DNA of 64,000 nucleotides from Paenibacillus sp. RC67 (GTDB lineage Bacteria > Bacillota > Bacilli > Paenibacillales > NBRC-103111), in assembly GCF_030020805.1 (NCBI RefSeq), contig NZ_CP125098.1:2212001-2276000 (forward strand), read 5' to 3'. The position numbers and the translations under genes were made by a program. The notes beneath the pieces are model-generated. The model was given only the letters and a program-made list of their open reading frames with translations. It was not told the DNA's origin and did no database searches. Below are positions 1 through 64,000 of this stretch, piece after piece; the first letter of the stretch is position 1; every line of letters begins with the position of its first letter.

Positions 1-758
1 ATCAGTCCACACACCACCGTATTGCTGCAATCTTTGCTCCGCCTCGATTTCAAGCCATGACAGCATTTCGTCATACAATCGTGGATCGTTCGGAATAGAC
101 ATATAATTAAACATCGAAGAGATATAACGGATAATAGGAGTGCGTTCATGAAACACGAGTGAATTCGTAAGTAAGGTTTCTTTAACCTCGGAGAACACAT
201 TTCCCAGAATAGCCATAGCATTGTCCACACAGAACGTGCCAACAGGTGAAACCATTGAAGGATAGCCGAATGCATTCAGCATGTCATTGTACAAGCTTTT
301 GATTAAAGGTAGTGAATCCCTGGCATTCGTAATGGCTAGTACACGTCCTTCGGGAACAAGAACTCTTTGAAATTGACGCAAAGCCTGAGGGATATCAGGG
401 ACATGATACAGCATGTGTCTGGCAGTAACCCATTGAAAGCTTCCGTCATCGAAAGGAGCTCTCTTACATCACCCAGAACGCACTCTATTCCTTCACTCTT
501 CGTTTGATCAACCATACCGGCTGACTGATCCACCCCTACTAATGGACCTTGATGCTCAATGCTCAACAAATGCCGCAAAAAGCCGCCCGTACCGCATCCT
601 GCATCCAGAACGGCTTCCTGACCGCTCAACTCCATCAAAGCAACTGCTTCTTCGTTCAAGTTGATTTTCCTGTCTGTATACAAAGAATGAGTCTGAATGC
701 GAATGCTTAACGGTTCTGCATTGTCGTACTGGCGTGTTACATGAATTGATTGCTCCAT
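1..758 (-). pseudogene. class I SAM-dependent methyltransferase, frameshifted and cut by the window edge
   Basis: The N-terminal part reads from ATG at 758 and shows a SAM-binding motif I (VLDAGCGTGG) and the acidic loop GVDQS. At about 455-458 the frame breaks. The continuing methyltransferase sequence (DDGSFQWVTARHMLYHVP and onward, including FQRVLVPEGRVLAI) runs in the next frame, open from 450 to the window edge at 1 without a stop. Restoring one G in the short G run at 455-456 would join both halves into a protein of more than 250 residues. The 3' end lies outside the window. The substrate cannot be told; the fold resembles ubiE/UbiG-like methyltransferases. Either a recent pseudogene or a sequencing error. 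Confidence 0.8.
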
Positions 759-1026
759 ATGCGGACCTGCCTCCTTTTTACCCCCATCTTACTTTGTGAA
801 AAGCAGGAAAAGAATGGATATATGTTTTCCTTATATGGATTTTTATGTGAAAAAATATAAAAAAATTAAAAATATGATTCAAAAGGCTGTTGAAAATGGG
901 ACTGCTGCCATTTACATTAAAGGAGGGAATGAAATGTGACATGTTTCGACAAAAATTGCTGTTGGTTCTGAAATCTACATAGATCCTAAAGTTCGAGGAT
1001 AGTCAGCATGGAGAGGAAAATAAATC

Positions 1027-2526
1027 ATGGTAAAGAAAGCGACAACAACCGTGATTATCGGTATGTTTGGATTGGCTGCTGCTCTAACCAGCTGCAGCGG
1101 TATAAACGGGGATGCTTCAACAGTAACGACCGATGCGGATAAGCCGCTTTCGATGCTTATGATGTGGTACGGGGACGATGTGTTATCGCCCGCCAAGCAG
1201 CGTTTAATACATAAGAGAATTATGGAGAAGTTTAACGTAGACCTGAGGATAGAGACCGTAGATAAAAATAATTACGACGACCAGCTTAACGCAGCTTTTA
1301 TGAACGGGGATAATCCGGATATTGTGTGGATGAATAGTGAAATGACAAGGCGTGCCGCATACAGCGGGGCGCTGCTGCCCCTTGATGACTTGGTTAAAAG
1401 CTCTTCGGTTTGGAGTAAAATGCCCAAGGCTTATTTTGCTGATTCGACGTATAATGGAAAAATTTATTCTTTACCGCAGCAGATTCAAGCTCCGGAATCG
1501 ATTTATTATCGTGCAGACTGGGCGAGAAAGCTTAATATTAAACCGCCCACTAATCCTGAGGAGCTTTATCAGATGTTGTATGCATTCGCCAAAAACGATC
1601 CGGATGGTGACGGAAAAGCGAATACGACGGGGTTCACGATGGAAGGGAACTTGAGTCGTACAGGTGCAATTTGGAGAATGTTTTTGCCTGCTGCTCCACG
1701 TAAGCTTGCTTTATACCTAGATAACCAGGACGATACGATCAAATCGGCATACTTCGTTTCCGGTGATATGAAGAGAGCGCTGCAATGGCTGCGAAAAGGC
1801 TATTCAGATGGTGTTTTGGATAAGGAGTGGGTATTGGAGAAACAAAAGACGGCTGAAGAAAAGTTCATTACAGGGAAAACCGGTGCTTGGGTAATGGGGG
1901 CGGATTTAATATGGCCTCGTTTTGATAAAATGAAAGCCAGCTTTCCTGAAGTGGACATTACCTCCATTCCCCCGATGATCGGGCCATATGGCTCCAATTA
2001 TGTTGTGCGTGCTGGATATTCTAGCAATTACGTGATTTTGTCCAGAACTAAGGATCCTGTGAAGGCCAAACGCGTGTTGGATTATTTGCTGGGTCCGGAA
2101 GGAACGATGGAAACTCACGTCGGTTTCGAAGGCCGGACATACAGAGTAGACAATAGCCAGATGAAATGGCTTATTCCAGGTGAAGAAAAATTTTATGATC
2201 CAGGCGCTATCTTGTGTAGTGTACACCGGCTGAAGCTGCCGGTTCCCATTCCTGTGCTGGAACAAAATTTGAAGGCCATAGAAGGCTTTAAGATGGAAAT
2301 GAATACGAATAGCTTGTACATATCGAGAAGTGAACGGGCAAGTCATAAGGCAATGGATTTTGAAAAGCTTGCTTTGGCATATATTAGAAAAATCATTATA
2401 GGTCAATACACGGTTGATCAATATGACGATTTTATTGTGGAAGCCAAAAAGATGGGACTGGAGTCCATATTAAAAGAGATTAATGATATTTATAAGCAAG
2501 AAAAGAAATGGGCTGAAGATAAATAA
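1027..2526 (+). CDS. extracellular solute-binding lipoprotein (family 1, sugar-type ABC transporter)
   Basis: A 499-residue protein with a lipoprotein signal peptide: KK near the start, a hydrophobic stretch and the lipobox LTSC at about residues 20-23. The body has features of family 1 solute-binding proteins, with an early N-terminal lobe (PLSMLMMWYGDD), the NPDIVWMNS segment and the later GAWVMGADLIWPR segment. It would sit on the outer face of the membrane and bind a sugar or oligosaccharide. No permease or ATPase genes lie next to it, so it is an orphan here. Its partner transporter is unknown. The start has a GAGAGG site a few bases upstream. A rho-independent terminator follows. Confidence 0.8.
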   Translation: MVKKATTTVIIGMFGLAAALTSCSGINGDASTVTTDADKPLSMLMMWYGDDVLSPAKQRLIHKRIMEKFNVDLRIETVDKNNYDDQLNAAFMNGDNPDIVWMNSEMTRRAAYSGALLPLDDLVKSSSVWSKMPKAYFADSTYNGKIYSLPQQIQAPESIYYRADWARKLNIKPPTNPEELYQMLYAFAKNDPDGDGKANTTGFTMEGNLSRTGAIWRMFLPAAPRKLALYLDNQDDTIKSAYFVSGDMKRALQWLRKGYSDGVLDKEWVLEKQKTAEEKFITGKTGAWVMGADLIWPRFDKMKASFPEVDITSIPPMIGPYGSNYVVRAGYSSNYVILSRTKDPVKAKRVLDYLLGPEGTMETHVGFEGRTYRVDNSQMKWLIPGEEKFYDPGAILCSVHRLKLPVPIPVLEQNLKAIEGFKMEMNTNSLYISRSERASHKAMDFEKLALAYIRKIIIGQYTVDQYDDFIVEAKKMGLESILKEINDIYKQEKKWAEDK

Positions 2527-2538
2527 GGAACAGAAAGC

Positions 2539-2581
2539 GACCGCCGGTACTCCTGCAGAAGAAGTCCCGGCGGTCTTTTTT
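2539..2581 (+). terminator. rho-independent terminator after the solute-binding protein
   Basis: Nine-base inverted repeat GACCGCCGG (2539-2547) and CCGGCGGTC (2567-2575), followed by a run of six or more T. It lies just before the 3' end of the convergent HD-GYP gene. Confidence 0.85.
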
Positions 2582-2605
2582 GTAAGGCTAAGTGCTGCTG
2601 GATAG

Positions 2606-3580
2606 CTAGAGGATCATCAGAAAACTATCGATGAGCTCAGGATTGAACGCAGCTCCTTTTTGTTCAACGAGATAAGCGGTCGCATTTTCCTTGCTCCAAG
2701 CATCCTTATAAGCCCGACGGCTCGTTAATGCATCATAGACGTCAACGACGGAAACGACCTGCGCCTCGAATGGAATTTCATCTCCCATAAGCTTGGCCGG
2801 ATATCCGCTGCCGTCCCATTTCTCATGATGATAATGAATGATATGCTCGGCAATGCGCAGCTCTTCCTGGAGGATCTCGTCCTCAAGCTCGCGGGAGATT
2901 TTGTTGACGATTTCCAGTCCAATTAAGGGATGAGTCTCCATAATGTATCTCTCGTAATGGTTCAGCTTACCAGGCTTGTATAGGATTCCCTCGGGAATAC
3001 CGGACTTTCCGATATCATGCAGGATGCTTGCATTGACGATTTGCTGAATATATTCAACAGGCAGACCTAGCTTCAACCGCTCATTGTGAAAGGTAAGCAG
3101 CTTCTCGGTGCCCTGCTGTACACGGGATAGATGCTCCTCGATATGCGGGTCACGGATCTCACAAGAGATGGCAAGCACTTTCAATATTTCGCTTTGCAGC
3201 TTCATTTTACGGGTTTCAGATAAATAGCTGCCTTCCGGCATTTGGTCTAAATCGCGAACGACCCCTACATAAAACGTTTTTTGGTTCAAGATCATGGGGG
3301 TGATCGTAATATTCGTATGCCATACGTCTTTATTCTTCTTGCGGTTAATAAACACGCCGGACCATGCTAAGTTCATTTGAAGAGATTGGCGCATGTTTTC
3401 ATATGTTTTTTGAGGCGTGAGACGCGACCGCAAAAAATTGGCTCGAAGACCTATCATATATTCGCGGGTATAGCCTGTTACTTCCTCATATTTTGAATTA
3501 ACCTCGACAATACGGTGGTTTTCGTCCGTAATAATGACCCCGTCGGCTAATTTCAGGTAAAAGTCAAGAGCCGCCTGCAT
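2606..3580 (-). CDS. PAS domain / HD-GYP cyclic-di-GMP phosphodiesterase
   Basis: A 324-residue cytosolic protein. Residues 5-110 form a PAS sensor domain (GVIITDENHRIVEVN, VTGYTREYMIG, YVGVVRDL). Residues 130-324 form an HD-GYP domain: the metal-binding HD is at 188-189 in LHDIGKSGIP, followed by THPLIGLEI and the signature HHEKWDGSGYP at 251-261. All the main HD-GYP signature residues appear intact, so it should be an active enzyme that linearises c-di-GMP. No receiver domain is present, so the signal is probably sensed by PAS. A GGGGGAT site lies upstream of the ATG. It is transcribed alone and converges with the solute-binding protein gene. Confidence 0.88.
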   Translation of the reverse strand: MQAALDFYLKLADGVIITDENHRIVEVNSKYEEVTGYTREYMIGLRANFLRSRLTPQKTYENMRQSLQMNLAWSGVFINRKKNKDVWHTNITITPMILNQKTFYVGVVRDLDQMPEGSYLSETRKMKLQSEILKVLAISCEIRDPHIEEHLSRVQQGTEKLLTFHNERLKLGLPVEYIQQIVNASILHDIGKSGIPEGILYKPGKLNHYERYIMETHPLIGLEIVNKISRELEDEILQEELRIAEHIIHYHHEKWDGSGYPAKLMGDEIPFEAQVVSVVDVYDALTSRRAYKDAWSKENATAYLVEQKGAAFNPELIDSFLMIL

Positions 3581-3750
3581 GGTGATCCCCCTTATGTATA
3601 GTAAAGCAAGTGCAGGAGGTTTAGTTACCTCAAGCTCGTTTCCTTCAATATTTTAGCATAAACCAGGAGTGAAAGAGTTCACAATTTGTTGAATATATGT
3701 TCCTGAACCATTTCGGAAAGGGAACTTAAGAAAATTTTAAGCTTTCCTTA

Positions 3751-3779
3751 TGAGCACCTTAAATTGTGTTATATATAAT
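3751..3779 (+). promoter_or_regulatory. possible sigma-A promoter for the small-protein operon
   Basis: A perfect TATAAT lies at 3774-3779, about 50 bases before the leader ORF. Only a poor -35 (TGAGCA at 3751-3756, 17-base spacer) is seen, so the call rests mainly on the -10. Confidence 0.35.
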
Positions 3780-3828
3780 GAAGCCTACGAGATGTACTGA
3801 ATAGAAAGCAAATAAGGAGCGGAAATTC

Positions 3829-3876
3829 ATGAGCAACATCCTGAGGACAGACGGCCAGAGGGAAGCTGTACAATGA
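3829..3876 (+). CDS. 15-residue leader peptide
   Basis: A short ORF with the strongest ribosome site of the locus (AAGGAG, nine bases before ATG). It encodes MSNILRTDGQREAVQ and stops with TGA inside an ATGA overlap with the next ORF. The arrangement suggests translational coupling: ribosomes ending here could restart on the downstream gene. No residue runs typical of amino-acid attenuators are seen. It could instead be the remnant of a longer N-terminus, but the frame holds two close stops, so one indel would not simply repair it. Confidence 0.5.
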   Translation: MSNILRTDGQREAVQ

Positions 3877-4118
3877 TGGGGTGCCCGTTGATGAGCACAG
3901 AGCTGGAAAGTCGGGCGAAGGCTGTTAAAGGCTACGAGGTACGATGCTATCAGATATGCTTTTATATACTGAAAAATGAAGAAAAGGCGCTCCGGGCTGC
4001 TTTGGCGTGCGTCGAAGCGCTGCTGTTGGATGATTCCTTTTTCAACATGCAGGAAATCGAGCAGCTGGAGGTTGTACGCAGGGCTTCGATCCGCTATTCG
4101 CTAAAGCAGGTAGGATGA
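3873..4118 (+). CDS. small protein of unknown function, resembling sigma-70 region 2
   Basis: An 81-residue ORF overlapping the leader peptide by four bases. Possible starts are ATG 3873, ATG 3876 or ATG 3891 (MSTELESR). The central part, YEVRCYQICFYILKNEEKAL, recalls the first helices of ECF sigma factor region 2, but there is no region 4 and the protein is too short to be a sigma factor. It is probably all helical and cytosolic. Similarity is by eye only. No function is assigned. The neighbouring SDR gene starts about 105 bases downstream, so co-transcription is possible. Confidence 0.6.
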   Translation: MMGCPLMSTELESRAKAVKGYEVRCYQICFYILKNEEKALRAALACVEALLLDDSFFNMQEIEQLEVVRRASIRYSLKQVG

Positions 4119-4223
4119 ACATATACCTATTGTGAAATATTACAAGATGATGAAGGATATATAATCCAGATTTCAAGACATAATACATGTTTAGAAAGTG
4201 ATCTATAACATGGAGGATTGTGC

Positions 4224-4976
4224 ATGAGACTGGATGGAAAAGTAGCTATTATTACCGGTGCAGGTACTGGGATTGGCAAAACGACTGCACTCCGTTTCTC
4301 CCGTGAAGGCGCCAAAGTAGTTGTAACGGATATTAATCAGAGTGGTGCGGAAGCAACAGCGCAAGCTATTCGTGATGCTGGCGGTCAAGCTGTGGCTTTG
4401 GCTCATGACGTAAGTAACGAAGAGCAGTGGAAACACGTTGTGACTGAAGCGCAGTCCGCTTATGGGAAAATAGACATTTTGTTTAATAACGCCGGCATTT
4501 ATATTATTAAACCATTGGCGGATATTACGCTGGAAGAATGGAATCGTTTAATGTCGATTAACGTGACCGGCGTCTTCTTAGGGATGAAGCATGTCATGCC
4601 CGCTATGGCATCCAAGCAGGGTGGCTCGGTCATTAACGCTTCTTCTATTGCCGGGATCAATGGTGCGAGCGGACATACCTTATACGGAGCTAGTAAAGGC
4701 GCTGTCCGAATCATGTCCAAGGACGCGGCTATCGAGTATGCAACGCAAAAAGTCAGAGTCAATTCCATTCACCCTGGTTATATTGATACGGGGATGGTTG
4801 AATATGCTTCCTCGGTGACGTCCGCATCCAAGTCGGAATTGGCGCAAATATCTCCTAGCGGACGTCTTGGGAGTGTAGAGGATGTAGCCAATATGGTGTT
4901 ATTTCTGGCATCGGACGAGTCTACTCATGTAACCGGAGCGGAATTTGTGATTGACGGTGGAGCCACAGCCAAGTAA
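4224..4976 (+). CDS. SDR family oxidoreductase (first of a tandem pair)
   Basis: About 250 residues, the usual length for classical short-chain dehydrogenases. It has the Rossmann motif TGAGTGIG near residue 12, the NNAG motif, a catalytic Ser in NASSIAG and YxxxK as YGASKGA. The C-terminal end FVIDGGATAK is typical of FabG-like enzymes. The start is taken as ATG 4224, which has GGAGG seven bases upstream, rather than the in-frame TTG at 4218. It uses NAD(P)H to interconvert an alcohol and a carbonyl; the substrate is not predictable. A second SDR follows after 26 bases, so both probably form one operon. Confidence 0.88.
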   Translation: MRLDGKVAIITGAGTGIGKTTALRFSREGAKVVVTDINQSGAEATAQAIRDAGGQAVALAHDVSNEEQWKHVVTEAQSAYGKIDILFNNAGIYIIKPLADITLEEWNRLMSINVTGVFLGMKHVMPAMASKQGGSVINASSIAGINGASGHTLYGASKGAVRIMSKDAAIEYATQKVRVNSIHPGYIDTGMVEYASSVTSASKSELAQISPSGRLGSVEDVANMVLFLASDESTHVTGAEFVIDGGATAK

Positions 4977-5002
4977 AGGACGAAAAGGAGGTTAGGTAAG
5001 GA

Positions 5003-5746
5003 ATGAGATTTAAAGATAAGGTTGCAATAGTTACCGGCGGCGCCAGTGGAATCGGTGAGACGACAGTTCGCCTGTTCTCTGATGAAGGAGCTAAGGTTGT
5101 CATTGCTGACTTCGCGGATCGAGGCCAAGAACTCTCGAATCAATTGAATCAGCAGGGACATGATACGTTGTTTGTGAAAACGGACGTAACGAATGAAGAG
5201 CAAGTGAAGAATATGGTCGAGCAAACGGTGAAGAAGTACGGTAAGCTGGACATCTTGTTTGCCAACGCAGGCATCGCCAAGGATGCGCCAGCCCACGAGC
5301 TAAGTCTGGAAGCTTGGCAAAAAACGATTGATATCAATTTAACAGGCGTATTTTTGTGCGATAAATATGTGATTGGACAAATGCTGTCGCAAGGAAACGG
5401 CGGAGCGATAGTGAATTGTGGGTCCATTCACAGTCATGCGGGTAAAGCAGGGGTAACCGCCTATTCCTCCGCTAAGGGCGGAGTTAAGCTGTTAACCCAA
5501 ACGTTAGGCGTTACTTATGCCAAAGAACGCATTCGGGTGAATGCGGTATGTCCGGGATACATTGACACGCCGCTCATATCAGGACGTAATGAAGCGATGA
5601 ATGACCATCTGGTTAGTCTTCATCCCATGGGACGGCTCGGGAAGCCGGAGGAAGTAGCGAAAGCCGTGCTGTTCTTGGCAAGCGAAGATGCTTCATTTAT
5701 TACCGGGACAAGCCTGCTTATCGACGGAGGCTATACAGCCCAATAG
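5003..5746 (+). CDS. SDR family oxidoreductase (second of a tandem pair)
   Basis: A 247-residue classical SDR with TGGASGIGE at the nucleotide site, NAG in FANAGIAK, catalytic Ser in NCGSIHS and the YSSAKGG active-site motif. The C-terminus reads LLIDGGYTAQ. It starts at ATG 5003 with AAGGAGG twelve bases upstream. It is clearly related to the upstream SDR, so the pair may be a duplication that then diverged, acting on related alcohols or in consecutive steps. The natural substrate cannot be inferred. A strong hairpin terminator closes the unit. Confidence 0.88.
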   Translation: MRFKDKVAIVTGGASGIGETTVRLFSDEGAKVVIADFADRGQELSNQLNQQGHDTLFVKTDVTNEEQVKNMVEQTVKKYGKLDILFANAGIAKDAPAHELSLEAWQKTIDINLTGVFLCDKYVIGQMLSQGNGGAIVNCGSIHSHAGKAGVTAYSSAKGGVKLLTQTLGVTYAKERIRVNAVCPGYIDTPLISGRNEAMNDHLVSLHPMGRLGKPEEVAKAVLFLASEDASFITGTSLLIDGGYTAQ

Positions 5747-5766
5747 CCTATTGGAAAAATACACAA

Positions 5767-5815
5767 AAGACCGCTCCAATCAAGCCTCAAAAGGTTTGTT
5801 TGGAGCGGTCTTTGT
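5767..5815. terminator. bidirectional terminator between the SDR pair and the FMN reductase
   Basis: Thirteen-base stem AAGACCGCTCCAA (5767-5779) with TTGGAGCGGTCTT (5800-5812). T-rich sequence follows on the plus strand and A-rich sequence precedes it, so it can serve both convergent genes. Confidence 0.85.
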
Positions 5816-5848
5816 TCATTATTAATATGCTTGTGCGGTCTGAAGGAA

Positions 5849-6409
5849 TTACTTCGAAACAGCGATTTTTGCTTGTTGATTGAACCATTGAATGAAGTTG
5901 TTAACGACAGTGTCCAAAAACTTCACGGTTGGCTCATGAGTCATATTGCCCGCAGCGTCCATTTTCTCATGAACAACACCGACATAAACTTCATTGCCAG
6001 GAAGAAGAGGGGAACCTACGCCAGGCGAGAATAAAATATCACGCAAATGCATTTGAGCCTTTACGGTTCCAAGTACACCCATCGATGCGCCCATAATCCA
6101 TGACGGTTTTCCGTTCAACACTCTATCCACGCGGGACATCCAGTCAATAGCATTTACCATAACGCCAGGTACGGTACCGTTGTATTCAGGAACTAACCAA
6201 AGTACGGCATCTGCTGCTGCCACTTTGCCTTTAAATTCCTTTACAGCGGAAGAAGGCTCATTTTCAATATCTTGATCATAGAAAGGCAGATCGCGGAGAC
6301 TCAAAATTTCAAGCTCAAACTTGTCTTGATACCGGTTTTGAATATATTGAGCCAGCTTACGGTTATAAGATTCTTTACGGATACTTCCGACAATAGCAAC
6401 TACTTTCAT
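5849..6409 (-). CDS. NADPH-dependent FMN reductase (flavodoxin-like fold)
   Basis: A protein of about 186 residues with the phosphate-binding loop GSIRKESYNRKL and the flavin-contact motif PEYNGTVPGVMVNAIDW, both diagnostic for the NADPH-dependent FMN reductase / azoreductase family. It should bind FMN as a dimer and pass electrons from NADPH to quinones, azo compounds, metals or free flavin. The start is set at ATG 6409 because the upstream in-frame ATG at 6424 lies inside the GGAGGT ribosome site. It appears monocistronic; the next gene on this strand ends at 6562 and is separately organised. Confidence 0.87.
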   Translation of the reverse strand: MKVVAIVGSIRKESYNRKLAQYIQNRYQDKFELEILSLRDLPFYDQDIENEPSSAVKEFKGKVAAADAVLWLVPEYNGTVPGVMVNAIDWMSRVDRVLNGKPSWIMGASMGVLGTVKAQMHLRDILFSPGVGSPLLPGNEVYVGVVHEKMDAAGNMTHEPTVKFLDTVVNNFIQWFNQQAKIAVSK

Positions 6410-6561
6410 TGTGAATACCTCCATCGTTTTAAAATAATATGTAAAAGCATCTCAACAAACTACAATTTATATTATTATTTATTTATTATATTTAGTCAAC
6501 ATAAAAGTTTAGAATATGGGTGAAAAAAATCCCCAGTCATAACAGCCGGGGATGGCAGTCA

Positions 6562-7266
6562 TCAGTGGGAAAGATTGTTGAAGCGTTCCAACACCTGTTC
6601 TACTTTTCGGAGATGCAAAGCCATTCGTTCTTTGGCCTTATCCGCGTCGCGTTCCTCTACAGCAGCCACAATAAGATGGTGTTCCTCCGAGAGTCTGCCG
6701 GTCTCACTCTGATCAGCGAATAACCATAGACGGCGGCTGTCCCGCATAACGGTTCCCATCGACGAAAATAAAGAGGCTAAGGTACCTTTAAGTAGAGGAT
6801 TACCGGACGCATCCGCCAGAGTGGTGTGCAAACGAATATCTGCCTTCTCAAGTTCTTCCTCGTCCTCAAGAACGTCCATCTCCTGTAGATTCGACAACAA
6901 CTCCGTGACATGCTGCTCAGAGCGGCGATGTGCTGCGAGTGCGGCGCTCTCCGTCTCCAAAATAAATCGAAGCTCGAGCCATGCTTTTAACTGATGTATA
7001 TCGTTAATTTCGGGTGCTTGCCATAAGGGAGCGGGGGAGCTGGTCTGCAGCACGAAAGTACCGCCGCCATGCCGGACATCCACCCAGCCGTGTGCTTTGA
7101 GCGACATTAATGCTTCCCGGATCGTCGAACGGCCCACATTGAAATTGACGGCTAACTGTTCTACCGATGGAAGGCGGGAACCTACGGGATAATCCCCCTG
7201 AATGATCTGGTCCTTAATGGCACCGGCAACGACCTCGTATGCTTTTCGAATAATCAAAACGGACAC
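6562..7266 (-). CDS. GntR family (FadR-type, FCD domain) transcriptional regulator
   Basis: About 234 residues. Residues 8-75 form a winged helix of the GntR type (GSRLPSVEQLAVNFNVGRSTIREALMSL, then GWVDVRHGGGTFV given in parts). The C-terminal FCD effector domain spans about 90-230 with the metal-binding type residues DxxxH (DIRLHTTLA) and later His. It is divergent from glcDF, and a 13-base palindrome sits over the glcD transcription start, so it is most likely the local repressor responding to glycolate, lactate or a similar acid. The listed start is GTG 7266, which is very close to AAAGGA. TTG at 7257 has better spacing. Confidence 0.87.
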   Translation of the reverse strand: MSVLIIRKAYEVVAGAIKDQIIQGDYPVGSRLPSVEQLAVNFNVGRSTIREALMSLKAHGWVDVRHGGGTFVLQTSSPAPLWQAPEINDIHQLKAWLELRFILETESAALAAHRRSEQHVTELLSNLQEMDVLEDEEELEKADIRLHTTLADASGNPLLKGTLASLFSSMGTVMRDSRRLWLFADQSETGRLSEEHHLIVAAVEERDADKAKERMALHLRKVEQVLERFNNLSH

Positions 7267-7375
7267 ATCCTTTGTTTGCTAATAAAGGGACTGGCTTATA
7301 CGACCAGGCATAAGTTTAGGTTAATAGGATACCATGAGTTGGGAAAAAATCGGGCAGGACCTTTACTTATTATTA

Positions 7376-7405
7376 TTGACACATGATGAAAGCGAATTCT
7401 ATAAT
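7376..7405 (+). promoter_or_regulatory. sigma-A promoter of glcDF
   Basis: TTGACA at 7376-7381, an 18-base spacer, and TATAAT at 7400-7405. Both hexamers are perfect. The expected transcription start is near 7412, about 70 bases before the glcD start. Confidence 0.8.
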
Positions 7406-7408
7406 AAA

Positions 7409-7421
7409 GTCATCAGATGAC
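7409..7421. promoter_or_regulatory. operator palindrome at the glcD transcription start
   Basis: GTCATCAGATGAC is a perfect 6-1-6 inverted repeat with the GT...AC ends usual for FadR-subfamily operators. It lies directly after the -10 box, where a bound repressor would block transcription. Binding by the divergent GntR protein is inference. Confidence 0.6.
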
Positions 7422-7480
7422 CTGATTAAAATTATAAATCATTTATAGATAATAAACAATGTTATGGGAGGTTATACCCA

Positions 7481-9004
7481 GTGCTAGCACAATCCGTTCG
7501 AGAGCAATTACAGGCTATAGTCGGGCCACGTTGGTTTAAGGACGACAACGAATCCCTTGTGTCTTACAGCTATGATGCGACTCCTTTGTATCAATCACTT
7601 CCGGACGGAGTTATTTTTCCGTCATCAACATCAGAAGTATCCACTGTCATGAAAGTGTGCGCAGAACACAAAATTCCAGTCATTGCAAGAGGAGCGGGAA
7701 GCAATCTTTGCGGAGGCGTCGTGCCTATTCAAGGCGGGCTTGTCATGGTCATGACAAGAATGAATCGGCTGCTGGAGATCGATCAGGACAATTTGACGGC
7801 TACGTTCCAAACCGGTCTTAATACGAAGCAATTCCATACGGCGGTAGAAGCAACGGGCTTGTTTTATCCTCCAGATCCAAGCAGCATGATTATCTGTACG
7901 ATGGGCGGCAATATAGCGCTAGGGGCTGGTGGATTGCGTGGGCTGAAATACGGGACGACGAAGGACTATGTCATCGGTTTGGAAGCCGTGCTGGCGAATG
8001 GCGACATATTGCGAACTGGAGGCAAGCTGGTTAAGGATGTAGCGGGTTATGATTTGACCCGGCTATTAGTTGGCTCTGGTGGGACGCTCGCTATTATTAC
8101 CGAAGCTACGGTGAAGCTGGTGCCTAAACCGGTTTTTCGCCGGTCTATGGTCGCAATCTATAGTGATCTATCATCGGCAGCTCGCTCAGTATCGCAAATC
8201 GTGGCGAATCGGATAACTCCTTGCACCTTGGAGTTCATGGATCGGGCGACGATCCGGGTCGTAGAAGATTTCGCCCGTATCGGTTTGCCTGTCGATGCGG
8301 AAGCGATACTCGCGATCGAGCAGGATGGTGATGAGAGCTTGGTGGAGCGGGATCTAAGGCTAATAGAGACGATTTGCCGACAAGAAGGCGCAATCGAGGT
8401 GAAAGTGGCTGCAACTGCTGAGGAAGGGGCCAAGGTCATGGAGGCGCGGCGAAGCGCTTTGGCTGCGCTATCGCGTTTGCGTCCCACAACCATTCTGGAG
8501 GATGCGACCGTACCGCGATCCAAAATTGCCGAGATGGTGCTGGAGGTGCAGCGCATCGCCGAGAAATACGACGTGCAAATATGTACCTTCGGTCATGCTG
8601 GTGACGGTAATTTGCATCCGACGGCAATGACGGACGCGCGTGATAAGGAAGAAATTCATCGGGTGGAGAAGGCATTCGAGGAAATATTCGAGGCGGCCAT
8701 TCGAATGGGCGGCACCATAACCGGCGAGCATGGAGTCGGAATGGTAAAGGCTCCTTACCTTGAATGGAAGGTCGGCGCATCTGGAATTGATATCATGAAG
8801 CGTTTGAAGGAAGCTTTCGATCCGGATCAGCTGCTGAATCCGGGTAAGCTGTTTGCTGAGACGCGCAAGCGGATCGTATTTAAAGATTCATCCCATGGGG
8901 GAGAGAAGGATGAGAGTACCGAGGAGGCAGGTTGTGTGAAGGGCGAGGACAGTGCGCCATTGAAGGAACAGCCCATGAAGCTGGGCGGTCAGGGGGAAGC
9001 ATAG
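7481..9004 (+). CDS. glcD: glycolate oxidase FAD-binding subunit GlcD
   Basis: A 507-residue FAD-linked oxidase. Residues 40-215 form the PCMH-type FAD domain (GAGSNLCGGVVP, then PPDPSS, GGLRGLKYGTTKDYV). The C-terminal domain carries FGHAGDGNLHPT and GEHGVGMVKAPY, as in GlcD and D-lactate dehydrogenases. Together with GlcF it should oxidise glycolate or a related 2-hydroxy acid and pass electrons to the quinone pool. Translation starts at GTG 7481 with GGAGGT upstream. The last 45 or so residues after ETRKRIVF form a charged, low-complexity extension beyond the usual GlcD end. The next gene starts directly after the stop. Confidence 0.9.
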   Translation: MLAQSVREQLQAIVGPRWFKDDNESLVSYSYDATPLYQSLPDGVIFPSSTSEVSTVMKVCAEHKIPVIARGAGSNLCGGVVPIQGGLVMVMTRMNRLLEIDQDNLTATFQTGLNTKQFHTAVEATGLFYPPDPSSMIICTMGGNIALGAGGLRGLKYGTTKDYVIGLEAVLANGDILRTGGKLVKDVAGYDLTRLLVGSGGTLAIITEATVKLVPKPVFRRSMVAIYSDLSSAARSVSQIVANRITPCTLEFMDRATIRVVEDFARIGLPVDAEAILAIEQDGDESLVERDLRLIETICRQEGAIEVKVAATAEEGAKVMEARRSALAALSRLRPTTILEDATVPRSKIAEMVLEVQRIAEKYDVQICTFGHAGDGNLHPTAMTDARDKEEIHRVEKAFEEIFEAAIRMGGTITGEHGVGMVKAPYLEWKVGASGIDIMKRLKEAFDPDQLLNPGKLFAETRKRIVFKDSSHGGEKDESTEEAGCVKGEDSAPLKEQPMKLGGQGEA

Positions 9005-10417
9005 ATGGCTATGACAGAACAACAAGCCGCTCAGCAGCATAAGCTTGCTGAAAGGTTGAAGCTTACGCTGGATACAGACCAGCTGACGAATTGTATGCGC
9101 TGCGGTTTTTGCCAGACGGCCTGTCCGACCTTTAATGAAACGGGGCTCGAAGCGGCCTCCCCACGAGGGCGCATCGCATTAATGAAAGCCGTTTCGGATG
9201 GCTTTATGAAGCCGGACCTCCAATTCAAGGAGCAGATGGACTTATGCCTTGGCTGCCGGGCCTGTGAACCCGCTTGTCCATCGGATGTGAAATATGGACA
9301 GCTTATTGAACAGGCCAGAGAATCCATAACTGCGGAAGCGGAATATCCTTGGCATATCAAAGCGATTCGCACGCTCTTCATGGAGCGGCTGTTTCCTAAC
9401 CATAACCGGATGCGTATGCTTGGAGGGATGCTGAAGCTGTATCAGCGCTCCGGCTTGCAGAAGCTGACGCATCAGAGCGGGGTTATGCGTTTGTTTCCGG
9501 AGCATATGAGGCAGATGGAGTCTATTCTGCCTGAAGGGTCCTCCGACGGCGTTATTCGCGCCTGGGAGAAGCTTGGCCTTCCGGCGGCGTGGGAAGCGAC
9601 AAGCAGCGGCAATAGCCGCATGCTCGTCATTCCCCCTGCCGGGGAAACAAAACGCGCGCGCGTCGGTCTTTTCCGCGGCTGCATCATGGATGTTCTGTTC
9701 ACGTCGACGAACGTGAACACGATCAAGCTGCTCCGCGAGGCAGGCTTCGAGGTCGTCATACCGACCTCGCAAACCTGCTGCGGAGCGCTGCACGCCCACG
9801 CGGGCGAGACGGCGTCGGCTCGCCGACTCGCCCGCGAGAACATCGACGCTTTCCGCGAAGCGGGCGTCGACTACGTGGCGAGCAACGCCGGCGGCTGCGG
9901 CGCGAGCCTGAAGGAATACGACCATCTGCTTGCAGCAGAGGAGTCGTATTCCCTTGCGGCGGGCGAGTTTGCCCGCCAGGTTAAGGACATCGCCGAGCTG
10001 CTCGTCGATGAGGGGCTTCCGCTGCGGCTCCGTTCGTTGCAGCGCGAGGAGGCGCAAGTGGTCACGTATCAGGATTCGTGCCACCTGCGCAATGTCATGC
10101 GGGTCCAGCACCAGCCCCGCACTCTGCTGCAATCGGTACCGGGCGTACGCTTGAACGAGCTGCAGGGAGCGGACCGCTGCTGCGGCTCGGCCGGCATCTA
10201 TAATCTGACGCAGCCGCAAATGTCTGCGGATGTGCTGGATCACAAGATGGAGCACGTAGAGTATACGAATGCGCAGTATATCGTTACGGCCAATCCGGGC
10301 TGCCTGCTGCAAATGAAATGGGGCATCGAACGGGCAGGAGTGGGGGATCGCATGAAGGCCATTCATCTGGTTGATTTTTTAGCCGAGAACCTGGGGCCTC
10401 AGGAGAGCAACGAGTAG
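9005..10417 (+). CDS. glcF: glycolate oxidase iron-sulfur subunit GlcF
   Basis: A 470-residue protein with two 4Fe-4S ferredoxin motifs (CMRCGFCQTACP and CLGCRACEPACP) in the first 95 residues. Two CCG cysteine-rich domains follow (GCIMD...TCCGALHAH...GGCGASLKEY, then CHLRN...DRCCGSAGIY). This matches GlcF, the electron-transfer partner of GlcD. It starts on the base after the glcD stop, with GGGGGA inside the end of glcD as ribosome site. Roughly 9640-10160 is far richer in G and C, with GC-ending codons, than the rest of the operon. A terminator follows. Confidence 0.9.
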   Translation: MAMTEQQAAQQHKLAERLKLTLDTDQLTNCMRCGFCQTACPTFNETGLEAASPRGRIALMKAVSDGFMKPDLQFKEQMDLCLGCRACEPACPSDVKYGQLIEQARESITAEAEYPWHIKAIRTLFMERLFPNHNRMRMLGGMLKLYQRSGLQKLTHQSGVMRLFPEHMRQMESILPEGSSDGVIRAWEKLGLPAAWEATSSGNSRMLVIPPAGETKRARVGLFRGCIMDVLFTSTNVNTIKLLREAGFEVVIPTSQTCCGALHAHAGETASARRLARENIDAFREAGVDYVASNAGGCGASLKEYDHLLAAEESYSLAAGEFARQVKDIAELLVDEGLPLRLRSLQREEAQVVTYQDSCHLRNVMRVQHQPRTLLQSVPGVRLNELQGADRCCGSAGIYNLTQPQMSADVLDHKMEHVEYTNAQYIVTANPGCLLQMKWGIERAGVGDRMKAIHLVDFLAENLGPQESNE

Positions 10418-10439
10418 CTTTATAGTGCTTTTATAGTCT

Positions 10440-10468
10440 AAAGCTTACCGATCCGGTAAGCTTTTTTT
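10440..10468 (+). terminator. rho-independent terminator after glcF
   Basis: Eleven-base perfect stem AAAGCTTACCG (10440-10450) and CGGTAAGCTTT (10454-10464) with a three-base loop and a T run. Confidence 0.9.
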
Positions 10469-10659
10469 CTTGTTTTCCCAAAAGTCAAGAGGCTTGTACC
10501 AGAATATCGGGCGTTAATCGCGAATAACTTTTAGTAATTGAGTAAGATTCTACCTAAATACTGAATGTTTCATGATATTTCGGTGTATAATGGAACTATA
10601 TGAACCTATTATAGTAATATATATCTATAGCAATATGCCTATTGAAGGAGGAAGAACGA

Positions 10660-11796
10660 ATGGATCCCATTTCATCTCTGTCGGAGCTTCTGGCGGAGCA
10701 AAAAGCATCATCTTACATCGAGATTCCCGGCGTAGTTTCCAGAACGTTTGGGCAAACGACATTGTCCACAACATTGCCAATGAGCAAGCTGTTTTCCATT
10801 TATGAAGTGGATTTGGAAGTACAGCGCGCCATTGTTCCGCAAAACTTATCCAAGCTGATGGATTACATCATGTTGTACTTGGATCACCAGCAAGGCATTT
10901 ATTTTCCGGGCATTATTCTCTCGGCTAGAGGTGCCGGTGAATACGATGCAGATCAACAAGTGTACCGGCTGCAGGCGATTGAAAAGCTGTATGTCGTAGA
11001 CGGACAGCATCGTCTGGCTGCATTCCGGAGAATTATGGAAACGCTGCAAAGCAACATGGCTCGCGCCAAAGACCGCAGAGAATATGATCGTATGGAAGAA
11101 ATTACAGATAAGCTGAGCAAGCTGTATACCTTCCCGATGTCCACGATGATTTATTTGGATATTAATGCGCGTCAAGAACGCCAGCTATTCTCGGATATTA
11201 ACAAGCTTCCGCGCAAAATCGGCGGCAACCTGGCCGTATTGCGTGAACAACGGAGATTTTACCACGTATTGGCAACCCATTTGGCGGCTCAATCACCGTC
11301 GATGAAACAAATTTCCGTCGATATGTTCACGGAGCGCGGCAAAGGTCCGGAATTTTTATTCTCGTACCACTTGCTCGTAGAAATTCTTTGCGGCTTGTTC
11401 GAAGGCCGTCTGAAATCCGCAGCCCGCAATAACGGCTATTACTTTGAGGACAGTGACATTGAGGAGCATTTCAAGCTTGCTTCGTATTACTTCGACGTCA
11501 TGCTTCGCTATTTGCCGGAGCCTGAGAAAGGCGAGCTCTGCTGGACGGAAAATCTGCAAATTGCAATGGCGCTGTTCTTCCATGAGGAAGTGACCAAAAC
11601 GGGAACTTTCAACAAATATGCGTTGGAATATACAATGAAAATATTGCCGCATATCGATTGGAATGCCATCTACGTAGGTGATGAGAAGGATCGTCTGCCT
11701 AGACGCTCGCGTATCATGAAGGCTTACCAATACATTAAGGATTTCTATCAAGAACATCACATCTTCTTGATTCGCGATAAGGAGGACGTCGGCTAA
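10660..11796 (+). CDS. DGQHR-domain protein, DndB-like (first of a tandem pair)
   Basis: A 378-residue protein with DGQHR at about residues 114-118 (YVVDGQHRLAAF) and the later LFSDINKLPRKIGGN, the pattern that defines DndB/DpdB-type DGQHR proteins. The motif resembles the DGxHR loop of the ParB/sulfiredoxin fold. DndB proteins bind DNA and regulate phosphorothioate modification clusters, but no dndA, C, D or E gene is visible here. A helical, charged segment lies between the two motifs. ATG 10660 has AAGGAGG eight bases upstream; a TATAAT sits at 10586-10591. The second DGQHR gene overlaps its stop by one base, so the two products are probably partners. Function unknown. Confidence 0.8.
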   Translation: MDPISSLSELLAEQKASSYIEIPGVVSRTFGQTTLSTTLPMSKLFSIYEVDLEVQRAIVPQNLSKLMDYIMLYLDHQQGIYFPGIILSARGAGEYDADQQVYRLQAIEKLYVVDGQHRLAAFRRIMETLQSNMARAKDRREYDRMEEITDKLSKLYTFPMSTMIYLDINARQERQLFSDINKLPRKIGGNLAVLREQRRFYHVLATHLAAQSPSMKQISVDMFTERGKGPEFLFSYHLLVEILCGLFEGRLKSAARNNGYYFEDSDIEEHFKLASYYFDVMLRYLPEPEKGELCWTENLQIAMALFFHEEVTKTGTFNKYALEYTMKILPHIDWNAIYVGDEKDRLPRRSRIMKAYQYIKDFYQEHHIFLIRDKEDVG

Positions 11797-12974
11797 TGGA
11801 TGGACTTTGTCTTAAAATGACGATTCACCCGTTTTGCGATAAATTCGGGTTGGCCACTGTGGCCATTCAAGTACAGGATTTGTTAAATTACACGACGATC
11901 GATCCGATGGTTCAACGTAAACTTAGTGCGGGTCAACGCCGCAAAATCTCGAATTACTTGCAGGAACGCGAATTGGATCGGGTATTTTTCGGCCCTGTGA
12001 CGCTGTCCTTGCGCGAAGTAAGCTCTCTTGCCAAAACGGATAAAGGCCTTTTCCTTCGCCCAGGTTCCAAGCTGAGCATCTTGGATGGTCAGCACCGGAT
12101 TCTTGCGCTTGGCTACGTAAACGAGCAGCTGCTCAAAGAAGTGCGCAGCCATGAGAAGAAGGCGGCCGCTTTGAAAATCAAGCAGCGCCGCTTGCCTGAC
12201 AGCGAGGAAGTGAAACAGGAGCTTGAGCAAATGGAAGGGCTCGTCGAGCAAATTGAACGCCGCCGTTTGGAATTGGTGGAAAGCGAGCTGGCTGTGCAAA
12301 TTTATATCGGCTTGAGTGAAGAGGAAGAGAAGCAGCTGTTCGGCGATATTAACTCTAAAGTTCAGCTGGTTAGTAAAGAGCTGGGCCACTCGTTTGATAG
12401 CATCGATCCGTTAAATCTTGTCATTCAACAGGTCGTTGACCATAATGTGTTCCTTAAAGCAGCAGGTGTTGAACGCCGTGCGAACTTGACTTCCTATAAC
12501 AAAAATTTCACTTCGTTCAGTTGGCTTTACTCCGCTGCTACGATGCTGTTTACAGGTAAGATGCAGCCTTCTTACGAAATGGCCCGCAAAATACGTCAGG
12601 ACCCGTCTGCATATATTGAGATTCTTCATCAATATTTCAGCACGCTGCTGCCGTTAATGCCTGAACAGCCCGGATTGCCGCAATACAGCACGGCTAGCCG
12701 CGCGATGCAGGAAAGTATTGCTTTATATGCCCATGGGCACCTGTTTAAGGACGGAAAGTATACGAAAAACTGGACGTCTTGTCTCAGCGTTTTTGATGGA
12801 TTCGACTGGTCCCATGAAAACGAGCAGCTTATTGAGCGCTTCGGTACCTTGGATAACGGCAAGCTGAATCTGATTCATGAGAAATCTCTTCGCAAGCACG
12901 GCAAACTGGTACAGCTGTTCCGCGAGCTGCATGGAGAGCCTGTCGATGCCGGGGATGAAGCGTCTACTGCTTAA
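11796..12974 (+). CDS. DGQHR-domain protein, DndB-like (second of a tandem pair)
   Basis: A 392-residue protein with DGQHR at about 97-101 (LSILDGQHRILALG) and LFGDINSKVQLVSKEL further on. Between them lies a longer, strongly charged helical stretch (about residues 110-160, rich in K, E and Q) likely to form a coiled coil. The two proteins of the pair share the motif order but are otherwise quite different, so they are old paralogues rather than a fresh duplication. ATG overlaps the stop of the first gene (TAATG) and GGAGG lies about ten bases upstream. Likely DNA binding; substrate or target unknown. Confidence 0.8.
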   Translation: MDGLCLKMTIHPFCDKFGLATVAIQVQDLLNYTTIDPMVQRKLSAGQRRKISNYLQERELDRVFFGPVTLSLREVSSLAKTDKGLFLRPGSKLSILDGQHRILALGYVNEQLLKEVRSHEKKAAALKIKQRRLPDSEEVKQELEQMEGLVEQIERRRLELVESELAVQIYIGLSEEEEKQLFGDINSKVQLVSKELGHSFDSIDPLNLVIQQVVDHNVFLKAAGVERRANLTSYNKNFTSFSWLYSAATMLFTGKMQPSYEMARKIRQDPSAYIEILHQYFSTLLPLMPEQPGLPQYSTASRAMQESIALYAHGHLFKDGKYTKNWTSCLSVFDGFDWSHENEQLIERFGTLDNGKLNLIHEKSLRKHGKLVQLFRELHGEPVDAGDEASTA

Positions 12975-12994
12975 TAGTTCAACGCGCTAAAAAT

Positions 12995-13039
12995 AAAAAA
13001 TCCGTGAAGAAACAGTTGATGTTTCTCGCGGATTTTTTT
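12995..13039 (+). terminator. terminator after the DGQHR pair
   Basis: Imperfect stem between AAAAAATCCGTGAAGAAAC and GTTTCTCGCGGATTTTTTT with a T tract. The A tract on the left may let it serve the convergent gene too. Confidence 0.75.
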
Positions 13040-13109
13040 GTGCTTTCTTGAATGCGAGGAATGGTCTGCTCCATATCCTCACTTGAATCGAGTCGCCCTA
13101 CCAAGCAGG

Positions 13110-14102
13110 CTATTTCACATCTGCAGCACAGCGGAAGCCCATGTTGCCTGCGGAGCTGTCGGGCGTATTGGAGCTGCGGGCTGCTACACGGTAACGATTG
13201 CAATACGATTTATGACATAAATAGGAGCCGCCGCGCATGACACGGGAAGTACCCTTTTCCGGCCCTTGTGGATTGATTTGAGTTCCGTTAATATGCCATG
13301 TCGGATTGAACCAATCGGCACACCACTCCCACACGTTTCCAGCCACATTGTACAGCCCATATCCGTTCGGCTGGAAGGAGCGGACAGGTGCCGTGCCGGC
13401 ATAACCGTCGCTCATGTTGTTCTTGTCCGGGAATTTACCTTGCCATATGTTGCACATATGTTCCGTTCCTGGCTTGAGGAGGTCTCCCCACGGATAACGT
13501 TTTTGCTCCAGGCCGCCTCTGGCTGCAAATTCCCATTCTGCTTCGGTCAGCAGTCTTTTGCCTGCCCAACGGCAATAAGCTTGAGCATCGTTCCACGAAA
13601 CGTGGATGACTGGATGATCCTGACGATCTTCTATAGACGAATCTGGTCCTTCCGGATGAGCCCAATCCGCTCCTTCGACGTTCCACCACCATGGAGTGCG
13701 CTGTACCACATGTTTGACATGGGCGGCAGTTTGTTCAGATACGAACAAATGGAACACGAACGACCACCCGAATGTTTCCGCTTCGGTCTTGTATCCGGTT
13801 TCTTGAACAAACTGGGCGAATTCAGCATTGCTGACCGCACAAGGGTCGATATAGAACGGATCTACGGTTACAGGGCGAACCGGCCCTTCACCGTCTTGAG
13901 GAAAGCCTTCTTGGTCATCCGTTCCCATTAGGAACGTACCGCCTTCTAAATAGATCATCCCTTCTCGAGGATCTTCGTTAGTAGCATGATCGTTTTGCGC
14001 TACGGCTTTATTGTTAAAGCTATCGAGGGATATCGTTTGTTGGGATGGTTCGAATTCGGAACGGCTTGTGGAGCAGCAGGATGGCTTGGATGTTTCGGTC
14101 AT
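13110..14102 (-). CDS. formylglycine-generating enzyme (SUMF1 family)
   Basis: A 330-residue protein matching the FGE-sulfatase fold from about residue 48 (MIYLEGGTFLMGTD, HPVIHVSWNDAQAYCRWAGKR in parts, LPTEAEWE-type RLLTEAEWEFAARGG, NVWEWCADW). Near the end, GSYLCHKSYCNRYR carries the two cysteines that bind copper in characterised bacterial FGEs, so it should oxidise cysteine in CxPxR sites of type I sulfatases to formylglycine. No sulfatase gene is present in the window. It starts at ATG 14102 with AGGAGG eight bases upstream. The N-terminal 45 residues are extra and poorly structured. The upstream leader holds the hairpin repeat array. Confidence 0.88.
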   Translation of the reverse strand: MTETSKPSCCSTSRSEFEPSQQTISLDSFNNKAVAQNDHATNEDPREGMIYLEGGTFLMGTDDQEGFPQDGEGPVRPVTVDPFYIDPCAVSNAEFAQFVQETGYKTEAETFGWSFVFHLFVSEQTAAHVKHVVQRTPWWWNVEGADWAHPEGPDSSIEDRQDHPVIHVSWNDAQAYCRWAGKRLLTEAEWEFAARGGLEQKRYPWGDLLKPGTEHMCNIWQGKFPDKNNMSDGYAGTAPVRSFQPNGYGLYNVAGNVWEWCADWFNPTWHINGTQINPQGPEKGTSRVMRGGSYLCHKSYCNRYRVAARSSNTPDSSAGNMGFRCAADVK

Positions 14103-14119
14103 TGGGTTGTCCTCCTAAA

Positions 14120-14250
14120 AGTTTTTGCGTATGCAAAAACTGGCATCGAAAGCATACGCTTAGAGTTTTGTGAAACAAAACTTGCATCGAAAGCATACGC
14201 TTAGAGTTTTGTGAAACAAAACTTGCATCGAAAGCATACGCTAAAAGTTT
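14120..14250. repeat. tandem array of hairpin repeats between the ROK gene and the FGE gene
   Basis: Three hairpins are separated by nearly identical 22-base spacers. Hairpin 1 pairs AGTTTTTGC (14120-14128) with GCAAAAACT (14133-14141). Hairpins 2 and 3 pair AGTTTTGT with ACAAAACT over a GAA loop (14164-14182 and 14205-14223). Spacers at 14142-14163, 14183-14204 and 14224-14245 share GCATCGAAAGCATACGCT. The period is 41 bases. The array lies in the 5' leader of the FGE gene as read on the minus strand, ending just before its AGGAGG. Confidence 0.9.
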
Positions 14251-14255
14251 TAAAG

Positions 14256-15467
14256 TTATTGTTCCGTCAGTTGATTAATAACCATTATGGCTGCACCGGT
14301 AACGAGTGCTTCTTCACCAAGATGGCCTAGGCTGAACACCACTTGATAAGCAGGATAATAGTATGTGTTGCGAATAGCAACTCGGGTTGCTATTTGAAAG
14401 AAGCTCGGATCGCTGCTGATCAGGGAACCACCCAGGATGACTTTTTCCGGATGCAATATATTGATCAGGTTGGACAAGCCGATACCAAAATAAGTGGCCG
14501 CTTGAGAAAAAATTTCTACGGTCAGCGGATCATGCTCTCTAAGTCCATGCAGCAGATGCAGAAAATGAATTTTATCCGGATCTTTTTCCTTGTAGCGAAG
14601 AGAGCTTTCCCTCCCTTGCTTTAAGCGGGACTGTGCCTGCTGCTCCAATGCGTGAATGGAAGCGAAGGATTGTAGGCTGCCGTAATTGCCGTGGTCATCG
14701 ATACGAGGCCCGTCGGTTTGGATAATCATTTGACCGATGGAGCCTTCCATATCGACTGCCCCATAGACGACTTTGCCGTTAGACATCATTGCGGAGCGGA
14801 TACCGACCCCCACATGGACGTACAGCAGATGCCGATAGTCACGGTTGCGGTCTGACCAAGATTCCCCCATAATCGCCGTGTTGGCACCATTATCCAGAAG
14901 TACAGGGAAGCCTAACTTCTGCTGCAAATAGCCACACACCTCCACGTTGCGCCAGCCAGGTGCTGAGAAGTACAGGGGCTCGAGAATGATACCGGATGAC
15001 CGATCCAGCGGACCGACGGCACCGATCCCCATACCTAGAACAGACTCGGCTGCGATATGATGCTCATTCATCATTCGCACTGCCACATCAGCAATTTCCG
15101 TCAATAGGCGGGAAGGCGTCATTGTCTCATCCATCACCCAGCTTTGAACGCTTAGCTTGTTCATATGCAAATCGCAAAGAATCAGCTTGGAATTCATCCG
15201 TGATATGTCCAGACCAAAGACATATGCCGCTTGGGGATTGGTTTCGTATAGAATCGGCCGTCGACCGCCCGTCGATTCTCCGAATCCGGCCTCAATCAGC
15301 CAGCCTTGAGCCGTCAATTCCTCCAAAGTGCGGGTTAGCGTGCTGCCCGTCATTTGGCTTTGCTCCAAAAGTTCGATTTTGGAAACGGTGCCCTGTTTGC
15401 GGATTCGTTCGTAAATTTCTTTATGCTTGCGGCTGCCGATCCTCTCATGAATAGGTAACAAGCTCAT
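14256..15467 (-). CDS. ROK family transcriptional regulator (NagC/XylR type)
   Basis: A 403-residue protein. Residues 12-75 form a MarR-like winged helix (VSKIELLEQSQMTGSTLTRTLEEL in parts, ending GGRRP). Residues 82-400 form the ROK sugar-kinase fold (FGLDISRMNSKLILCDL, GIGAVGPLD, LDNGANTAIMGE, VHVGVGI, ILGGSLIS). The usual ROK zinc motif (a His followed by CxCGxxGCxE) is replaced by a sequence around IDDHGNYGSLQSFAS with no cysteines, so zinc binding is probably lost. No sugar operon lies beside it. A 13-base palindrome overlaps a -10 box upstream, suggesting autoregulation. It starts at ATG with GGAGGT upstream. Confidence 0.87.
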   Translation of the reverse strand: MSLLPIHERIGSRKHKEIYERIRKQGTVSKIELLEQSQMTGSTLTRTLEELTAQGWLIEAGFGESTGGRRPILYETNPQAAYVFGLDISRMNSKLILCDLHMNKLSVQSWVMDETMTPSRLLTEIADVAVRMMNEHHIAAESVLGMGIGAVGPLDRSSGIILEPLYFSAPGWRNVEVCGYLQQKLGFPVLLDNGANTAIMGESWSDRNRDYRHLLYVHVGVGIRSAMMSNGKVVYGAVDMEGSIGQMIIQTDGPRIDDHGNYGSLQSFASIHALEQQAQSRLKQGRESSLRYKEKDPDKIHFLHLLHGLREHDPLTVEIFSQAATYFGIGLSNLINILHPEKVILGGSLISSDPSFFQIATRVAIRNTYYYPAYQVVFSLGHLGEEALVTGAAIMVINQLTEQ

Positions 15468-15510
15468 CGCTAACCTCCAACAAACCGAAATAGTCCATGA
15501 TTTTATATAA

Positions 15511-15523
15511 GTATAAATTATAC
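15511..15523. promoter_or_regulatory. palindrome overlapping the -10 box of the ROK gene
   Basis: GTATAAATTATAC is a perfect 6-1-6 inverted repeat. Read on the minus strand it contains TATAAT (15517-15522), about 50 bases before the ROK start. A repressor bound here would block this promoter. That the ROK protein binds it is inference. Confidence 0.45.
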
Positions 15524-15706
15524 ATCAGTTTGAAGGGCTTAACCATAGGAAACGCTCATTGGACCTCCGCTTTTCCTTATCAGAGTACAAACTGGATTGT
15601 GACTTCGGTACCAAGTTTGGTAAGATAGGAATAATGCGGTTCGGAAATGTGCATCCGGGATTGACTGCAATGGCTTTAAGCAAGTGGAAGGAGACAGGAG
15701 AACATC

Positions 15707-16447
15707 ATGTCAGATTGGTATCGAAAAAGCTTCGGCGACGATTATTTATTAGTATACAAGCACCGGGATATGAGAGGAGCCTACGACGAGGTTAAGCGGA
15801 TGATTGAATGGCTGCAGCTTCCCCAGCAATCGAGCGTACTTGATTTGTGCTGTGGTATGGGTCGGCATTCTATGGCGCTGCGCGATTTCGGCTACAAGGT
15901 GACGGGCGTCGATCTATCCGGTGTTTTATTGATGGAAGCAAATAAGCTGAATGTAGATAATGAAGTACGGTTTCTGCAAGGCGACATGAGGGATGTGCCG
16001 TTGACGGAGACGTTTGATGCGGTCGTCAATTTATTTACGTCGTTTGGATATTTCGAGCACGATGAAGAAAATGAAAGAGTGCTTAGAGAGATGTATCGAC
16101 TGCTTGCTCCTGAGGGGAAAGGGAAGTTTATTATCGATTTTATGAACCCGGATTTTGTGGAAGAGCATTTAGTTCCATTTTCTTCCCGGACAGAAGGCAG
16201 CATTACCATCGAAGAAACTCGTAGAATTGAAGACGGCTTCGTTCGAAAAACGATTGTTGTAAAAGAGCCCGAAATGGAGGAAAGAACGTATTTAGAGCAG
16301 GTTAAGCTTTACCCGCTTGAATCGTTTATGAAGATGCTTGATCGTTCCGGCTTGGAGGTAAGTCATGTGTATGGTGACTACAATGCTTCGGATTATGACC
16401 GCAATGAATCGAAGAGAATGATTTTCGTTGGGCATAGAAAAGGATAG
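15707..16447 (+). CDS. class I SAM-dependent methyltransferase
   Basis: A 246-residue cytosolic enzyme with motif I VLDLCCGMGRHS near residue 45, the acidic loop VTGVDLSG and motif LQGDMRDVP. The C-terminal half contains a beta-rich insert and ends in RMIFVGHRKG. It resembles the Methyltransf_11/25 group; the acceptor is unknown. ATG 15707 has GGAGAACATC before it. Its last codons lie only ten bases before the start of the metallo-beta-lactamase-fold gene, so both are probably one transcript. Confidence 0.85.
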   Translation: MSDWYRKSFGDDYLLVYKHRDMRGAYDEVKRMIEWLQLPQQSSVLDLCCGMGRHSMALRDFGYKVTGVDLSGVLLMEANKLNVDNEVRFLQGDMRDVPLTETFDAVVNLFTSFGYFEHDEENERVLREMYRLLAPEGKGKFIIDFMNPDFVEEHLVPFSSRTEGSITIEETRRIEDGFVRKTIVVKEPEMEERTYLEQVKLYPLESFMKMLDRSGLEVSHVYGDYNASDYDRNESKRMIFVGHRKG

Positions 16448-16457
16448 GGACGATGAT

Positions 16458-17429
16458 ATGAGCTTATATACGACACATAATGATACCTACATCCAGGTAA
16501 AAGTTCCGCTTCCATTTCCCTTACGCTGGGTTAACAGCTACCTGATTCGCGGAAATGAGGGCTTTACCCTTATAGATCCGGGGTTACATACAGAGGCAGC
16601 CATTCAGCATTGGGAGGCTGTATTGCAGGAATTGAAGCTCAATTACCGCGATATTGAACAAATTGTTCTTACTCACCATCATCCGGATCATTACGGAGTT
16701 GCCGGCTGGTTTCAGGAGCGTTCAGGAGCTCCGGTCTACATATCCTCTGCGGGGTATGACCAAGTGCATTTGCTCTGGGGAGAAGAGCAGCCGATGACCG
16801 GAACCCTGCTCTCCCTCTTTGCCAAGCATGGGATGCCGCAGGAAATGATTGAGCCGATGAAAGACAACCTCGACAGCTTCGTCGAGATGGTGTCGCCTCA
16901 ACCTAAAGTGACTTTCATTACGATCGGTGAGCCTTTCCGTCTGGGTGATCGGATGTATGATACCATACACACCCCTGGTCACGCCTTGGGTCATGTTTGT
17001 TTTTATCATGCCGACACTAAAGTTATGATCTGTGGAGACCATGTGCTCCCGCAAATATCTCCGAACGTAAGTTATTTGCCCGACGTGGATGAGAACCCTC
17101 TAGCCAGCTTCTTGCAAAGTTTGGAGCAGATGCGACAGTTCGACGTGAATTGGGCTTATCCGGGTCACCGTGAACCATTCCAGACCTGGAGCAAGCGCAC
17201 GCAGGAGCTGTTAACGCATCATGAAGACCGTCTGGAGCAGATGCGCAGTCAGTTGGAACCCCAGCTCACAGCATACCAGGTATGCAGAGCGACATTCGGT
17301 GATCGTCTATCACTGCATCAGCTTCGATTCGCTTTGTCCGAGACATTGGCGCATTTGATTTATTTGGAACAAGCGGACCGGATACAGCGGATCGAGAAGG
17401 ATGGAATGATTTATTTTCAAACTGTTTAA
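16458..17429 (+). CDS. MBL-fold metallohydrolase
   Basis: A 323-residue protein of the metallo-beta-lactamase superfamily. The metal-binding motif HHHPDHYG lies near residue 75, followed by HTPGHALGHVCF and ICGDHVLP, with a final PGHREPF. This is the pattern of glyoxalase II-like and related hydrolases with two metals. A C-terminal helical, winged-helix-like domain follows, as in LACTB2-like proteins. The substrate is not clear. The start is set at ATG 16458; an in-frame TTG at 16428 lies inside the preceding gene and has no good ribosome site. Confidence 0.85.
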   Translation: MSLYTTHNDTYIQVKVPLPFPLRWVNSYLIRGNEGFTLIDPGLHTEAAIQHWEAVLQELKLNYRDIEQIVLTHHHPDHYGVAGWFQERSGAPVYISSAGYDQVHLLWGEEQPMTGTLLSLFAKHGMPQEMIEPMKDNLDSFVEMVSPQPKVTFITIGEPFRLGDRMYDTIHTPGHALGHVCFYHADTKVMICGDHVLPQISPNVSYLPDVDENPLASFLQSLEQMRQFDVNWAYPGHREPFQTWSKRTQELLTHHEDRLEQMRSQLEPQLTAYQVCRATFGDRLSLHQLRFALSETLAHLIYLEQADRIQRIEKDGMIYFQTV

Positions 17430-17458
17430 ATGACATAAATAAAGAATCATCGATCGTC

Positions 17459-17498
17459 AAAGCACTCAGGTCTTGAAAAAGACATGGGTGCTTTTTTT
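17459..17498 (+). terminator. terminator after the MBL-fold gene
   Basis: Stem AAAGCAC...GTCTT with AAGAC...GTGCTTT, interrupted by a small internal loop, followed by seven T. Confidence 0.8.
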
Positions 17499-17654
17499 GT
17501 TGTTGACGATTCGTAACAGCGTAAAACATGGCTCGTTCATAGTTCGAATTATGTCGATGTTTGTACCCTGATTGAAGTGGAAATAATTATTTGTATACTT
17601 CTTTTGTCGCCTATTTTTCCTGGAATGATCATCAAGAACGGTGAGGAGGCTATC

Positions 17655-19298
17655 ATGTCCATATTGAAATGGTTCAAGTCCAATAAGCCTACCTATCCTC
17701 AAGCCAGTCATAGGAATGCTGCTCAGGAGTCTGCGGTGGAAAAGGAGCAGGACGCAGCTATTAACGGAAATATGGAGGATGCGCTTCGATATATCAACCG
17801 TGTATTAGGTGAAAATGACGATTTTTTAGTTCGCCGGTTTCATGTGTTCGGTCAGTATAAAGCAGTGATGTTATATTTTTCCAATATGATTAATCAAAAT
17901 ACGGTAAACACCGATATTTTAAAGCCGTTAATGCACTTGCCGGTCCATTTAGAGCATAAATCGATTGAGATGGATCAGCTTAAGGATGTTTTGATTAACG
18001 ATACCATGTATCACAGCGAAGGAAAGCTGGAAAGCAATTTATCTAAACTAGTGAATGGATTGGTACGGGGGGAAACAGTCGTCATTGTCAACGGCTTGGA
18101 CGAAGCCTTGCTTATCGGAACACGCAATATTGACAAAAGATCCATCGATCAGCCGGCGACAGAAATGGTTATTCGCGGACCTCGCGAAGGGTTTATTGAG
18201 CTCTTGGGAACGAATATCGCTCTTATTCGCTACCGATTGCAATCGCCTGATTTTCGAATGCATACGATGGAAATCGGGAAAAGAACGAGATCCAAGGTCG
18301 CAATATGCTTCGTAGAGGGGATCACGAATCCGGAGCTTGTGCAGGAAGTGAAGAAACGGCTGTCCAAGATTGATACGAGCTCGGTGCTTGATTCCGGGGT
18401 ATTGGAGCAGTATATCGAGGACAATCACCTCTCCCCATTCCCGCAAGTACAATATACGGAAAGGCCGGATAAAGTCGTCTCGAACCTGCTAGAAGGCAGG
18501 GTAGCGATTCTGGTGGACGGCTCCCCCTTGGCGTTGGTAGTTCCCACAGTGTTCAGCCAGCTGTATCAAACGGTAGAGGACTATAATGAACGATTTCTTC
18601 TGATGAGCTCGATTCGCATGGCGAGGCTGGTTGCTCTTGTGTTCTCTTTAATTTTCCCATCCTTGTATGTTGCAGTCATTTCTTTTAATCCCGAGCTGAT
18701 TCCTACCGAATTTGCTGTAGCCGTAGCCGGAGGGCGTGCAGGAGTGCCATTTCCGGCCATCGTCGAAGTGTTAATCATTGAAATTTCTATGGAAGTGCTG
18801 CGAGAAGCTACGATCCGGCTGCCTCAACAGGTAGGTGGCGCCTTATCCATTGTAGGCGTGCTTGTTATTGGGCAAGCGGCGGTGTCAGCGGGATTTTCCA
18901 GTCCCATAACCGTGGTTATTATTGCGCTTACAACGATAGGTTCATTCGCAACTCCGGCCTATAACGCAGCTTTAGCTTTGCGGTTGCTACGATTCCCTCT
19001 CATCGTTATGGGTGGTTTATTCGGCCTTTACGGAATTATGATCGGACTGATTCTGATAGCGAATCATCTTCTGTCGTTGAAGTCATTCGGCGTTCCTTAC
19101 TTGAGTCCGCTTGTTCCAGGGAACTTTAATGGTATGAAGGATCTTCTATTCCGCAGTCCCTTGTGGTGGTTTAAGAAAAGGCCAGCCATGCTGCAAACCA
19201 TTGATGATACAAGGACAGCCCCCGGTGTAATTGATGAACTTAAGCGTACTTCCGAGAATGTATTGGATCCCGTGAATGATAAAAAGAAGGAGCGATAA
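17655..19298 (+). CDS. spore germination receptor subunit A (GerAA family)
   Basis: About 547 residues. The soluble N-terminal half carries the family signature (VIVNGLDEALLIGTR, RGPREGFIELLGTNIALIRYRL in parts, PFPQVQYTERPDKV, LLEGRVAILVDGSPLALVVP). The C-terminal half has about five membrane segments with FPAIVEVLIIEISMEVLREA. GerAA, AB and AC form the nutrient receptor in the inner spore membrane; together they sense amino acids, sugars or nucleosides. The start is ATG 17655 with GAGGAGG just upstream rather than the in-frame ATG at 17577. Three bases separate it from the B subunit gene. Confidence 0.9.
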   Translation: MSILKWFKSNKPTYPQASHRNAAQESAVEKEQDAAINGNMEDALRYINRVLGENDDFLVRRFHVFGQYKAVMLYFSNMINQNTVNTDILKPLMHLPVHLEHKSIEMDQLKDVLINDTMYHSEGKLESNLSKLVNGLVRGETVVIVNGLDEALLIGTRNIDKRSIDQPATEMVIRGPREGFIELLGTNIALIRYRLQSPDFRMHTMEIGKRTRSKVAICFVEGITNPELVQEVKKRLSKIDTSSVLDSGVLEQYIEDNHLSPFPQVQYTERPDKVVSNLLEGRVAILVDGSPLALVVPTVFSQLYQTVEDYNERFLLMSSIRMARLVALVFSLIFPSLYVAVISFNPELIPTEFAVAVAGGRAGVPFPAIVEVLIIEISMEVLREATIRLPQQVGGALSIVGVLVIGQAAVSAGFSSPITVVIIALTTIGSFATPAYNAALALRLLRFPLIVMGGLFGLYGIMIGLILIANHLLSLKSFGVPYLSPLVPGNFNGMKDLLFRSPLWWFKKRPAMLQTIDDTRTAPGVIDELKRTSENVLDPVNDKKKER

Positions 19299-19301
19299 CC
19301 T

Positions 19302-20420
19302 ATGTTCTATCGTCAGATCACCATGTTACAAGCGACGACGATTCTGGTGAGTACGATCATTGGGGTAGGGATTCTTCCCTTGCCCTTGTTCGCCGTTCGT
19401 GAAGCAGATTCTGGGGCTCCTTTGGTCACATTGCTCGGAACCTTGCTTGCTTTTGTTGGGCTATGGCTCATTACTATTCTGGGAATACGTTTCCCGAACC
19501 AGTCTATCGTAGAATACAGCCGGGATATTATTGGCAAGTGGCCTGCTGCGGTAGGCAGTCTATTGATCATTGCCTTCTTTGCCTTATTAACCTCGCTTAC
19601 GGCCCGTGAATTCGGTGAGGTGGTCATTACAGCGGTATTGAAACGAACGCCGTTGGAGGTGACGGTTCTTGTCATGCTGCTGCTCTCAGCCATTTCGACA
19701 AGACAGGATATGAAGACGTTTGCCTATATCCATAATTTTTACTTTCCCATTCTTCTTATTCCAGCTCTTCTAATTGTTACCCTCTCTTTAAAAAACGCAG
19801 ATTTAATTAATCTTCAGCCCATTTACGGGAGTTTTTCCCCTAAAATCATTTCTAGTGTTTTTACAGTAGCCGCATTATTTCAAGGCTCCTTCATAATGAC
19901 CATAGTCATTCCTTCTATGCGTCGCGCTCATTTAGCTATGAAGTCGAGCGTATGGGCAATGATTATTTCCGGCGTACTGTATATCACGATTGTGGTGGCG
20001 ACGATTGGAGTGTTCGGTGCCGAGGAGACCAAGCTGCTGCTTTGGCCAACCTTGGAGCTGGCTAAGACAACTTCGCTGCCCGCAAATATTTTGGAACGTT
20101 TGGATGCCGCTTTTCTGGCTGTATGGGTAACCGCAGTCTTTACTACCCTATTCTCCAGCTATTATCTTACTCTACGCTCCTTGAGCAATTTGATCGGATT
20201 GCGCGACCATAAAGTGTTTTCCTACTTTTTATTGCCCTTTGTATTTATTTTAGCGATGCTTCCTGAAAACATTTTGCATATGTACGAAATTATCCAAGAT
20301 TTTAGCCGAGTAGGGCTTTTTGTTACGATTGCGTACCCAGGATTGCTGTTGATAGTGGCTCTCATCCGCAAGAAGAGAGGGGATCAGGTTGGAGACGATT
20401 CAATGGATAAGAACGCTTAA
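19302..20420 (+). CDS. spore germination receptor subunit B (GerAB family permease)
   Basis: A 372-residue membrane protein with about ten hydrophobic segments and the start typical of endospore germination permeases (ITMLQATTILVSTIIGVGILPLP in parts). It belongs to the amino acid-polyamine-organocation fold and is thought to be the ligand-binding subunit of the receptor. It starts at ATG 19302 with AAGGAG nine bases upstream. Its 3' end overlaps the start of the C subunit gene by 32 bases, which supports coupled translation. Confidence 0.9.
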   Translation: MFYRQITMLQATTILVSTIIGVGILPLPLFAVREADSGAPLVTLLGTLLAFVGLWLITILGIRFPNQSIVEYSRDIIGKWPAAVGSLLIIAFFALLTSLTAREFGEVVITAVLKRTPLEVTVLVMLLLSAISTRQDMKTFAYIHNFYFPILLIPALLIVTLSLKNADLINLQPIYGSFSPKIISSVFTVAALFQGSFIMTIVIPSMRRAHLAMKSSVWAMIISGVLYITIVVATIGVFGAEETKLLLWPTLELAKTTSLPANILERLDAAFLAVWVTAVFTTLFSSYYLTLRSLSNLIGLRDHKVFSYFLLPFVFILAMLPENILHMYEIIQDFSRVGLFVTIAYPGLLLIVALIRKKRGDQVGDDSMDKNA

Positions 20421-21627
20421 GCTTGGTGTTGTGGTGCTTCTTATCGTTCCTGTGCTGGCAGGCTGCTGGGATCGTTTGGAGATTGAAGACAGGGCCATTG
20501 TGTTAGGTATTTCTGTTGATGCAGTTGATCCGGGGGCTGCAAAAGAAGAAGAGCAGGTTTCCCACCTTCGCGACAAGTTTCCTGCACCGGAGAAAGGTAT
20601 GATTCGCGTTGCAGCGCAAATTGCTTTACCCGGCAAAATCCCGCTTGGTCCAGGTGAATCCGGAACTGGGGGGAAGGGGGCGGAAGAGACGGTTTGGGTC
20701 ATTGATGTGGTGGGTCATACTATTGATGATGCCATCATGAATTTGCAGCAGCAGATGTCGGCCAAGCTGTTCTTTGGACATTTACGAGTCATCGTAGTGT
20801 CAGATAAGTTCGCCAGAAAAGGGCTGCAGAATCTGAACGATTATTTTCGACGCAACACGGAAGTGAGAAGGACAGCCTGGATGATGGTCTCCAAAGGGAA
20901 CGCAGAGCAGTTGATGAGAGCAGCTCCTAAGCTGGAGCGGGTTCCTACTCTGTATTTGCTGTCTACCTTGGATGGAGCGGTTAAGCAGGGCAAATTTCCG
21001 ACAGACTTTCTTGGGGTATTTTGGAGTAATGGGTCCAAGAAAGGACAGGAAGCCTTTTTGCCCTATATAGAGCTGATGAAAGCTGAAAATGTGGAGCTAA
21101 AAGGGATGGCCTATTTCAAAAACGATAAGATGATAGAAGTTACGGAACCTTTTGAAATCGCAGCCTATATGGGGGTTCGGGGCATGAATCCTGCAGGCTA
21201 TCGCGCTTTTATACGTCTGGAACAGAACCCCTCCAAAACGGTAACGATATTTGCTACCAGCCGAAAATCCAGGCTTAAGGTCCGTATTGAAGATGGCATT
21301 CCCCATTTCAAATTATCCGTATTTACCGAAATTAATCTCGAAGAGAAATTGAGTGAAACTATCTTCACGAATAACTCGGCTGTACTAAAAGAAATTGAGG
21401 AAGAAGACAAGAAATCTTATTCCAAAGCCATTTACGGATTAATTAAAAAAACACAAAAATCCGGATCCGATATTTTTGGCTTCGGTGAGTTCGTAAGGGC
21501 CAAACAACCGAAATATTGGAACGAACAAATTAAAACGAAAGAAAATTGGCAGGAAATGTATAAAGATGTTGTTGTTGACGTTGAAGTTCTAACGAAAATG
21601 CGACGGGTGGGTATGAAGGCCAGATAG
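20389..21627 (+). CDS. spore germination receptor subunit C (Ger(x)C lipoprotein)
   Basis: A 412-residue lipoprotein: hydrophobic segment and LAGC lipobox at about 23-26, directly followed by WDRLEIEDRAIVLGISVD, the signature of the Ger(x)C family. The remainder shows the usual three-domain body ending PKYWNEQIKTKENWQEMY and VDVEVLTKMRRVGM. It starts at TTG 20389, inside the B subunit gene, with AGAGGGGA upstream. It is anchored to the outer face of the inner spore membrane. A loop at residues 45-75 (rich in G, E and K) appears longer than in common relatives. Confidence 0.9.
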   Translation: METIQWIRTLKLGVVVLLIVPVLAGCWDRLEIEDRAIVLGISVDAVDPGAAKEEEQVSHLRDKFPAPEKGMIRVAAQIALPGKIPLGPGESGTGGKGAEETVWVIDVVGHTIDDAIMNLQQQMSAKLFFGHLRVIVVSDKFARKGLQNLNDYFRRNTEVRRTAWMMVSKGNAEQLMRAAPKLERVPTLYLLSTLDGAVKQGKFPTDFLGVFWSNGSKKGQEAFLPYIELMKAENVELKGMAYFKNDKMIEVTEPFEIAAYMGVRGMNPAGYRAFIRLEQNPSKTVTIFATSRKSRLKVRIEDGIPHFKLSVFTEINLEEKLSETIFTNNSAVLKEIEEEDKKSYSKAIYGLIKKTQKSGSDIFGFGEFVRAKQPKYWNEQIKTKENWQEMYKDVVVDVEVLTKMRRVGMKAR

Positions 21628-21672
21628 ACGAAGCGCGAAGACGAAAGTAAGGGTGCTGAGGAGGTAAAGATC

Positions 21673-21870
21673 ATGCCGGGTTCCTATTCAAGCTATCTTA
21701 CCTATTCTGTCCCTTTGTTGTTAATCACAGGGCTCTTCATTTTGTTGATTGACTCAAAAGGGTATGAGATGGAATCTTGGATCAAAGAAATGAAGACGGC
21801 TCGTGTGCTTGGTTGGATCAATGTCATTCTGGGCGTTTTGTTAATTGGAGTGAATTGGGCGATTGCTTGA
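21673..21870 (+). CDS. small two-helix membrane protein in the ger operon
   Basis: A 65-residue protein with two hydrophobic segments (about 12-27 and 45-63) separated by a charged loop DSKGYEMESWIKEMKTAR. Its position between two Ger(x)C genes and size recall the small CLC_0170-type membrane proteins found in some clostridial and Paenibacillus germination loci; that family link is from memory. ATG 21673 has a clear GAGGAGG upstream. It could stabilise the receptor, by analogy with the small D subunits known in some ger operons. Confidence 0.7.
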   Translation: MPGSYSSYLTYSVPLLLITGLFILLIDSKGYEMESWIKEMKTARVLGWINVILGVLLIGVNWAIA

Positions 21871-21945
21871 TGGCTAAGAAAAAGGAAGTAGGAGTGGGGA
21901 ATATTCATATGATATTTCGGAACAGCAGATCAAGGAGGGACTCAC

Positions 21946-22890
21946 ATGTTGGCTATCAATAGAGTATGGCTTGTCATTGGGGCAGTAGTCTGGCTGCTGT
22001 CAGGCTGTACAACGGATCGTCATTCTGAGCAGGTCACCATGATGTCGGCAGAGGATATGAATTCACCAGTGCTCGCCATTGACGTGACGGACCAGGGAGT
22101 AATGAAGGTAACCGGTCTTCAGGGTGTGAGGCCACTTGCTGTGACGGAAGATGAGAGACAAGTTGTGCTTCTAGGAGAAGCGTTCGTCGCTCGGAACGGA
22201 CTGCCGTTGGATGCAAGAAGACTTCCTCAAGAGGTAAGTAGATCGAACAATCATCCGCTGATCGCTGTAGTAAGCGGTGCGGCGGAGACCCTGCTGGGAC
22301 AATCTTCTACAATGGAACAATGGCTGCCGGAACTGCGGCGGGCGGAACTTGAATTGAACACCTTTCATCAGCAACAGGAAAAAGGTCCGCGTGATCGTTT
22401 CGTCCCGTATGTGCTGTCTTCGGACTCGGACTATCCATCGGCTAAAGTACTCATTAAGACGGCAGTAATGCGAGGAGATAAACCGTCAGGATTATACGAT
22501 CTGGAAGACATCCGGCTGCTGTCTTGCCTGGATGGGCACAAAAATATATCTGGCCTGTCTTTGGAGGAGATGAGCGGTCTAAATGCCAACCTGCACTGTC
22601 ATACGCAATGGAGCGGGAACGGTGATCTGAAGACGCCCCGGGTCAACGCGGTGGTTACTGTTTCCTCGGACAGGACTCAAAGCTTTGATGCATTGAGCCG
22701 ATCAGCAGCGGAGGCAGCTATGGAGCAGCAATTCACTCGACTGCTTCGGCAGCTGCAGGAGCAGCGTGTCGATCCTTTGGATGTCGGCCAAGTGATTCGT
22801 GCGCAGTATAGGGGAGTTTGGACGACAGATCGATGGCGCTTAGCTTTTTCGCGCGCTGACATTCATGTGAATGTGCGCTTGAAAACATAG
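21946..22890 (+). CDS. second Ger(x)C-like lipoprotein, divergent
   Basis: A 314-residue lipoprotein with a hydrophobic N-terminus and the lipobox LSGC at about 19-22. The N-terminal signature WD.LEIE of GerAC is missing. The C-terminal end QYRGVWTTDRW...FSRADIHVNVRLK matches the last helix and strand of Ger(x)C proteins, so it is a shortened and diverged relative. ATG 21946 has AAGGAGGG six bases upstream. It ends the operon. It may replace or modulate GerAC. The Ger(x)C link rests mainly on the last 30 residues. Confidence 0.7.
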   Translation: MLAINRVWLVIGAVVWLLSGCTTDRHSEQVTMMSAEDMNSPVLAIDVTDQGVMKVTGLQGVRPLAVTEDERQVVLLGEAFVARNGLPLDARRLPQEVSRSNNHPLIAVVSGAAETLLGQSSTMEQWLPELRRAELELNTFHQQQEKGPRDRFVPYVLSSDSDYPSAKVLIKTAVMRGDKPSGLYDLEDIRLLSCLDGHKNISGLSLEEMSGLNANLHCHTQWSGNGDLKTPRVNAVVTVSSDRTQSFDALSRSAAEAAMEQQFTRLLRQLQEQRVDPLDVGQVIRAQYRGVWTTDRWRLAFSRADIHVNVRLKT

Positions 22891-22904
22891 ATTAGACATA
22901 CATA

Positions 22905-22948
22905 AGGCAGGCTTTAGTACGATAGGTTATCGACGCTAAAGCCTGCCT
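22905..22948. terminator. hairpin between convergent genes
   Basis: Thirteen-base perfect stem AGGCAGGCTTTAG (22905-22917) with CTAAAGCCTGCCT (22936-22948). It has no T tract on either strand, so termination would be weaker than usual, but its position between two stop codons fits a shared terminator. Confidence 0.6.
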
Positions 22949-22954
22949 GTGCTG

Positions 22955-23494
22955 TTACTGCTCTTCTTCGCAATCGTTGCGGTACTGCTGCGCTTCCTTT
23001 TCCGCCTGCTTGCGGTGGGCGATACGGCTGCTTGCCGCGGCGGCAATCGCTCCTACAATGTCGTCGAGAAACGTATGCTTGTGAGGTCCGTTTTTATCAT
23101 TAAGCATTTTCAGGATGCCAGGCTTCAGCTTATCAACGTAGCCGAAATTCGTGAATCCGATGCTTCCATACACATTGACAATCGATAGAGCAAGTACCTC
23201 GTCGCAGCCGTAGAGTCCTTCATCATTCTCTATCATTTCCTGCAGCGGCGGGAACAGCTTGCCCTCCTCAGCCAGTACATCCAGCTGAATGCCTGTCAAA
23301 ATCGCATTCTGCACTTCCCGCTTTTCAATAACTCGCTCTACGCTCTCTATACACTGCTCTACAGTCAAGCAAGGGAAGTACTCCTTTTGCAGGAAAAATG
23401 TCAATTCCGCGATATCCTTCAAACTTACTCCCCGCTTCGTTAACCATTCTTTGGCGGCGGCGGCAACTTTTTGCGAGTCGAGATTGTACGGCAT
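22955..23494 (-). CDS. phosphatidylglycerophosphatase A family protein (YutG-like)
   Basis: A 179-residue protein of the PgpA family. It shows the motifs LYGCDEVLALSIVNVYG and HTFLDDIVGAIAAA, with the acidic residues that bind metal in the family. Unlike E. coli PgpA it has an N-terminal regulatory-looking region of about 80 residues, as in B. subtilis YutG. Hydrolysis of phosphatidylglycerol phosphate is likely but not certain for the YutG branch. ATG 23494 has AAGGAGG nine bases upstream. The C-terminus is rich in charged residues. Confidence 0.82.
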   Translation of the reverse strand: MPYNLDSQKVAAAAKEWLTKRGVSLKDIAELTFFLQKEYFPCLTVEQCIESVERVIEKREVQNAILTGIQLDVLAEEGKLFPPLQEMIENDEGLYGCDEVLALSIVNVYGSIGFTNFGYVDKLKPGILKMLNDKNGPHKHTFLDDIVGAIAAAASSRIAHRKQAEKEAQQYRNDCEEEQ

Positions 23495-23530
23495 GCTTGG
23501 AGTCCTCCTTTTGGCTCATAACGGATAGGC

Positions 23531-24418
23531 TTAGAATTGAAAGTAGTTTTTACCGTGTTGCTTGGCTTGATACATCGCCGCATCAGCGCAGTGGAGCAGC
23601 GTATTTCCCTCCAAGCCATCCTGCGGGTACATGGCTGCGCCCATGCTGCAAGTAATGGATATTTCATTGTGCTTAATGTGAAACCTTTGGCTTATCGCTT
23701 GATGGATACGATTGGCGATATTGGCGATATCTTGCTTGGTCGAGCACTGCTGAAGCAGAATAACGAATTCGTCGCCTCCAAGCCGGCACACCGTATCGGG
23801 ATCTCTGACACAATGAGTTAGCCGGGAGGCTACCTTACATAACAGCTCATCACCAATCGCATGTCCATATTGATCGTTGATCTGCTTAAAATCATCCAAA
23901 TCGATGTAGAGGATAGCCACTCTGTTTTGGTATCTTCTTGCTGATAATAAAGTTTGTGTGTAACGGTCTTGAAACAACCGGCGGTTAGGGAGTCCCGTCA
24001 ATGCATCGTAGTATGCCAACTGAGTCAGTTCTCGTTCCATGACCTTGTATTTATGGATATCCCTAACAATGAGTCCTACGAAAACCGGATCCCCCTTGTC
24101 GTAAATTATACAAGCTTTACCTTCCACCCAAAGCTGGGTTCCATCGGGCAAGAGATAACGGTATTCCATGCAAAAAGGAATTTGCTCCTCTATAAGCCGA
24201 AGAAACGCGTGCCTGAACACCGTCTTGTCCGTATCTTCTATGTATTGATCGTACTGAAGAAGCACCTGTCGTGAATTCATTCCGAGTAGCTTGAGGAAAG
24301 CTGGAGACATATAGGCTGTGGTTCCATCGAGTCGTATCAACTGAATCCACTCGTTGTTTTGTTCTGCTAAATCTTTGAAAATGGTTTCATTCACCATGCA
24401 GCCGATATCCACCGACAT
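23531..24418 (-). CDS. PAS domain / GGDEF diguanylate cyclase
   Basis: About 295 residues. Residues 15-125 form a PAS domain with a PAC-type end (EYRYLLPDGTQLWVEGKACI in parts). Residues 135-296 form a GGDEF domain: YYDALTGLPNRRLF, LYIDLDDFKQINDQYGH and RLGGDEFVILL with GGDEF at 215-219. An RDPD inhibitory-site motif lies five residues upstream, so the enzyme should make c-di-GMP and be subject to product inhibition. There are no membrane segments. The start could be ATG 24418 or ATG 24397; the second has better ribosome-site spacing. Together with the HD-GYP gene the window holds both sides of c-di-GMP turnover. Confidence 0.9.
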   Translation of the reverse strand: MSVDIGCMVNETIFKDLAEQNNEWIQLIRLDGTTAYMSPAFLKLLGMNSRQVLLQYDQYIEDTDKTVFRHAFLRLIEEQIPFCMEYRYLLPDGTQLWVEGKACIIYDKGDPVFVGLIVRDIHKYKVMERELTQLAYYDALTGLPNRRLFQDRYTQTLLSARRYQNRVAILYIDLDDFKQINDQYGHAIGDELLCKVASRLTHCVRDPDTVCRLGGDEFVILLQQCSTKQDIANIANRIHQAISQRFHIKHNEISITCSMGAAMYPQDGLEGNTLLHCADAAMYQAKQHGKNYFQF

Positions 24419-24547
24419 CACCTCTTAAATGGAGTGATCCTCTGTTCGAACTAGAGCTAGCTATATCATGGTTGATAAGAACTATTTTACCACATAGGAG
24501 TGTATCCTTCACTAGAGCTATTCCTGTTTGAAGTAGGACAAATTGTT

Positions 24548-24577
24548 GTCATAAAACTTGTCTCCTCCTCGTATAGT
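24548..24577 (+). promoter_or_regulatory. possible sigma-E promoter of gerM
   Basis: TCATAAA at 24549-24555 and CGTATAGT at 24570-24577 are separated by 14 bases, close to the sigma-E pattern. B. subtilis gerM is transcribed by sigma-E, which supports the reading. It lies 52 bases before the gerM start. Confidence 0.4.
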
Positions 24578-24629
24578 GGGATTAAAGAGACAAGGACAAA
24601 CAACCCTTATTTCCAAGGAGGAATCATCC

Positions 24630-25676
24630 ATGAAACAGTATAAATGGACGCAATGGGCTGCAGTAGGAAGCATCGTCGTGCTGCTCACCTCGGGCTGCTC
24701 GGTGTTGGGAACGAAGGAACATTCGCAATCGATCGATCCTCCGCCTACCGGAGCTGATGCCAGTGCAACAACGGCTAAGCCTGCTACGGCGCCAGTCATT
24801 CAAAACCCTATGCCAGTAACCGTGTATGCCAAAGATGGCAACGGACTGTTAGCGCCAATCTCTGTAAATGTAGAAAAGTCGGTTGAAGTAGCCAAGAAGG
24901 CATTAGAGGCTATGGTTGATGGAGGACGCTCCGCAACCCAGCTGCCTGCCGGATTCACACCGCTTATTTCGAAAGGGACGCAAGTTAAAGGCATTGATAT
25001 CGTTAAAGATCAGAAGCTTGCTATCGTTGATTTTTCCAACGCGTTCACAAATTACAATGTACAGGATGAACGAAAAATATTAGAAGCGATTACATGGACT
25101 CTAACGGGCTTTCCTTCTGTTGAGAAGGTGCAGATTCGCGTAGAAGGCAAAGAACTGAAGGAAATGCCGGAAGGCGGAACGCCGCTGGATGAGCCGCTAA
25201 CCCGTGCAATGGGCATCAACCTGGAAAAACCAGAAGATGTGGAATACGGACAATCGACACCGGTAACCCTTTATTTCCTTGGGCAAAATAAGGATAATTA
25301 CAAGTATTATGTCCCGGTAACCCGTCTTGTAAAACGTACGGATAACGTCGCACAGGCCGTGGTCGAACAACTCATTGTAGGGCCTGATAGCAAAAAAGCT
25401 CTCTCTGGAGTTATGACTCCAGGTGCCGAGCTCAAGCAGGTTAAGAAGGCGGATGACGTCATAACCGTCGATTTTTCCGACAAAGTACTGGGTCCTGACA
25501 AAAAAGCTCCTGCAGACGCATTAAAAGCAGTCGTCTTATCTTTAACCGAAAATACAGGTGCTGCAACAAAGGTTCAGATTACCGTCAATGGAGACACTAA
25601 AGTAAGCACAAGTGATAACCAAAGCTACAGCAAGCCGGTACTTCGTCCAACGACGATCAATCCGCAAAAAATGTAG
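24630..25676 (+). CDS. gerM: GerM, spore germination/cortex lipoprotein with two GerMN domains
   Basis: A 348-residue lipoprotein: N-terminal hydrophobic segment with the lipobox TSGC near residue 24, then a Ser/Thr/Ala-rich linker. Two GerMN domains follow, recognised by VTVYAKDGNGLLAPI / VTLYFLGQNKDNYKYYVPVTR (in parts) and the repeated VDFSNAF / VDFSDKV strands. GerM takes part in cortex formation and germination. The next genes are rph and rdgB, as in B. subtilis gerM-rph-ysnA, which fixes the identity. The start is ATG 24630 with AAGGAGG eight bases upstream; the reading frame extends upstream to 24558 without a ribosome site. Confidence 0.9.
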   Translation: MKQYKWTQWAAVGSIVVLLTSGCSVLGTKEHSQSIDPPPTGADASATTAKPATAPVIQNPMPVTVYAKDGNGLLAPISVNVEKSVEVAKKALEAMVDGGRSATQLPAGFTPLISKGTQVKGIDIVKDQKLAIVDFSNAFTNYNVQDERKILEAITWTLTGFPSVEKVQIRVEGKELKEMPEGGTPLDEPLTRAMGINLEKPEDVEYGQSTPVTLYFLGQNKDNYKYYVPVTRLVKRTDNVAQAVVEQLIVGPDSKKALSGVMTPGAELKQVKKADDVITVDFSDKVLGPDKKAPADALKAVVLSLTENTGAATKVQITVNGDTKVSTSDNQSYSKPVLRPTTINPQKM

Positions 25677-25683
25677 CACTCAT

Positions 25684-25713
25684 GGAAGGGGGCTTAAGTG
25701 CCCTCTTCTTTTC
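25684..25713 (+). terminator. possible terminator after gerM
   Basis: Short stem AGGGGGC / GTGCCCT-type pairing around a TTAA loop, followed by a T/C-rich stretch. It is weaker than other terminators in the window. Confidence 0.45.
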
Positions 25714-25733
25714 CATAAGAATGGGTAGTATCA

Positions 25734-25763
25734 TTGGAAGTCGAAGACTCACTCTGGTACAAT
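25734..25763 (+). promoter_or_regulatory. sigma-A promoter of rph
   Basis: TTGGAA at 25734-25739, 18-base spacer, TACAAT at 25758-25763. It would give rph-rdgB a vegetative promoter independent of gerM. Confidence 0.55.
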
Positions 25764-25889
25764 GGTGGTTGTCAGAAATCCCGGAAGCTAATCATTTGCC
25801 GGATAAACGTTGCTGTGTTGGACGTTTTCAGCAGGTTCGACATCACTTTTAGGGAATTGCAAATAGCATGAAGGAGGCAGTATATCAGT

Positions 25890-26654
25890 ATGAGAAGCGA
25901 CGGGAGACCAACGAACCAAACACGTCCTGTTACCATTACAACCCATTATAATAAACATGCCGAAGGCTCGGTGTTGATTGAGGTCGGAGATACCAAAGTC
26001 ATTTGTACGGCAACCGTCGAAGAAAGAGTACCGCCTTTTATGAAAGGTCAGGGTAAAGGTTGGGTAACAGCGGAGTATTCCATGCTGCCCCGTGCAACTC
26101 AAGTTCGCAACCAGAGAGAAGCCGCCAAAGGCAAGCTCGGCGGACGGACCATGGAGATTCAGCGTCTGATTGGCAGAGCTCTTCGTTCCGTGGTTAACCT
26201 GGAAGCATTGGGTGAAAGATCGATTACACTGGATTGTGACGTGATTCAGGCCGATGGCGGAACACGTACGACCTCCATTACAGGCTCGTTCATTGCGATG
26301 GCCTATGCGATTGATAAAATTGCCAGAGAAAAGCATTTGCAGAAATATCCTATTAACGATTTCCTTGGCTCCGTTAGCGTTGGGGTTGTTAATGGTCAAC
26401 CCTGCCTCGATTTGAATTATGAGGAAGATTCCAAAGCTAAAGTAGACATGAATGTGGTTATGACAGGTCAAGGCAAGTTCGTTGAGGTTCAAGGTACTGG
26501 CGAAGAAGCTCCGTTCACGCGCCAAGAGCTGGATGAGCTTCTGGCATTGGCCGAAACCGGAATTCAATCCATGATTCAGGAGCAGATACAAGCGCTCGGC
26601 CCGGAAATTTCCGACCGTATAAGGAGAACTTCACATGCGGAATCTCGGGTCTGA
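25890..26654 (+). CDS. rph: ribonuclease PH
   Basis: A 254-residue phosphorolytic 3'-5' exoribonuclease that trims tRNA 3' ends using phosphate. Diagnostic parts include the N-terminal [35 protein letters not shown], and the phosphate-site region [18 protein letters not shown] (conserved Arg residues) plus [16 protein letters not shown]. Length matches the family. The ribosome site GGAGG is about twelve bases from ATG, slightly far. The rdgB start lies 20 bases inside its 3' end. Confidence 0.95.
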
Positions 26655-27252
26655 GATTGTCGTTGCTACCCGCAATGCAGGGAAAGTAAAGGAATTTGAG
26701 CCGTTGTTCCGGCAAAAAGGCATTGCAGTAAAAAGCTTGCTGGACTACGAGGACATTCCGGAAATAATCGAGGACGGAGATACTTTCGCAGCAAATGCCT
26801 TAATAAAGGCACGTGCTGTTGCCCTGCGTTTAAGAGTTCCGGCGATTGCTGACGATTCAGGCTTATGCGTCGATCGGTTGAACGGAGAACCCGGCGTTTA
26901 TTCGGCCCGATACGCGGGGGAGCCGTCGAATGACCAAGCAAACAACCTTAAACTGCTTGAAGAGCTGTCCAAGCTTCCTGCTGAGGGAACACAATCACTC
27001 AGTACAGCAAGGTTCATATCGGCGATTTGCCTTGTAGATAAGGACGGTCAAGTTGTCAGTGCGGTCGAGGGCTACTGCGAGGGAGAGATTCTCGCGGCCC
27101 CACGAGGCGAGCATGGATTCGGCTACGATCCGCTCTTTTACATAACGACGTTGGATAAAACGATGGCTGAACTGTCCATTGAACAAAAAAATGAAATCAG
27201 TCATAGAGGCAAAGCGATACAAGCTTTGTGGAGTGATCTGGACAAACGATAG
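26635..27252 (+). CDS. rdgB: XTP/dITP diphosphatase (RdgB/HAM1 family)
   Basis: A 205-residue housecleaning enzyme that hydrolyses dITP, XTP and ITP to the monophosphates. It has [13 protein letters not shown] at the N-terminus, [24 protein letters not shown] in parts (metal and base binding), and [12 protein letters not shown] plus SHRGKA near the end. It is the ysnA of B. subtilis. ATG 26635 has AAGGAG eight bases upstream and lies inside rph, so translation is coupled. The small phosphoesterase ysnB that follows in B. subtilis is absent. Confidence 0.94.
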
Positions 27253-27253
27253 T

Positions 27254-27310
27254 CAAAAAAGGAACGGGCCGTTATGCATTGGAGCATGCGTATACGGTCC
27301 GATCCTTTTG
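27254..27310. terminator. bidirectional terminator between rdgB and the asparagine synthetase gene
   Basis: Long imperfect stem AAAAGGAACGGGCCGTTATGCAT with GCATGCGTATACGGTCCGATCCTTTT, given in outline. Read on the minus strand it ends in six T, and on the plus strand in four T. Confidence 0.75.
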
Positions 27311-27354
27311 GCCATCGTTCGAGCTTTCGTACGATCTGAAAAGAAAACAATAGA

Positions 27355-29199
27355 TCATCTTATCGATACTTTGTAATGGCGCAGCCATGTATCTACTTGG
27401 GCTAAATAAGCAAACAATTGAGGGCCTGTCATCAATTGACCGAACCAAGGGAGATTAAACTGGCTTGCATCGCCTTCCGCCAAAGCGCGGATTTTGGGAG
27501 CGTCAATGAACTGAAGCAGCGGAGAACTGGAATCATCCAATATTTCCAGCACCCATTTTTGTACAGCAGCCAAGTAGCTTGGATTGTGGGTTTTAGGGTA
27601 AGGGCTTTTTTTGCGTGTCAGAACGTCATCCGGCAGTACTCCGCGGAGCGCTCGCCGCAGTATTCCTTTTTCCCTATCGCCGGACGTTTTAATTTCCCAA
27701 GGAATGTTCCAGACATATTCCACCAACCGGTGATCGCAGAAAGGAACGCGGACCTCGAGACCTACCGCCATGCTCATACGGTCTTTACGATCGAGCAAGG
27801 TAGGCATGAAGCGGGTGATGTTAAGGTATGACATTTCCCTCATCCGGTTTTGCTGTTGATCTTCGCCTGCGAGCCGCGGCACCTCGGACAGTGCTTGGCG
27901 GTATCGTTCCTGAACATACTGCTCTGGCTTCACCCAGTTGACCAAATCAGGAGAGAGCAGGCTTACGCGATCTTTGGTCGCCAAAGACCATGGAAATGTG
28001 TTGGCATTTAAAGCTTCTGGACGGTGAAACCACGGATAGCCTCCGAAAATTTCATCGGCTGCCTCACCAGAAATGGCCACTGTAGCGTCCTTTTTGATCT
28101 CGCGGCAAAATAAGTACAAAGAGCCGTCGACATCAGCCATACCGGGAAGATCACGGGCGTACACGACTGTCTTTAAAGCTTCTACCAGCTCGGGCGTGTC
28201 GAACTCGATGAAGTGATGCTCGCTGCCAAGAAATTCGGTCATTCTTTGAATCCACGGAGCATCGGAGTTGGGCTGAAAGTCGTTGGCCTTGAAATGCTTA
28301 TCGTTGTCTACATAATCGATGGAATAAGTATGAATAATACCCGTATTGTTTTCCCGGTAATGGTTTGCCGCGAAGGCCGTCAAAGCGCTGGAATCAAGAC
28401 CGCCTGAAAGCAGGGTACATATGGGGACGTCCGAGGCGAGCTGCCGCTCAACCGTATCCTTGAGAAGGTCGTGAATCCGTTCAGCCGTAGTGTCGACATC
28501 GTCCTCATGAGGCTTGCTTTCTAGCTTCCAGTAGGTGCGGATTTGCATTCCGCTGCGGTCTACCGTCATACAATGTCCTGGTTTTAATTCAAACATATTG
28601 CAGTACACACCGTGTCCGGGTGTACGCGCTGGTCCGACAGCAAATATTTCAGCCAGTCCTTCGCCGCTGATTTGAGCGGAAAAGTCCGGATGTGATAAAA
28701 TCGCTTTGGGTTCGGACCCAAACAGAAGGCGTCCATTCGAATAAGAATAGAAAAGAGGCTTTACGCCAAGCCTATCCCGTACAAGGTATAGCGATTGCTC
28801 TAAGGAGTTCCAAACGCCAAAAGCGAATATGCCGTTCAATCGATCGACGCATGCGCGTCCCCACTCAATGTAGGAGACAAGAAGCACTTCGGTGTCGCAT
28901 GTGGTTTGAAATTTGTGGCCACGCTGCTCCAGCTCTTTCTTAAGCTCTGGGGCATTGTACAGCTCACCGTTATATACGATGGAGAACGTATTATCTCCGT
29001 ATTTACGGACCATGGGCTGGCCGCCATTGGCCGGGTCCATAACGCTCAGGCGTCGATGTCCAAGCGCGCAATGCTGCGTTATCCAAGTACCGGAGGCGTC
29101 AGGACCTCTATTCGTCAATGTATCCGTCAACTGTTCGAGAACAGACGGATACTGCGTCAAGTCTTTTTGCCAATCAATCCATCCCGTTATTCCGCACAT
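27355..29199 (-). CDS. asnO: asparagine synthetase (glutamine-hydrolysing), AsnO-like
   Basis: A 614-residue protein. Residues 1-210 form the class II glutamine amidotransferase domain starting MCGITGW, with Cys2 as nucleophile. The synthetase domain has the ATP pyrophosphatase loop LLSGGLDSSALTA and later EVRVPFCDHRLVEYVW. It makes asparagine from aspartate, ATP and glutamine. B. subtilis AsnO has the same length and is tied to sporulation, which fits the neighbourhood, so asnO is preferred over asnB. ATG 29199 has GGAGAGG upstream. It is transcribed alone. Confidence 0.88.
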   Translation of the reverse strand: MCGITGWIDWQKDLTQYPSVLEQLTDTLTNRGPDASGTWITQHCALGHRRLSVMDPANGGQPMVRKYGDNTFSIVYNGELYNAPELKKELEQRGHKFQTTCDTEVLLVSYIEWGRACVDRLNGIFAFGVWNSLEQSLYLVRDRLGVKPLFYSYSNGRLLFGSEPKAILSHPDFSAQISGEGLAEIFAVGPARTPGHGVYCNMFELKPGHCMTVDRSGMQIRTYWKLESKPHEDDVDTTAERIHDLLKDTVERQLASDVPICTLLSGGLDSSALTAFAANHYRENNTGIIHTYSIDYVDNDKHFKANDFQPNSDAPWIQRMTEFLGSEHHFIEFDTPELVEALKTVVYARDLPGMADVDGSLYLFCREIKKDATVAISGEAADEIFGGYPWFHRPEALNANTFPWSLATKDRVSLLSPDLVNWVKPEQYVQERYRQALSEVPRLAGEDQQQNRMREMSYLNITRFMPTLLDRKDRMSMAVGLEVRVPFCDHRLVEYVWNIPWEIKTSGDREKGILRRALRGVLPDDVLTRKKSPYPKTHNPSYLAAVQKWVLEILDDSSSPLLQFIDAPKIRALAEGDASQFNLPWFGQLMTGPQLFAYLAQVDTWLRHYKVSIR

Positions 29200-29597
29200 G
29201 GCCTTTCATCCTCTCCTGTTGTTTCTGTTCTACAAAATGACAAGCTTTTCGACAGCGACAGTATGATGGTAAAGGTTATGCTAGGCAGTAGCATAAAATG
29301 TCTGTCCTTCATAGAGGAAAAGATAGACAAAAACGAAAATTCCGTTTACACTATGCGTTAGCGGTCCAAATCAAGAGTCGATGCAAGATGAATAGAACAA
29401 GAGCGATTATCCCACTCTAACCATAAGGCGGTTAGGAAGGGAAGAAGGTGTTTCAAGCGACGCTTCTGTTTATCTTCTTGGCCAATATGGCCTTTTGCGG
29501 TGCTGACGGATATCGGGCTAAAGGATGATTTACTCAAAGTTGCCGGAAAGCTGTAAAGCCTACCGAACCGATCAAGAAGAAGAGGTGGTCATACGTT
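29200..29597. other. 398-base intergenic region
   Basis: It holds the divergent upstream regions of the asparagine synthetase gene and the following small gene. No clear promoter could be read on either strand. One possible 26-codon hydrophobic ORF starts at GTG 29448; see separate entry. No tRNA or riboswitch pattern was seen. Confidence 0.5.
29448..29528 (+). CDS. possible 26-residue hydrophobic peptide
   Basis: A GTG-started ORF encoding a single hydrophobic stretch LLFIFLANMAFCG followed by a short charged tail. AGGAAGGGAAG lies just upstream but close to the start. It is too short for a confident call and might be chance. Confidence 0.2.
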   Translation: MFQATLLFIFLANMAFCGADGYRAKG

Positions 29598-29942
29598 ATG
29601 AAGAAGACGAAGTTATCCAAAGAACAAACCCAATACAAAGAGGCCAAAGAGCACTTTGAGAGAGTGAACGAGGCTTTTCAAAATAAGCTTGCTACCGTTC
29701 AGCTGCTTGGTGTTGTGAACCAGGAGAAGGTAGAGGAGCTGATCGAGCAGACAGGTCTACATACAGCTCTGAACGCGCTAGGCGCTGCCGAGAAACAATT
29801 GCTTGAATGGTCCCACGAAACGATCCAGAATGAAAAAGATTATTTGCAAAATAAAGATGCGGTGGACAAGATGTATGCTTTCATCGATCAAGATCCAAAC
29901 ATCAAAGCCAAATTAATTCAAGCGGCTATGAAAATTTATTAA
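29598..29942 (+). CDS. small helical protein of unknown function
   Basis: A 114-residue, highly charged and almost certainly all-helical soluble protein. The central part has heptad-like spacing (LNALGAAEKQLLEWSHETI in outline). No catalytic motif, signal or membrane segment is seen. Its size and composition recall YlbF/YmcA-like proteins, but the similarity is too weak to name it. ATG 29598 has AGAGGTGG nine bases upstream. It is followed by a strong terminator, so it forms its own unit. Confidence 0.7.
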   Translation: MKKTKLSKEQTQYKEAKEHFERVNEAFQNKLATVQLLGVVNQEKVEELIEQTGLHTALNALGAAEKQLLEWSHETIQNEKDYLQNKDAVDKMYAFIDQDPNIKAKLIQAAMKIY

Positions 29943-29959
29943 TACAGCAAGAGCTTTAC

Positions 29960-29996
29960 AACAGCGGAAGGGTTAAATCCCTTTCGCTGTTTTTTG
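29960..29996 (+). terminator. rho-independent terminator
   Basis: Stem AACAGCGGAAGGG with CCCTTTCGCTGTT (one wobble), six-base loop and a run of T. Confidence 0.88.
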
Positions 29997-30129
29997 TTTA
30001 ACCGAATCATGAGCAAAGCGCAAAGACGACTGCGTCTCTTTACCATCCATGGTTGGATTTAGAAAAGAGTTTTGGGGCAATATACTTGTCAGGCGTCAAT
30101 GTCACCATATTAAGGTAGAGGTGAGAAGC

Positions 30130-31212
30130 TTGACCAAGTCTATCAATATGATACAAGTCATTATGATAATCATGACATCGGTGGGACTTTTCAACCATGT
30201 GATCCTCATCCCGGTTATATTGGACATATCCGGAAGAGACGCATGGGTGTCAACATGCTTAACCGTAATTCCCTTTATGGCTTGGATTGGAATTATATAC
30301 TGGATTATGAAGAGGAGCAGCCAGCAGCCCTTGTTGGAATGGGTGAGGGAAGTTGCAGGACGTTCCGTTGCATGGATTCTAAGGCTGGCATTGTTCATCT
30401 GTTATATGTTTGTTGTATTAATTACGGTAAAGGATACGGTGACATGGGCGGCATCATCCTATTTACCGGAAACACCAATAATATTTCTAGGACTTCTGCT
30501 CATATGTCTTTGTTACTTCTCCGCGCGCTCCGGAATCAATTCCATTGCGATAACTGCCGGGATTTTACTCCCGTTTGTTGTCATTCTGGGGTTTTTCGTG
30601 ATGAGTGCCAATATTCAAAATAAGGATTATTCAAGGCTTCTACCTATTTTGGAATACGGGCTGGATCCTCTTCTTCGAGGAATGATTTATGCAGGCTCCG
30701 GTTTCTCGGAGCTGTTCGTCATTCTGATGTTTCAACATCATATTTCACATAAGATGAAGTGGTGGCAGCTCGTCATATTGGGGCTTATCATCACCATATT
30801 AACATTAGGCCCTATAACCGGCTCTATAGCCGAATTTGGTCCTGTAGAATCGGCCAAGCACCGGTACCCGGCATTTGAGCAGTGGAGACTGGTCGTTATT
30901 CATCAGTACATAGAGCGGGTAGATTTCTTCTCCATTTATCAATGGTTCTCCGGAGCTTTTGTCCGGGTGTCGTTGTCCATGTATATCTTGGGAGAACTCA
31001 GTCCATTCAAGGGGAAGACGAATAAATCGATCTTTCTTATGCTCTTGTCCGTTTTTATCTTGTTCATAACGTGCTTGCCTATTGGGGACATTGTTTTCTA
31101 TGACTGGTTGAAATATATTTACTTGCCATATTCCTTGATCGGCTACTTATTGTTGACCTGTATATTGTGCGTCGTCGCTTTCATGACCAAGAAGAGGAGG
31201 ACATCTGCATAA
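30130..31212 (+). CDS. spore germination receptor subunit B (GerAB family), second operon
   Basis: About 360 residues with roughly ten membrane segments and the family start NMIQVIMIIMTSVGLFNHVI (outline). It is a germination permease like the one at 19.3 kb but only distantly alike. Here the B gene comes first in the operon (order B-A-C). The start is taken as TTG 30130 with GAGGTG upstream; an earlier in-frame ATG at 30049 adds a charged stretch with no ribosome site. The stop overlaps the next ATG by one base. Confidence 0.87.
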   Translation: MTKSINMIQVIMIIMTSVGLFNHVILIPVILDISGRDAWVSTCLTVIPFMAWIGIIYWIMKRSSQQPLLEWVREVAGRSVAWILRLALFICYMFVVLITVKDTVTWAASSYLPETPIIFLGLLLICLCYFSARSGINSIAITAGILLPFVVILGFFVMSANIQNKDYSRLLPILEYGLDPLLRGMIYAGSGFSELFVILMFQHHISHKMKWWQLVILGLIITILTLGPITGSIAEFGPVESAKHRYPAFEQWRLVVIHQYIERVDFFSIYQWFSGAFVRVSLSMYILGELSPFKGKTNKSIFLMLLSVFILFITCLPIGDIVFYDWLKYIYLPYSLIGYLLLTCILCVVAFMTKKRRTSA

Positions 31213-32654
31213 TGAACTGGAACGAGGAGAGGCTTCGCAATCTGTTTCATCGTTGTGATGATGTTAAATTTCATGCGTCGCAAGAGCAGCAGCTTCTGCT
31301 CATCTTTTGTGAAGGGCTATGCAGCAATGTCATGCTCAAGGAGCTGGTGCTTCATGGGGAAGAAGGCGGAGAGCATACAACGGAACATCATCAAAGTAAG
31401 GAACAAATGGCTGAAGGACTGCTGTTACAGCCATTTCCGCAAAATCCATCCGAACAGGATATTATGGATCAAGTGTTCAGAGGGAATTTGGTCGTATTTA
31501 AGCCGGAGAAAGGCAGCATGTATCATGTGGAAACGTCTAACCGACCTGAACGAAGCCCTGAAGAATCGACAACAGAACTTACAGTCTACGGGCCTAGGGA
31601 TAGCTTCGTCGAGCAAGTAACGACCAACGTTGCATTAATCCGAAAACGAATCCGATCCAACACGTTAAGCTGTGAGAACTTTACTATAGGCAGCCGCAGT
31701 AGGACGGAAATATCCCTTCTTTATTTAAACGATGTTCTTAATGAATCCATTGCAGAGGATATTCGAGGCAAGCTAAAAGGGTTGAACGTGGATACCGTCT
31801 TCAATATGGAAGAGCTGAAAAATATGCTGATCAAACCCGGACTAGGTTTCTTTCCGCTTGTCAATATAACAACTAGGACGGATCTGGTGGTCAACAGTCT
31901 TATGCGAGGACGTTTCGTCATCCTGATGGACGGCATTCCTACAGCTATGATAGCGCCAGTGAACATTTCTTATATGATGTCAGTGGCAGAAGATGCACAC
32001 ACGCCTCTTCTTCTGGTATACATCGAAAGATTGATGCGGGGGGTGGGGCTAGCCTTAACGGTTTTGCTTCCCGGGTTCTGGGTGGCACTTACAGCATATC
32101 ATCAGGATCAAATTCCATTTCCTTTACTTGCCACGGTCGCGGTCTCCACTGCAGGAACTCCGCTTTCTGGACCAATGGAGATCCTGCTGATGCTGCTGCT
32201 TTTCCAATTCTTTCTGGAGGCTGGAAGTCGGCTTCCCTCCGCATTAGGGCCTTCCGTTTCCGTCGTCGGCGGTCTAATTATTGGAGATGCTATTATTAAG
32301 GCAGGCTTGACTTCGCCTGCGACTCTAGTGGTAGCCGCCGTTTCGGCAACAGCACAATTTACAATCGTTAACGGCCTATTTGGTATGTCGGTAGGCATGT
32401 TAAGGTTGTATATCTTTTTTCTCGCCTCTTTTTTCGGATTGTTCGGCTTTTTTACCGCAGCCTTTTCTGTGCTGATTTATATGTCCAATCTAAAATCGTT
32501 CGGCGTCCCTTATTTGGCACCGTATTCGCCTTTTAACTGGAAGGACTTACGTTATGTATGGTTTCAATTTCCGCGAGGAAAAAGGCAGAAGCCGCCTCAG
32601 ATGCTGCACACACAGGGGAATTCACCCGATCGGTCCGGAGGAGAAGGGACATGA
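31212..32654 (+). CDS. spore germination receptor subunit A (GerAA family), second operon
   Basis: A 480-residue protein with the GerAA pattern: VYGPRDSFVEQVTTNVALIRKR (outline), FFPLVNITTRTDLVVNSLMRGRFVILMDG (outline), then about five membrane segments with TPLSGPMEILLMLLLFQFFLEAGSRLP (outline). It is shorter than the paralogue at 17.7 kb, mainly in the N-terminal domain. ATG 31212 overlaps the B gene stop (TAATG) with GAGGAGG upstream. Its own stop overlaps the C gene start. Confidence 0.88.
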   Translation: MNWNEERLRNLFHRCDDVKFHASQEQQLLLIFCEGLCSNVMLKELVLHGEEGGEHTTEHHQSKEQMAEGLLLQPFPQNPSEQDIMDQVFRGNLVVFKPEKGSMYHVETSNRPERSPEESTTELTVYGPRDSFVEQVTTNVALIRKRIRSNTLSCENFTIGSRSRTEISLLYLNDVLNESIAEDIRGKLKGLNVDTVFNMEELKNMLIKPGLGFFPLVNITTRTDLVVNSLMRGRFVILMDGIPTAMIAPVNISYMMSVAEDAHTPLLLVYIERLMRGVGLALTVLLPGFWVALTAYHQDQIPFPLLATVAVSTAGTPLSGPMEILLMLLLFQFFLEAGSRLPSALGPSVSVVGGLIIGDAIIKAGLTSPATLVVAAVSATAQFTIVNGLFGMSVGMLRLYIFFLASFFGLFGFFTAAFSVLIYMSNLKSFGVPYLAPYSPFNWKDLRYVWFQFPRGKRQKPPQMLHTQGNSPDRSGGEGT

Positions 32655-33820
32655 GAACGAAGCGGGTACATGTTTGTGTTCTTTTAATGTTATTGGTTTT
32701 CTTGCTAAGTGGTTGTTGGAATTCTGTCGATATTGACAATGTCGATTATATCAATGCTATTGGTATTGATTACTCCAAAGATGACAAGCAGTTTGTGGTT
32801 TATTTACAGTTACTGAGCTTCGATAAGGTGGCCAAGTCAGAGAAGGGACTGGATCTGAATCCGACTCCAGCATGGATCGCGACCGGTAAAGGAAAAAGCT
32901 ACGCCGAGGCCATTGAGAAAATTACGATCGAATCGCAAAGAAGGCTGTTCTGGGGTCATGTAACATCGCTTGTTATTGGTGACTCACTGCTCGAAAAGGG
33001 GGAGATAACGAATATATTGCAGTCGCTATTCCGATTTTACGAGCTCAGATACACGATGTGGGTATTTGGTACCAAAGATTCCATCACGGATATTTTCCAA
33101 TCAACGCCGAATTTCGAGCGTTCCAGGCTGCGCCTTTTAATGCACACTCCAATAGATAACTATAAGCAGCGTTCTTATATAACACCTATTCGGCTTAATG
33201 ATTTTTTGGCGGCATATTACGAACCAGTTCAATCACTGCTCCTGCCTTCGATTACCGTGGGCAACGAAGTATGGAGAAAGAATGATGATCCTGTCGATTC
33301 CTTGCGTTATGACGGCGTATACTCTTTTTGGCAGCAGAAGAAGGTAGGCTTCTTTCCAGTTGAGAAGGTGAAGGGGCTGCGCTGGATGGACCGGCATACC
33401 AATCGTGCGCCTGTGATTGTCAAAGAAGGCGGTAAGAATGTCGCAGGTGCCAGGTTAACGAAACCCAGGTTCGCAGTCGACATCAGTGAGCAAGGCGGGA
33501 AACCGAACTTTGATATCCACGTTATTGTGAAGGGAGCTATATCGGAGCTGAACGAGCAAGTTCCAGCTTCTCTCTTAATCAAGCAGCTGCAGACCATGAT
33601 TGAGCAGGAAATTCGTGAGACCTATACGGCAGGGATTAAACAAAAAACAGATTTACTCGGGCTCGGCAAACATTTATATGACCGAAGTACATCAAAATAC
33701 AAGCTGTATACAGAGAAGGGGGATATGTTCCTGCTCACGCCGGAATCGCTTCGTAACGTGAAAGTAGATGTGGAGTTAACGACAGCAGGGAAGTATACCT
33801 ACCGTACATATAAGGATTAA
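32651..33820 (+). CDS. spore germination receptor subunit C (Ger(x)C lipoprotein), second operon
   Basis: A 389-residue lipoprotein with the lipobox LSGC at about 20-23 and the following WNSVDIDNVDYINAIGIDYS, the Ger(x)C signature. ATG 32651 forms an ATGA overlap with the A gene, with GGAGGAGAAGG upstream. The C-terminus carries the usual LGLGKHLYDRSTSKYK and VDVEL strands. Unlike the first operon, no extra genes follow. Confidence 0.88.
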   Translation: MRTKRVHVCVLLMLLVFLLSGCWNSVDIDNVDYINAIGIDYSKDDKQFVVYLQLLSFDKVAKSEKGLDLNPTPAWIATGKGKSYAEAIEKITIESQRRLFWGHVTSLVIGDSLLEKGEITNILQSLFRFYELRYTMWVFGTKDSITDIFQSTPNFERSRLRLLMHTPIDNYKQRSYITPIRLNDFLAAYYEPVQSLLLPSITVGNEVWRKNDDPVDSLRYDGVYSFWQQKKVGFFPVEKVKGLRWMDRHTNRAPVIVKEGGKNVAGARLTKPRFAVDISEQGGKPNFDIHVIVKGAISELNEQVPASLLIKQLQTMIEQEIRETYTAGIKQKTDLLGLGKHLYDRSTSKYKLYTEKGDMFLLTPESLRNVKVDVELTTAGKYTYRTYKD

Positions 33821-33923
33821 ATCAAGTTGCTTTTGCTTTCCGGTTCCGAATCGGGTACACTGACCTTCATAAAGAAACCTTTTATAGAGGCTTTTGCTTA
33901 GAAGTCAGTTAGGTGGTGTGCTA

Positions 33924-34840
33924 TTGTCCGAAAAACCGAATGATAACGTAATATTATTCCCCAAAACCGTTGATTTTTATCAGTTTGAACTCACCCGGAT
34001 GCTGGAGACGGAACGATACGGAGAGGCTATAGAGCTGCTTCGGTTTCTGCTTGCCTGTCAAAGTCCGGATGATAGGGTACAAGAAGAATGGCATGCCTTG
34101 CTGCAATGGCTTCAGACTATGTTTCCTGAAGAGTATGGTCCAAAGTCCGGAGAGCAGGATCAGGACGATTGGACCGAGCAGGATATATTGAGGAGCATCT
34201 GGCGGTCAAAGCGCGTGAGGACAGCGGTTATGCGGACAAGCTGCTGGAGATGCTGCAAGATTCACAATCCATGGAGAATCAATTGCTTGCTTTGGGGCAG
34301 CTAGCTTTTATGGATGACTCCAGGATTAACGGGAAGCTGGCTGAATGGTTGACATCAGGAGAGCAGCATCCCATGATCCAGTACAAGGCTCTGCAAACGC
34401 TTAAGCTTCGTGGAGTTTCAGGGATGCTTCAGTTCAAAAAAAACGGTGAGACTATTCTGGTTGAGGTAGAGGACACGCCGTCCGATTTCGATCAGTTTCC
34501 GACGCATATTAACGACATTTTGGAACGCATTCAAGAAAATAGCCAAACGAATAATCCGGCTCTCGCTTATTTTGCGGAGGAGACTTGGAATGAGTTTCTG
34601 GCTTTTGTGTACGGTACCTCGATGTATCGTCAAATGCTTTTGATGGATAGTGAAAGTATAGACGCTTGGGCCGCGGCGCTTCATCTCGTGCTGCTTGAGC
34701 GGGTTTTTGAGAGTGGTGATCGGGAGGAAGTATTCGAATTATATGGTGTTACGAACGAGCTGGTTTTCCAGTGGGAACAGGCTTATCGTATCATGCAGCA
34801 GTTCGCTTCTGCGACGTTCACAGGCAGGCTTCGGGATTGA
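33924..34840 (+). pseudogene. ysoA: YsoA-like helical repeat protein, frameshifted
   Basis: Two open frames join one protein. The first runs from TTG 33924 (RBS AGGTGG) through FPKTVDFYQFELTRMLETER and ends in-frame near DDWTEQDILR. From about 34190 the reading shifts and continues as HLAVKAREDSGYADKLLEMLQ to the stop at 34840. Adding one G in the AGGAG run at 34191-34195 would restore a protein of about 305 residues. Helical, TPR/HEAT-like repeats are likely. In B. subtilis the TPR protein YsoA lies directly upstream of tig, so synteny supports the name. Real pseudogene or sequencing error. Confidence 0.7.
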
Positions 34841-34865
34841 ATAATTATTTTCAACGAACTGCAAC

Positions 34866-34893
34866 TTGAAAAGACGAAGGTATATGTTATAAT
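34866..34893 (+). promoter_or_regulatory. sigma-A promoter of tig
   Basis: TTGAAA at 34866-34871, 16-base spacer and TATAAT at 34888-34893, about 97 bases upstream of the tig start. Confidence 0.7.
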
Positions 34894-34989
34894 AGAATGG
34901 TTATATTGACGACTGGGACAAGCACTGCACCCTTATTCGTCAGAACGTGAAAAATTGTGATGGATAATTTTTGGAGGGGAAAGCATAAA

Positions 34990-36273
34990 ATGAAAGCAAG
35001 CTGGGAAAAAATAGAGAAGAACGTTGGAGTTCTTGATATTGAAGTGGAAGCGGACCAAGTAGCCGTTGCACTGGACAAAGCATTTAAAAAAGTAGTAACC
35101 AAAGTAAACGTACCAGGCTTCCGTAAAGGTAAAGTACCTCGTGCGATCTTTGAATCTAAATTCGGCGTCGAAAGCTTGTATCAAGAAGCTTTGGACATCG
35201 TTGTACCAGAAGCTTACGTTGAAGCAGTTAATGAAACAGGAATTACTCCTGTTGATCGTCCTGAAGTAGACGTAGAGCAATTCGGTAAAGGCCAAGTTTT
35301 GAAATTCAAAGCTAAAGTTGTAGTTAAGCCTGAAGTAGAACTGGGCGAATACAAAGGCCTTGAGATTGAAGCTCAAGATGCAGCGGTAACAGCTGAAGAA
35401 GTAAACGAAGAGTTGGTTAAATTGCAACAACGCCATGCAGAACTGGTTCCTGTAGAAGATGGCGCTGCAGAAAACGGCGATGTAGTATCCATCGATTTCG
35501 AAGGATTCGTTGACGGCGTTGCTTTCGAAGGCGGCAAAGCAGAGAAGTATTCTCTTGAGCTTGGTACTGGCAGTTTTATCCCTGGGTTCGAAGAGCAAGT
35601 GGTTGGCTTGAAAAAAGGCGAAGAAAAAGATATTACGGTATCCTTCCCTGAAGACTACCACTCCGAAGATCTGAAGGGCAAAGAAGCTGTATTTAAAATT
35701 CAGCTGCATGACATCAAACGCAAAAACTTGCCAGCTTTGGACGATGAATTTGCTAAAGACGTTAGCGAATTTGAAACGTTGGAAGAATTCAAGCAAGATC
35801 TGGAAGGCAAGCTGAAACAACGTAAAGAAACAGAAGCTCTTCGTAAAAAAGAAGCAGATGTAGTTGAAAAAGCGGCAGCAAACGCAAAAGTGGAGATTCC
35901 GCCAGTAATGATCGAGAATGAAACTGAGCAAATGCTCAAAGAATTCGAGAATCGCTTGTCCAGCCAAGGTATGAACCTTGAACTGTACTACCAATTCACA
36001 GGCCAAAACGACGATGTGTTGAAAGAGCAAATGCGCGGTGACGCTGAGAAGCGTGTGCTGAACAACCTTGTTCTGGAAGCTATTGCTAAGGCTGAGAACT
36101 TGGAAGCTACTGAGGAAGAACTTAATGAACAATTGCAACAAATGTCCCAAATGTACCAACGCTCGACTGAAGAGCTTCGCGCTATTTTGGAAGCAAACGG
36201 CAACTTGAACGACCTGAAACATGACTTGGTAGTTACCAAAACCGTTGGTTTCTTGGTTGCTAACAGCAAATAA
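34990..36273 (+). CDS. tig: trigger factor
   Basis: A 427-residue ribosome-bound chaperone and peptidyl-prolyl isomerase. The N-terminal domain holds the ribosome-docking signature GFRKGKVPR near residues 44-52. A FKBP-type isomerase domain lies around 160-245 (NGDVVSIDFEGFVDG, PGFEEQVVGLKKGEEKDI in parts). The C-terminal helical chaperone domain completes it. ATG 34990 has GGAGGGG about ten bases upstream; the ATG at 34957 lies before this site and is rejected. Codon use is biased towards A/T-ending codons, as expected for a highly expressed gene. Confidence 0.95.
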   Translation: MKASWEKIEKNVGVLDIEVEADQVAVALDKAFKKVVTKVNVPGFRKGKVPRAIFESKFGVESLYQEALDIVVPEAYVEAVNETGITPVDRPEVDVEQFGKGQVLKFKAKVVVKPEVELGEYKGLEIEAQDAAVTAEEVNEELVKLQQRHAELVPVEDGAAENGDVVSIDFEGFVDGVAFEGGKAEKYSLELGTGSFIPGFEEQVVGLKKGEEKDITVSFPEDYHSEDLKGKEAVFKIQLHDIKRKNLPALDDEFAKDVSEFETLEEFKQDLEGKLKQRKETEALRKKEADVVEKAAANAKVEIPPVMIENETEQMLKEFENRLSSQGMNLELYYQFTGQNDDVLKEQMRGDAEKRVLNNLVLEAIAKAENLEATEEELNEQLQQMSQMYQRSTEELRAILEANGNLNDLKHDLVVTKTVGFLVANSK

Positions 36274-36293
36274 TAAGGTTCACATAGGAGGTT

Positions 36294-36322
36294 AAGGCAC
36301 GTGTCCATATGCGTGCCTTTCT
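36294..36322 (+). terminator. terminator after tig
   Basis: Eight-base stem AAGGCACG (36294-36301) with CGTGCCTT (36312-36319), then a T/C-rich tail. Confidence 0.7.
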
Positions 36323-36594
36323 CTATAGGCAAGGTTTCGCCACCTGGCCCTTTTGTTTAATACATAGTGTAATGCATGTTTAAGCTTCAATCATCAACAT
36401 ACGTCCAACGTTTTATCGGAAGTACATAAGAGAGTTTCGAATTACATAGCAATGCGTTGACCCATGTTTTTGTTGAGGGTTTTGCTTAAGCAGAACCGAG
36501 TTTTTACTCAGGGAGCATGGAGAATTCGCGAAATGTTTTTAAACGTGCTACAATGTATTTTGCAAGTCAATTTTTGAGCAAAGGGGTTGGAACA
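36323..36594 (+). other. 272-base upstream region of clpP
   Basis: It separates the tig terminator from the clpP start and must hold the clpP promoter. Only weak hexamers are visible (TTGACC at 36456-36461 with no matching -10). No tandem GGTCAAA repeat typical of a CtsR box was found. Nothing else recognisable. Confidence 0.4.
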
Positions 36595-37188
36595 ATGGGT
36601 CTGATACCTATGGTTGTTGAGCAAGAAGGACGCGGGGAGCGATCGTATGACATTTATTCCCGCCTATTGAAAGACCGCATTATCTTTATCGGCAGTGCCA
36701 TTGACGATGATGTTGCCAACCTCGTTATTGCGCAGTTGCTGTTTTTGTCCGCGCAGGATGCCGAGAAAGACATTTCTCTGTACATCAATTCACCGGGCGG
36801 TTCAGTAACTGCCGGAATGGGTATATATGATACAATGCAGTTCATAAAGCCGGACGTCTCTACCATTTGTGTAGGTATGGCGGCGAGCATGGGCTCCTTG
36901 TTGTTAACGGCAGGAGCTAAAGGTAAGCGTTTTGCGCTGCCGAACAGTGAGGTTATGATCCATCAGCCTCTGGGAGGCGTGAGAGGTCAGGCATCGGATA
37001 TTAAAATTCATGCAGACTGGATCATTAAAACCAAGCAAAAGCTGAATCAAATTTATGTGGATCGTACGGGGCAGCCGCTTGAGAAGATTGAGCGGGACAC
37101 GGACCGTGACAATTTCATGAGCGCTGAAGAAGCCAAGGAATATGGGCTTATCGATGCGGTTATCACTCGTAGCGAACTGAATGGATAA
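36595..37188 (+). CDS. clpP: ATP-dependent Clp protease proteolytic subunit
   Basis: A 197-residue serine protease that forms a 14-subunit chamber. The catalytic triad is Ser98 (GMAASMGS), His123 (MIHQPLGG) and Asp172. The start [27 protein letters not shown] (outline) matches mature ClpP. ATG 36595 with AAAGGGG upstream is chosen; the frame runs back to ATG 36517 (residues that look like a non-conserved extension). clpX follows after 11 bases, so the protease and its unfoldase are co-transcribed, unlike in B. subtilis where clpP stands alone. Confidence 0.95.
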
Positions 37189-37199
37189 GGAGTGATTGC

Positions 37200-38465
37200 A
37201 TGTTTAAATTTAATGATGAAAAAGGCCAGCTCAAATGCTCGTTTTGCGGAAAATCTCAAGAACAAGTCCGTAAATTAGTTGCTGGACCAGGCGTCTATAT
37301 ATGCGATGAATGCATTGAGCTGTGTACGGAAATCGTTGAGGAAGAGCTCGGCCACGAGGAAGAGCTGGATCTTAAGGATGTACCGAAACCAAAAGAAATC
37401 CGTGCTATTCTGGATCAATACGTAATCGGTCAGGATCAAGCGAAAAAATCGCTCTCCGTAGCCGTATACAATCACTATAAACGGATTAACTCGCAGCAAA
37501 GCAAATTGGAAGATGTAGAGCTCCAAAAAAGTAACATCGTTCTGTTAGGTCCTACAGGAAGCGGTAAAACGTTACTGGCTCAAACGCTGGCCAAAATTTT
37601 GAATGTGCCTTTCGCTATTGCCGATGCTACGTCTTTGACGGAAGCTGGTTATGTAGGGGAAGATGTTGAAAATATTTTGCTGAAGCTGATCCAGGCTGCA
37701 GATTACGATGTTGAGAAGGCTGAACGCGGAATTATTTATATCGATGAAATCGATAAAGTGGCACGTAAATCAGAGAACCCTTCCATCACGCGTGATGTTT
37801 CAGGCGAAGGTGTACAGCAAGCCCTATTGAAAATTTTGGAGGGTACAGTTGCTTCCGTTCCTCCACAAGGCGGACGTAAACATCCTCATCAAGAGTTCAT
37901 CCAAATCGATACAACGAACATTTTGTTCATCTGCGGCGGTGCGTTCGATGGTCTGGAACAGATCATTAAACGCAGAATCGGCAAAAAAGTGATCGGATTC
38001 GGTACCGATGGTCACAGAGCAGACTTGAAACCGGGCGAGTACCTCTCCATGGTATTACCGGAAGATTTGCTCAAGTTCGGTTTGATTCCTGAATTTGTCG
38101 GCCGTTTGCCAGTCATCTCGACATTGGAGCCACTTGATGAAGCTGCTTTGGTACGTATCTTGACTGAGCCGAAAAACGCTCTTGTCAAGCAGTATCAAAA
38201 AATGCTGGAGATGGATAATGTTTCACTTGAATTCAACGAAGAAGCACTCGAAGAAATTGCTCGTGAAGCCATTAAACGCAATACAGGCGCCCGCGGCTTA
38301 AGAGCTATTATCGAGAGCATCATGCTGGATGTCATGTATGAAGCACCTTCTCGTACCGAGGTTTCAACTTGCGTTGTAACCAAAGAGTCGATCCAGGCCA
38401 AAATCACCCCGGAAATTACGGATAAAGACGATAAATCCGTTAAGAAAAAAGAAGAAAGTGCTTAA
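37200..38465 (+). CDS. clpX: ATP-dependent Clp protease ATP-binding subunit ClpX
   Basis: A 421-residue AAA+ unfoldase. The N-terminal zinc domain has Cys13, Cys16, Cys35 and Cys38. Walker A GPTGSGKT is at 117-124, Walker B IIYIDEID at about 178-185, and the IGF loop that docks on ClpP at 265-267. The pore loop GYVGED is present at 150-155. All parts are intact. ATG 37200 has AAGGAG upstream, eleven bases after clpP. It delivers tagged substrates to ClpP in the cytosol. Confidence 0.96.
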
Positions 38466-38561
38466 TAACTAAACCACAACAGCCTCCAATCTGTTCAATA
38501 GCCATTTAATGGCTTTGTCTCAGAGCGGAGGATGTTTGGTATCATGGGAGAGATCGAATAC

Positions 38562-39674
38562 ATGTTTCACAGAACGGAGACCATCCCAGTTCGTGTAGGG
38601 GATTTGACGATCGGCGGAAGCAACGAGGTCATTATGCAAAGCATGTGTACAACGAAAACCGCCGATGTAAAAGCTACCGTTGCCGAGATTCATCGTCTGC
38701 AAGATGCAGGCTGCCAGTTGGTCCGTGTAACGGTTAACAACAAGGAAGCCGCTGAAGCGATAAAAGACATCAAACGCCAAATTCAAATTCCGTTAGTGGC
38801 AGACATTCATTTTGACCATCGTCTTGCTCTAATGGCTATTGAGAACGGTATTGATAAGGTTCGGATCAATCCGGGGAATATCGGACGCCGCGAGAAGGTG
38901 GAAGCGGTTGTTAAAGCATGCAAGGAGCGCGGCATTCCTATCCGAATCGGCGTAAATGCAGGATCGCTTGAGAACCATCTTCTGGAGAAGTACGGTTATC
39001 CTACTCCGGAAGCGATGGTTGAGAGCGCTTTGTACCATATCGGTATCCTGGAAGAGTTGGATTTCCGTGATATTATCGTTTCTTTGAAAGCATCCGATGT
39101 TCCCATGGCTATTGCTGCTTATACGAAAGCTGCTTCTGCGTTCAGATATCCTCTGCATTTGGGGATTACCGAAGCGGGAACATTGTTCTCAGGTACAGTG
39201 AAAAGCTCTGCTGGTATAGGCGCGCTCCTCAATATGGGACTTGGTTCTACGCTCCGCATCTCGCTTAGTGCGGATCCGGTAGAAGAAATCAAGGTAGCAC
39301 GTGATCTATTGAAAACCTTTGGTCTCATCACGAACGCAGCGACTTTGGTATCCTGCCCGACTTGCGGACGTCTGGACATTGATTTATTCTCGATTGCCAA
39401 CGAAGTTGAGGAATATATTTCGAGAATTAAAGTTCCGATCAAGGTATCCGTTCTTGGATGTGCTGTTAACGGCCCTGGAGAGGCAAGAGAGGCTGATATC
39501 GGGATTGCGGGAGCAAGAGGCGAAGGGATGTTATTCCGTTACGGGGAAATGATTCGTAAAGTGCCTGAAGCTGAATTGCTTGGAGAGCTTAAGAAAGAAA
39601 TCGATATTATTGTAGAGCATTTTGAAAGAACCGGAGAAATTCCGGGCAGACAGAACCATTCGCTACACGCGTAA
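38562..39674 (+). CDS. ispG: 4-hydroxy-3-methylbut-2-en-1-yl diphosphate synthase (IspG/GcpE)
   Basis: About 370 residues. It converts MEcPP to HMBPP in the MEP isoprenoid pathway. The TIM-barrel part starts [17 protein letters not shown] and [16 protein letters not shown]. The C-terminal cluster ligands are in [12 protein letters not shown] and [12 protein letters not shown] (Cys, Cys, Cys and a Glu). Three in-frame ATGs exist (38532, 38544, 38562). 38562 is preferred because GGGAGAG lies nine bases upstream and MFHRTE aligns with the usual start. A weak hairpin precedes it. Confidence 0.94.
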
Positions 39675-39688
39675 TTAAAGGTTATAAG

Positions 39689-39725
39689 AAGCAGTGTTTC
39701 TCTAATGGGAAGCATTGCTTTTTTT
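39689..39725 (+). terminator. terminator after ispG
   Basis: Stem AAGCAGTGTTTC with GAAGCATTGCTT (one bulge, one wobble) followed by seven T. Confidence 0.8.
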
Positions 39726-39798
39726 GTATCCATGAATAGGTTTTCTCCTGGTTACAAATAACAAGGAGAGTGCTTAGAACTATTCAGGAGGGTACGCT

Positions 39799-40566
39799 AT
39801 GAATCAAACCGTTAAATGGGTCTTGATGTATTTTATCGTGATTTGCCTGTTGTTAGGGCCGACAGGTGTAATTCGATCGGAGGGAGAGGCTGCCAACTCT
39901 AAGAAAATAGCGATTGTCATCGATGACCTTGGGAACGACATGCAAGGAACGAGGGAAATGATGGAGCTGACGATTCCTTTCACCGTAGCTGTCATGCCCT
40001 TTCTGCCTACGACCAAACGGGATGCCGAATGGGCCCACTCACTTGGACATGATGTGCTGGTCCATATGCCGATGGAGCCCGTCAAGGGGAAGAAGAGCTG
40101 GCTTGGACCTGGGGCGATTACAACGGACTTGTCGGATGAAGAAATAAGGCAGCGTGTAATAGCCGCTATCGACGAGGTTCCTTTTGCTGTCGGAATCAAC
40201 AATCACATGGGCTCCAAAGTAACAGCGGACAAAAGAGTCATGAGGATTGTTTTGGAAGTGTGTAAAGAAAAGCATTTATTGTATCTCGATAGCAAAACGA
40301 CCCATAAGAGTGTCGTCCAAGCCGTAGCGAATGAGGTAGGCTTAAGAACTTTGGAAAACAACATTTTTATGGATGACGTTTATACGCGGGATCATATTGT
40401 GAAGCAGGCATTGAAGGTTCTTAAGTATGTAGACGACCACGATACAACCGTTGTTATAGGCCATGTAGGGCCACCAGGAAAGCATACCGCAGCCGTCTTG
40501 AAGCAATCGATTCCGTCGATTCAGAAAAAAGCGCAATTTGTTACCATTTCGAAGCTGGCCCTCTAG
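39799..40566 (+). CDS. divergent polysaccharide deacetylase (YibQ family)
   Basis: A 255-residue protein with an N-terminal signal segment (about residues 6-28), so it is exported. The rest matches the YibQ / divergent polysaccharide deacetylase fold: KIAIVIDDLGNDM, FTVAVMPFLPTT, DVLVHMPMEP, GINNHMGSKVT and LLYLDSKTT. The enzyme activity of this family is not well proven; N-deacetylation of cell-wall glycans is the usual guess. ATG 39799 has AGGAGGG upstream. A terminator hairpin begins within its final codons. Confidence 0.85.
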   Translation: MNQTVKWVLMYFIVICLLLGPTGVIRSEGEAANSKKIAIVIDDLGNDMQGTREMMELTIPFTVAVMPFLPTTKRDAEWAHSLGHDVLVHMPMEPVKGKKSWLGPGAITTDLSDEEIRQRVIAAIDEVPFAVGINNHMGSKVTADKRVMRIVLEVCKEKHLLYLDSKTTHKSVVQAVANEVGLRTLENNIFMDDVYTRDHIVKQALKVLKYVDDHDTTVVIGHVGPPGKHTAAVLKQSIPSIQKKAQFVTISKLAL

Positions 40567-40583
40567 GGGCCGGCTTTTGTTTT
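40552..40583 (+). terminator. terminator overlapping the stop codon of the deacetylase gene
   Basis: Stem AAGCTGGCCC with GGGGCCGGCTT around a TCTA loop that contains the stop codon, then a T-rich tail. Confidence 0.8.
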
Positions 40584-40584
40584 G

Positions 40585-41289
40585 TTATCTGTCGCTTTGA
40601 GGTGAATTTAAGTAGCTAAGGATGCCATTAGCGATAGCTTCGGCTAATTTTTGCTGTTTTTGAGGCTGTGTCATCTGAGCGCGGTCCTGTGCGTTAGAGA
40701 TAAAACCCATTTCTACGATAACGGTAGGCACTTGAATATGTCTTAGTAAGTAAAAGGGTTTGCCGTATACAATCTCCCCCGACGTGTCGTACAGCTGATT
40801 TAAAGAGCTTTGAAGGCTGGTTGCCAGCCGTTTGCTTGACTCAGACTTCTGGTGCAGCACGACAGGACCACGCTTGCCGCTCTTTGCGGCCCAGTTCACA
40901 TGAAGGCTCACGACGGTCTTAGGACGAATTTCATTGGCCAGGTGGCTCCGTTGAGCAAGATCCTTCAGATGTCGGGAACGTGTGCGAAACCACCGGTTCT
41001 CACCGCTTAAAGCATAATCCTCCATGCGATTCATAAGAACAACCTTGCCCTTTTGCCGCAAAAGATCATAGGTAAGTCTGGCCATTTCCAGGTTAATATC
41101 TTTTTCGTATATTTCCCCATATAGCGTACCGCTGTCGATCCCGCCGTGACCAACGTCGATCAGCACGTCCACATTAGAGATAATCGGGTTTTTGGAAGCC
41201 GGGTGAAGATCGGATTTGGCGTTTAAGGGTTGGTTAGAAGATAAGAAGGTCACGGAAAATAAAAGAAGGATCGCGCCTAAGCGTCGCAT
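40585..41289 (-). CDS. cwlD: N-acetylmuramoyl-L-alanine amidase, CwlD-like
   Basis: A 234-residue exported amidase_3 protein. A signal segment covers about 1-24. The zinc site has His in DVGHGGIDSG, Glu in EKDINLEMA and His in VVSLHVNW; the catalytic Glu is in TVIVEMGFISN. Length and layout fit B. subtilis CwlD, which makes muramic lactam in the spore cortex together with a deacetylase (PdaA). ATG 41289 has AAGGAG eight bases upstream. It is divergent from lonB. A close alternative is another small amidase_3; the sporulation setting favours CwlD. Confidence 0.8.
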   Translation of the reverse strand: MRRLGAILLLFSVTFLSSNQPLNAKSDLHPASKNPIISNVDVLIDVGHGGIDSGTLYGEIYEKDINLEMARLTYDLLRQKGKVVLMNRMEDYALSGENRWFRTRSRHLKDLAQRSHLANEIRPKTVVSLHVNWAAKSGKRGPVVLHQKSESSKRLATSLQSSLNQLYDTSGEIVYGKPFYLLRHIQVPTVIVEMGFISNAQDRAQMTQPQKQQKLAEAIANGILSYLNSPQSDR

Positions 41290-41374
41290 AAGTACACTCC
41301 TTTACGAAAAAACTTCCCTCTTATGGTTCTCTTCTGTTTCATTCTCATACAGACCAGAAAACTTTCTCATTACC

Positions 41375-41405
41375 GTATGAATCCGCCCTTAAGAGGGGAA
41401 TACTA
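41375..41405 (+). promoter_or_regulatory. sigma-F promoter of lonB
   Basis: GTATG at 41375-41379 (-35), 16-base spacer, and GGGAATACTA at 41396-41405, which matches all fixed positions of the sigma-F -10 GGNNANAHTR. B. subtilis lonB is a sigma-F gene. It lies about 90 bases before the lonB start. Confidence 0.7.
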
Positions 41406-41495
41406 CCAGGTATATGGTACTTGCACGTAGTTTGCATAGTGGGAACAAAAGCGTTGATTATCTTCGAAACTTTATCTCGTAGGAGGGGTATTTTA

Positions 41496-43199
41496 ATGAA
41501 CATCAGTGTAATTTTGATGATTATCCAACTATTTTTTGCCGTTGTCATCGGTATGTACTTCTGGAATTTGTTACGGAATCAGCAGTCCAACCGAACCGCA
41601 GTGGATAAAGAGTCTAAGAAAGAGCTTGAGAAGCTGAGAAAGCTTCGTTCAATCTCGTTAAATAAGCCTTTGGCGGAGAAAACTAGACCCAGCGCAATGG
41701 CCGATATCGTCGGTCAAAAGGAAGGGCTGAGGGCGCTTAAAGCGGCGCTGTGCGGGGCTAACCCACAGCACGTTATCATTTATGGTCCTCCGGGTGTTGG
41801 GAAGACCGCAGCGGCTCGTGTTGTCCTGGAGGAGGCCAAGAAGAATGCGGACTCTCCATTTCGACAGGAAGCCAAATTCACGGAAGTGGATGCTACAACG
41901 GCACGTTTCGATGAAAGAGGAATTGCCGATCCATTGATTGGTTCCGTCCATGATCCAATCTATCAGGGAGCAGGCGCTATGGGGGTTGCAGGTATTCCCC
42001 AACCCAAAGCAGGTGCTGTTACCAAGGCGCACGGTGGAATTTTGTTTATTGATGAAATTGGCGAATTACATCCGCACCAAATGAATAAATTATTAAAGGT
42101 GCTTGAGGATCGTAAAGTGTTTTTGGAAAGTGCATATTACAACTCAGAGGATATGAACATCCCGGGGTATATCCATGATATTTTTCAGCATGGCTTGCCG
42201 GCCGATTTTCGTTTGGTAGGTGCGACAACGCGCAATCCACAGGAGCTGCCTCCTGCTATTCGCTCGCGCTGCATGGAGATTTACTTCAGACCACTAACGC
42301 CCGATGAGATAGGGAAAATCGCCTTGAATGCGTTAAAGAAAATTGGCATGCCAGAAAATCCGGCGGCAATGGAAGTTGTCAAGAAGCATGCGACTAACGG
42401 TAGAGAAGCGGTGAACATTATTCAGTTGGCCGCAGGAATGGCGCTCACTGATGGACGTAAGGAAGTATCGGCTTCGGATGTGGAATGGGTTATTAACAGC
42501 TCGCAAATTCCTCCTAGGCCGGAGCGTAAAATCGGTTCGAAGCCGGAAATAGGCTTTGTCAACGGACTTGCCGTGTACGGACCTAATCTGGGGACCCTTC
42601 TAGAGATCGAAGTAACCGCAATTCCAGTCATTCAGGCTGGCAACGGCAAATTTACGATTACAGGTGTTGTGGATGAAGAGGAAATGGGCGGAGGCGCACG
42701 GACGATCCGCAGAAAGAGTATGGCACGGGGCTCTGTTGAAAATGTACTAACCGTACTTCGCAGACTGGGCATAAACCCATACAATTACGATCTGCATATT
42801 AATTTTCCAGGTGGTACTCCAATTGACGGTCCCTCAGCAGGCGTGTCTATGGCAACAGCAATAGCGTCTGCGGTTAAGCAAATTCCGGTGGATAACCACA
42901 TCGCCATGACAGGTGAAGTCGGGATTCATGGTAAAGTGAAGCCAGTAGGGGGCGTCGTCGCTAAAGTCGAAGCGGCATTCCAGGCGGGAGCAACCAAAGT
43001 CATTATTCCAAAGGAGAATTGGCAGGAAATTTTCGGAGGGTTGAACGGACTTGAGGTTATTCCCGTGGAATCGGTGGAGGAAGTGCTGCATCATGCATTA
43101 GGTATTGAAATTTCCGTGTTGTCAGAGGCTTCCGGCATACAGCCGGATGTGATGCCGTCTGCATCGGTAACGGTTCTGCACGCTGACGGGCTTGAGTGA
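41496..43199 (+). CDS. lonB: ATP-dependent protease LonB (sporulation-specific)
   Basis: A 567-residue Lon-type protease with one N-terminal membrane segment (about residues 5-24) and no Lon N-terminal substrate domain. Walker A GPPGVGKT is at 97-104, and IDEIGELHP is the Walker B region. The protease domain has the Ser447-Lys490 dyad (DGPSAGVSM, GGVVAK). It is the forespore Lon of spore formers. ATG 41496 has AGGAGGGG upstream; the frame extends to 41421 without one. A sigma-F promoter lies upstream and lonA follows downstream. Confidence 0.93.
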   Translation: MNISVILMIIQLFFAVVIGMYFWNLLRNQQSNRTAVDKESKKELEKLRKLRSISLNKPLAEKTRPSAMADIVGQKEGLRALKAALCGANPQHVIIYGPPGVGKTAAARVVLEEAKKNADSPFRQEAKFTEVDATTARFDERGIADPLIGSVHDPIYQGAGAMGVAGIPQPKAGAVTKAHGGILFIDEIGELHPHQMNKLLKVLEDRKVFLESAYYNSEDMNIPGYIHDIFQHGLPADFRLVGATTRNPQELPPAIRSRCMEIYFRPLTPDEIGKIALNALKKIGMPENPAAMEVVKKHATNGREAVNIIQLAAGMALTDGRKEVSASDVEWVINSSQIPPRPERKIGSKPEIGFVNGLAVYGPNLGTLLEIEVTAIPVIQAGNGKFTITGVVDEEEMGGGARTIRRKSMARGSVENVLTVLRRLGINPYNYDLHINFPGGTPIDGPSAGVSMATAIASAVKQIPVDNHIAMTGEVGIHGKVKPVGGVVAKVEAAFQAGATKVIIPKENWQEIFGGLNGLEVIPVESVEEVLHHALGIEISVLSEASGIQPDVMPSASVTVLHADGLE

Positions 43200-43227
43200 T
43201 TTTCTGCCTTCAGCGTTTCTTTTTTTG
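43180..43227 (+). terminator. terminator overlapping the 3' end of lonB
   Basis: ACGCTGA (43180-43186, inside the coding sequence) pairs with TCAGCGT (43210-43216) and a T tract follows. This separates lonB from lonA. Confidence 0.6.
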
Positions 43228-43242
43228 CCGGTGCGAGATAAG

Positions 43243-43272
43243 TTGACAGGCCGATTGGTGTTTTTATATCAA
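43243..43272 (+). promoter_or_regulatory. possible sigma-A promoter of lonA
   Basis: Perfect TTGACA at 43243-43248; an 18-base spacer leads to TATCAA at 43267-43272, a weak -10. Located after the lonB terminator, 120 bases before lonA. Confidence 0.45.
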
Positions 43273-43351
43273 TTTTGCTAAAATGTTAACTACAGCAAAT
43301 GGTAATGCTGGCGAAGCAAGGTCGCTTGAGAAGGCTGATTGTTGCGAAGTC

Positions 43352-43372
43352 AACTTTGCTGAAAGCAAAGTT
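43352..43372 (+). promoter_or_regulatory. hairpin in the lonA leader next to the ribosome site
   Basis: AACTTTGC (43352-43359) and GCAAAGTT (43365-43372) form a perfect eight-base stem with a TGAAA loop. It ends three bases before AGGAGGT. It has no T tract, so it is not a terminator. It could affect translation start or mRNA stability. Confidence 0.55.
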
Positions 43373-43390
43373 CACAGGAGGTGCTCCAGG

Positions 43391-45724
43391 ATGGGACCAA
43401 ACAAATTAAAGGTGCGGCGCTTGCCGTTGCTTCCTTTGCGGGGGTTGCTTGTTTATCCTAGCATGGTGCTGCATTTGGACGTAGGCAGAGAAAAATCAGT
43501 AAAAGCACTGGAGAAATCCATGGTGGATGACAGCATGATTCTTCTTTGCTCGCAATCGGAAGTTAACATTGAAGAACCTACTACGGAAGATATATATCGC
43601 ATCGGAACGATTGCTAAAGTGCGGCAAATGCTGAAGCTGCCCAACGGAACGATTCGGGTATTAGTCGAAGGGATCGTTCGTGCGGAGATTAACGAATTTT
43701 TAACGAATGATGAGTACTATGAGGTTCAAGTTAAAGAGCTGCCAGAGCAGGAATCATCAGATCCTGAGATCGATGCGTTGATGCGCACGGTGCTAACCCA
43801 ATTCGAGCATTATATTAATTTGTCCAAAAAAGTAACCCCAGAGACGTTAGCTGCCGTATCGGACATTGATGAACCGGGGCGTTTAGCCGATGTCATTTGC
43901 AGTCATTTATCTTTAAAAATCAAGGATAAACAAGAAATTCTGGAAACCATCGACGTGAAGGACCGTCTGGAGAAGCTGCTCAGCATACTTAACAATGAAC
44001 GTGAAGTTTTGGAGCTTGAGCGCAAAATTAGTCAGCGTGTCAAAAAGCAGATGGAGAAAACCCAGAAGGAGTACTACCTCCGCGAGCAGATGAAGGCGAT
44101 TCAGAAGGAGCTAGGAGATAAAGAAGGCAGAGCGGGAGAAGTTGAAGAACTACGCAACCAACTTGCTGAAACCGATGTTCCGGAGAAAGTGAAAGAAAAA
44201 ATCGAGAAGGAAATCGATCGCCTGGAAAAAATGCCCTCTACTTCGGCTGAAGGTGGAGTCATTCGTAACTATATTGATTGGCTGTTAGGTTTACCTTGGT
44301 CTCAGCTGACAGAAGATGATCTAGATATCAACCGGGCGGAAGAAATCTTAAATGAAGATCACTACGGTCTTGAAAAGCCTAAGGAACGGGTACTGGAGTA
44401 TTTGGCGGTACAGAAGCTCGTTAAGAAGCTGAAAGGGCCGATTTTATGCCTTGTAGGTCCTCCGGGTGTAGGTAAAACCTCTATTGCCCGTTCGATAGCA
44501 CGATCTTTGGGTCGGCAGTTCATCCGTATTTCGCTTGGCGGAGTTCGGGATGAAGCGGAGATTCGAGGACACCGTCGTACGTATGTCGGGGCCATGCCGG
44601 GACGTATTATTCAAGGTATGAAAAATGCGGGTTCCTCCAACCCTGTATTTCTGCTTGACGAAATTGATAAGATGGCAATGGATTTCCGTGGAGACCCGGC
44701 AGCTGCATTGTTGGAGGTACTCGATCCGGAGCAGAACAGCACGTTTAGCGATCATTACATCGAGGTACCATTCGATCTGTCTAATGTGATGTTCGTAACG
44801 ACGGCTAATGCGGTACACAATATCCCTAGACCTCTGCTTGACCGGATGGAAGTGCTCTATATCCCGGGCTATACCGAGATCGAGAAGCTGCATATTGGAC
44901 GCAACTATTTGCTTCCTAAGCAGCTGAAGGACCACGGATTGCAGGATGACCAGCTGGTCATCGAAGAGCAGGCACTGATGCGCATTGTCCGTGAATATAC
45001 CCGTGAAGCCGGTGTGCGTAATTTGGAGCAGCAAATTTCCGCAGTTTGCCGTAAAGCAGCCAAGAAGGTCGTCTCAGGGCAAGACATCAAAGTCAACATT
45101 GGCTATGAGGATGTCAAAGAATATCTCGGACCACCGAAATTCCGCTTCGGAGTCGCCGAGGAATTTGATCAGATCGGTGCCGTTACAGGTCTTGCCTGGA
45201 CGGAAGTGGGCGGAGAGACGATGGTCATCGAGGTTACGGTCATGCCAGGCAGCGGCAAACTGACCCTAACAGGCAAATTAGGCGATGTCATGAAGGAGTC
45301 GGCGCAGGCTGCATTCAGCTATACCCGTTCCCGTATAGGCCAGCTGGATATTGCCAAAGATTTTCATGAAAAAATGGATATTCATATCCACATTCCTGAA
45401 GGAGCCATACCAAAGGATGGACCTTCGGCAGGGATCACCATGGCGACAGCACTTATTTCTGCACTGACGAATATCCCAGTATCCCGAGAAGTAGCGATGA
45501 CTGGAGAGATTACGCTTCGCGGTCGCGTGCTGCCAATTGGCGGACTGAAGGAGAAGAGCCTCGCGGCTCACCGTGCCGGAATTCGTAAAATTATTATCCC
45601 TAAGGATAACGAAAAAGACATCGAAGAAATCCCAGAAAGCGTGCGCAAAGAGCTGACTTTTATTCCTGTTTCGCATATGGATGGAGTGCTTGAGCATGCT
45701 TTGGTCAAACCCGTAGGGGTATAA
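43391..45724 (+). CDS. lonA: ATP-dependent protease LonA
   Basis: A 777-residue Lon protease. The N-terminal substrate-binding domain starts [16 protein letters not shown] long coiled-coil region covers about 190-300. Walker [10 protein letters not shown] and LLDEIDKM are intact. The Ser679-Lys722 protease dyad lies in DGPSAGITM and GGLKEK. It degrades damaged and short-lived regulatory proteins in the cytosol. ATG 43391 has AGGAGGT eight bases upstream; the upstream frame to 43283 runs through the leader hairpin and is rejected. engB follows after 40 bases. Confidence 0.95.
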
Positions 45725-45764
45725 CATGAGGCTGTAGCCTCAATGAAGGAATGAGTGAAGGAAC

Positions 45765-46415
45765 ATGAAGGTCAATCAAGCTGAGTTCATAATCAGCGCG
45801 GTTGGTCCGAGTCAGTATCCTCCCGACGCCTTGCCTGAGATTGCTCTGGCAGGGCGTTCTAACGTGGGAAAGTCATCACTGATCAATCGGATGATCCAGC
45901 GCAAAAATCTGGCTAGAACGAGTTCCAAGCCAGGGAAAACTCAACAATTAAACTATTATAAAATTAATCAGGACTTATTTTTCGTTGATTTACCAGGTTA
46001 CGGCTATGCGCAAGTGTCCAAATCCAAGCGAGAAATATGGGGCAAGTTTATTGAAGAATATTTGCTTCACCGCGAATATTTGAAGCTGGTGCTGCTCATT
46101 ATTGATTTAAGACATCCGCCATCCAAGGATGATCAAGCGATGTACTCTTGGCTTAAGCACAATGGAGTACCGTTATGCGTTGTAACAACCAAGGCGGATA
46201 AAATCTCCAAGGGTCAATGGCAGAAGCATGTAAAGATCGTTAAGGAAACACTGCAAATGGATAAAAACGATCCGTTCGTTTTATTCTCATCCGAGATTGG
46301 TTTGGGTAAGGACGAGCTTTGGGGCATCATACAGGGTGTGATCCAGCGCGAGGAAGAAGAAGAAAAAGAAGAAATGCCTTTGGATGAAGAATCAGTGGAA
46401 ATCCAACCGGAATAA
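45765..46415 (+). CDS. engB: ribosome biogenesis GTPase YsxC/EngB
   Basis: A 216-residue GTPase of the TrmE-Era-EngA-EngB group, needed for 50S subunit assembly. G1 is [10 protein letters not shown] at about 29-38, G3 is DLPGYGYA, G4 is TTKADK, and SSEIGLG is the G5 region. The last 25 residues form an acidic tail ([20 protein letters not shown]) longer than in most relatives. ATG 45765 has GAAGGA upstream. It lies directly after lonA as in B. subtilis. A long terminator closes the unit. Confidence 0.93.
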
Positions 46416-46431
46416 AGTTATACCAAACGCT

Positions 46432-46493
46432 AAACTATCCCTCAAGAGCAATGGCTTGCATACTGTAGCCGCTTGAGAGGAATAGTTTTTTTT
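46432..46493 (+). terminator. terminator after engB
   Basis: Stem AAACTATCCCTCAAG (46432-46446) with CTTGAGAGGAATAGTTT (46472-46488, two bulged bases) and eight T at the end. Confidence 0.88.
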
Positions 46494-46769
46494 ATAGAAA
46501 AACATGTCCTGGAGTCTGTTAAGCTTACTCTAATCTGGCTGCCCGTAATCATAAAGGACGGAGGGAATTGCGTAACAAAATAAGGGAAACAGAGGGATTT
46601 ATATAAAAAAGCAGAAACATTCCGTGATTAAAGCAGATTTTTCAGAATTTCAACGGAATTCAGTGAACGGAAAGCAGGAATATTAAATATTTATGTAGTA
46701 TAATGTATATAGAACAATAGAATACAAATTTGGCTTCATGTTTCGAAAACAAAGAATCGAGGGATTTTT
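46494..46769. other. 276-base intergenic region before an unknown gene
   Basis: It contains TATAAT at 46699-46704 without a good -35, and a short GAATT...AATTC inverted repeat near 46645-46665. No coding frame, tRNA or known riboswitch was recognised. Confidence 0.4.
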
Positions 46770-47360
46770 ATGGCAATGAGGTTAGCGACCCAATACGTCA
46801 AAACCTGCCTACAATTAACGGAAGCCGAGATGGCCATGTTTATTCAGATGTTTGTCGATCATCAAGCCTCCTTACAGGTCAAAGTGCTTGAAAACGGAAA
46901 TCAAGAGGTGGTTCTGCTAGACAACGAAGCGGGACAAGAAATCGTCCTTTCGTTCGAAAGAAAATTTAACACATATGTTTGCAGTGGTAGTTGCTGCATA
47001 ACGGACAAAAATTTGGTTCAATTGATGCGAAAAGCTGTTGCAACATTTAAAGGAAGTGCTGTTGTTCACCGTATTTATGAAACCTATACGATGATCTACG
47101 AATATGAACAAGGCACAGTAATCAAAATCGTGGAACGTAAAGGCGACTCCGAACGACTCATTTATGAATTCAAGGATACGGTCGGCATGCTGGAGCAAAT
47201 GTTCCGCAAAGTAGAGGTAGAGCAAGAAATCCTGAGCATTAAATCTCAGATTAACGATTTGCTCGACCTGAGAAACGATATTCAAGACGTTGCCGTACGC
47301 GAACAAATTGATGGTCGTCTTCAACTAATGACGCGTCGTTTATTCGCACTCGAAGCATAA
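46770..47360 (+). CDS. conserved-looking protein of unknown function
   Basis: A 196-residue soluble protein that I do not recognise. The N-terminal half is a mix of helix and strand with the cysteine group YVCSGSCCI at about 68-76. Residues 88-135 form alternating strands with many tyrosines, and the last 55 residues are helical with heptad-like spacing (VEVEQEILSIKSQINDLLDL in outline). No signal peptide, membrane segment or catalytic motif is seen. ATG 46770 has GAGGGA eight bases upstream. It has its own terminator and no functional partner nearby. Confidence 0.75.
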   Translation: MAMRLATQYVKTCLQLTEAEMAMFIQMFVDHQASLQVKVLENGNQEVVLLDNEAGQEIVLSFERKFNTYVCSGSCCITDKNLVQLMRKAVATFKGSAVVHRIYETYTMIYEYEQGTVIKIVERKGDSERLIYEFKDTVGMLEQMFRKVEVEQEILSIKSQINDLLDLRNDIQDVAVREQIDGRLQLMTRRLFALEA

Positions 47361-47371
47361 CTATAAATAGT

Positions 47372-47409
47372 AAAAAACTTTTCCGGCAGCCCCGGGAAAG
47401 TTTTTTTTG
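47372..47409 (+). terminator. rho-independent terminator
   Basis: AAAAAACTTTTCC pairs with GGGAAAGTTTTTTTT around GGCAGCCCC; T tract follows. Confidence 0.88.
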
Positions 47410-47577
47410 TCTCCTAAAAATCTAATGTTTTCCATACACCTGAGACGAGACTATAACATATCTTAGTCAATGTGCAGACTTGCAGCAAAGAAAAATAGGC
47501 ATTGGTAAAAAAAAGTATTGCTTTTATTCGCAATAGATGTTATTTTTATTTTCGTTGAAAACAAAATAGGAACCAGG

Positions 47578-47691
47578 ATTCACTCAGGACATTGAATGTT
47601 GCGAGAGATTATTCCCTCGAGAAGTGAATGACGTAGGTCCTAGCGGATGAAATTTTTCAAACATTTTATTCCTAGGAAGGGGGACCGAAAG
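47578..47691 (+). promoter_or_regulatory. structured 5' leader of speD with alternative pairings
   Basis: ATTCACT (47578-47584) pairs with AGTGAAT (47623-47629). AGGAC (47586-47590), inside that loop, can pair with GTCCT (47637-47641) outside it, which would form a pseudoknot. TCCTAG (47638-47643) can instead pair with CTAGGA (47672-47677), directly beside the AAGGGGG ribosome site. A small CGAGAG/CCCTCG hairpin sits within the first loop. This looks like a translational switch, but no known riboswitch class was recognised. The 168 bases before it (47410-47577) show no feature I can name. Confidence 0.45.
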
Positions 47692-48093
47692 ATGGAATAC
47701 TCAACTTTCGGAAGACACGTTGCTGTTGATACTTGGGGAGTGGACTTTGAACTTCTCAACAATGCAGAATGGTTACAAGCACAAATGGTGGAGGCTGCGG
47801 AGGCATGTGGAGCGACAGTAATGTCTGTTCAATCCAAGCAATTCGAACCACAAGGTGCAACAGTGCTAGTATTATTGTCGGAAAGTCATCTCTCCATTCA
47901 TACTTATCCTGAGAAGGGTTTTGCTGCATTAGATTGTTATACCTGTGGCGAAACAGTAGATCCTCAACTGGCTATCGATTACATGATTTCGGTACTCAAA
48001 CCGGAAACGGCACATGCGAAAAAGCTTGTTCGCGGTATGGGTGAGTTGAAAGTGGAAACACCGGAATTAAAGCAAGTTCAATTGACAAAATAA
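47692..48093 (+). CDS. speD: S-adenosylmethionine decarboxylase proenzyme
   Basis: A 133-residue pyruvoyl enzyme of the short (class 1B, SpeH) type. It cleaves itself before Ser in LLSESHLSIHTYPEKG to create the pyruvoyl group, then decarboxylates SAM to supply aminopropyl groups for spermidine. The catalytic Cys region LDCYTCGET is present. The start is ATG 47692 with AAGGGGG upstream; the in-frame ATG at 47647 lies inside the structured leader. No speE is nearby. A terminator follows. Confidence 0.93.
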   Translation: MEYSTFGRHVAVDTWGVDFELLNNAEWLQAQMVEAAEACGATVMSVQSKQFEPQGATVLVLLSESHLSIHTYPEKGFAALDCYTCGETVDPQLAIDYMISVLKPETAHAKKLVRGMGELKVETPELKQVQLTK

Positions 48094-48109
48094 TAATTCG
48101 TTTAAATGG

Positions 48110-48142
48110 TAACCACGGAGAAATCCGTGGTTATTTGTTTGC
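48110..48142 (+). terminator. terminator after speD
   Basis: Ten-base perfect stem TAACCACGGA (48110-48119) and TCCGTGGTTA (48124-48133) with a GAAA tetraloop and T-rich tail. Confidence 0.88.
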
Positions 48143-48230
48143 ATATCGCTCCATACAATGAACAAGTAGAGCTTGTATAGCGTTTTAACCGAAGCTCGGG
48201 AGAGTTCATTTGGCTAGGGAGGATTTCGGT

Positions 48231-48758
48231 ATGAAACGGAAACGTAAATGGGTAATGTATGTTATCTTCGTGTTTCTAATTGTATGGCCGGTATACCAAA
48301 TCATAGGCATGGTGAGTGCGCATTCGGAAAAACAGGACGCCGGAAAGCTGCTGTACCAGGTTTCTTTGTTTCAAATGGAGCTGTTGAGCAGTTATCTGCA
48401 TGACATTGAAAAGGTGAAGGACACCGAGGCTTTAAATCCGCTTCGTCAGGCCGTTTATACGGCCAACTTCACGCATCAGCATCTAGTGCTAGCTTATGGC
48501 GAAGATGTGCTGACACCGCTCGAAGGCCTGTCACAATTGATGCAGTTTGTGCTTCGCCTGCAAATAGGGGGCCAGCGTCCGCTTAAGGGAGACGAGATTC
48601 AAGCTTTAATGGAGGTGCGCAAGCAGTTCGATGACTTGTACGATGCCTACGGGAAGCTGCTGTCCAGCAAGAGCGATATCGTTGCGTCACAAAATCAAAG
48701 GCTGCAAAAAGACGACAAATCGATGACGGATTTGCTGCGCAAAAAGCTTATTCAGTAA
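48231..48758 (+). CDS. small single-pass membrane protein of unknown function
   Basis: A 175-residue protein with a positively charged start (MKRKRKW), one membrane segment at about 8-27 and an outside helical domain rich in Leu, Gln and charged residues. It may be anchored by an uncleaved signal. No motif is recognised. The start ATG 48231 has GGAGGA seven bases upstream; TTG 48210 is less likely. It lies between speD and hemA, separated from both by non-coding DNA, so no partner is implied. Confidence 0.7.
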   Translation: MKRKRKWVMYVIFVFLIVWPVYQIIGMVSAHSEKQDAGKLLYQVSLFQMELLSSYLHDIEKVKDTEALNPLRQAVYTANFTHQHLVLAYGEDVLTPLEGLSQLMQFVLRLQIGGQRPLKGDEIQALMEVRKQFDDLYDAYGKLLSSKSDIVASQNQRLQKDDKSMTDLLRKKLIQ

Positions 48759-48881
48759 GTGAAATAGGATTCCTTGTATAAACGGAATCAAAATAGCTGA
48801 AAATATAGAAAATAGTACCGGATGATAAATCTTGCTTTCACATATTATACAAAAAATTTGTCGGAGAGGCTTGTCAAACTG

Positions 48882-48890
48882 TGCTATAAT
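48882..48890 (+). promoter_or_regulatory. extended -10 promoter of the hem operon
   Basis: TGCTATAAT is a perfect extended -10 (TGnTATAAT), 37 bases before the hemA ATG. There is no good -35, as expected for this promoter class. No full PerR or Fur box was found around it. Confidence 0.6.
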
Positions 48891-48927
48891 GAGTTCTAGA
48901 TTATGAAGAGGAAGGCAGGTGACACAT

Positions 48928-50322
48928 ATGCATATCGTTGTGGCGGGCTTGAATTATCGAACAGCACCAGTATCGATCCGCGAGAAATTTACATTTTCTG
49001 ATGCAGATCTGGAACTGGCACTGAAGGAGCTCAAAGAAACGAAAAGCGTAATGGAATGTGTCATTGTGGGCACCTGTAACCGTACGGAGCTGTATGTAGT
49101 TGTCGATCGGGAAAACTTGTGCGATCATTACCTTCGCGGATTTATAGAGAAATGGTTTGGCGTTCCGCGTGAGCAATTCAATAAACATTTGTACGTTTAT
49201 GAAAATGAAAAAGCAATAGATCATTTGTTCCGTGTAACGAGCGGGCTGGATTCTATGGTTATCGGAGAGACTCAAATTCTGGGACAAATCCGGAATGCAT
49301 TTCTGCTGTCGCAGCAGTTGAAAACAACAGGTACCCTGTTTAATACTTTGTTTAAACAGGCTGTTACTCTGGCCAAACGTGCGCATACAGAGACTGGAAT
49401 TGGCGAAAATCCTGTTTCCGTTAGCTATGCTGCTGTTGAGCTCGGCAAACGAATCTTCGGCAGCTATGATCATAAGAAAGTCATGATTATCGGTGCGGGC
49501 AAGATGAGTGAGCTTACCGTTAAGCATCTTTACGCTAATGGTGCCGATAAGGTTATTGTCGTCAACCGCACCTTGAGCCGTGCTCAAGAGCTGGCGGGGA
49601 AATTCCAGGGCGTAGCAAGCTCTATGGATAAGCTGCTTTATTATTTGGAGGAAGTTGATATTGTTATCAGCTCGACTGGCTCCTCCGAAATGGTACTAAC
49701 CCGTGATCAGGTTGCCGCTGTACTTCAGAAGCGTCGTTCGCGTCCGTTGTTCATGATCGATATCGCGGTTCCGCGGGATTTGGATTCGTCCATTGGAGAG
49801 CTTCCAAATGTATTTTTATACGATATCGATAATCTGCAGTCTATCGTGAATAATCACTTGCAGGAACGTCGCAAAGCGGCACTTGTTATTGAAGATATGA
49901 TCGTGGAGGAGATGGCCGTGTTTGAGCAATGGACACGCACGTTGGGTGTCACACCGTTAATTCAGGCACTGCAAACAAAAGCCAGCACTATCCATGAGGA
50001 AACGATGGATAGTTTGATGAAGAAGCTTCCTGATCTTGATGAGCGGGAACTCAAGGTTATTCGTAAGCTAACCAAGAGTATCGTTAATCAAATGCTAAGA
50101 GATCCTGTCATTCGGCTTAAAGAAATGGCTGCTGAGCCTGATGGAGAAGAGGCCTTGGACTACTTCACCAAAATATTTGCTCTTGAAGAGCAGCTGGCAG
50201 AGCAAGAACATGCGGAGAACGCTAGTCGTCAACAGGAAGTGAGCGAGTCTCGTGATCGCTGGAAGGAAGAGATTTTGACAAAGGTTTCGTTGAAGCCTGC
50301 CGATGCCTTGGCTAAAACGTAG
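48928..50322 (+). CDS. hemA: glutamyl-tRNA reductase
   Basis: A 464-residue enzyme that reduces Glu-tRNA to glutamate-1-semialdehyde, the first committed step of tetrapyrrole synthesis. The catalytic Cys50 lies in VGTCNRTELY. The motifs GLDSMVIGETQILGQIR (outline) and the NADPH loop VMIIGAGKMSELT follow, then a dimerisation domain. ATG 48928 matches the MHI start of relatives; GTG 48919 is less likely. A charged C-terminal tail of about 50 residues extends beyond the usual end. First gene of the operon. Confidence 0.95.
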   Translation: MHIVVAGLNYRTAPVSIREKFTFSDADLELALKELKETKSVMECVIVGTCNRTELYVVVDRENLCDHYLRGFIEKWFGVPREQFNKHLYVYENEKAIDHLFRVTSGLDSMVIGETQILGQIRNAFLLSQQLKTTGTLFNTLFKQAVTLAKRAHTETGIGENPVSVSYAAVELGKRIFGSYDHKKVMIIGAGKMSELTVKHLYANGADKVIVVNRTLSRAQELAGKFQGVASSMDKLLYYLEEVDIVISSTGSSEMVLTRDQVAAVLQKRRSRPLFMIDIAVPRDLDSSIGELPNVFLYDIDNLQSIVNNHLQERRKAALVIEDMIVEEMAVFEQWTRTLGVTPLIQALQTKASTIHEETMDSLMKKLPDLDERELKVIRKLTKSIVNQMLRDPVIRLKEMAAEPDGEEALDYFTKIFALEEQLAEQEHAENASRQQEVSESRDRWKEEILTKVSLKPADALAKT

Positions 50323-50336
50323 TTTGGAGAGGTGCC

Positions 50337-51161
50337 ATGGTCGCGAAAAGCTGGTTGTACGATGCTATTATTTATATATACGCCCTGAGCCTGCTGTTTT
50401 ACTTCTCGGACTTTGTCGGTCCGAATCGAAGCGCAAAACGGATGGGGACAGGGTTGCTTTCTTTTGTTTGGGTTCTGCAAACGATCTATCTGGTCTTTAA
50501 CCTGGTATGGCATGATCGTTCGACGGCATTTTCCATGTTTGAGACGCTGTTCATGCTTTCCTGGCTGCTTGTAACGGTTTCGCTTGTAGTGAACCGTTTT
50601 TTTCGTATCGAGCTGTTTGTATTTATTGTTAATCTTATAGGCTTCACTGTGTTGGCCTTGAATTTTTTTAGCAATCCTAAAGTATCGCCGACGCTAGCTT
50701 ATTGGAATGTCAGCGACGAGGTGCTGTTCATCCACATCAGCTTCTCTTTAGGAAGCTATGTCGCATTTGTTGTATCCGGCGTATTCTCCGGAATGTATTT
50801 ATTCCTGCATCGTCAATTGAAAGAGAAAAAATGGTCGAAGCTCATGCAAAGATTGCCCAGTCTGGATAAGACGGACTATTACTCGTTTGTTTCCGTTGTT
50901 ATCGGGACTCCGCTTTTACTGTTAGGGATGTCACTCGGGGTTGTTTGGATTTCGCTACAGCATGACTTGTCCTTGTTTTTTGATCCTAAAGTGATTAACT
51001 CCTGGTTTGTTCTGCTTGCTTATATTTTTTATTTGTTCCAACGGATTCTGCTTAAAACTCCGGGATACAAGCTGGCATTATGGAATTTGGCTGCATTTTT
51101 TATTATGGCGTTAAATTTTGTGTTCGCTAACTTTTATTCTTCGTTTCATCAATGGTCTTGA
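50337..51161 (+). CDS. hemX: HemX-like integral membrane protein (CcsA family)
   Basis: A 274-residue membrane protein with about eight hydrophobic segments, related to cytochrome c assembly proteins but without the Trp-rich haem-binding motif. In B. subtilis HemX lies second in hemAXCDBL and lowers HemA protein level. ATG 50337 has GGAGAGG upstream and follows the hemA stop after 14 bases. The order hemA-hemX supports the name. Confidence 0.87.
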   Translation: MVAKSWLYDAIIYIYALSLLFYFSDFVGPNRSAKRMGTGLLSFVWVLQTIYLVFNLVWHDRSTAFSMFETLFMLSWLLVTVSLVVNRFFRIELFVFIVNLIGFTVLALNFFSNPKVSPTLAYWNVSDEVLFIHISFSLGSYVAFVVSGVFSGMYLFLHRQLKEKKWSKLMQRLPSLDKTDYYSFVSVVIGTPLLLLGMSLGVVWISLQHDLSLFFDPKVINSWFVLLAYIFYLFQRILLKTPGYKLALWNLAAFFIMALNFVFANFYSSFHQWS

Positions 51162-51199
51162 TTGAAAAAGGGCCATATGAGAGGGGCGGAACAGGTTCA

Positions 51200-51913
51200 A
51201 TGGTGGATAAACAAGCATTCTATCCGCTGATGCTCAATGCGAAGGACAAGCCATGCGTCATTATCGGCGGAGGGGCGGTTGCCGAGCGGAAGGCAGAAGC
51301 ATTAATTGAAGCGGGAGCTCAAGTGACGGTCATAAGTCCGTCTTGTACACCTCAGCTGGAGCGGTGGGGCCAGGAGGGAATCATCACGTTAGTGCATGAG
51401 TCGTATCATGCGGAACTGCCGCAGCTGATAAGAGCGCTGCTTGTATTCGCTGCTACCGATAAGCCTGAAGTAAACGCGGCTGTGCGTAGGGAAGCGGAAT
51501 CGCTAGGCAAGCTGGTCAATGTGGCAGACGACTCGGAACGAAGCGGTTTTATAGTCCCTGCGACAGTGCGCCGCGGCAAGCTTCTTATTTCTGTCTCGAC
51601 TGCGGGTGCAAGTCCGGCTGTTGCGAGAAAAGTAAAGCAGGAGCTGGAACAAACATTCGGAGAAGAGTATGAAGTGTATCTGGATCTGCTCCATGACCTG
51701 CGTTTTTTGATTCAATCGATCCTAACCGACACTGGAGAGCGCCAACGCTGGTTCCGGAGTATGCTGGGGTGGGATTTGCTGCCTTTAATCCGATCAGGAC
51801 GTTTTCCAGCGAGTGGTAAGAAGGAATTGATGGAGATCATTAAGCGAGAACCGACTTCCGTTGGGCTGGAACGTGTACAGACATGGATTCAAAATCGCTT
51901 GGCCTCTACATGA
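51200..51913 (+). CDS. precorrin-2 dehydrogenase / sirohydrochlorin ferrochelatase family
   Basis: A 237-residue enzyme of the CysG N-terminal/YlnF/Met8p type. It has the NAD loop VIIGGGAVAERKAEALI, the catalytic-Asp region NVADDSERSGFIVPATV (outline), and the family stretch GKLLISVSTAGASPAVARKVK (outline). It oxidises precorrin-2 to sirohydrochlorin on the siroheme branch; iron insertion is possible but not sure. Start is ATG 51200 with a GAGAGGGG site; the frame also opens at 51152 inside hemX. Its place in the hem operon, beside the CobA domain further down, implies siroheme is made here. Confidence 0.87.
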   Translation: MVDKQAFYPLMLNAKDKPCVIIGGGAVAERKAEALIEAGAQVTVISPSCTPQLERWGQEGIITLVHESYHAELPQLIRALLVFAATDKPEVNAAVRREAESLGKLVNVADDSERSGFIVPATVRRGKLLISVSTAGASPAVARKVKQELEQTFGEEYEVYLDLLHDLRFLIQSILTDTGERQRWFRSMLGWDLLPLIRSGRFPASGKKELMEIIKREPTSVGLERVQTWIQNRLAST

Positions 51914-51996
51914 CGGCATAGGCGCCCGCTGGATAGAGCGCTGCTGCGAGTCATCAAATAAATATTACATAATCTTTATGGAGAGGGCTGACATAC

Positions 51997-52935
51997 ATGC
52001 GCAAAATCGTAGTAGGAACCCGACAAAGCGCTTTAGCTTTGACACAGACAGGCCAGGTCGTAGAGCAATTACGCGAGCTGTGCAAACAGTTAGGAATCGA
52101 TTGCGAATTCGAAGTGAAAAAAATCGTGACCAAAGGAGACCGCATCCTGGATGTTACATTATCCAAAGTTGGAGGCAAAGGGCTCTTTGTAAAGGAAATT
52201 GAGCAGGCCATGTTTGACGGAGAAATTGATCTGGCTGTACATAGCATGAAGGATATGCCGGCGGAGCTGCCAGAAGGATTAATTATCGGGGGAGTGCCTC
52301 GCCGTGAGGACGCAAGGGATTGCTTGATTTCCAGTGATGGCCGTGGATTGGACGAGCTTCCTCAAGGGGCTAAGGTGGGTACAAGCAGTTTGCGCCGTTC
52401 GTGCCAGCTGCAGAACTATCGCCCAGACCTGAAGATTGAGTCCCTTCGGGGCAATATCGATTCAAGATTGAAAAAGCTTGAGACGGAGGGCTTTGACGCT
52501 ATCCTCTTAGCTGCTGCTGGATTGCATCGGATCGGCTGGCAGGATCGCATCAGTGCTTATATCCCTGCTGAGCTTAGCTTACCGGCTGTCGGTCAGGGAG
52601 CGCTGTGCATTGAGTGCCGTAGCGACGATGAGTTCGTTCTGGGGCTGCTCAAGCATTATAATCATGAGCCGACAGCTCTGGCGGTAGCGGCAGAAAGAAG
52701 CTTCCTTGCCAAGCTAAACGGAGGATGTCAGGTGCCTATCGGGGCGTATGCAAGCCTTGGAGATGAAGGCGGCAATCCTGTCATTACTTTAACGGGGATG
52801 GTAGGTTCGCCGGATGGCAAGCAGCTTCTGAAAGAAACAATGACAGGAACAGACCCGGACAAGCTGGGCCGCAAAGTGGCGGAAGCCTTGATCAGCCAAG
52901 GTGCTGAAGATATTTTGGCGACGGTGAGGAGTTGA
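51997..52935 (+). CDS. hemC: porphobilinogen deaminase (hydroxymethylbilane synthase)
   Basis: A 312-residue enzyme that joins four porphobilinogens. Cys244 in [11 protein letters not shown] binds the dipyrromethane cofactor. [24 protein letters not shown] and [11 protein letters not shown] are conserved substrate or cofactor contacts. ATG 51997 has GGAGAGGG upstream. The next gene starts seven bases after its stop. Confidence 0.95.
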
Positions 52936-52941
52936 GTCGAG

Positions 52942-54471
52942 TTGAGTAAAGGTGTCGTATATCTCGTAGGAGCAGGTCCTGGAGATCCAAAGCTCATTAC
53001 GATACGGGGACTAGAGGCGATTCAACGTGCTGACGTCGTCGTATACGACCGGTTAGCAAGTCCTAGACTGCTGAAGCATATGAAACCCGGTGCTGAGAAA
53101 ATTTTTGTCGGCAAGCTGCCAGACAAGCACATGATGAAGCAAGGGGAAATTAATCAGCTGCTTGTTGATCTGGCGATGCAAGGAAAAACGGTAACTCGCT
53201 TAAAAGGCGGAGATCCCAGCGTCTTTGGGCGTGTGGGAGAAGAGGCAGAGCTATTAGCCGATAACGGTATAATGTTCGAGATTGTACCGGGCATTACTTC
53301 CGCTATAGCAGTACCAACGTATGCAGGTATACCAGTTACTCATCGAGATTTCACTTCATCTTTTTCGATTGTTACAGGACACGAATATCCGAACAAAACA
53401 TACAGCAGTTTGAATTGGGAGAACTTATCCCAAGCATCAGGTACGCTTATTTTTCTTATGGGCGTAGCCAATCTGGAATTTATCTGTAGCCAACTGGTTC
53501 AAGGCGGAAAGTCGCCTGCCACTCCAGTCGCGCTAATACGCTGGGGAACATGGATGGACCAAAAGACAATAACAGGGACTTTGACCGATATAGTCGAAAA
53601 AGTTCGTTCCGCCAACTTTCAATCGCCGGCTGTTATTATTGTCGGGGAAGTAGTAAAGCTTCGTGACAAGCTCGCTTGGTTTGAGAAAAAGCCTTTGTTC
53701 GGTCGTCGCATTCTGGTCACACGTGCCCGTAGCCAGGCTAGTGAATTGGTACAGCAGATCGAGGAGCTGGGCGGCGAAGCGGTGGAATTCCCTGTTATCC
53801 GGACTCAAGCTCCAACTAAGCCAGAAGCTCAGCAAAAGCTTGATGAGGCGCTTAGCCGGTTGTCCGTGTTTGATTGGATCTTGTTTACGAGTGTAAACGG
53901 TGTGGAATATTTCTTTCAGCGACTGCAAAGCAATCGTATTGATGTTAGAACGATGAGCAAAGCAAGGATTGCGGCGGTCGGGCCAAAGACTTCGGAAGCA
54001 TTAGCGCAGCGCGGACTTATTGCCGAGGAGCTGCCCTCCCAGTTCCAGGGAGACGTGCTGCTCGCGGCATTTGCGGAGGAGCTTAAGCCGGGTCAACAAG
54101 TGCTGCTGCCTACGGCTGATATCGCCAAGGAATACATCCCTGCCGAGCTGAGGCAGATGGGACTGAATGTAACGGAAGTCGATGTGTACGAAACGGTTCT
54201 GGACACGAGCGGAGGCTCTGAAATCATTGAGCTGCTTCAGGAGAATACGATTCACACTATTACCTTTACAAGCTCATCGACAGTCACAAATTTAATTACC
54301 GCTTTGGAGCAATTGGGCGCAGATAAGCCGCTTGAGCTTATCCAACAATGCAAGATCGCCTGTATTGGGCCGATGACAGCCAAGACGGTCGAGGAATCAG
54401 GTCTCAAGGTCGATTACTTAGCCAAGGAAGCTACCGTATCTTCCCTTGTTCAAAGCTTATATTGCGAATAA
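52942..54471 (+). CDS. fused uroporphyrinogen-III C-methyltransferase / uroporphyrinogen-III synthase
   Basis: A 509-residue fusion. Residues 1-245 form the SAM-dependent CobA-type methyltransferase (YLVGAGPGDPKLIT, VVYDRL, LKGGDPSVFGR, PGITSAIA). Residues 255-505 form the HemD synthase (RRILVTRARSQASELV, DWILFTSVNGVEYF, AAVGPKTSEAL). HemD closes hydroxymethylbilane to uroporphyrinogen III; CobA methylates it twice to precorrin-2. The fusion sits at the branch point between heme and siroheme. It starts at TTG 52942, with GGTGAGGA upstream. Confidence 0.93.
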   Translation: MSKGVVYLVGAGPGDPKLITIRGLEAIQRADVVVYDRLASPRLLKHMKPGAEKIFVGKLPDKHMMKQGEINQLLVDLAMQGKTVTRLKGGDPSVFGRVGEEAELLADNGIMFEIVPGITSAIAVPTYAGIPVTHRDFTSSFSIVTGHEYPNKTYSSLNWENLSQASGTLIFLMGVANLEFICSQLVQGGKSPATPVALIRWGTWMDQKTITGTLTDIVEKVRSANFQSPAVIIVGEVVKLRDKLAWFEKKPLFGRRILVTRARSQASELVQQIEELGGEAVEFPVIRTQAPTKPEAQQKLDEALSRLSVFDWILFTSVNGVEYFFQRLQSNRIDVRTMSKARIAAVGPKTSEALAQRGLIAEELPSQFQGDVLLAAFAEELKPGQQVLLPTADIAKEYIPAELRQMGLNVTEVDVYETVLDTSGGSEIIELLQENTIHTITFTSSSTVTNLITALEQLGADKPLELIQQCKIACIGPMTAKTVEESGLKVDYLAKEATVSSLVQSLYCE

Positions 54472-54512
54472 AGAAAAGACCCAAGAGGATAAAAGGCTAA
54501 GGAGGAAACAAC

Positions 54513-55508
54513 ATGGCATTTCCAATTGTACGCAACAGAAGACTACGTGGTTCTAAAGCATTACGTAATTTGGTAAGAGAAACAAGCCTATCGGTTCATG
54601 ATTTGATCTATCCTATTTTTGTTATGCATGGCTCTCAAATCAAAGAAGAAATCAGTTCAATGCCAGGCGTGTATCACTTTTCACTTGATGTGCTTGAAGA
54701 AGAATTGAAAGAGATCACAGGTCTTGGAATACAAGCGATCATGCTGTTCGGTGTCCCTGACCATAAAGACGCTGTTGGCAGCTCGGCTTATGATGAGAAT
54801 GGTATTGTGCAGCAGGCGACGCGCCGGATTAAAGAGCTGCACCCAGACTTACTGGTAATGGCGGATAATTGTCTTTGCCAGTTTACCGACCATGGCCATT
54901 GCGGTGTTGTTCATATTGATGAGAAAACGCAATGTGCGGACATTGATAACGATGAGTCTCTCGAGCTTCTGGTTCGTACAGCTGTTTCGCAAGCTAAAGC
55001 GGGAGCTGATGTTATCGCACCTTCCAATATGATGGACGGCTTCGTAGCGGCTATTCGCCAAGGGCTGGATGAAGCAGGCTTCGAGAATGTACCGATTATG
55101 TCCTATTCCGTTAAATATGCTTCTGCTTACTACGGACCATTCCGGGAAGCGGCTCACTCCGCACCGCAGTTCGGCGACCGCAAAACGTATCAAATGGATC
55201 CGGGCAACGCTCGGGAAGCACTGCGGGAAGCAGAGTCCGATGTTTTGGAAGGCGCTGATTTCCTGATGGTTAAGCCTGCTATGGCGTACATGGATATTAT
55301 TCGCACTTTGCGTGACCAATTCGATCTTCCGTTGGTGGCCTACAATGTTAGTGGAGAATATTCGCTTATTAAAGCAGCAGCCCTCCAAGGCTGGGTGGAC
55401 GAGCGTTCAATCGTGCTCGAGACGATGATTGGCTTCAAACGCGCAGGTGCTGATTTAATCATTACGTATTTTGCTAAAGATGTAGCCAAATGGTTGAAAG
55501 AAGATTAA
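54513..55508 (+). CDS. hemB: delta-aminolevulinic acid dehydratase (porphobilinogen synthase)
   Basis: A 331-residue TIM-barrel enzyme that joins two ALA molecules into porphobilinogen. The zinc-type cysteines are in [14 protein letters not shown]. The Schiff-base lysines are Lys201 ([15 protein letters not shown]) and Lys254 ([10 protein letters not shown]). ATG 54513 has AAGGAGG eight bases upstream. It ends the first hem transcript with a terminator; hemL, which follows hemB directly in B. subtilis, lies beyond hemE and hemH here. Confidence 0.95.
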
Positions 55509-55531
55509 TAATAAGCACTTAGGGAATAAAG

Positions 55532-55577
55532 AAGAGCTTTTCATACTGACTGCGGTTAGTGGAAAAGCTCTTTTTTT
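55532..55577 (+). terminator. terminator after hemB
   Basis: AAGAGCTTTTC pairs with GGAAAAGCTCTT around an 18-base loop, then seven T. Confidence 0.85.
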
Positions 55578-55634
55578 CTCCGTACTGGCAGGGTTCTTGT
55601 CATACTTTTGTCGGATTCTATGAAGGGCAATCGG

Positions 55635-55663
55635 TTGTTAGAGGTTGCCAAATAGGGCATAAT
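55635..55663 (+). promoter_or_regulatory. sigma-A promoter of hemE
   Basis: TTGTTA at 55635-55640, 17-base spacer, CATAAT at 55658-55663, 40 bases before hemE and after the hemB terminator. Confidence 0.55.
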
Positions 55664-55703
55664 ATTATTAGATTATAGGAGTAAGCGGAAAGAGGTAAAG
55701 AGA

Positions 55704-56774
55704 ATGAGCTATAACAATAATTTTATTAAAGCCTGCAAAAAACAACATGTGGATACGCTTCCTGTTTGGTATATGCGTCAAGCAGGACGCTCGGACCCGG
55801 ATTACCGTAAAATAAAAGAAAAGTACAGCCTTCTTGAAATTTGCAAGCAGCCTGAGCTTGCAGCAGAAGTTACGATGATGCCGGTGAAAAAGCTCGGAGT
55901 CGATGCTGCTATTTTATATTCGGATATTATGAATCCGGTTGCTTCGATCGGGATTGATTTTGACATCGTAAAAGATGTAGGACCTGTCATACATAACCCG
56001 ATTCGTACCGCGGAGGACGTAGCCAAGCTTCGCCCGATTCAAGTTGAACAGGATTTATCTCATATTATTAAAACCATTGAAATACTTGTTGCTGAGCTTC
56101 AAGTACCTCTCATTACGTTTGCTGGTGCACCATTTACGATTGCCAGTTATTTGATTGAAGGCAGGCCTTCCAAATCCAAAGATTATCTTCATACGAAGGC
56201 TCTTATGTATGGGGCGCCTGAGGTTTGGTTTAAACTGATGGATAAGCTTGGAGATATGATTATCACGTATTTAAAAGCACAGATTGCTGCAGGAGCCAAA
56301 GCGGTTCAATTGTTCGATAGTTGGGTGGGCGCGTTGTCGCCAAGAGATTTCCAAACTTATGTGCTGCCGACCATTACGCGGATTTTTGACGAGCTCAAGC
56401 ATTTGGATCAGCCCAAAATCTATTTCCCTGGGGTTAGCTCAGGTGAGCTGCATTCCAGCCTCGTAAACATTGAAGCTGATGTGATTGGGCTTGATTGGCG
56501 TGTGCCTATTTCGGAAGCACGTAAAAGAGTCGGAGCTAAATTCGCCATTCAAGGGAACTTGGATCCTACTGTGCTTACTGGGCCGATGTCACTGATTCAA
56601 GAGCAAGCAAAAGCGATCATTGATCAAGGAATTCAACAGCCAGGGTACATTTTCAACCTGGGCCATGGTGTGTTTCCTGAAGCATCTATCGATAAGCTGA
56701 GAGAATTAACAGAGTTTGTTCATACTTATTCTCGTGAAGCTATCGCTCAATCGAAACAAGGAAGTGGTGTCTAA
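55704..56774 (+). CDS. hemE: uroporphyrinogen decarboxylase
   Basis: A 356-residue TIM-barrel enzyme that removes four carboxyl groups from uroporphyrinogen III to give coproporphyrinogen III. It has PVWYMRQAGRSDPDYR, ILYSDIMNP (conserved Asp) and FNLGHGVFPEAS. ATG 55704 has AGAGGT upstream. The stop overlaps the hemH start by one base, so translation is coupled. Confidence 0.95.
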   Translation: MSYNNNFIKACKKQHVDTLPVWYMRQAGRSDPDYRKIKEKYSLLEICKQPELAAEVTMMPVKKLGVDAAILYSDIMNPVASIGIDFDIVKDVGPVIHNPIRTAEDVAKLRPIQVEQDLSHIIKTIEILVAELQVPLITFAGAPFTIASYLIEGRPSKSKDYLHTKALMYGAPEVWFKLMDKLGDMIITYLKAQIAAGAKAVQLFDSWVGALSPRDFQTYVLPTITRIFDELKHLDQPKIYFPGVSSGELHSSLVNIEADVIGLDWRVPISEARKRVGAKFAIQGNLDPTVLTGPMSLIQEQAKAIIDQGIQQPGYIFNLGHGVFPEASIDKLRELTEFVHTYSREAIAQSKQGSGV

Positions 56775-57712
56775 TGACCAAACAAAAAATTGGTGTACTT
56801 GTGATGTCGTACGGGACTCCTGAGAGCTTGGATCAGGTCGAGGCTTATTATACCCATATCCGCAGAGGGAATCCCCCAAGTCCCGAGCAGCTTAAGGAAC
56901 TCACGGATCGGTATGACGCTATTGTTGGCGGCTTTTTCCCGCTAAGAGAAAATACGAACAAGCAAGTGCAAGCATTGGAGCAAATGCTGAATGAGCGTCA
57001 TCCTGATAAATCGTTTGTGTGCTACCAAGGTCTTAAGCATGCGGCTCCGTTCATTGAGGACGGCGTAGAGAAAATGGTTAAAGACGGCATCCAACATGCG
57101 GTTGGTGTTGTGCTAGCCCCGCATTACTCCATTATGAGCGTCGGCGGGTACATCAAACGTGCTCAGGAGAAGGCCGAAGAGCTGGGCGGTATCTCCATTG
57201 AATTCGTTAAGAGTTATCATCTTCATCCGAAGCTGATCGAAGCATTGTCCAACCGCGTAACAGCAACATTGGAACGCTTTGGTGACACACCAAAAGAAGA
57301 AGTTCGAGTTATTTTTACAGCGCATAGCTTGCCTGAAAAAATACTGGAGATGAGAGATCCGTATCCGGATCAGCTGCTTGCTACTTCTAAAGTGATTGCC
57401 GAGCAAACGGGAGTGAGCAATTGGCAGTTCGGATGGCAAAGTGCGGGTCAAACGGCGATGCCTTGGCTCGGTCCAGATATTTTGGACGTGCTGCATACTG
57501 TCACTCAAGAAGAACAAGTAAAGAACGTGCTAGTCTGCCCGATTGGCTTTGTATCTGATCATTTGGAAGTACTATACGATCTGGATATCGAAGCTCAGAA
57601 GGTAGCTAAAGAGCTGGGCATTCATCTGGAGCGCACACCGTCTCTGAATACCGATCCATTGTACATGGAGACGCTCAGTGATGTTGTGTACGAGCATTGC
57701 AAAGGGAATTAA
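56774..57712 (+). CDS. hemH: ferrochelatase
   Basis: A 312-residue chelatase that inserts iron into a porphyrin. The metal-site His lies in LAPHYSIMSVGGY and a second conserved stretch is FTAHSLPEKI. In Firmicutes this enzyme (also called CpfC) acts on coproporphyrin III, and the oxidase and decarboxylase partners (CgoX, ChdC) are needed; they are not in the window. No hemY follows, unlike in B. subtilis hemEHY. Start ATG 56774 forms TAATG with hemE. Confidence 0.94.
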   Translation: MTKQKIGVLVMSYGTPESLDQVEAYYTHIRRGNPPSPEQLKELTDRYDAIVGGFFPLRENTNKQVQALEQMLNERHPDKSFVCYQGLKHAAPFIEDGVEKMVKDGIQHAVGVVLAPHYSIMSVGGYIKRAQEKAEELGGISIEFVKSYHLHPKLIEALSNRVTATLERFGDTPKEEVRVIFTAHSLPEKILEMRDPYPDQLLATSKVIAEQTGVSNWQFGWQSAGQTAMPWLGPDILDVLHTVTQEEQVKNVLVCPIGFVSDHLEVLYDLDIEAQKVAKELGIHLERTPSLNTDPLYMETLSDVVYEHCKGN

Positions 57713-57796
57713 CAGTTAAAAGCGGATGGTTGAACAGCTTGTGTTCCCATCCGTCTTTCATGTGATGTCAATAGATCGGTGAAATGGGGTAAAGAA

Positions 57797-59095
57797 ATGA
57801 GCATGCGTAAACGTACGGATGAGAAATCTGCAAAGGCTTTTGCGGAAGCGAAGGAAGTCATACCTGGTGGGGTGAACAGTCCGGTTCGCGCGTTCAAATC
57901 AGTCGGACTGACTCCATTGTTTGTGGAACGAGGAGAAGGGTCTCGCGTCTACGATATTGATGGAAACGAATTTATCGATTATATCGGCTCCTGGGGGCCT
58001 TTAATTGTAGGTCATTCTCATCCTGAAGTCGTTGAGGCGATTAAAAAAACAGCTGAAAAAGGCTCCAGCTTCGGTGCTCCTACCGAATTAGAGACAGTCA
58101 TGGCCAAGCTTGTTATTGAGCGCGTTCCTTCATTGGAAATGGTGCGTATGGTGAACTCCGGTACGGAAGCGACAATGAGTGCGCTGAGACTTGCTAGAGG
58201 CTATACGAAGAGATCCAAAATTGTCAAATTCGAAGGTTGTTACCATGGTCATGCGGATTCCTTGCTTATCAAAGCAGGCTCTGGTGTAGCGACGTTAGGG
58301 CTGCCTGATAGTCCAGGTGTACCAGAGGGCGTTGCCGTTAACACGATAACGGTACCTTATAATGATTTGGAATCGGTTCAGCTTGCCTTTGAAAAGTTCG
58401 GCGAAGAGATCGCTGCAGTAATTGTAGAGCCGATTGGCGGTAATATGGGCGTTGTTCCACCGCTTCCGGGCTTTCTGCAAGGCTTGCGCGAAATAACTCG
58501 TCGTTACGGCAGCGTTCTTATCTTTGACGAGGTGATGACAGGGTTCCGGGTGGGTCTTCATAGCGCTCAAGGATTGTATGGCATTGATCCAGACCTAACC
58601 TGTCTTGGTAAAATTATTGGTGGAGGATTACCGGTCGGAGCTTACGGCGGTAAACGCGCCATTATGGAGCAGATTGCTCCAAGCGGTCCAATCTATCAAG
58701 CCGGTACGCTATCAGGTAACCCGCTTGCCATGGCGGCAGGCTACACAACGTTGAAGCTGTTGGGTCAACCAGGAGTGTACGAGGAGCTGGAGCGTAAAGC
58801 AGCAAGGCTTGAAGAAGGCTTCCTCAGCAATGCGAAGGAGTTTGGCATTGCCAGTACGATCAATCGTGTGGGCTCGATGATTTGTCCATTCTTTACCGAT
58901 CAAAAGGTTATTAACTACGAAACAGCTAAGACTTCTGACCTGGATCGCTTTAACCGTTATTTTGCTGCACTGCTTGATTTGGGAGTTAGCGTTGCGCCTT
59001 CTCAATTCGAGGGGATGTTCGTGTCCACAGCACATTCGGATGAGGATATCGAAGCGACGATCGCAGCTCATTACGAAGCGCTTAAGCAGCTGTAG
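57797..59095 (+). CDS. hemL: glutamate-1-semialdehyde 2,1-aminomutase
   Basis: A 432-residue PLP enzyme that turns glutamate-1-semialdehyde into 5-aminolevulinate. PLP Lys272 lies in [33 protein letters not shown] and [16 protein letters not shown] are class III aminotransferase parts. ATG 57797 with GGGGTAAAG upstream is preferred over GTG 57779. An 84-base gap after hemH with no terminator suggests it is in the same transcript. A terminator follows. Confidence 0.95.
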
Positions 59096-59107
59096 AATCA
59101 CCTATTT

Positions 59108-59151
59108 AAAGCTTGTCCGTTGTTTATTACACAACAGACAGGCTTTTTTTC
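59108..59151 (+). terminator. terminator after hemL
   Basis: AAAGCTTGTCCGTTGT pairs with ACAACAGACAGGCTTT (two mismatches) and ends in T7. Confidence 0.85.
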
Positions 59152-59180
59152 ATAGAAGCAGTGAAAGGAAGTTCGATCAT

Positions 59181-59220
59181 AAAAAAGACGCCCCTCCTAT
59201 AAAGCTAAGTGGCGTCTTTG
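59181..59220 (-). terminator. terminator of the phosphodiester glycosidase gene
   Basis: Read on the minus strand, AAAGACGCC pairs with GGCGTCTTT across a loop and is followed by six T. Confidence 0.85.
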
Positions 59221-59231
59221 GACTTATCTAT

Positions 59232-60989
59232 CTATTCTGCTTTGAGTGGAGTAGGTGTTGCTGATGCGGTTGACGTTGCCGACGGTGTCGGTGTGGAACT
59301 GCCATTTGCAGAAACGTTAGAACCAGCTTTTCCGGCGGAGTCGGAGGTATTCCCGTTTGTTCCGCCATTGGAAATAGCTCCGCCGTTATTTGGCTTTGCG
59401 CTTTGCTCAGGCGCCGGATTACCATTAGCAGGAGTATTCCCGCCTGCTGCTGGAGGCGTAGGAGACGAGCTTGGCGTTGGTGTCACCTGTGGGTGCGGAG
59501 TCGTAGCTGCTCCTCCGTTTCCAGCGTTATTGTTACTGCCGGCTGGCGGATTCGTTGGTTCCGCACCACCATTATTTGAAGTACCCGGTGTTGGTGTTGA
59601 TTTTGGTGGGGTTGTTTCTTTATCCCCGGTTGGATTGCCTGGTGTCGTCGTAATACCCCCGTTGGCATCCTTAGAAGCATCTGTATCTTTCCCCGCAGGT
59701 GGCTTCGTTGTACCTGGGGTGCTGCTGCCATTCTTGTTAGTGTTACCAGAATTATTGCCTGCTTCTCCTGGCTTCGTCTTATCCGTATCTCCCTTATTTG
59801 TGCTTGATGAAGGAGTAGGCGTCGGAGAAGTTGTTGGTGTCGGAGTTGGTGCAGGAGTCGGATTATTTTTTTGTTTAGCCTTAAGCTCGGCTTGTTCTTT
59901 CAAAAAGTCCGGGTGATCGTATGAACCGCCTGGATCGATTTTGTCTATTCCGTCCCAGACCCGGTTGGCTACTACATTCTCCGGATGGTCGTAGACCAAA
60001 AATGCGGAAGGAAGCCTGCGTTCGCCGTAGCGGCTGGAAGGACTGGTAACCAGCTCTCCGTTGTAGACCAATTCGGAAGATGCGCCGCCATCCAGAAAGC
60101 CTGCATTGATGACATCGTCATCCATGAACATATCTTGAACTTCTTTCAATGTAGCGCCGACGCTGTGCGTTTGGCGTCCGTCAATAACGATAAAAATAAC
60201 GGTACCATCGGCTTTTTGACCGACTGCAGTACGAGGCGCGCGGCTTCCATCATTAATAGGAAGCGGTTTGCCGTTGGCAATAACGCGGGGATAGAAGGAT
60301 GCTGCTTCAGATACCCCCATCTCTCGAAGCTCGAAAATGTTGTATTTGCCGATGACTAGAGTTCCGTCCTTCGTGAACCCGACGATATGCTGCGGAACGC
60401 TGCCGTCCTGGTCCGTATAGATGACCTCGCCACCGGAAATTATGGCGCCTAGTGCTGCAAACCCATTACCAAGCCCCTCTGGATCGTTAAATCCGCCGGC
60501 ATTGACACCGGCAACTGCTCCGGTACGTTTCACCATGGAGCTGATCTTCTCACCTTCACCAGCTTTTGCAGGTGTCATGATCTTGATCGATTTGGGGTCA
60601 TACACATACATTCGCTTGCCTTTCCAGAACTTGCCGGAAATATCTTCGACTTTAACCAGCTCGTCGATGGAGCGAATTCTTTTTTGAGTCGTAGTAATCA
60701 TTCCTGGCAGCTGCTTTTCGACCGCATTTTCTTCAACAAAGGTATGAAGCTGCGTAACCAGATCGTCCCGCATTTTGGTGCCGACGAACATCCAAGCCCA
60801 GTCGCGATGCTGTGTAATGATGACGGTTTGAGCCATCCAAATCCGAATATCCGTACCCGGCTTGGTTAGAAACAAAAAGCTCGACGTCATAAACGTAATA
60901 ATGGCGATAAGCATCAAGGTTTTTTTCAGCCAACTCCAGTCGCGAAGCTGCTGCTTGGTTGATTCCAAGAAATGTATGGCAGTGCTCAC
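59232..60989 (-). CDS. phosphodiester glycosidase family (NAGPA domain) membrane-anchored protein
   Basis: About 585 residues. One membrane segment near residues 20-42 anchors the protein outside the cell. Residues 90-350 form a NAGPA-type domain: VNAGGFNDPEG, GTVIFIVIDGRQTHSVGATLKEV (outline), INAGFLDGGASSELV and RRLPSAFLVYD. It should hydrolyse sugar phosphodiesters in cell-surface polymers; the exact substrate is unknown. From about 375 a tail of roughly 210 residues is made of Pro, Thr, Ser, Gly and Asn, typical of wall-spanning linkers. GTG 60989 has AGGAG eight bases upstream and is preferred over GTG 60998. Confidence 0.83.
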   Translation of the reverse strand: MSTAIHFLESTKQQLRDWSWLKKTLMLIAIITFMTSSFLFLTKPGTDIRIWMAQTVIITQHRDWAWMFVGTKMRDDLVTQLHTFVEENAVEKQLPGMITTTQKRIRSIDELVKVEDISGKFWKGKRMYVYDPKSIKIMTPAKAGEGEKISSMVKRTGAVAGVNAGGFNDPEGLGNGFAALGAIISGGEVIYTDQDGSVPQHIVGFTKDGTLVIGKYNIFELREMGVSEAASFYPRVIANGKPLPINDGSRAPRTAVGQKADGTVIFIVIDGRQTHSVGATLKEVQDMFMDDDVINAGFLDGGASSELVYNGELVTSPSSRYGERRLPSAFLVYDHPENVVANRVWDGIDKIDPGGSYDHPDFLKEQAELKAKQKNNPTPAPTPTPTTSPTPTPSSSTNKGDTDKTKPGEAGNNSGNTNKNGSSTPGTTKPPAGKDTDASKDANGGITTTPGNPTGDKETTPPKSTPTPGTSNNGGAEPTNPPAGSNNNAGNGGAATTPHPQVTPTPSSSPTPPAAGGNTPANGNPAPEQSAKPNNGGAISNGGTNGNTSDSAGKAGSNVSANGSSTPTPSATSTASATPTPLKAE

Positions 60990-61167
60990 TTTGTCCACTC
61001 CTGTTTTAATAATAAACGAAGAACAAAAAACGGATTTTTAACTCTATTATTCTACCATAACCCTTACTAATATGATAGACGATTCATAAGCTGAGAAGTT
61101 GCAAAGAGATGCCATGAACATTTAGTCGTAATTTGTTACAATAAGGCAATGAAAGGAGCACGAATCA

Positions 61168-62091
61168 ATGATCCCATGGCAGAAAAAAGGTGAATGGCTT
61201 GAACTAAGGCTTCCCCAGCTCTTGGACTCTGAGGAAGGTATTAAGGAATATATACGCCTTCCTGATAAATATTGGAATCAACTAGTCAAGAGCGGAGGGA
61301 TATCGATAAAAGGTCCTCGTGTTCGTCTTCGGCTTTTTCCGAATGAACCGATTAAGAATATGCATCGCTGGGCTCCGGTAGAAGTGTTGTATGAAGATGA
61401 TTTTTGCCTGGTCGTCCAAAAGCCGGCAGGAATGAAGGTGCATGGTGATAACACCGCGAAAACAGAGCAGGTTCCTACATTGTCAGATGCGGTAGCAAGC
61501 TACTATGAAGCGACAGGGCAGCAGTGCAAGGTTCGTCATATTCATCGGCTTGATGAAGATACGACAGGGCCTGTGTTGTATGCGAAGCATGAATGGTCGC
61601 ATCTGATATTGGATGAAGCCATGCGGGAGAAGCAAATTGGCCGACAATACGTTGCTATTGTGCAAGGACGGCTAAAGGAAAAAGCGGGTACGATCGACGC
61701 AGCAATAGGAAGAGATAGGCACCACCCGGCTCGAAGGAGGGTTTCGCCTACTGGTGAACGCGCCGTTACGCACTATGAAGTGGATAAGCAATGGACGGAA
61801 GCCGCTTTGGTGAAGCTCCGATTGGAAACGGGACGTACCCACCAAATTCGGGTCCATATGAACTATCTAGGACACCCCATTTGGGGCGATGAGCTTTATG
61901 GGGGCAAGAAGCACAATATGGACCGACAGGCGCTGCATGGAGAGAGGCTTGAGCTGCATCATCCATTGACAGGTGAAGAACTTCTTATTGAATGTCCATG
62001 GCCTGAGGATATGAAAAACCTTTTACAACATACTGCAAAAAATATAGTCATGCTCTTCCCCCGCAAACCATATAAATCTATAGATAAGTAA
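61168..62091 (+). CDS. RluA family pseudouridine synthase
   Basis: A 307-residue enzyme that isomerises uridine to pseudouridine in rRNA or tRNA. The catalytic Asp lies in HRLDEDTTG (usual form HRLDxxTSG). LETGRTHQIRVHMNYLGHPIWGDELYG (outline) is the conserved later motif. An S4-like N-terminal part is present (IRLPDKYWNQLVKSGGISIKG in outline). The target uridine is not predictable. ATG 61168 has AAAGGAG upstream. spoVID follows after about 60 bases. Confidence 0.9.
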   Translation: MIPWQKKGEWLELRLPQLLDSEEGIKEYIRLPDKYWNQLVKSGGISIKGPRVRLRLFPNEPIKNMHRWAPVEVLYEDDFCLVVQKPAGMKVHGDNTAKTEQVPTLSDAVASYYEATGQQCKVRHIHRLDEDTTGPVLYAKHEWSHLILDEAMREKQIGRQYVAIVQGRLKEKAGTIDAAIGRDRHHPARRRVSPTGERAVTHYEVDKQWTEAALVKLRLETGRTHQIRVHMNYLGHPIWGDELYGGKKHNMDRQALHGERLELHHPLTGEELLIECPWPEDMKNLLQHTAKNIVMLFPRKPYKSIDK

Positions 62092-62150
62092 AAATGACTA
62101 TCTCACGATGCGGTTTGCGAGACTAGTTCTATATGAGGGAGGACAAAACA

Positions 62151-63269
62151 TTGGCTGATCAGCAAAGCGGATTGCGATTTGATATTTACGAGCGAGTGCA
62201 TTTGTCGGAAGGCGTGGCAGGAATCAAAGAGTTGGAGGACATCGAACTTGTACCGCATATTCAAGTGCTCCCACAGGGAGAACAAGCGCTGCTTCGCGGC
62301 AATTTGCTCTTATCCGGGACTTATTTGGACGAACAGGATGCGGTGAACCGGACGTTGGAGCATCTTATACCGGTCGAAATTACGCTTCCTATGAACCGTG
62401 TACAGCGGATGGAGGACATTGCGGTTGAAATTGAAAATTTCGATGTTGAGCTGTTGTCCACGCGGAGCTTAAACATTACCGGCGTATTGTCGTTAAATGG
62501 TCTTGAGGTCGTGTCTCCATCCGTCGGAGATATTTGGGGTGAGGTGGAAGAGGAGGTCGTCTTCGTTCACGAAGCTCAAGGGCAGCAGCGAGAAGAAGAG
62601 GAAGTAATTGTTCCTGTTCAGGAAGAACGGCAGAGCGAGGAGCAAGCTGCGTTTACCGCACAGATTGAGCCAAAGGGAGGGGAGCAGTGGTCATCTCCGT
62701 CTTTGGCCTTTGCCGCAGCGAATCCTATTGAAGAACGGGTTCAGGAGGAGACAGAGCAGGAGCAGCAAGCAAGGCAGGAATGGTCAGCAGCAGAGAGCGG
62801 TTCGCTTGCAGCCTTGGTCGATTCGGAGCCGCAGGAAGAACAACCCGAGGTCGTTGAGTCAGACTCATTGATTAAAGCCTCTGAAGCTCTCAGTAGCGAG
62901 GATAAGACTAAGGAAATGAAGATCGCATTTTCAGGTAAAAATGCAGACGAAGCTGGAGCCGTGAAGCCTATAGGATTTACAACCTTACTTCAAAGCGCGG
63001 CTGCGGTGAAAGCAGATTCGCGTCAGGAGGAACCAGAAGTTCCCGTTGCCCCGACTTTGGGTGAGAAGCTGGAATGGAAAAGATTGCTGGTCAGTCCTAA
63101 GGGAGATCAGAAAGAGTTCAAGCGGCTTCGTCTTTGCATAGTACAGAGGGAAGAGACGTTGGAAAGCATAGCCAAACGATATGAACTGAATCCCAGAGAG
63201 ATTGCATTATTCAATCGTCTAGGGGATACCGATCTTACGGAAGGTCAAATCGTCTACATTCCAAAGTAA
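62151..63269 (+). CDS. spoVID: SpoVID-like spore coat assembly protein with LysM domain
   Basis: About 372 residues. The N-terminal 130 residues (GLRFDIYERVHLSEGVAGIKELEDIEL in outline, LRGNLLLSGTYLDEQ) match the SpoVID N-terminal domain. A long Glu/Gln-rich, disordered middle follows. A C-terminal LysM domain (LRLCIVQREETLESIAKRYELNPREIALFN in outline) can bind peptidoglycan or lipid II. SpoVID drives coat encasement around the forespore. The start is TTG 62151 with GGGAGGA upstream, though ATG 62133 is possible. Its place before valS fits B. subtilis; ysxE is missing. Confidence 0.85.
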   Translation: MADQQSGLRFDIYERVHLSEGVAGIKELEDIELVPHIQVLPQGEQALLRGNLLLSGTYLDEQDAVNRTLEHLIPVEITLPMNRVQRMEDIAVEIENFDVELLSTRSLNITGVLSLNGLEVVSPSVGDIWGEVEEEVVFVHEAQGQQREEEEVIVPVQEERQSEEQAAFTAQIEPKGGEQWSSPSLAFAAANPIEERVQEETEQEQQARQEWSAAESGSLAALVDSEPQEEQPEVVESDSLIKASEALSSEDKTKEMKIAFSGKNADEAGAVKPIGFTTLLQSAAAVKADSRQEEPEVPVAPTLGEKLEWKRLLVSPKGDQKEFKRLRLCIVQREETLESIAKRYELNPREIALFNRLGDTDLTEGQIVYIPK

Positions 63270-63287
63270 TTACATATAAGATGAACG

Positions 63288-63337
63288 AAAAACGCTTCGA
63301 GTCTCCCCAATACGGGTTTGCTCGAGGCGTTTTTTGG
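63288..63337 (+). terminator. terminator after spoVID
   Basis: AAAAACGC..CGAG pairs with CTCG..GCGTTTTT and ends in a T tract. Confidence 0.85.
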
Positions 63338-63444
63338 ATATATTGTATAGTAACGATGACTTATGACACTTATCGTATTGACTCTATGTGCAATGTTGTT
63401 TATCATAGGATTGATTATACATGTTAACAACGTGGAAAGGGAAT

Positions 63445-63790
63445 AGTAGGCAGCCAACCCTTCAGAGAGCGGAATTGCTACGCTGTAAGATTCCGCAGGA
63501 TGTAACTGGCCGAAGTCGCCCTGGAGTTGCAGTGTTCAAACGAATTCAGACTGAAATACGGTAAGCGGTCTTTGTAGCAGACTAAGACGCTGGCCAATGA
63601 ACTGATGAGAGTAGACACTGCCGGTCACAGCCGTTATCTGTTAAGTGCCGCATAGCGAGATTTTCGCGACTATCCTTCCGCCTTTAAATGGGCTGCTGGA
63701 ATATGTTCGAAGAGCGCCGTTGCGGAATAAAGGTGGTACCACGGAAGCAGATCCTTTCGTCCTTTGCGGCGGAAGGATTTTTTTGTTGTA
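63445..63790 (+). promoter_or_regulatory. T-box riboswitch leader of valS
   Basis: The T-box AAGGTGGTACCACGG is at 63730-63744; the UGGU bulge would pair with a tRNA whose discriminator is A, as in tRNA-Val. A stem with GCGGAAT...ATTCCGC is the distal stem I region. The probable specifier is GTC (Val) at 63515-63517, in GAAGTCGCCCTGGAG. A terminator hairpin ATCCTTTCG / CGGAAGGAT with T7 ends near 63785. Low charged tRNA-Val should prevent termination and switch on valS. Confidence 0.9.
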
Positions 63791-63868
63791 TTAGGCGACG
63801 ATACGCAGCAATTTCCTGGGATGCCGGGACTATTTTATGATTTTTTTGAAAAATGGAGGTCCATAGCG

Positions 63869-64000
63869 ATGGAAGAAACCAAAACTACTCAAACCCAAGC
63901 TTCGACGACGTCGATGCCAACCACTTATGATCCCAAGGAATCAGAGAAAAAATGGTATGATTATTGGCTAAACGGCCAATTTTTTAAAGCGGGTCAGCGC
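63869..64000 (+). CDS. valS: valyl-tRNA synthetase, N-terminal fragment
   Basis: The first 44 codons are in the window; the rest lies beyond the edge. The sequence [19 protein letters not shown] is the typical ValRS start, after a short Thr/Gln-rich extension ([14 protein letters not shown]). GGAGGT lies about eleven bases before the ATG. The valine T-box leader directly upstream confirms the identity. Confidence 0.93.

Follow-up and report, generated by a model that had tools for sequence, protein, structure and literature searches.

Two adjacent genes of Paenibacillus sp. RC67, here called P1 and P2, are a fixed chromosomal core operon of their Paenibacillus family and belong, as one branch, to a P1-P2 module that is more widespread in Bacilli. 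The stretch analysed around them, hereafter the window, is 64,000 nucleotides long. Both products belong to the DGQHR/PF14072 superfamily, which has already been named, and the pair is independent of dnd. Because the two genes are inherited jointly and stably, and because distant copies in other Bacilli have an anti-phage system or a competence regulator as neighbours, the pair looks like an unstudied two-protein DNA-associated switch. Our preferred reading, to which we give a probability of roughly 0.4, is that it forms an obligate, probably heteromeric, NTP-binding switch of ParB/sulfiredoxin fold, which acts as a DNA-binding regulator and has become fixed in this family.

The initial annotation had described two neighbouring genes sharing one base, each encoding DGQHR followed by F-x-DIN, and this agrees with what we read: P1 and P2 overlap in TAATG, and the second motif is FSDIN in P1 and FGDIN in P2 (Table 1). 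The start of the feature had been set at 10586, which falls in the promoter region and not at the start codon of P1. Profile searches confirmed the proposed DGQHR relationship, since both proteins exceeded the curated cut-offs of Pfam DndB (PF14072, 29.1 bits; P1 58.4 bits, E 8.4e-16; P2 82.7 bits, E 3.3e-23) and of NCBIfam DGQHR (TIGR03187, 58.85 bits; P1 64.8, P2 61.5). When aligned, P1 and P2 share about 20–25% identity. The QR pair, DGQHR and FxxxN motifs, the last as FSDIN in P1 and FGDIN in P2, were invariant in 26/26 P1 and 26/26 P2 of the window's family, these sequences being a selection from 73 loci plus the window. The long coiled-coil insert ascribed to the second gene corresponds, in the P2 model, to two long helices (residues 99–132 and 137–162), and here P2 exceeds the length of its distant relatives, most of which are gapped in the alignment. 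Pfam gave no domain in either protein beyond DndB and a sub-threshold GmrSD_N over the same region, and no HNH; PADLOC returned for the pair only DndB-type matches (best 35 bits, P2) plus a weak Orf5. Two open frames of 792 and 841 aa found elsewhere were considered as P1-P2 fusions and rejected, because in both DNAs a stop codon separates P1 from P2.

A strong ribosome-binding site precedes each gene. Upstream of P1, a block of the form GAATG-N12..20-GTGTATAATG was present in 31 of the 71 upstream regions read, and a TATATGA..CTA-like core, matching the operator-like site, in 29; the inverted repeat of this site is exact in 10 of the 31 regions that carry the block and imperfect in most relatives, and in other clades P1 is preceded by a different promoter block or by neither element. 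In its own genome the site is the sole match when up to 3 mismatches are allowed, and across 13 genomes of the genus it was present in six, once each, just upstream of P1. One additional match, with 3 mismatches, was seen in G101; since a reversed-pattern control gave five matches, weak extra matches of this kind mean little. Considered as a hairpin, the inverted repeat was no better than its shuffles (z −0.20). A second block, GAATG-N-GGTAAAAATAGGAGAATGAGAG, occurs in 18 of the 71 regions (77 bases upstream of P1 in L036, and in 17 other loci), and it might be a sporulation-type promoter. The DndB operator TACGN10CGTA was not enriched in the window (14 matches vs 12.4 expected) and did not occur upstream of P1.

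The pair has, as had been proposed, its own terminator, which a simple consensus scan missed and folding recovered, none of 200 shuffles being equally good. Upstream lie two genes with FAD-oxidase and cysteine-rich/Fe-S domains, which we take to be GlcD/GlcF-like; downstream, the opposite strand encodes a protein with a sulfatase-modifying-factor domain and a ROK protein. Neither dnd nor dpd genes were found among 10 flanking ORFs and 10 further ORFs of the window, in line with the earlier statement on this neighbourhood. The window also contains germination genes and, at 63424–63767, a T-box leader barely above the gathering score.

Table 1. Positions of the features described in the text (window coordinates, unless a locus handle, L, is given).
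Feature	Position	Strand	Remarks
Promoter-like block, conserved, TGAATG-N-GTGTATAAT	10562..10591	+	
Operator-like site ACTATATGAACCTATTATAGT	10595..10615	+	directly downstream of -10
Ribosome-binding site of P1, AAGGAGG	10645-10651	+	
P1, DGQHR/DndB-superfamily protein, 378 aa	10660..11796	+	ATG 10660, stop ends 11796
P1 DGQHR, residues 114-118	10999-11013	+	
P1 FSDIN, residues 177-181	11188-11202	+	
Ribosome-binding site of P2, AAGGAGG	11779..11785	+	within P1 3' end; read in sequence
P2, DGQHR/DndB-superfamily protein, 392 aa	11796..12974	+	
P2 DGQHR, residues 97-101	12084-12098	+	
P2 helical hairpin (coiled-coil-like), residues 99-162	12090..12281	+	predicted model; distant-P2 alignment
P2 FGDIN, residues 182-186	12339-12353	+	
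Intrinsic terminator of the pair	12995..13038 (about)	+	fold -22.7 kcal/mol, z -5.77
Sigma-70-like gene	L188:5496-5990		
Sigma-70-like gene	L189:8888-9481		
Sigma-70-like gene	L193:14205-14696		
Sigma-70-like gene	L197:4438-4941		
Sigma-70-like gene	L199:9447-9956		
Sigma-70-like gene	L200:9092-9601		
Sigma-70-like gene	L208:9758-10267		

The core status of the operon emerges from its distribution. A scan of genome contigs yielded 73 loci, of which 70 bear Paenibacillus in their titles, two Paenibacillaceae and one Gordonibacillus. P2 comes immediately after an intact P1 in 69 of them; of the remaining four, L053 runs into the end of its contig and L073 into an assembly gap, L075 has split frames and L076 has a fragment of P1. 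At E 1e-8, P1 was detected in 89 of 104 genomes of the family and in none of a sample of 142 genomes from other families in the order. P2 was detected in 88 of 103 family genomes, and the 15 that lack P1 also lack P2; the 89th P1 genome (G035) lay outside the P2 sample, and its P2 match came from another search. By genus, 14 have both genes, eight have neither and none is mixed. Carriers have one full-length P1, except G017, which has two pairs, G023, in which it is broken, and G095, in which it is partial. Over the same pairs of loci, median identity was 90.9 for P1 and 92.4 for P2, above each of 12 neighbour families, albeit by a narrow margin over the closest (90.5); the neighbour families were named by eye, and P1 is missing in eight rows of that table through an artefact of greedy ORF choice. 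Clades differ in the genes around the pair and the pair persists, with no fixed partner gene beside it in this comparison.

Isolated fragments of the P1 N-terminus occur away from the pair (L076:1234-1566, G065:C94:52062-52328 and G071:C70:13894-14031), and split frames, due to sequencing error or decay, affect P1 in L075 (G023) and L205 (G785) and also P2 in L075. Carriage by phages was considered and rejected: P2 in tblastn against phages matched 21 Pseudomonas phage records, each over about one third of P2 at 30–34% identity, a type B P1 (see below) matched none, and scans of viral contigs gave no relative of P2 and two distant loci for P1.

In the RC67 genome the two strong PF14072 matches are P1 and P2 themselves, and one more match was seen at E 0.03. 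A search with the DndC profile alone (TIGR03183, E 1e-10) found no match, and one with a general TGT profile found a single homologue at E up to 1; in these searches a dnd or dpd cluster elsewhere in the genome, which would have spoken against the initial annotation, did not appear. Within the family, DndC was above the cut-off in 9 of 103 genomes, with weaker matches in 5 more, and 89 were without a match at E 1e-10. All nine DndC-bearing relatives have the pair and, separately, a true DndB at E 4e-122 or better. The term orphan, previously applied to the pair, misleads for a fixed core operon of the family that is a branch of a Bacilli module. DndB-like proteins are usually annotated, for example on plasmids, as DNA sulfur modification proteins; for a strictly paired core operon in a family where 89/103 genomes have no DndC match, this label is misleading as well.

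Outside the family, the P2 profile matched 7 genomes among 397 others in the class (E 1e-9), and a mixed P1 profile matched 5 of 199 and 26 of 250 genomes in the orders of G574 and G349, respectively, two orders picked because both held matches. We read 34 loci (L077, L146-L152, L183-L208), leaving out G776 and G907, with short partial matches, and one further match in G958. P1 is directly followed by P2 in 32 of them; L206 and L207 have a single gene, and P1 is in two pieces at L205. The same similarity led to four plasmid loci (L078-L081), each with one gene, so that the count becomes 32 of 38, with six single-gene loci, and pairing is not universal in the superfamily. The single plasmid genes of Bacillales (L078:5923-7161, L079:5959-7089, L080:5965-7107, L081:5956-7104) are annotated as DndB and score nearer P1 than P2; L079 and L080 each have, on the same side of the DGQHR gene, a helicase gene and a gene with an S-layer domain.

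In a 76-row tree, from which L205 and L078-L081 were excluded, all P1 fell on one side and all P2 on the other of a single branch (99/94, 100% of bootstrap trees). Three types were distinguished: type A, the core form of the window's family; type B, seven loci (L077, L146-L149, L152, L186), two of them near-identical; and type C, 24 loci; the joining of types A and C is possibly false, owing to long branches. DGQHR is kept in both proteins in type A (26/26) and type B (7/7). In type C it is altered in 24/24 P2 (DGTQR, DGSKR and the like; one retains H) and exact in 13/24 P1, and the two subunits are therefore unequal in this type.

Type B looks different from type A, with a plasmid among its loci and defence genes nearby. 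GajA- and GajB-like (Gabija) genes adjoin the pair in 2 of 7 loci, the Priestia plasmid L077 and L152, where transposase-like genes, recognised by eye, appear to interrupt GajB, with a UvrD_C remnant at E 0.007. In L146 about 4 kb separate the pair from a match to the candidate defence gene PDC-M09A, in L148 dGTPase-like and DarG-like matches adjoin it, and in L147 recombinase-like genes were recognised by eye, with no PADLOC match in the two proteins tested. These surroundings suit defence as well as regulation.

In type C, P2 is followed in the same orientation by a ComK gene in 23 of 24 loci (22 genomes, five families; L205, outside the tree, is outside this count), at 75–158 bp in 22 loci and 467 bp in one, ORF starts being approximate; the exception, L192, has what looks like a transposase pair. 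Close copies (L199/L200 and L195/L196) mean fewer events than loci. All 23 linked genes were above the PF06338 cut-off in a search of 32 chosen genomes, and 21 of the 22 linked genomes have 2–5 ComK matches, G647 having only the linked one. The linked genes are not one group in the ComK tree (7 changes; one group in 0% of bootstrap trees). As ComK was found in 0 of 103 genomes of the window's family, the link is not directly transferable to the window. The ComK box has the consensus AAAAN5TTTT, and paired boxes with known spacings were absent near the pair in all 23 loci; single half-sites numbered 38 vs 20.8 in plain mononucleotide shuffles, which proves little. Sigma-70-like genes that form one cluster lie within a few kb of the pair in seven type C loci (Table 1), the Pfam assignment having been made on the L189 copy alone.

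Between P2 and ComK lies a covarying, terminator/anti-terminator-like leader of 88 positions, possibly an undescribed cis-regulatory RNA, consisting of hairpin 1, a short hairpin overlapping a 9-pair terminator-like stem, and a run of T's. Across 18 copies, 91.3% of cells were paired in the terminator form, with 39 two-sided changes vs a shuffled mean of 11.8, and 88.1% in the alternative form, with 52 vs 17.3; in both cases 0/500 shuffles were as high, though relatedness inflates comparisons of this kind. Further pair types were fewer than in shuffles (16 vs 18.9 and 17 vs 21.4, respectively), and when partners were slid, pairing fell to 30–51%. The model R1 detected the leader in all 23 linked loci, 18 of which had built it, and in neither the window nor one type B locus; its matches further included six weak ones on the opposite strand. 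Rfam gave no gathering match at this position in seven loci scanned. Matches on the ComK sense strand comprise L187:8800-8887 and 28 others, from several Bacilli families. Since R1 also found the leader in 6 of 20 unlinked ComK stretches, it belongs to a group of ComK genes and not to the pair as such.

How the proteins work is a reasoned guess: we lean towards a DNA-binding switch with a regulatory role and take defence to be the chief alternative. Modelling predicts a ParB/Srx-type fold for P1 and P2, with structural matches to the N-terminal domain. The fold matches of P1 include ParB, Noc, SspE and DndI, every Z being below 8, and P1 residues 277–378 also match unrelated helical proteins. 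Neither single-chain model had a Foldseek match at E 0.001 or below, and sequence searches of solved structures gave none for P1 and bZIP coiled coils only for P2. The switch reading builds on what was observed, that is, a two-gene operon, family membership, fixed pairing in the order P1 then P2, a deep P1/P2 split, core status and dnd independence. P1 and P2 would contact one another, use DGQHR and F-x-DIN for NTP binding, attach to DNA and act as a regulator like DndB, KorB or Noc; they may repress their own promoter at the operator-like site and, in the window's family, would serve as a chromosomal housekeeping-type regulator. The two-component DNA-binding function first suggested fits the predicted fold and the strict pairing; sensing of modification, also suggested, receives no direct support, DndC being above the cut-off in 9 of 103 family genomes and not in that of RC67.

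An anti-phage or foreign-DNA defence module, in which a nucleotide- or modification-sensing effector would have a mobile form in type B and a fixed form in type A, appears unlikely to us. The type B neighbours point this way, and SspE and DndI, found among the fold matches, are defence effectors according to PMC11662687. Against this, P1 is mostly single-copy and genus-consistent, unlike patchy, horizontally moving defence genes, no fixed partner gene accompanies the pair, and neither Pfam nor PADLOC adds an effector such as HNH to the DndB domain. More doubtful still is a chromosome-handling factor of the ParB/Noc kind, involved in segregation, nucleoid occlusion or sporulation through sites other than parS: ParB and Noc among the fold matches, a core gene in a spore-forming family (germination genes lie in the window) and the two promoter-like blocks argue for it, but the pair is missing from 15 of 104 genomes of the family, the operator-like site has one copy in its own genome and the 10 flanking ORFs scanned include no ParA-like partner. 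DpdB is a further precedent for a role linked to DNA modification, next to DndB. The latter, as described in PMC4507180, would favour a pair serving an unrecognised modification encoded elsewhere in the genome, which we regard as very improbable, given a genome with no DndC and one TGT, and nine DndC-bearing relatives that have a DndB of their own.

Beyond the switch reading for the window, it is possible, though on balance we doubt it, that P1-P2 is an undescribed two-protein NTP-switch module of Bacilli with three roles: in mobile defence islands (type B), in the control of a dedicated ComK paralogue together with a new attenuator-like RNA (type C) and as a core regulator of the window's family (type A). 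If so, a DndB-like pair would tie nucleotide state to DNA entry or competence. In the literature searched, with preprints and most subscription journals outside it, we recognised no description of the DGQHR pair or of its link to ComK, including passages of PMC12704722, PMC10853773 and PMC12491500. What is new is that the pairing is strict, that the pair is core and that its relatives occur in ComK and defence contexts, and the repeated linkage to ComK paralogues provides a testable entry to DGQHR roles outside DNA modification.

Several known systems resemble the pair in part. The ParB, Noc and KorB CTPases are alike in the predicted fold of the N-terminal part, but no ParB family was among the Pfam matches up to E 1. 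GmrS, SspE and DndI (DUF262, DGQQR) share related QR, DGQ-R and FxxxN motifs, as reported in PMC4619093, and appear among the fold matches; P1 and P2 differ in having no HNH nuclease domain and in scoring below the GmrSD_N cut-off. TIGR03187, whose cut-off both proteins exceed, is a domain model and defines neither a two-gene module nor a ComK link. DndB (TIGR03233), the regulator of phosphorothioation, has the PF14072 superfamily, the DGQHR motif and a similar length in common with P1 and P2. However, the two proteins score 19.2 and 27.3 bits, far below its equivalog cut-off of 328, and DndB is one gene where here there are two; moreover, the pair stands in a genome with no DndC and, in nine others, coexists with a true DndB.
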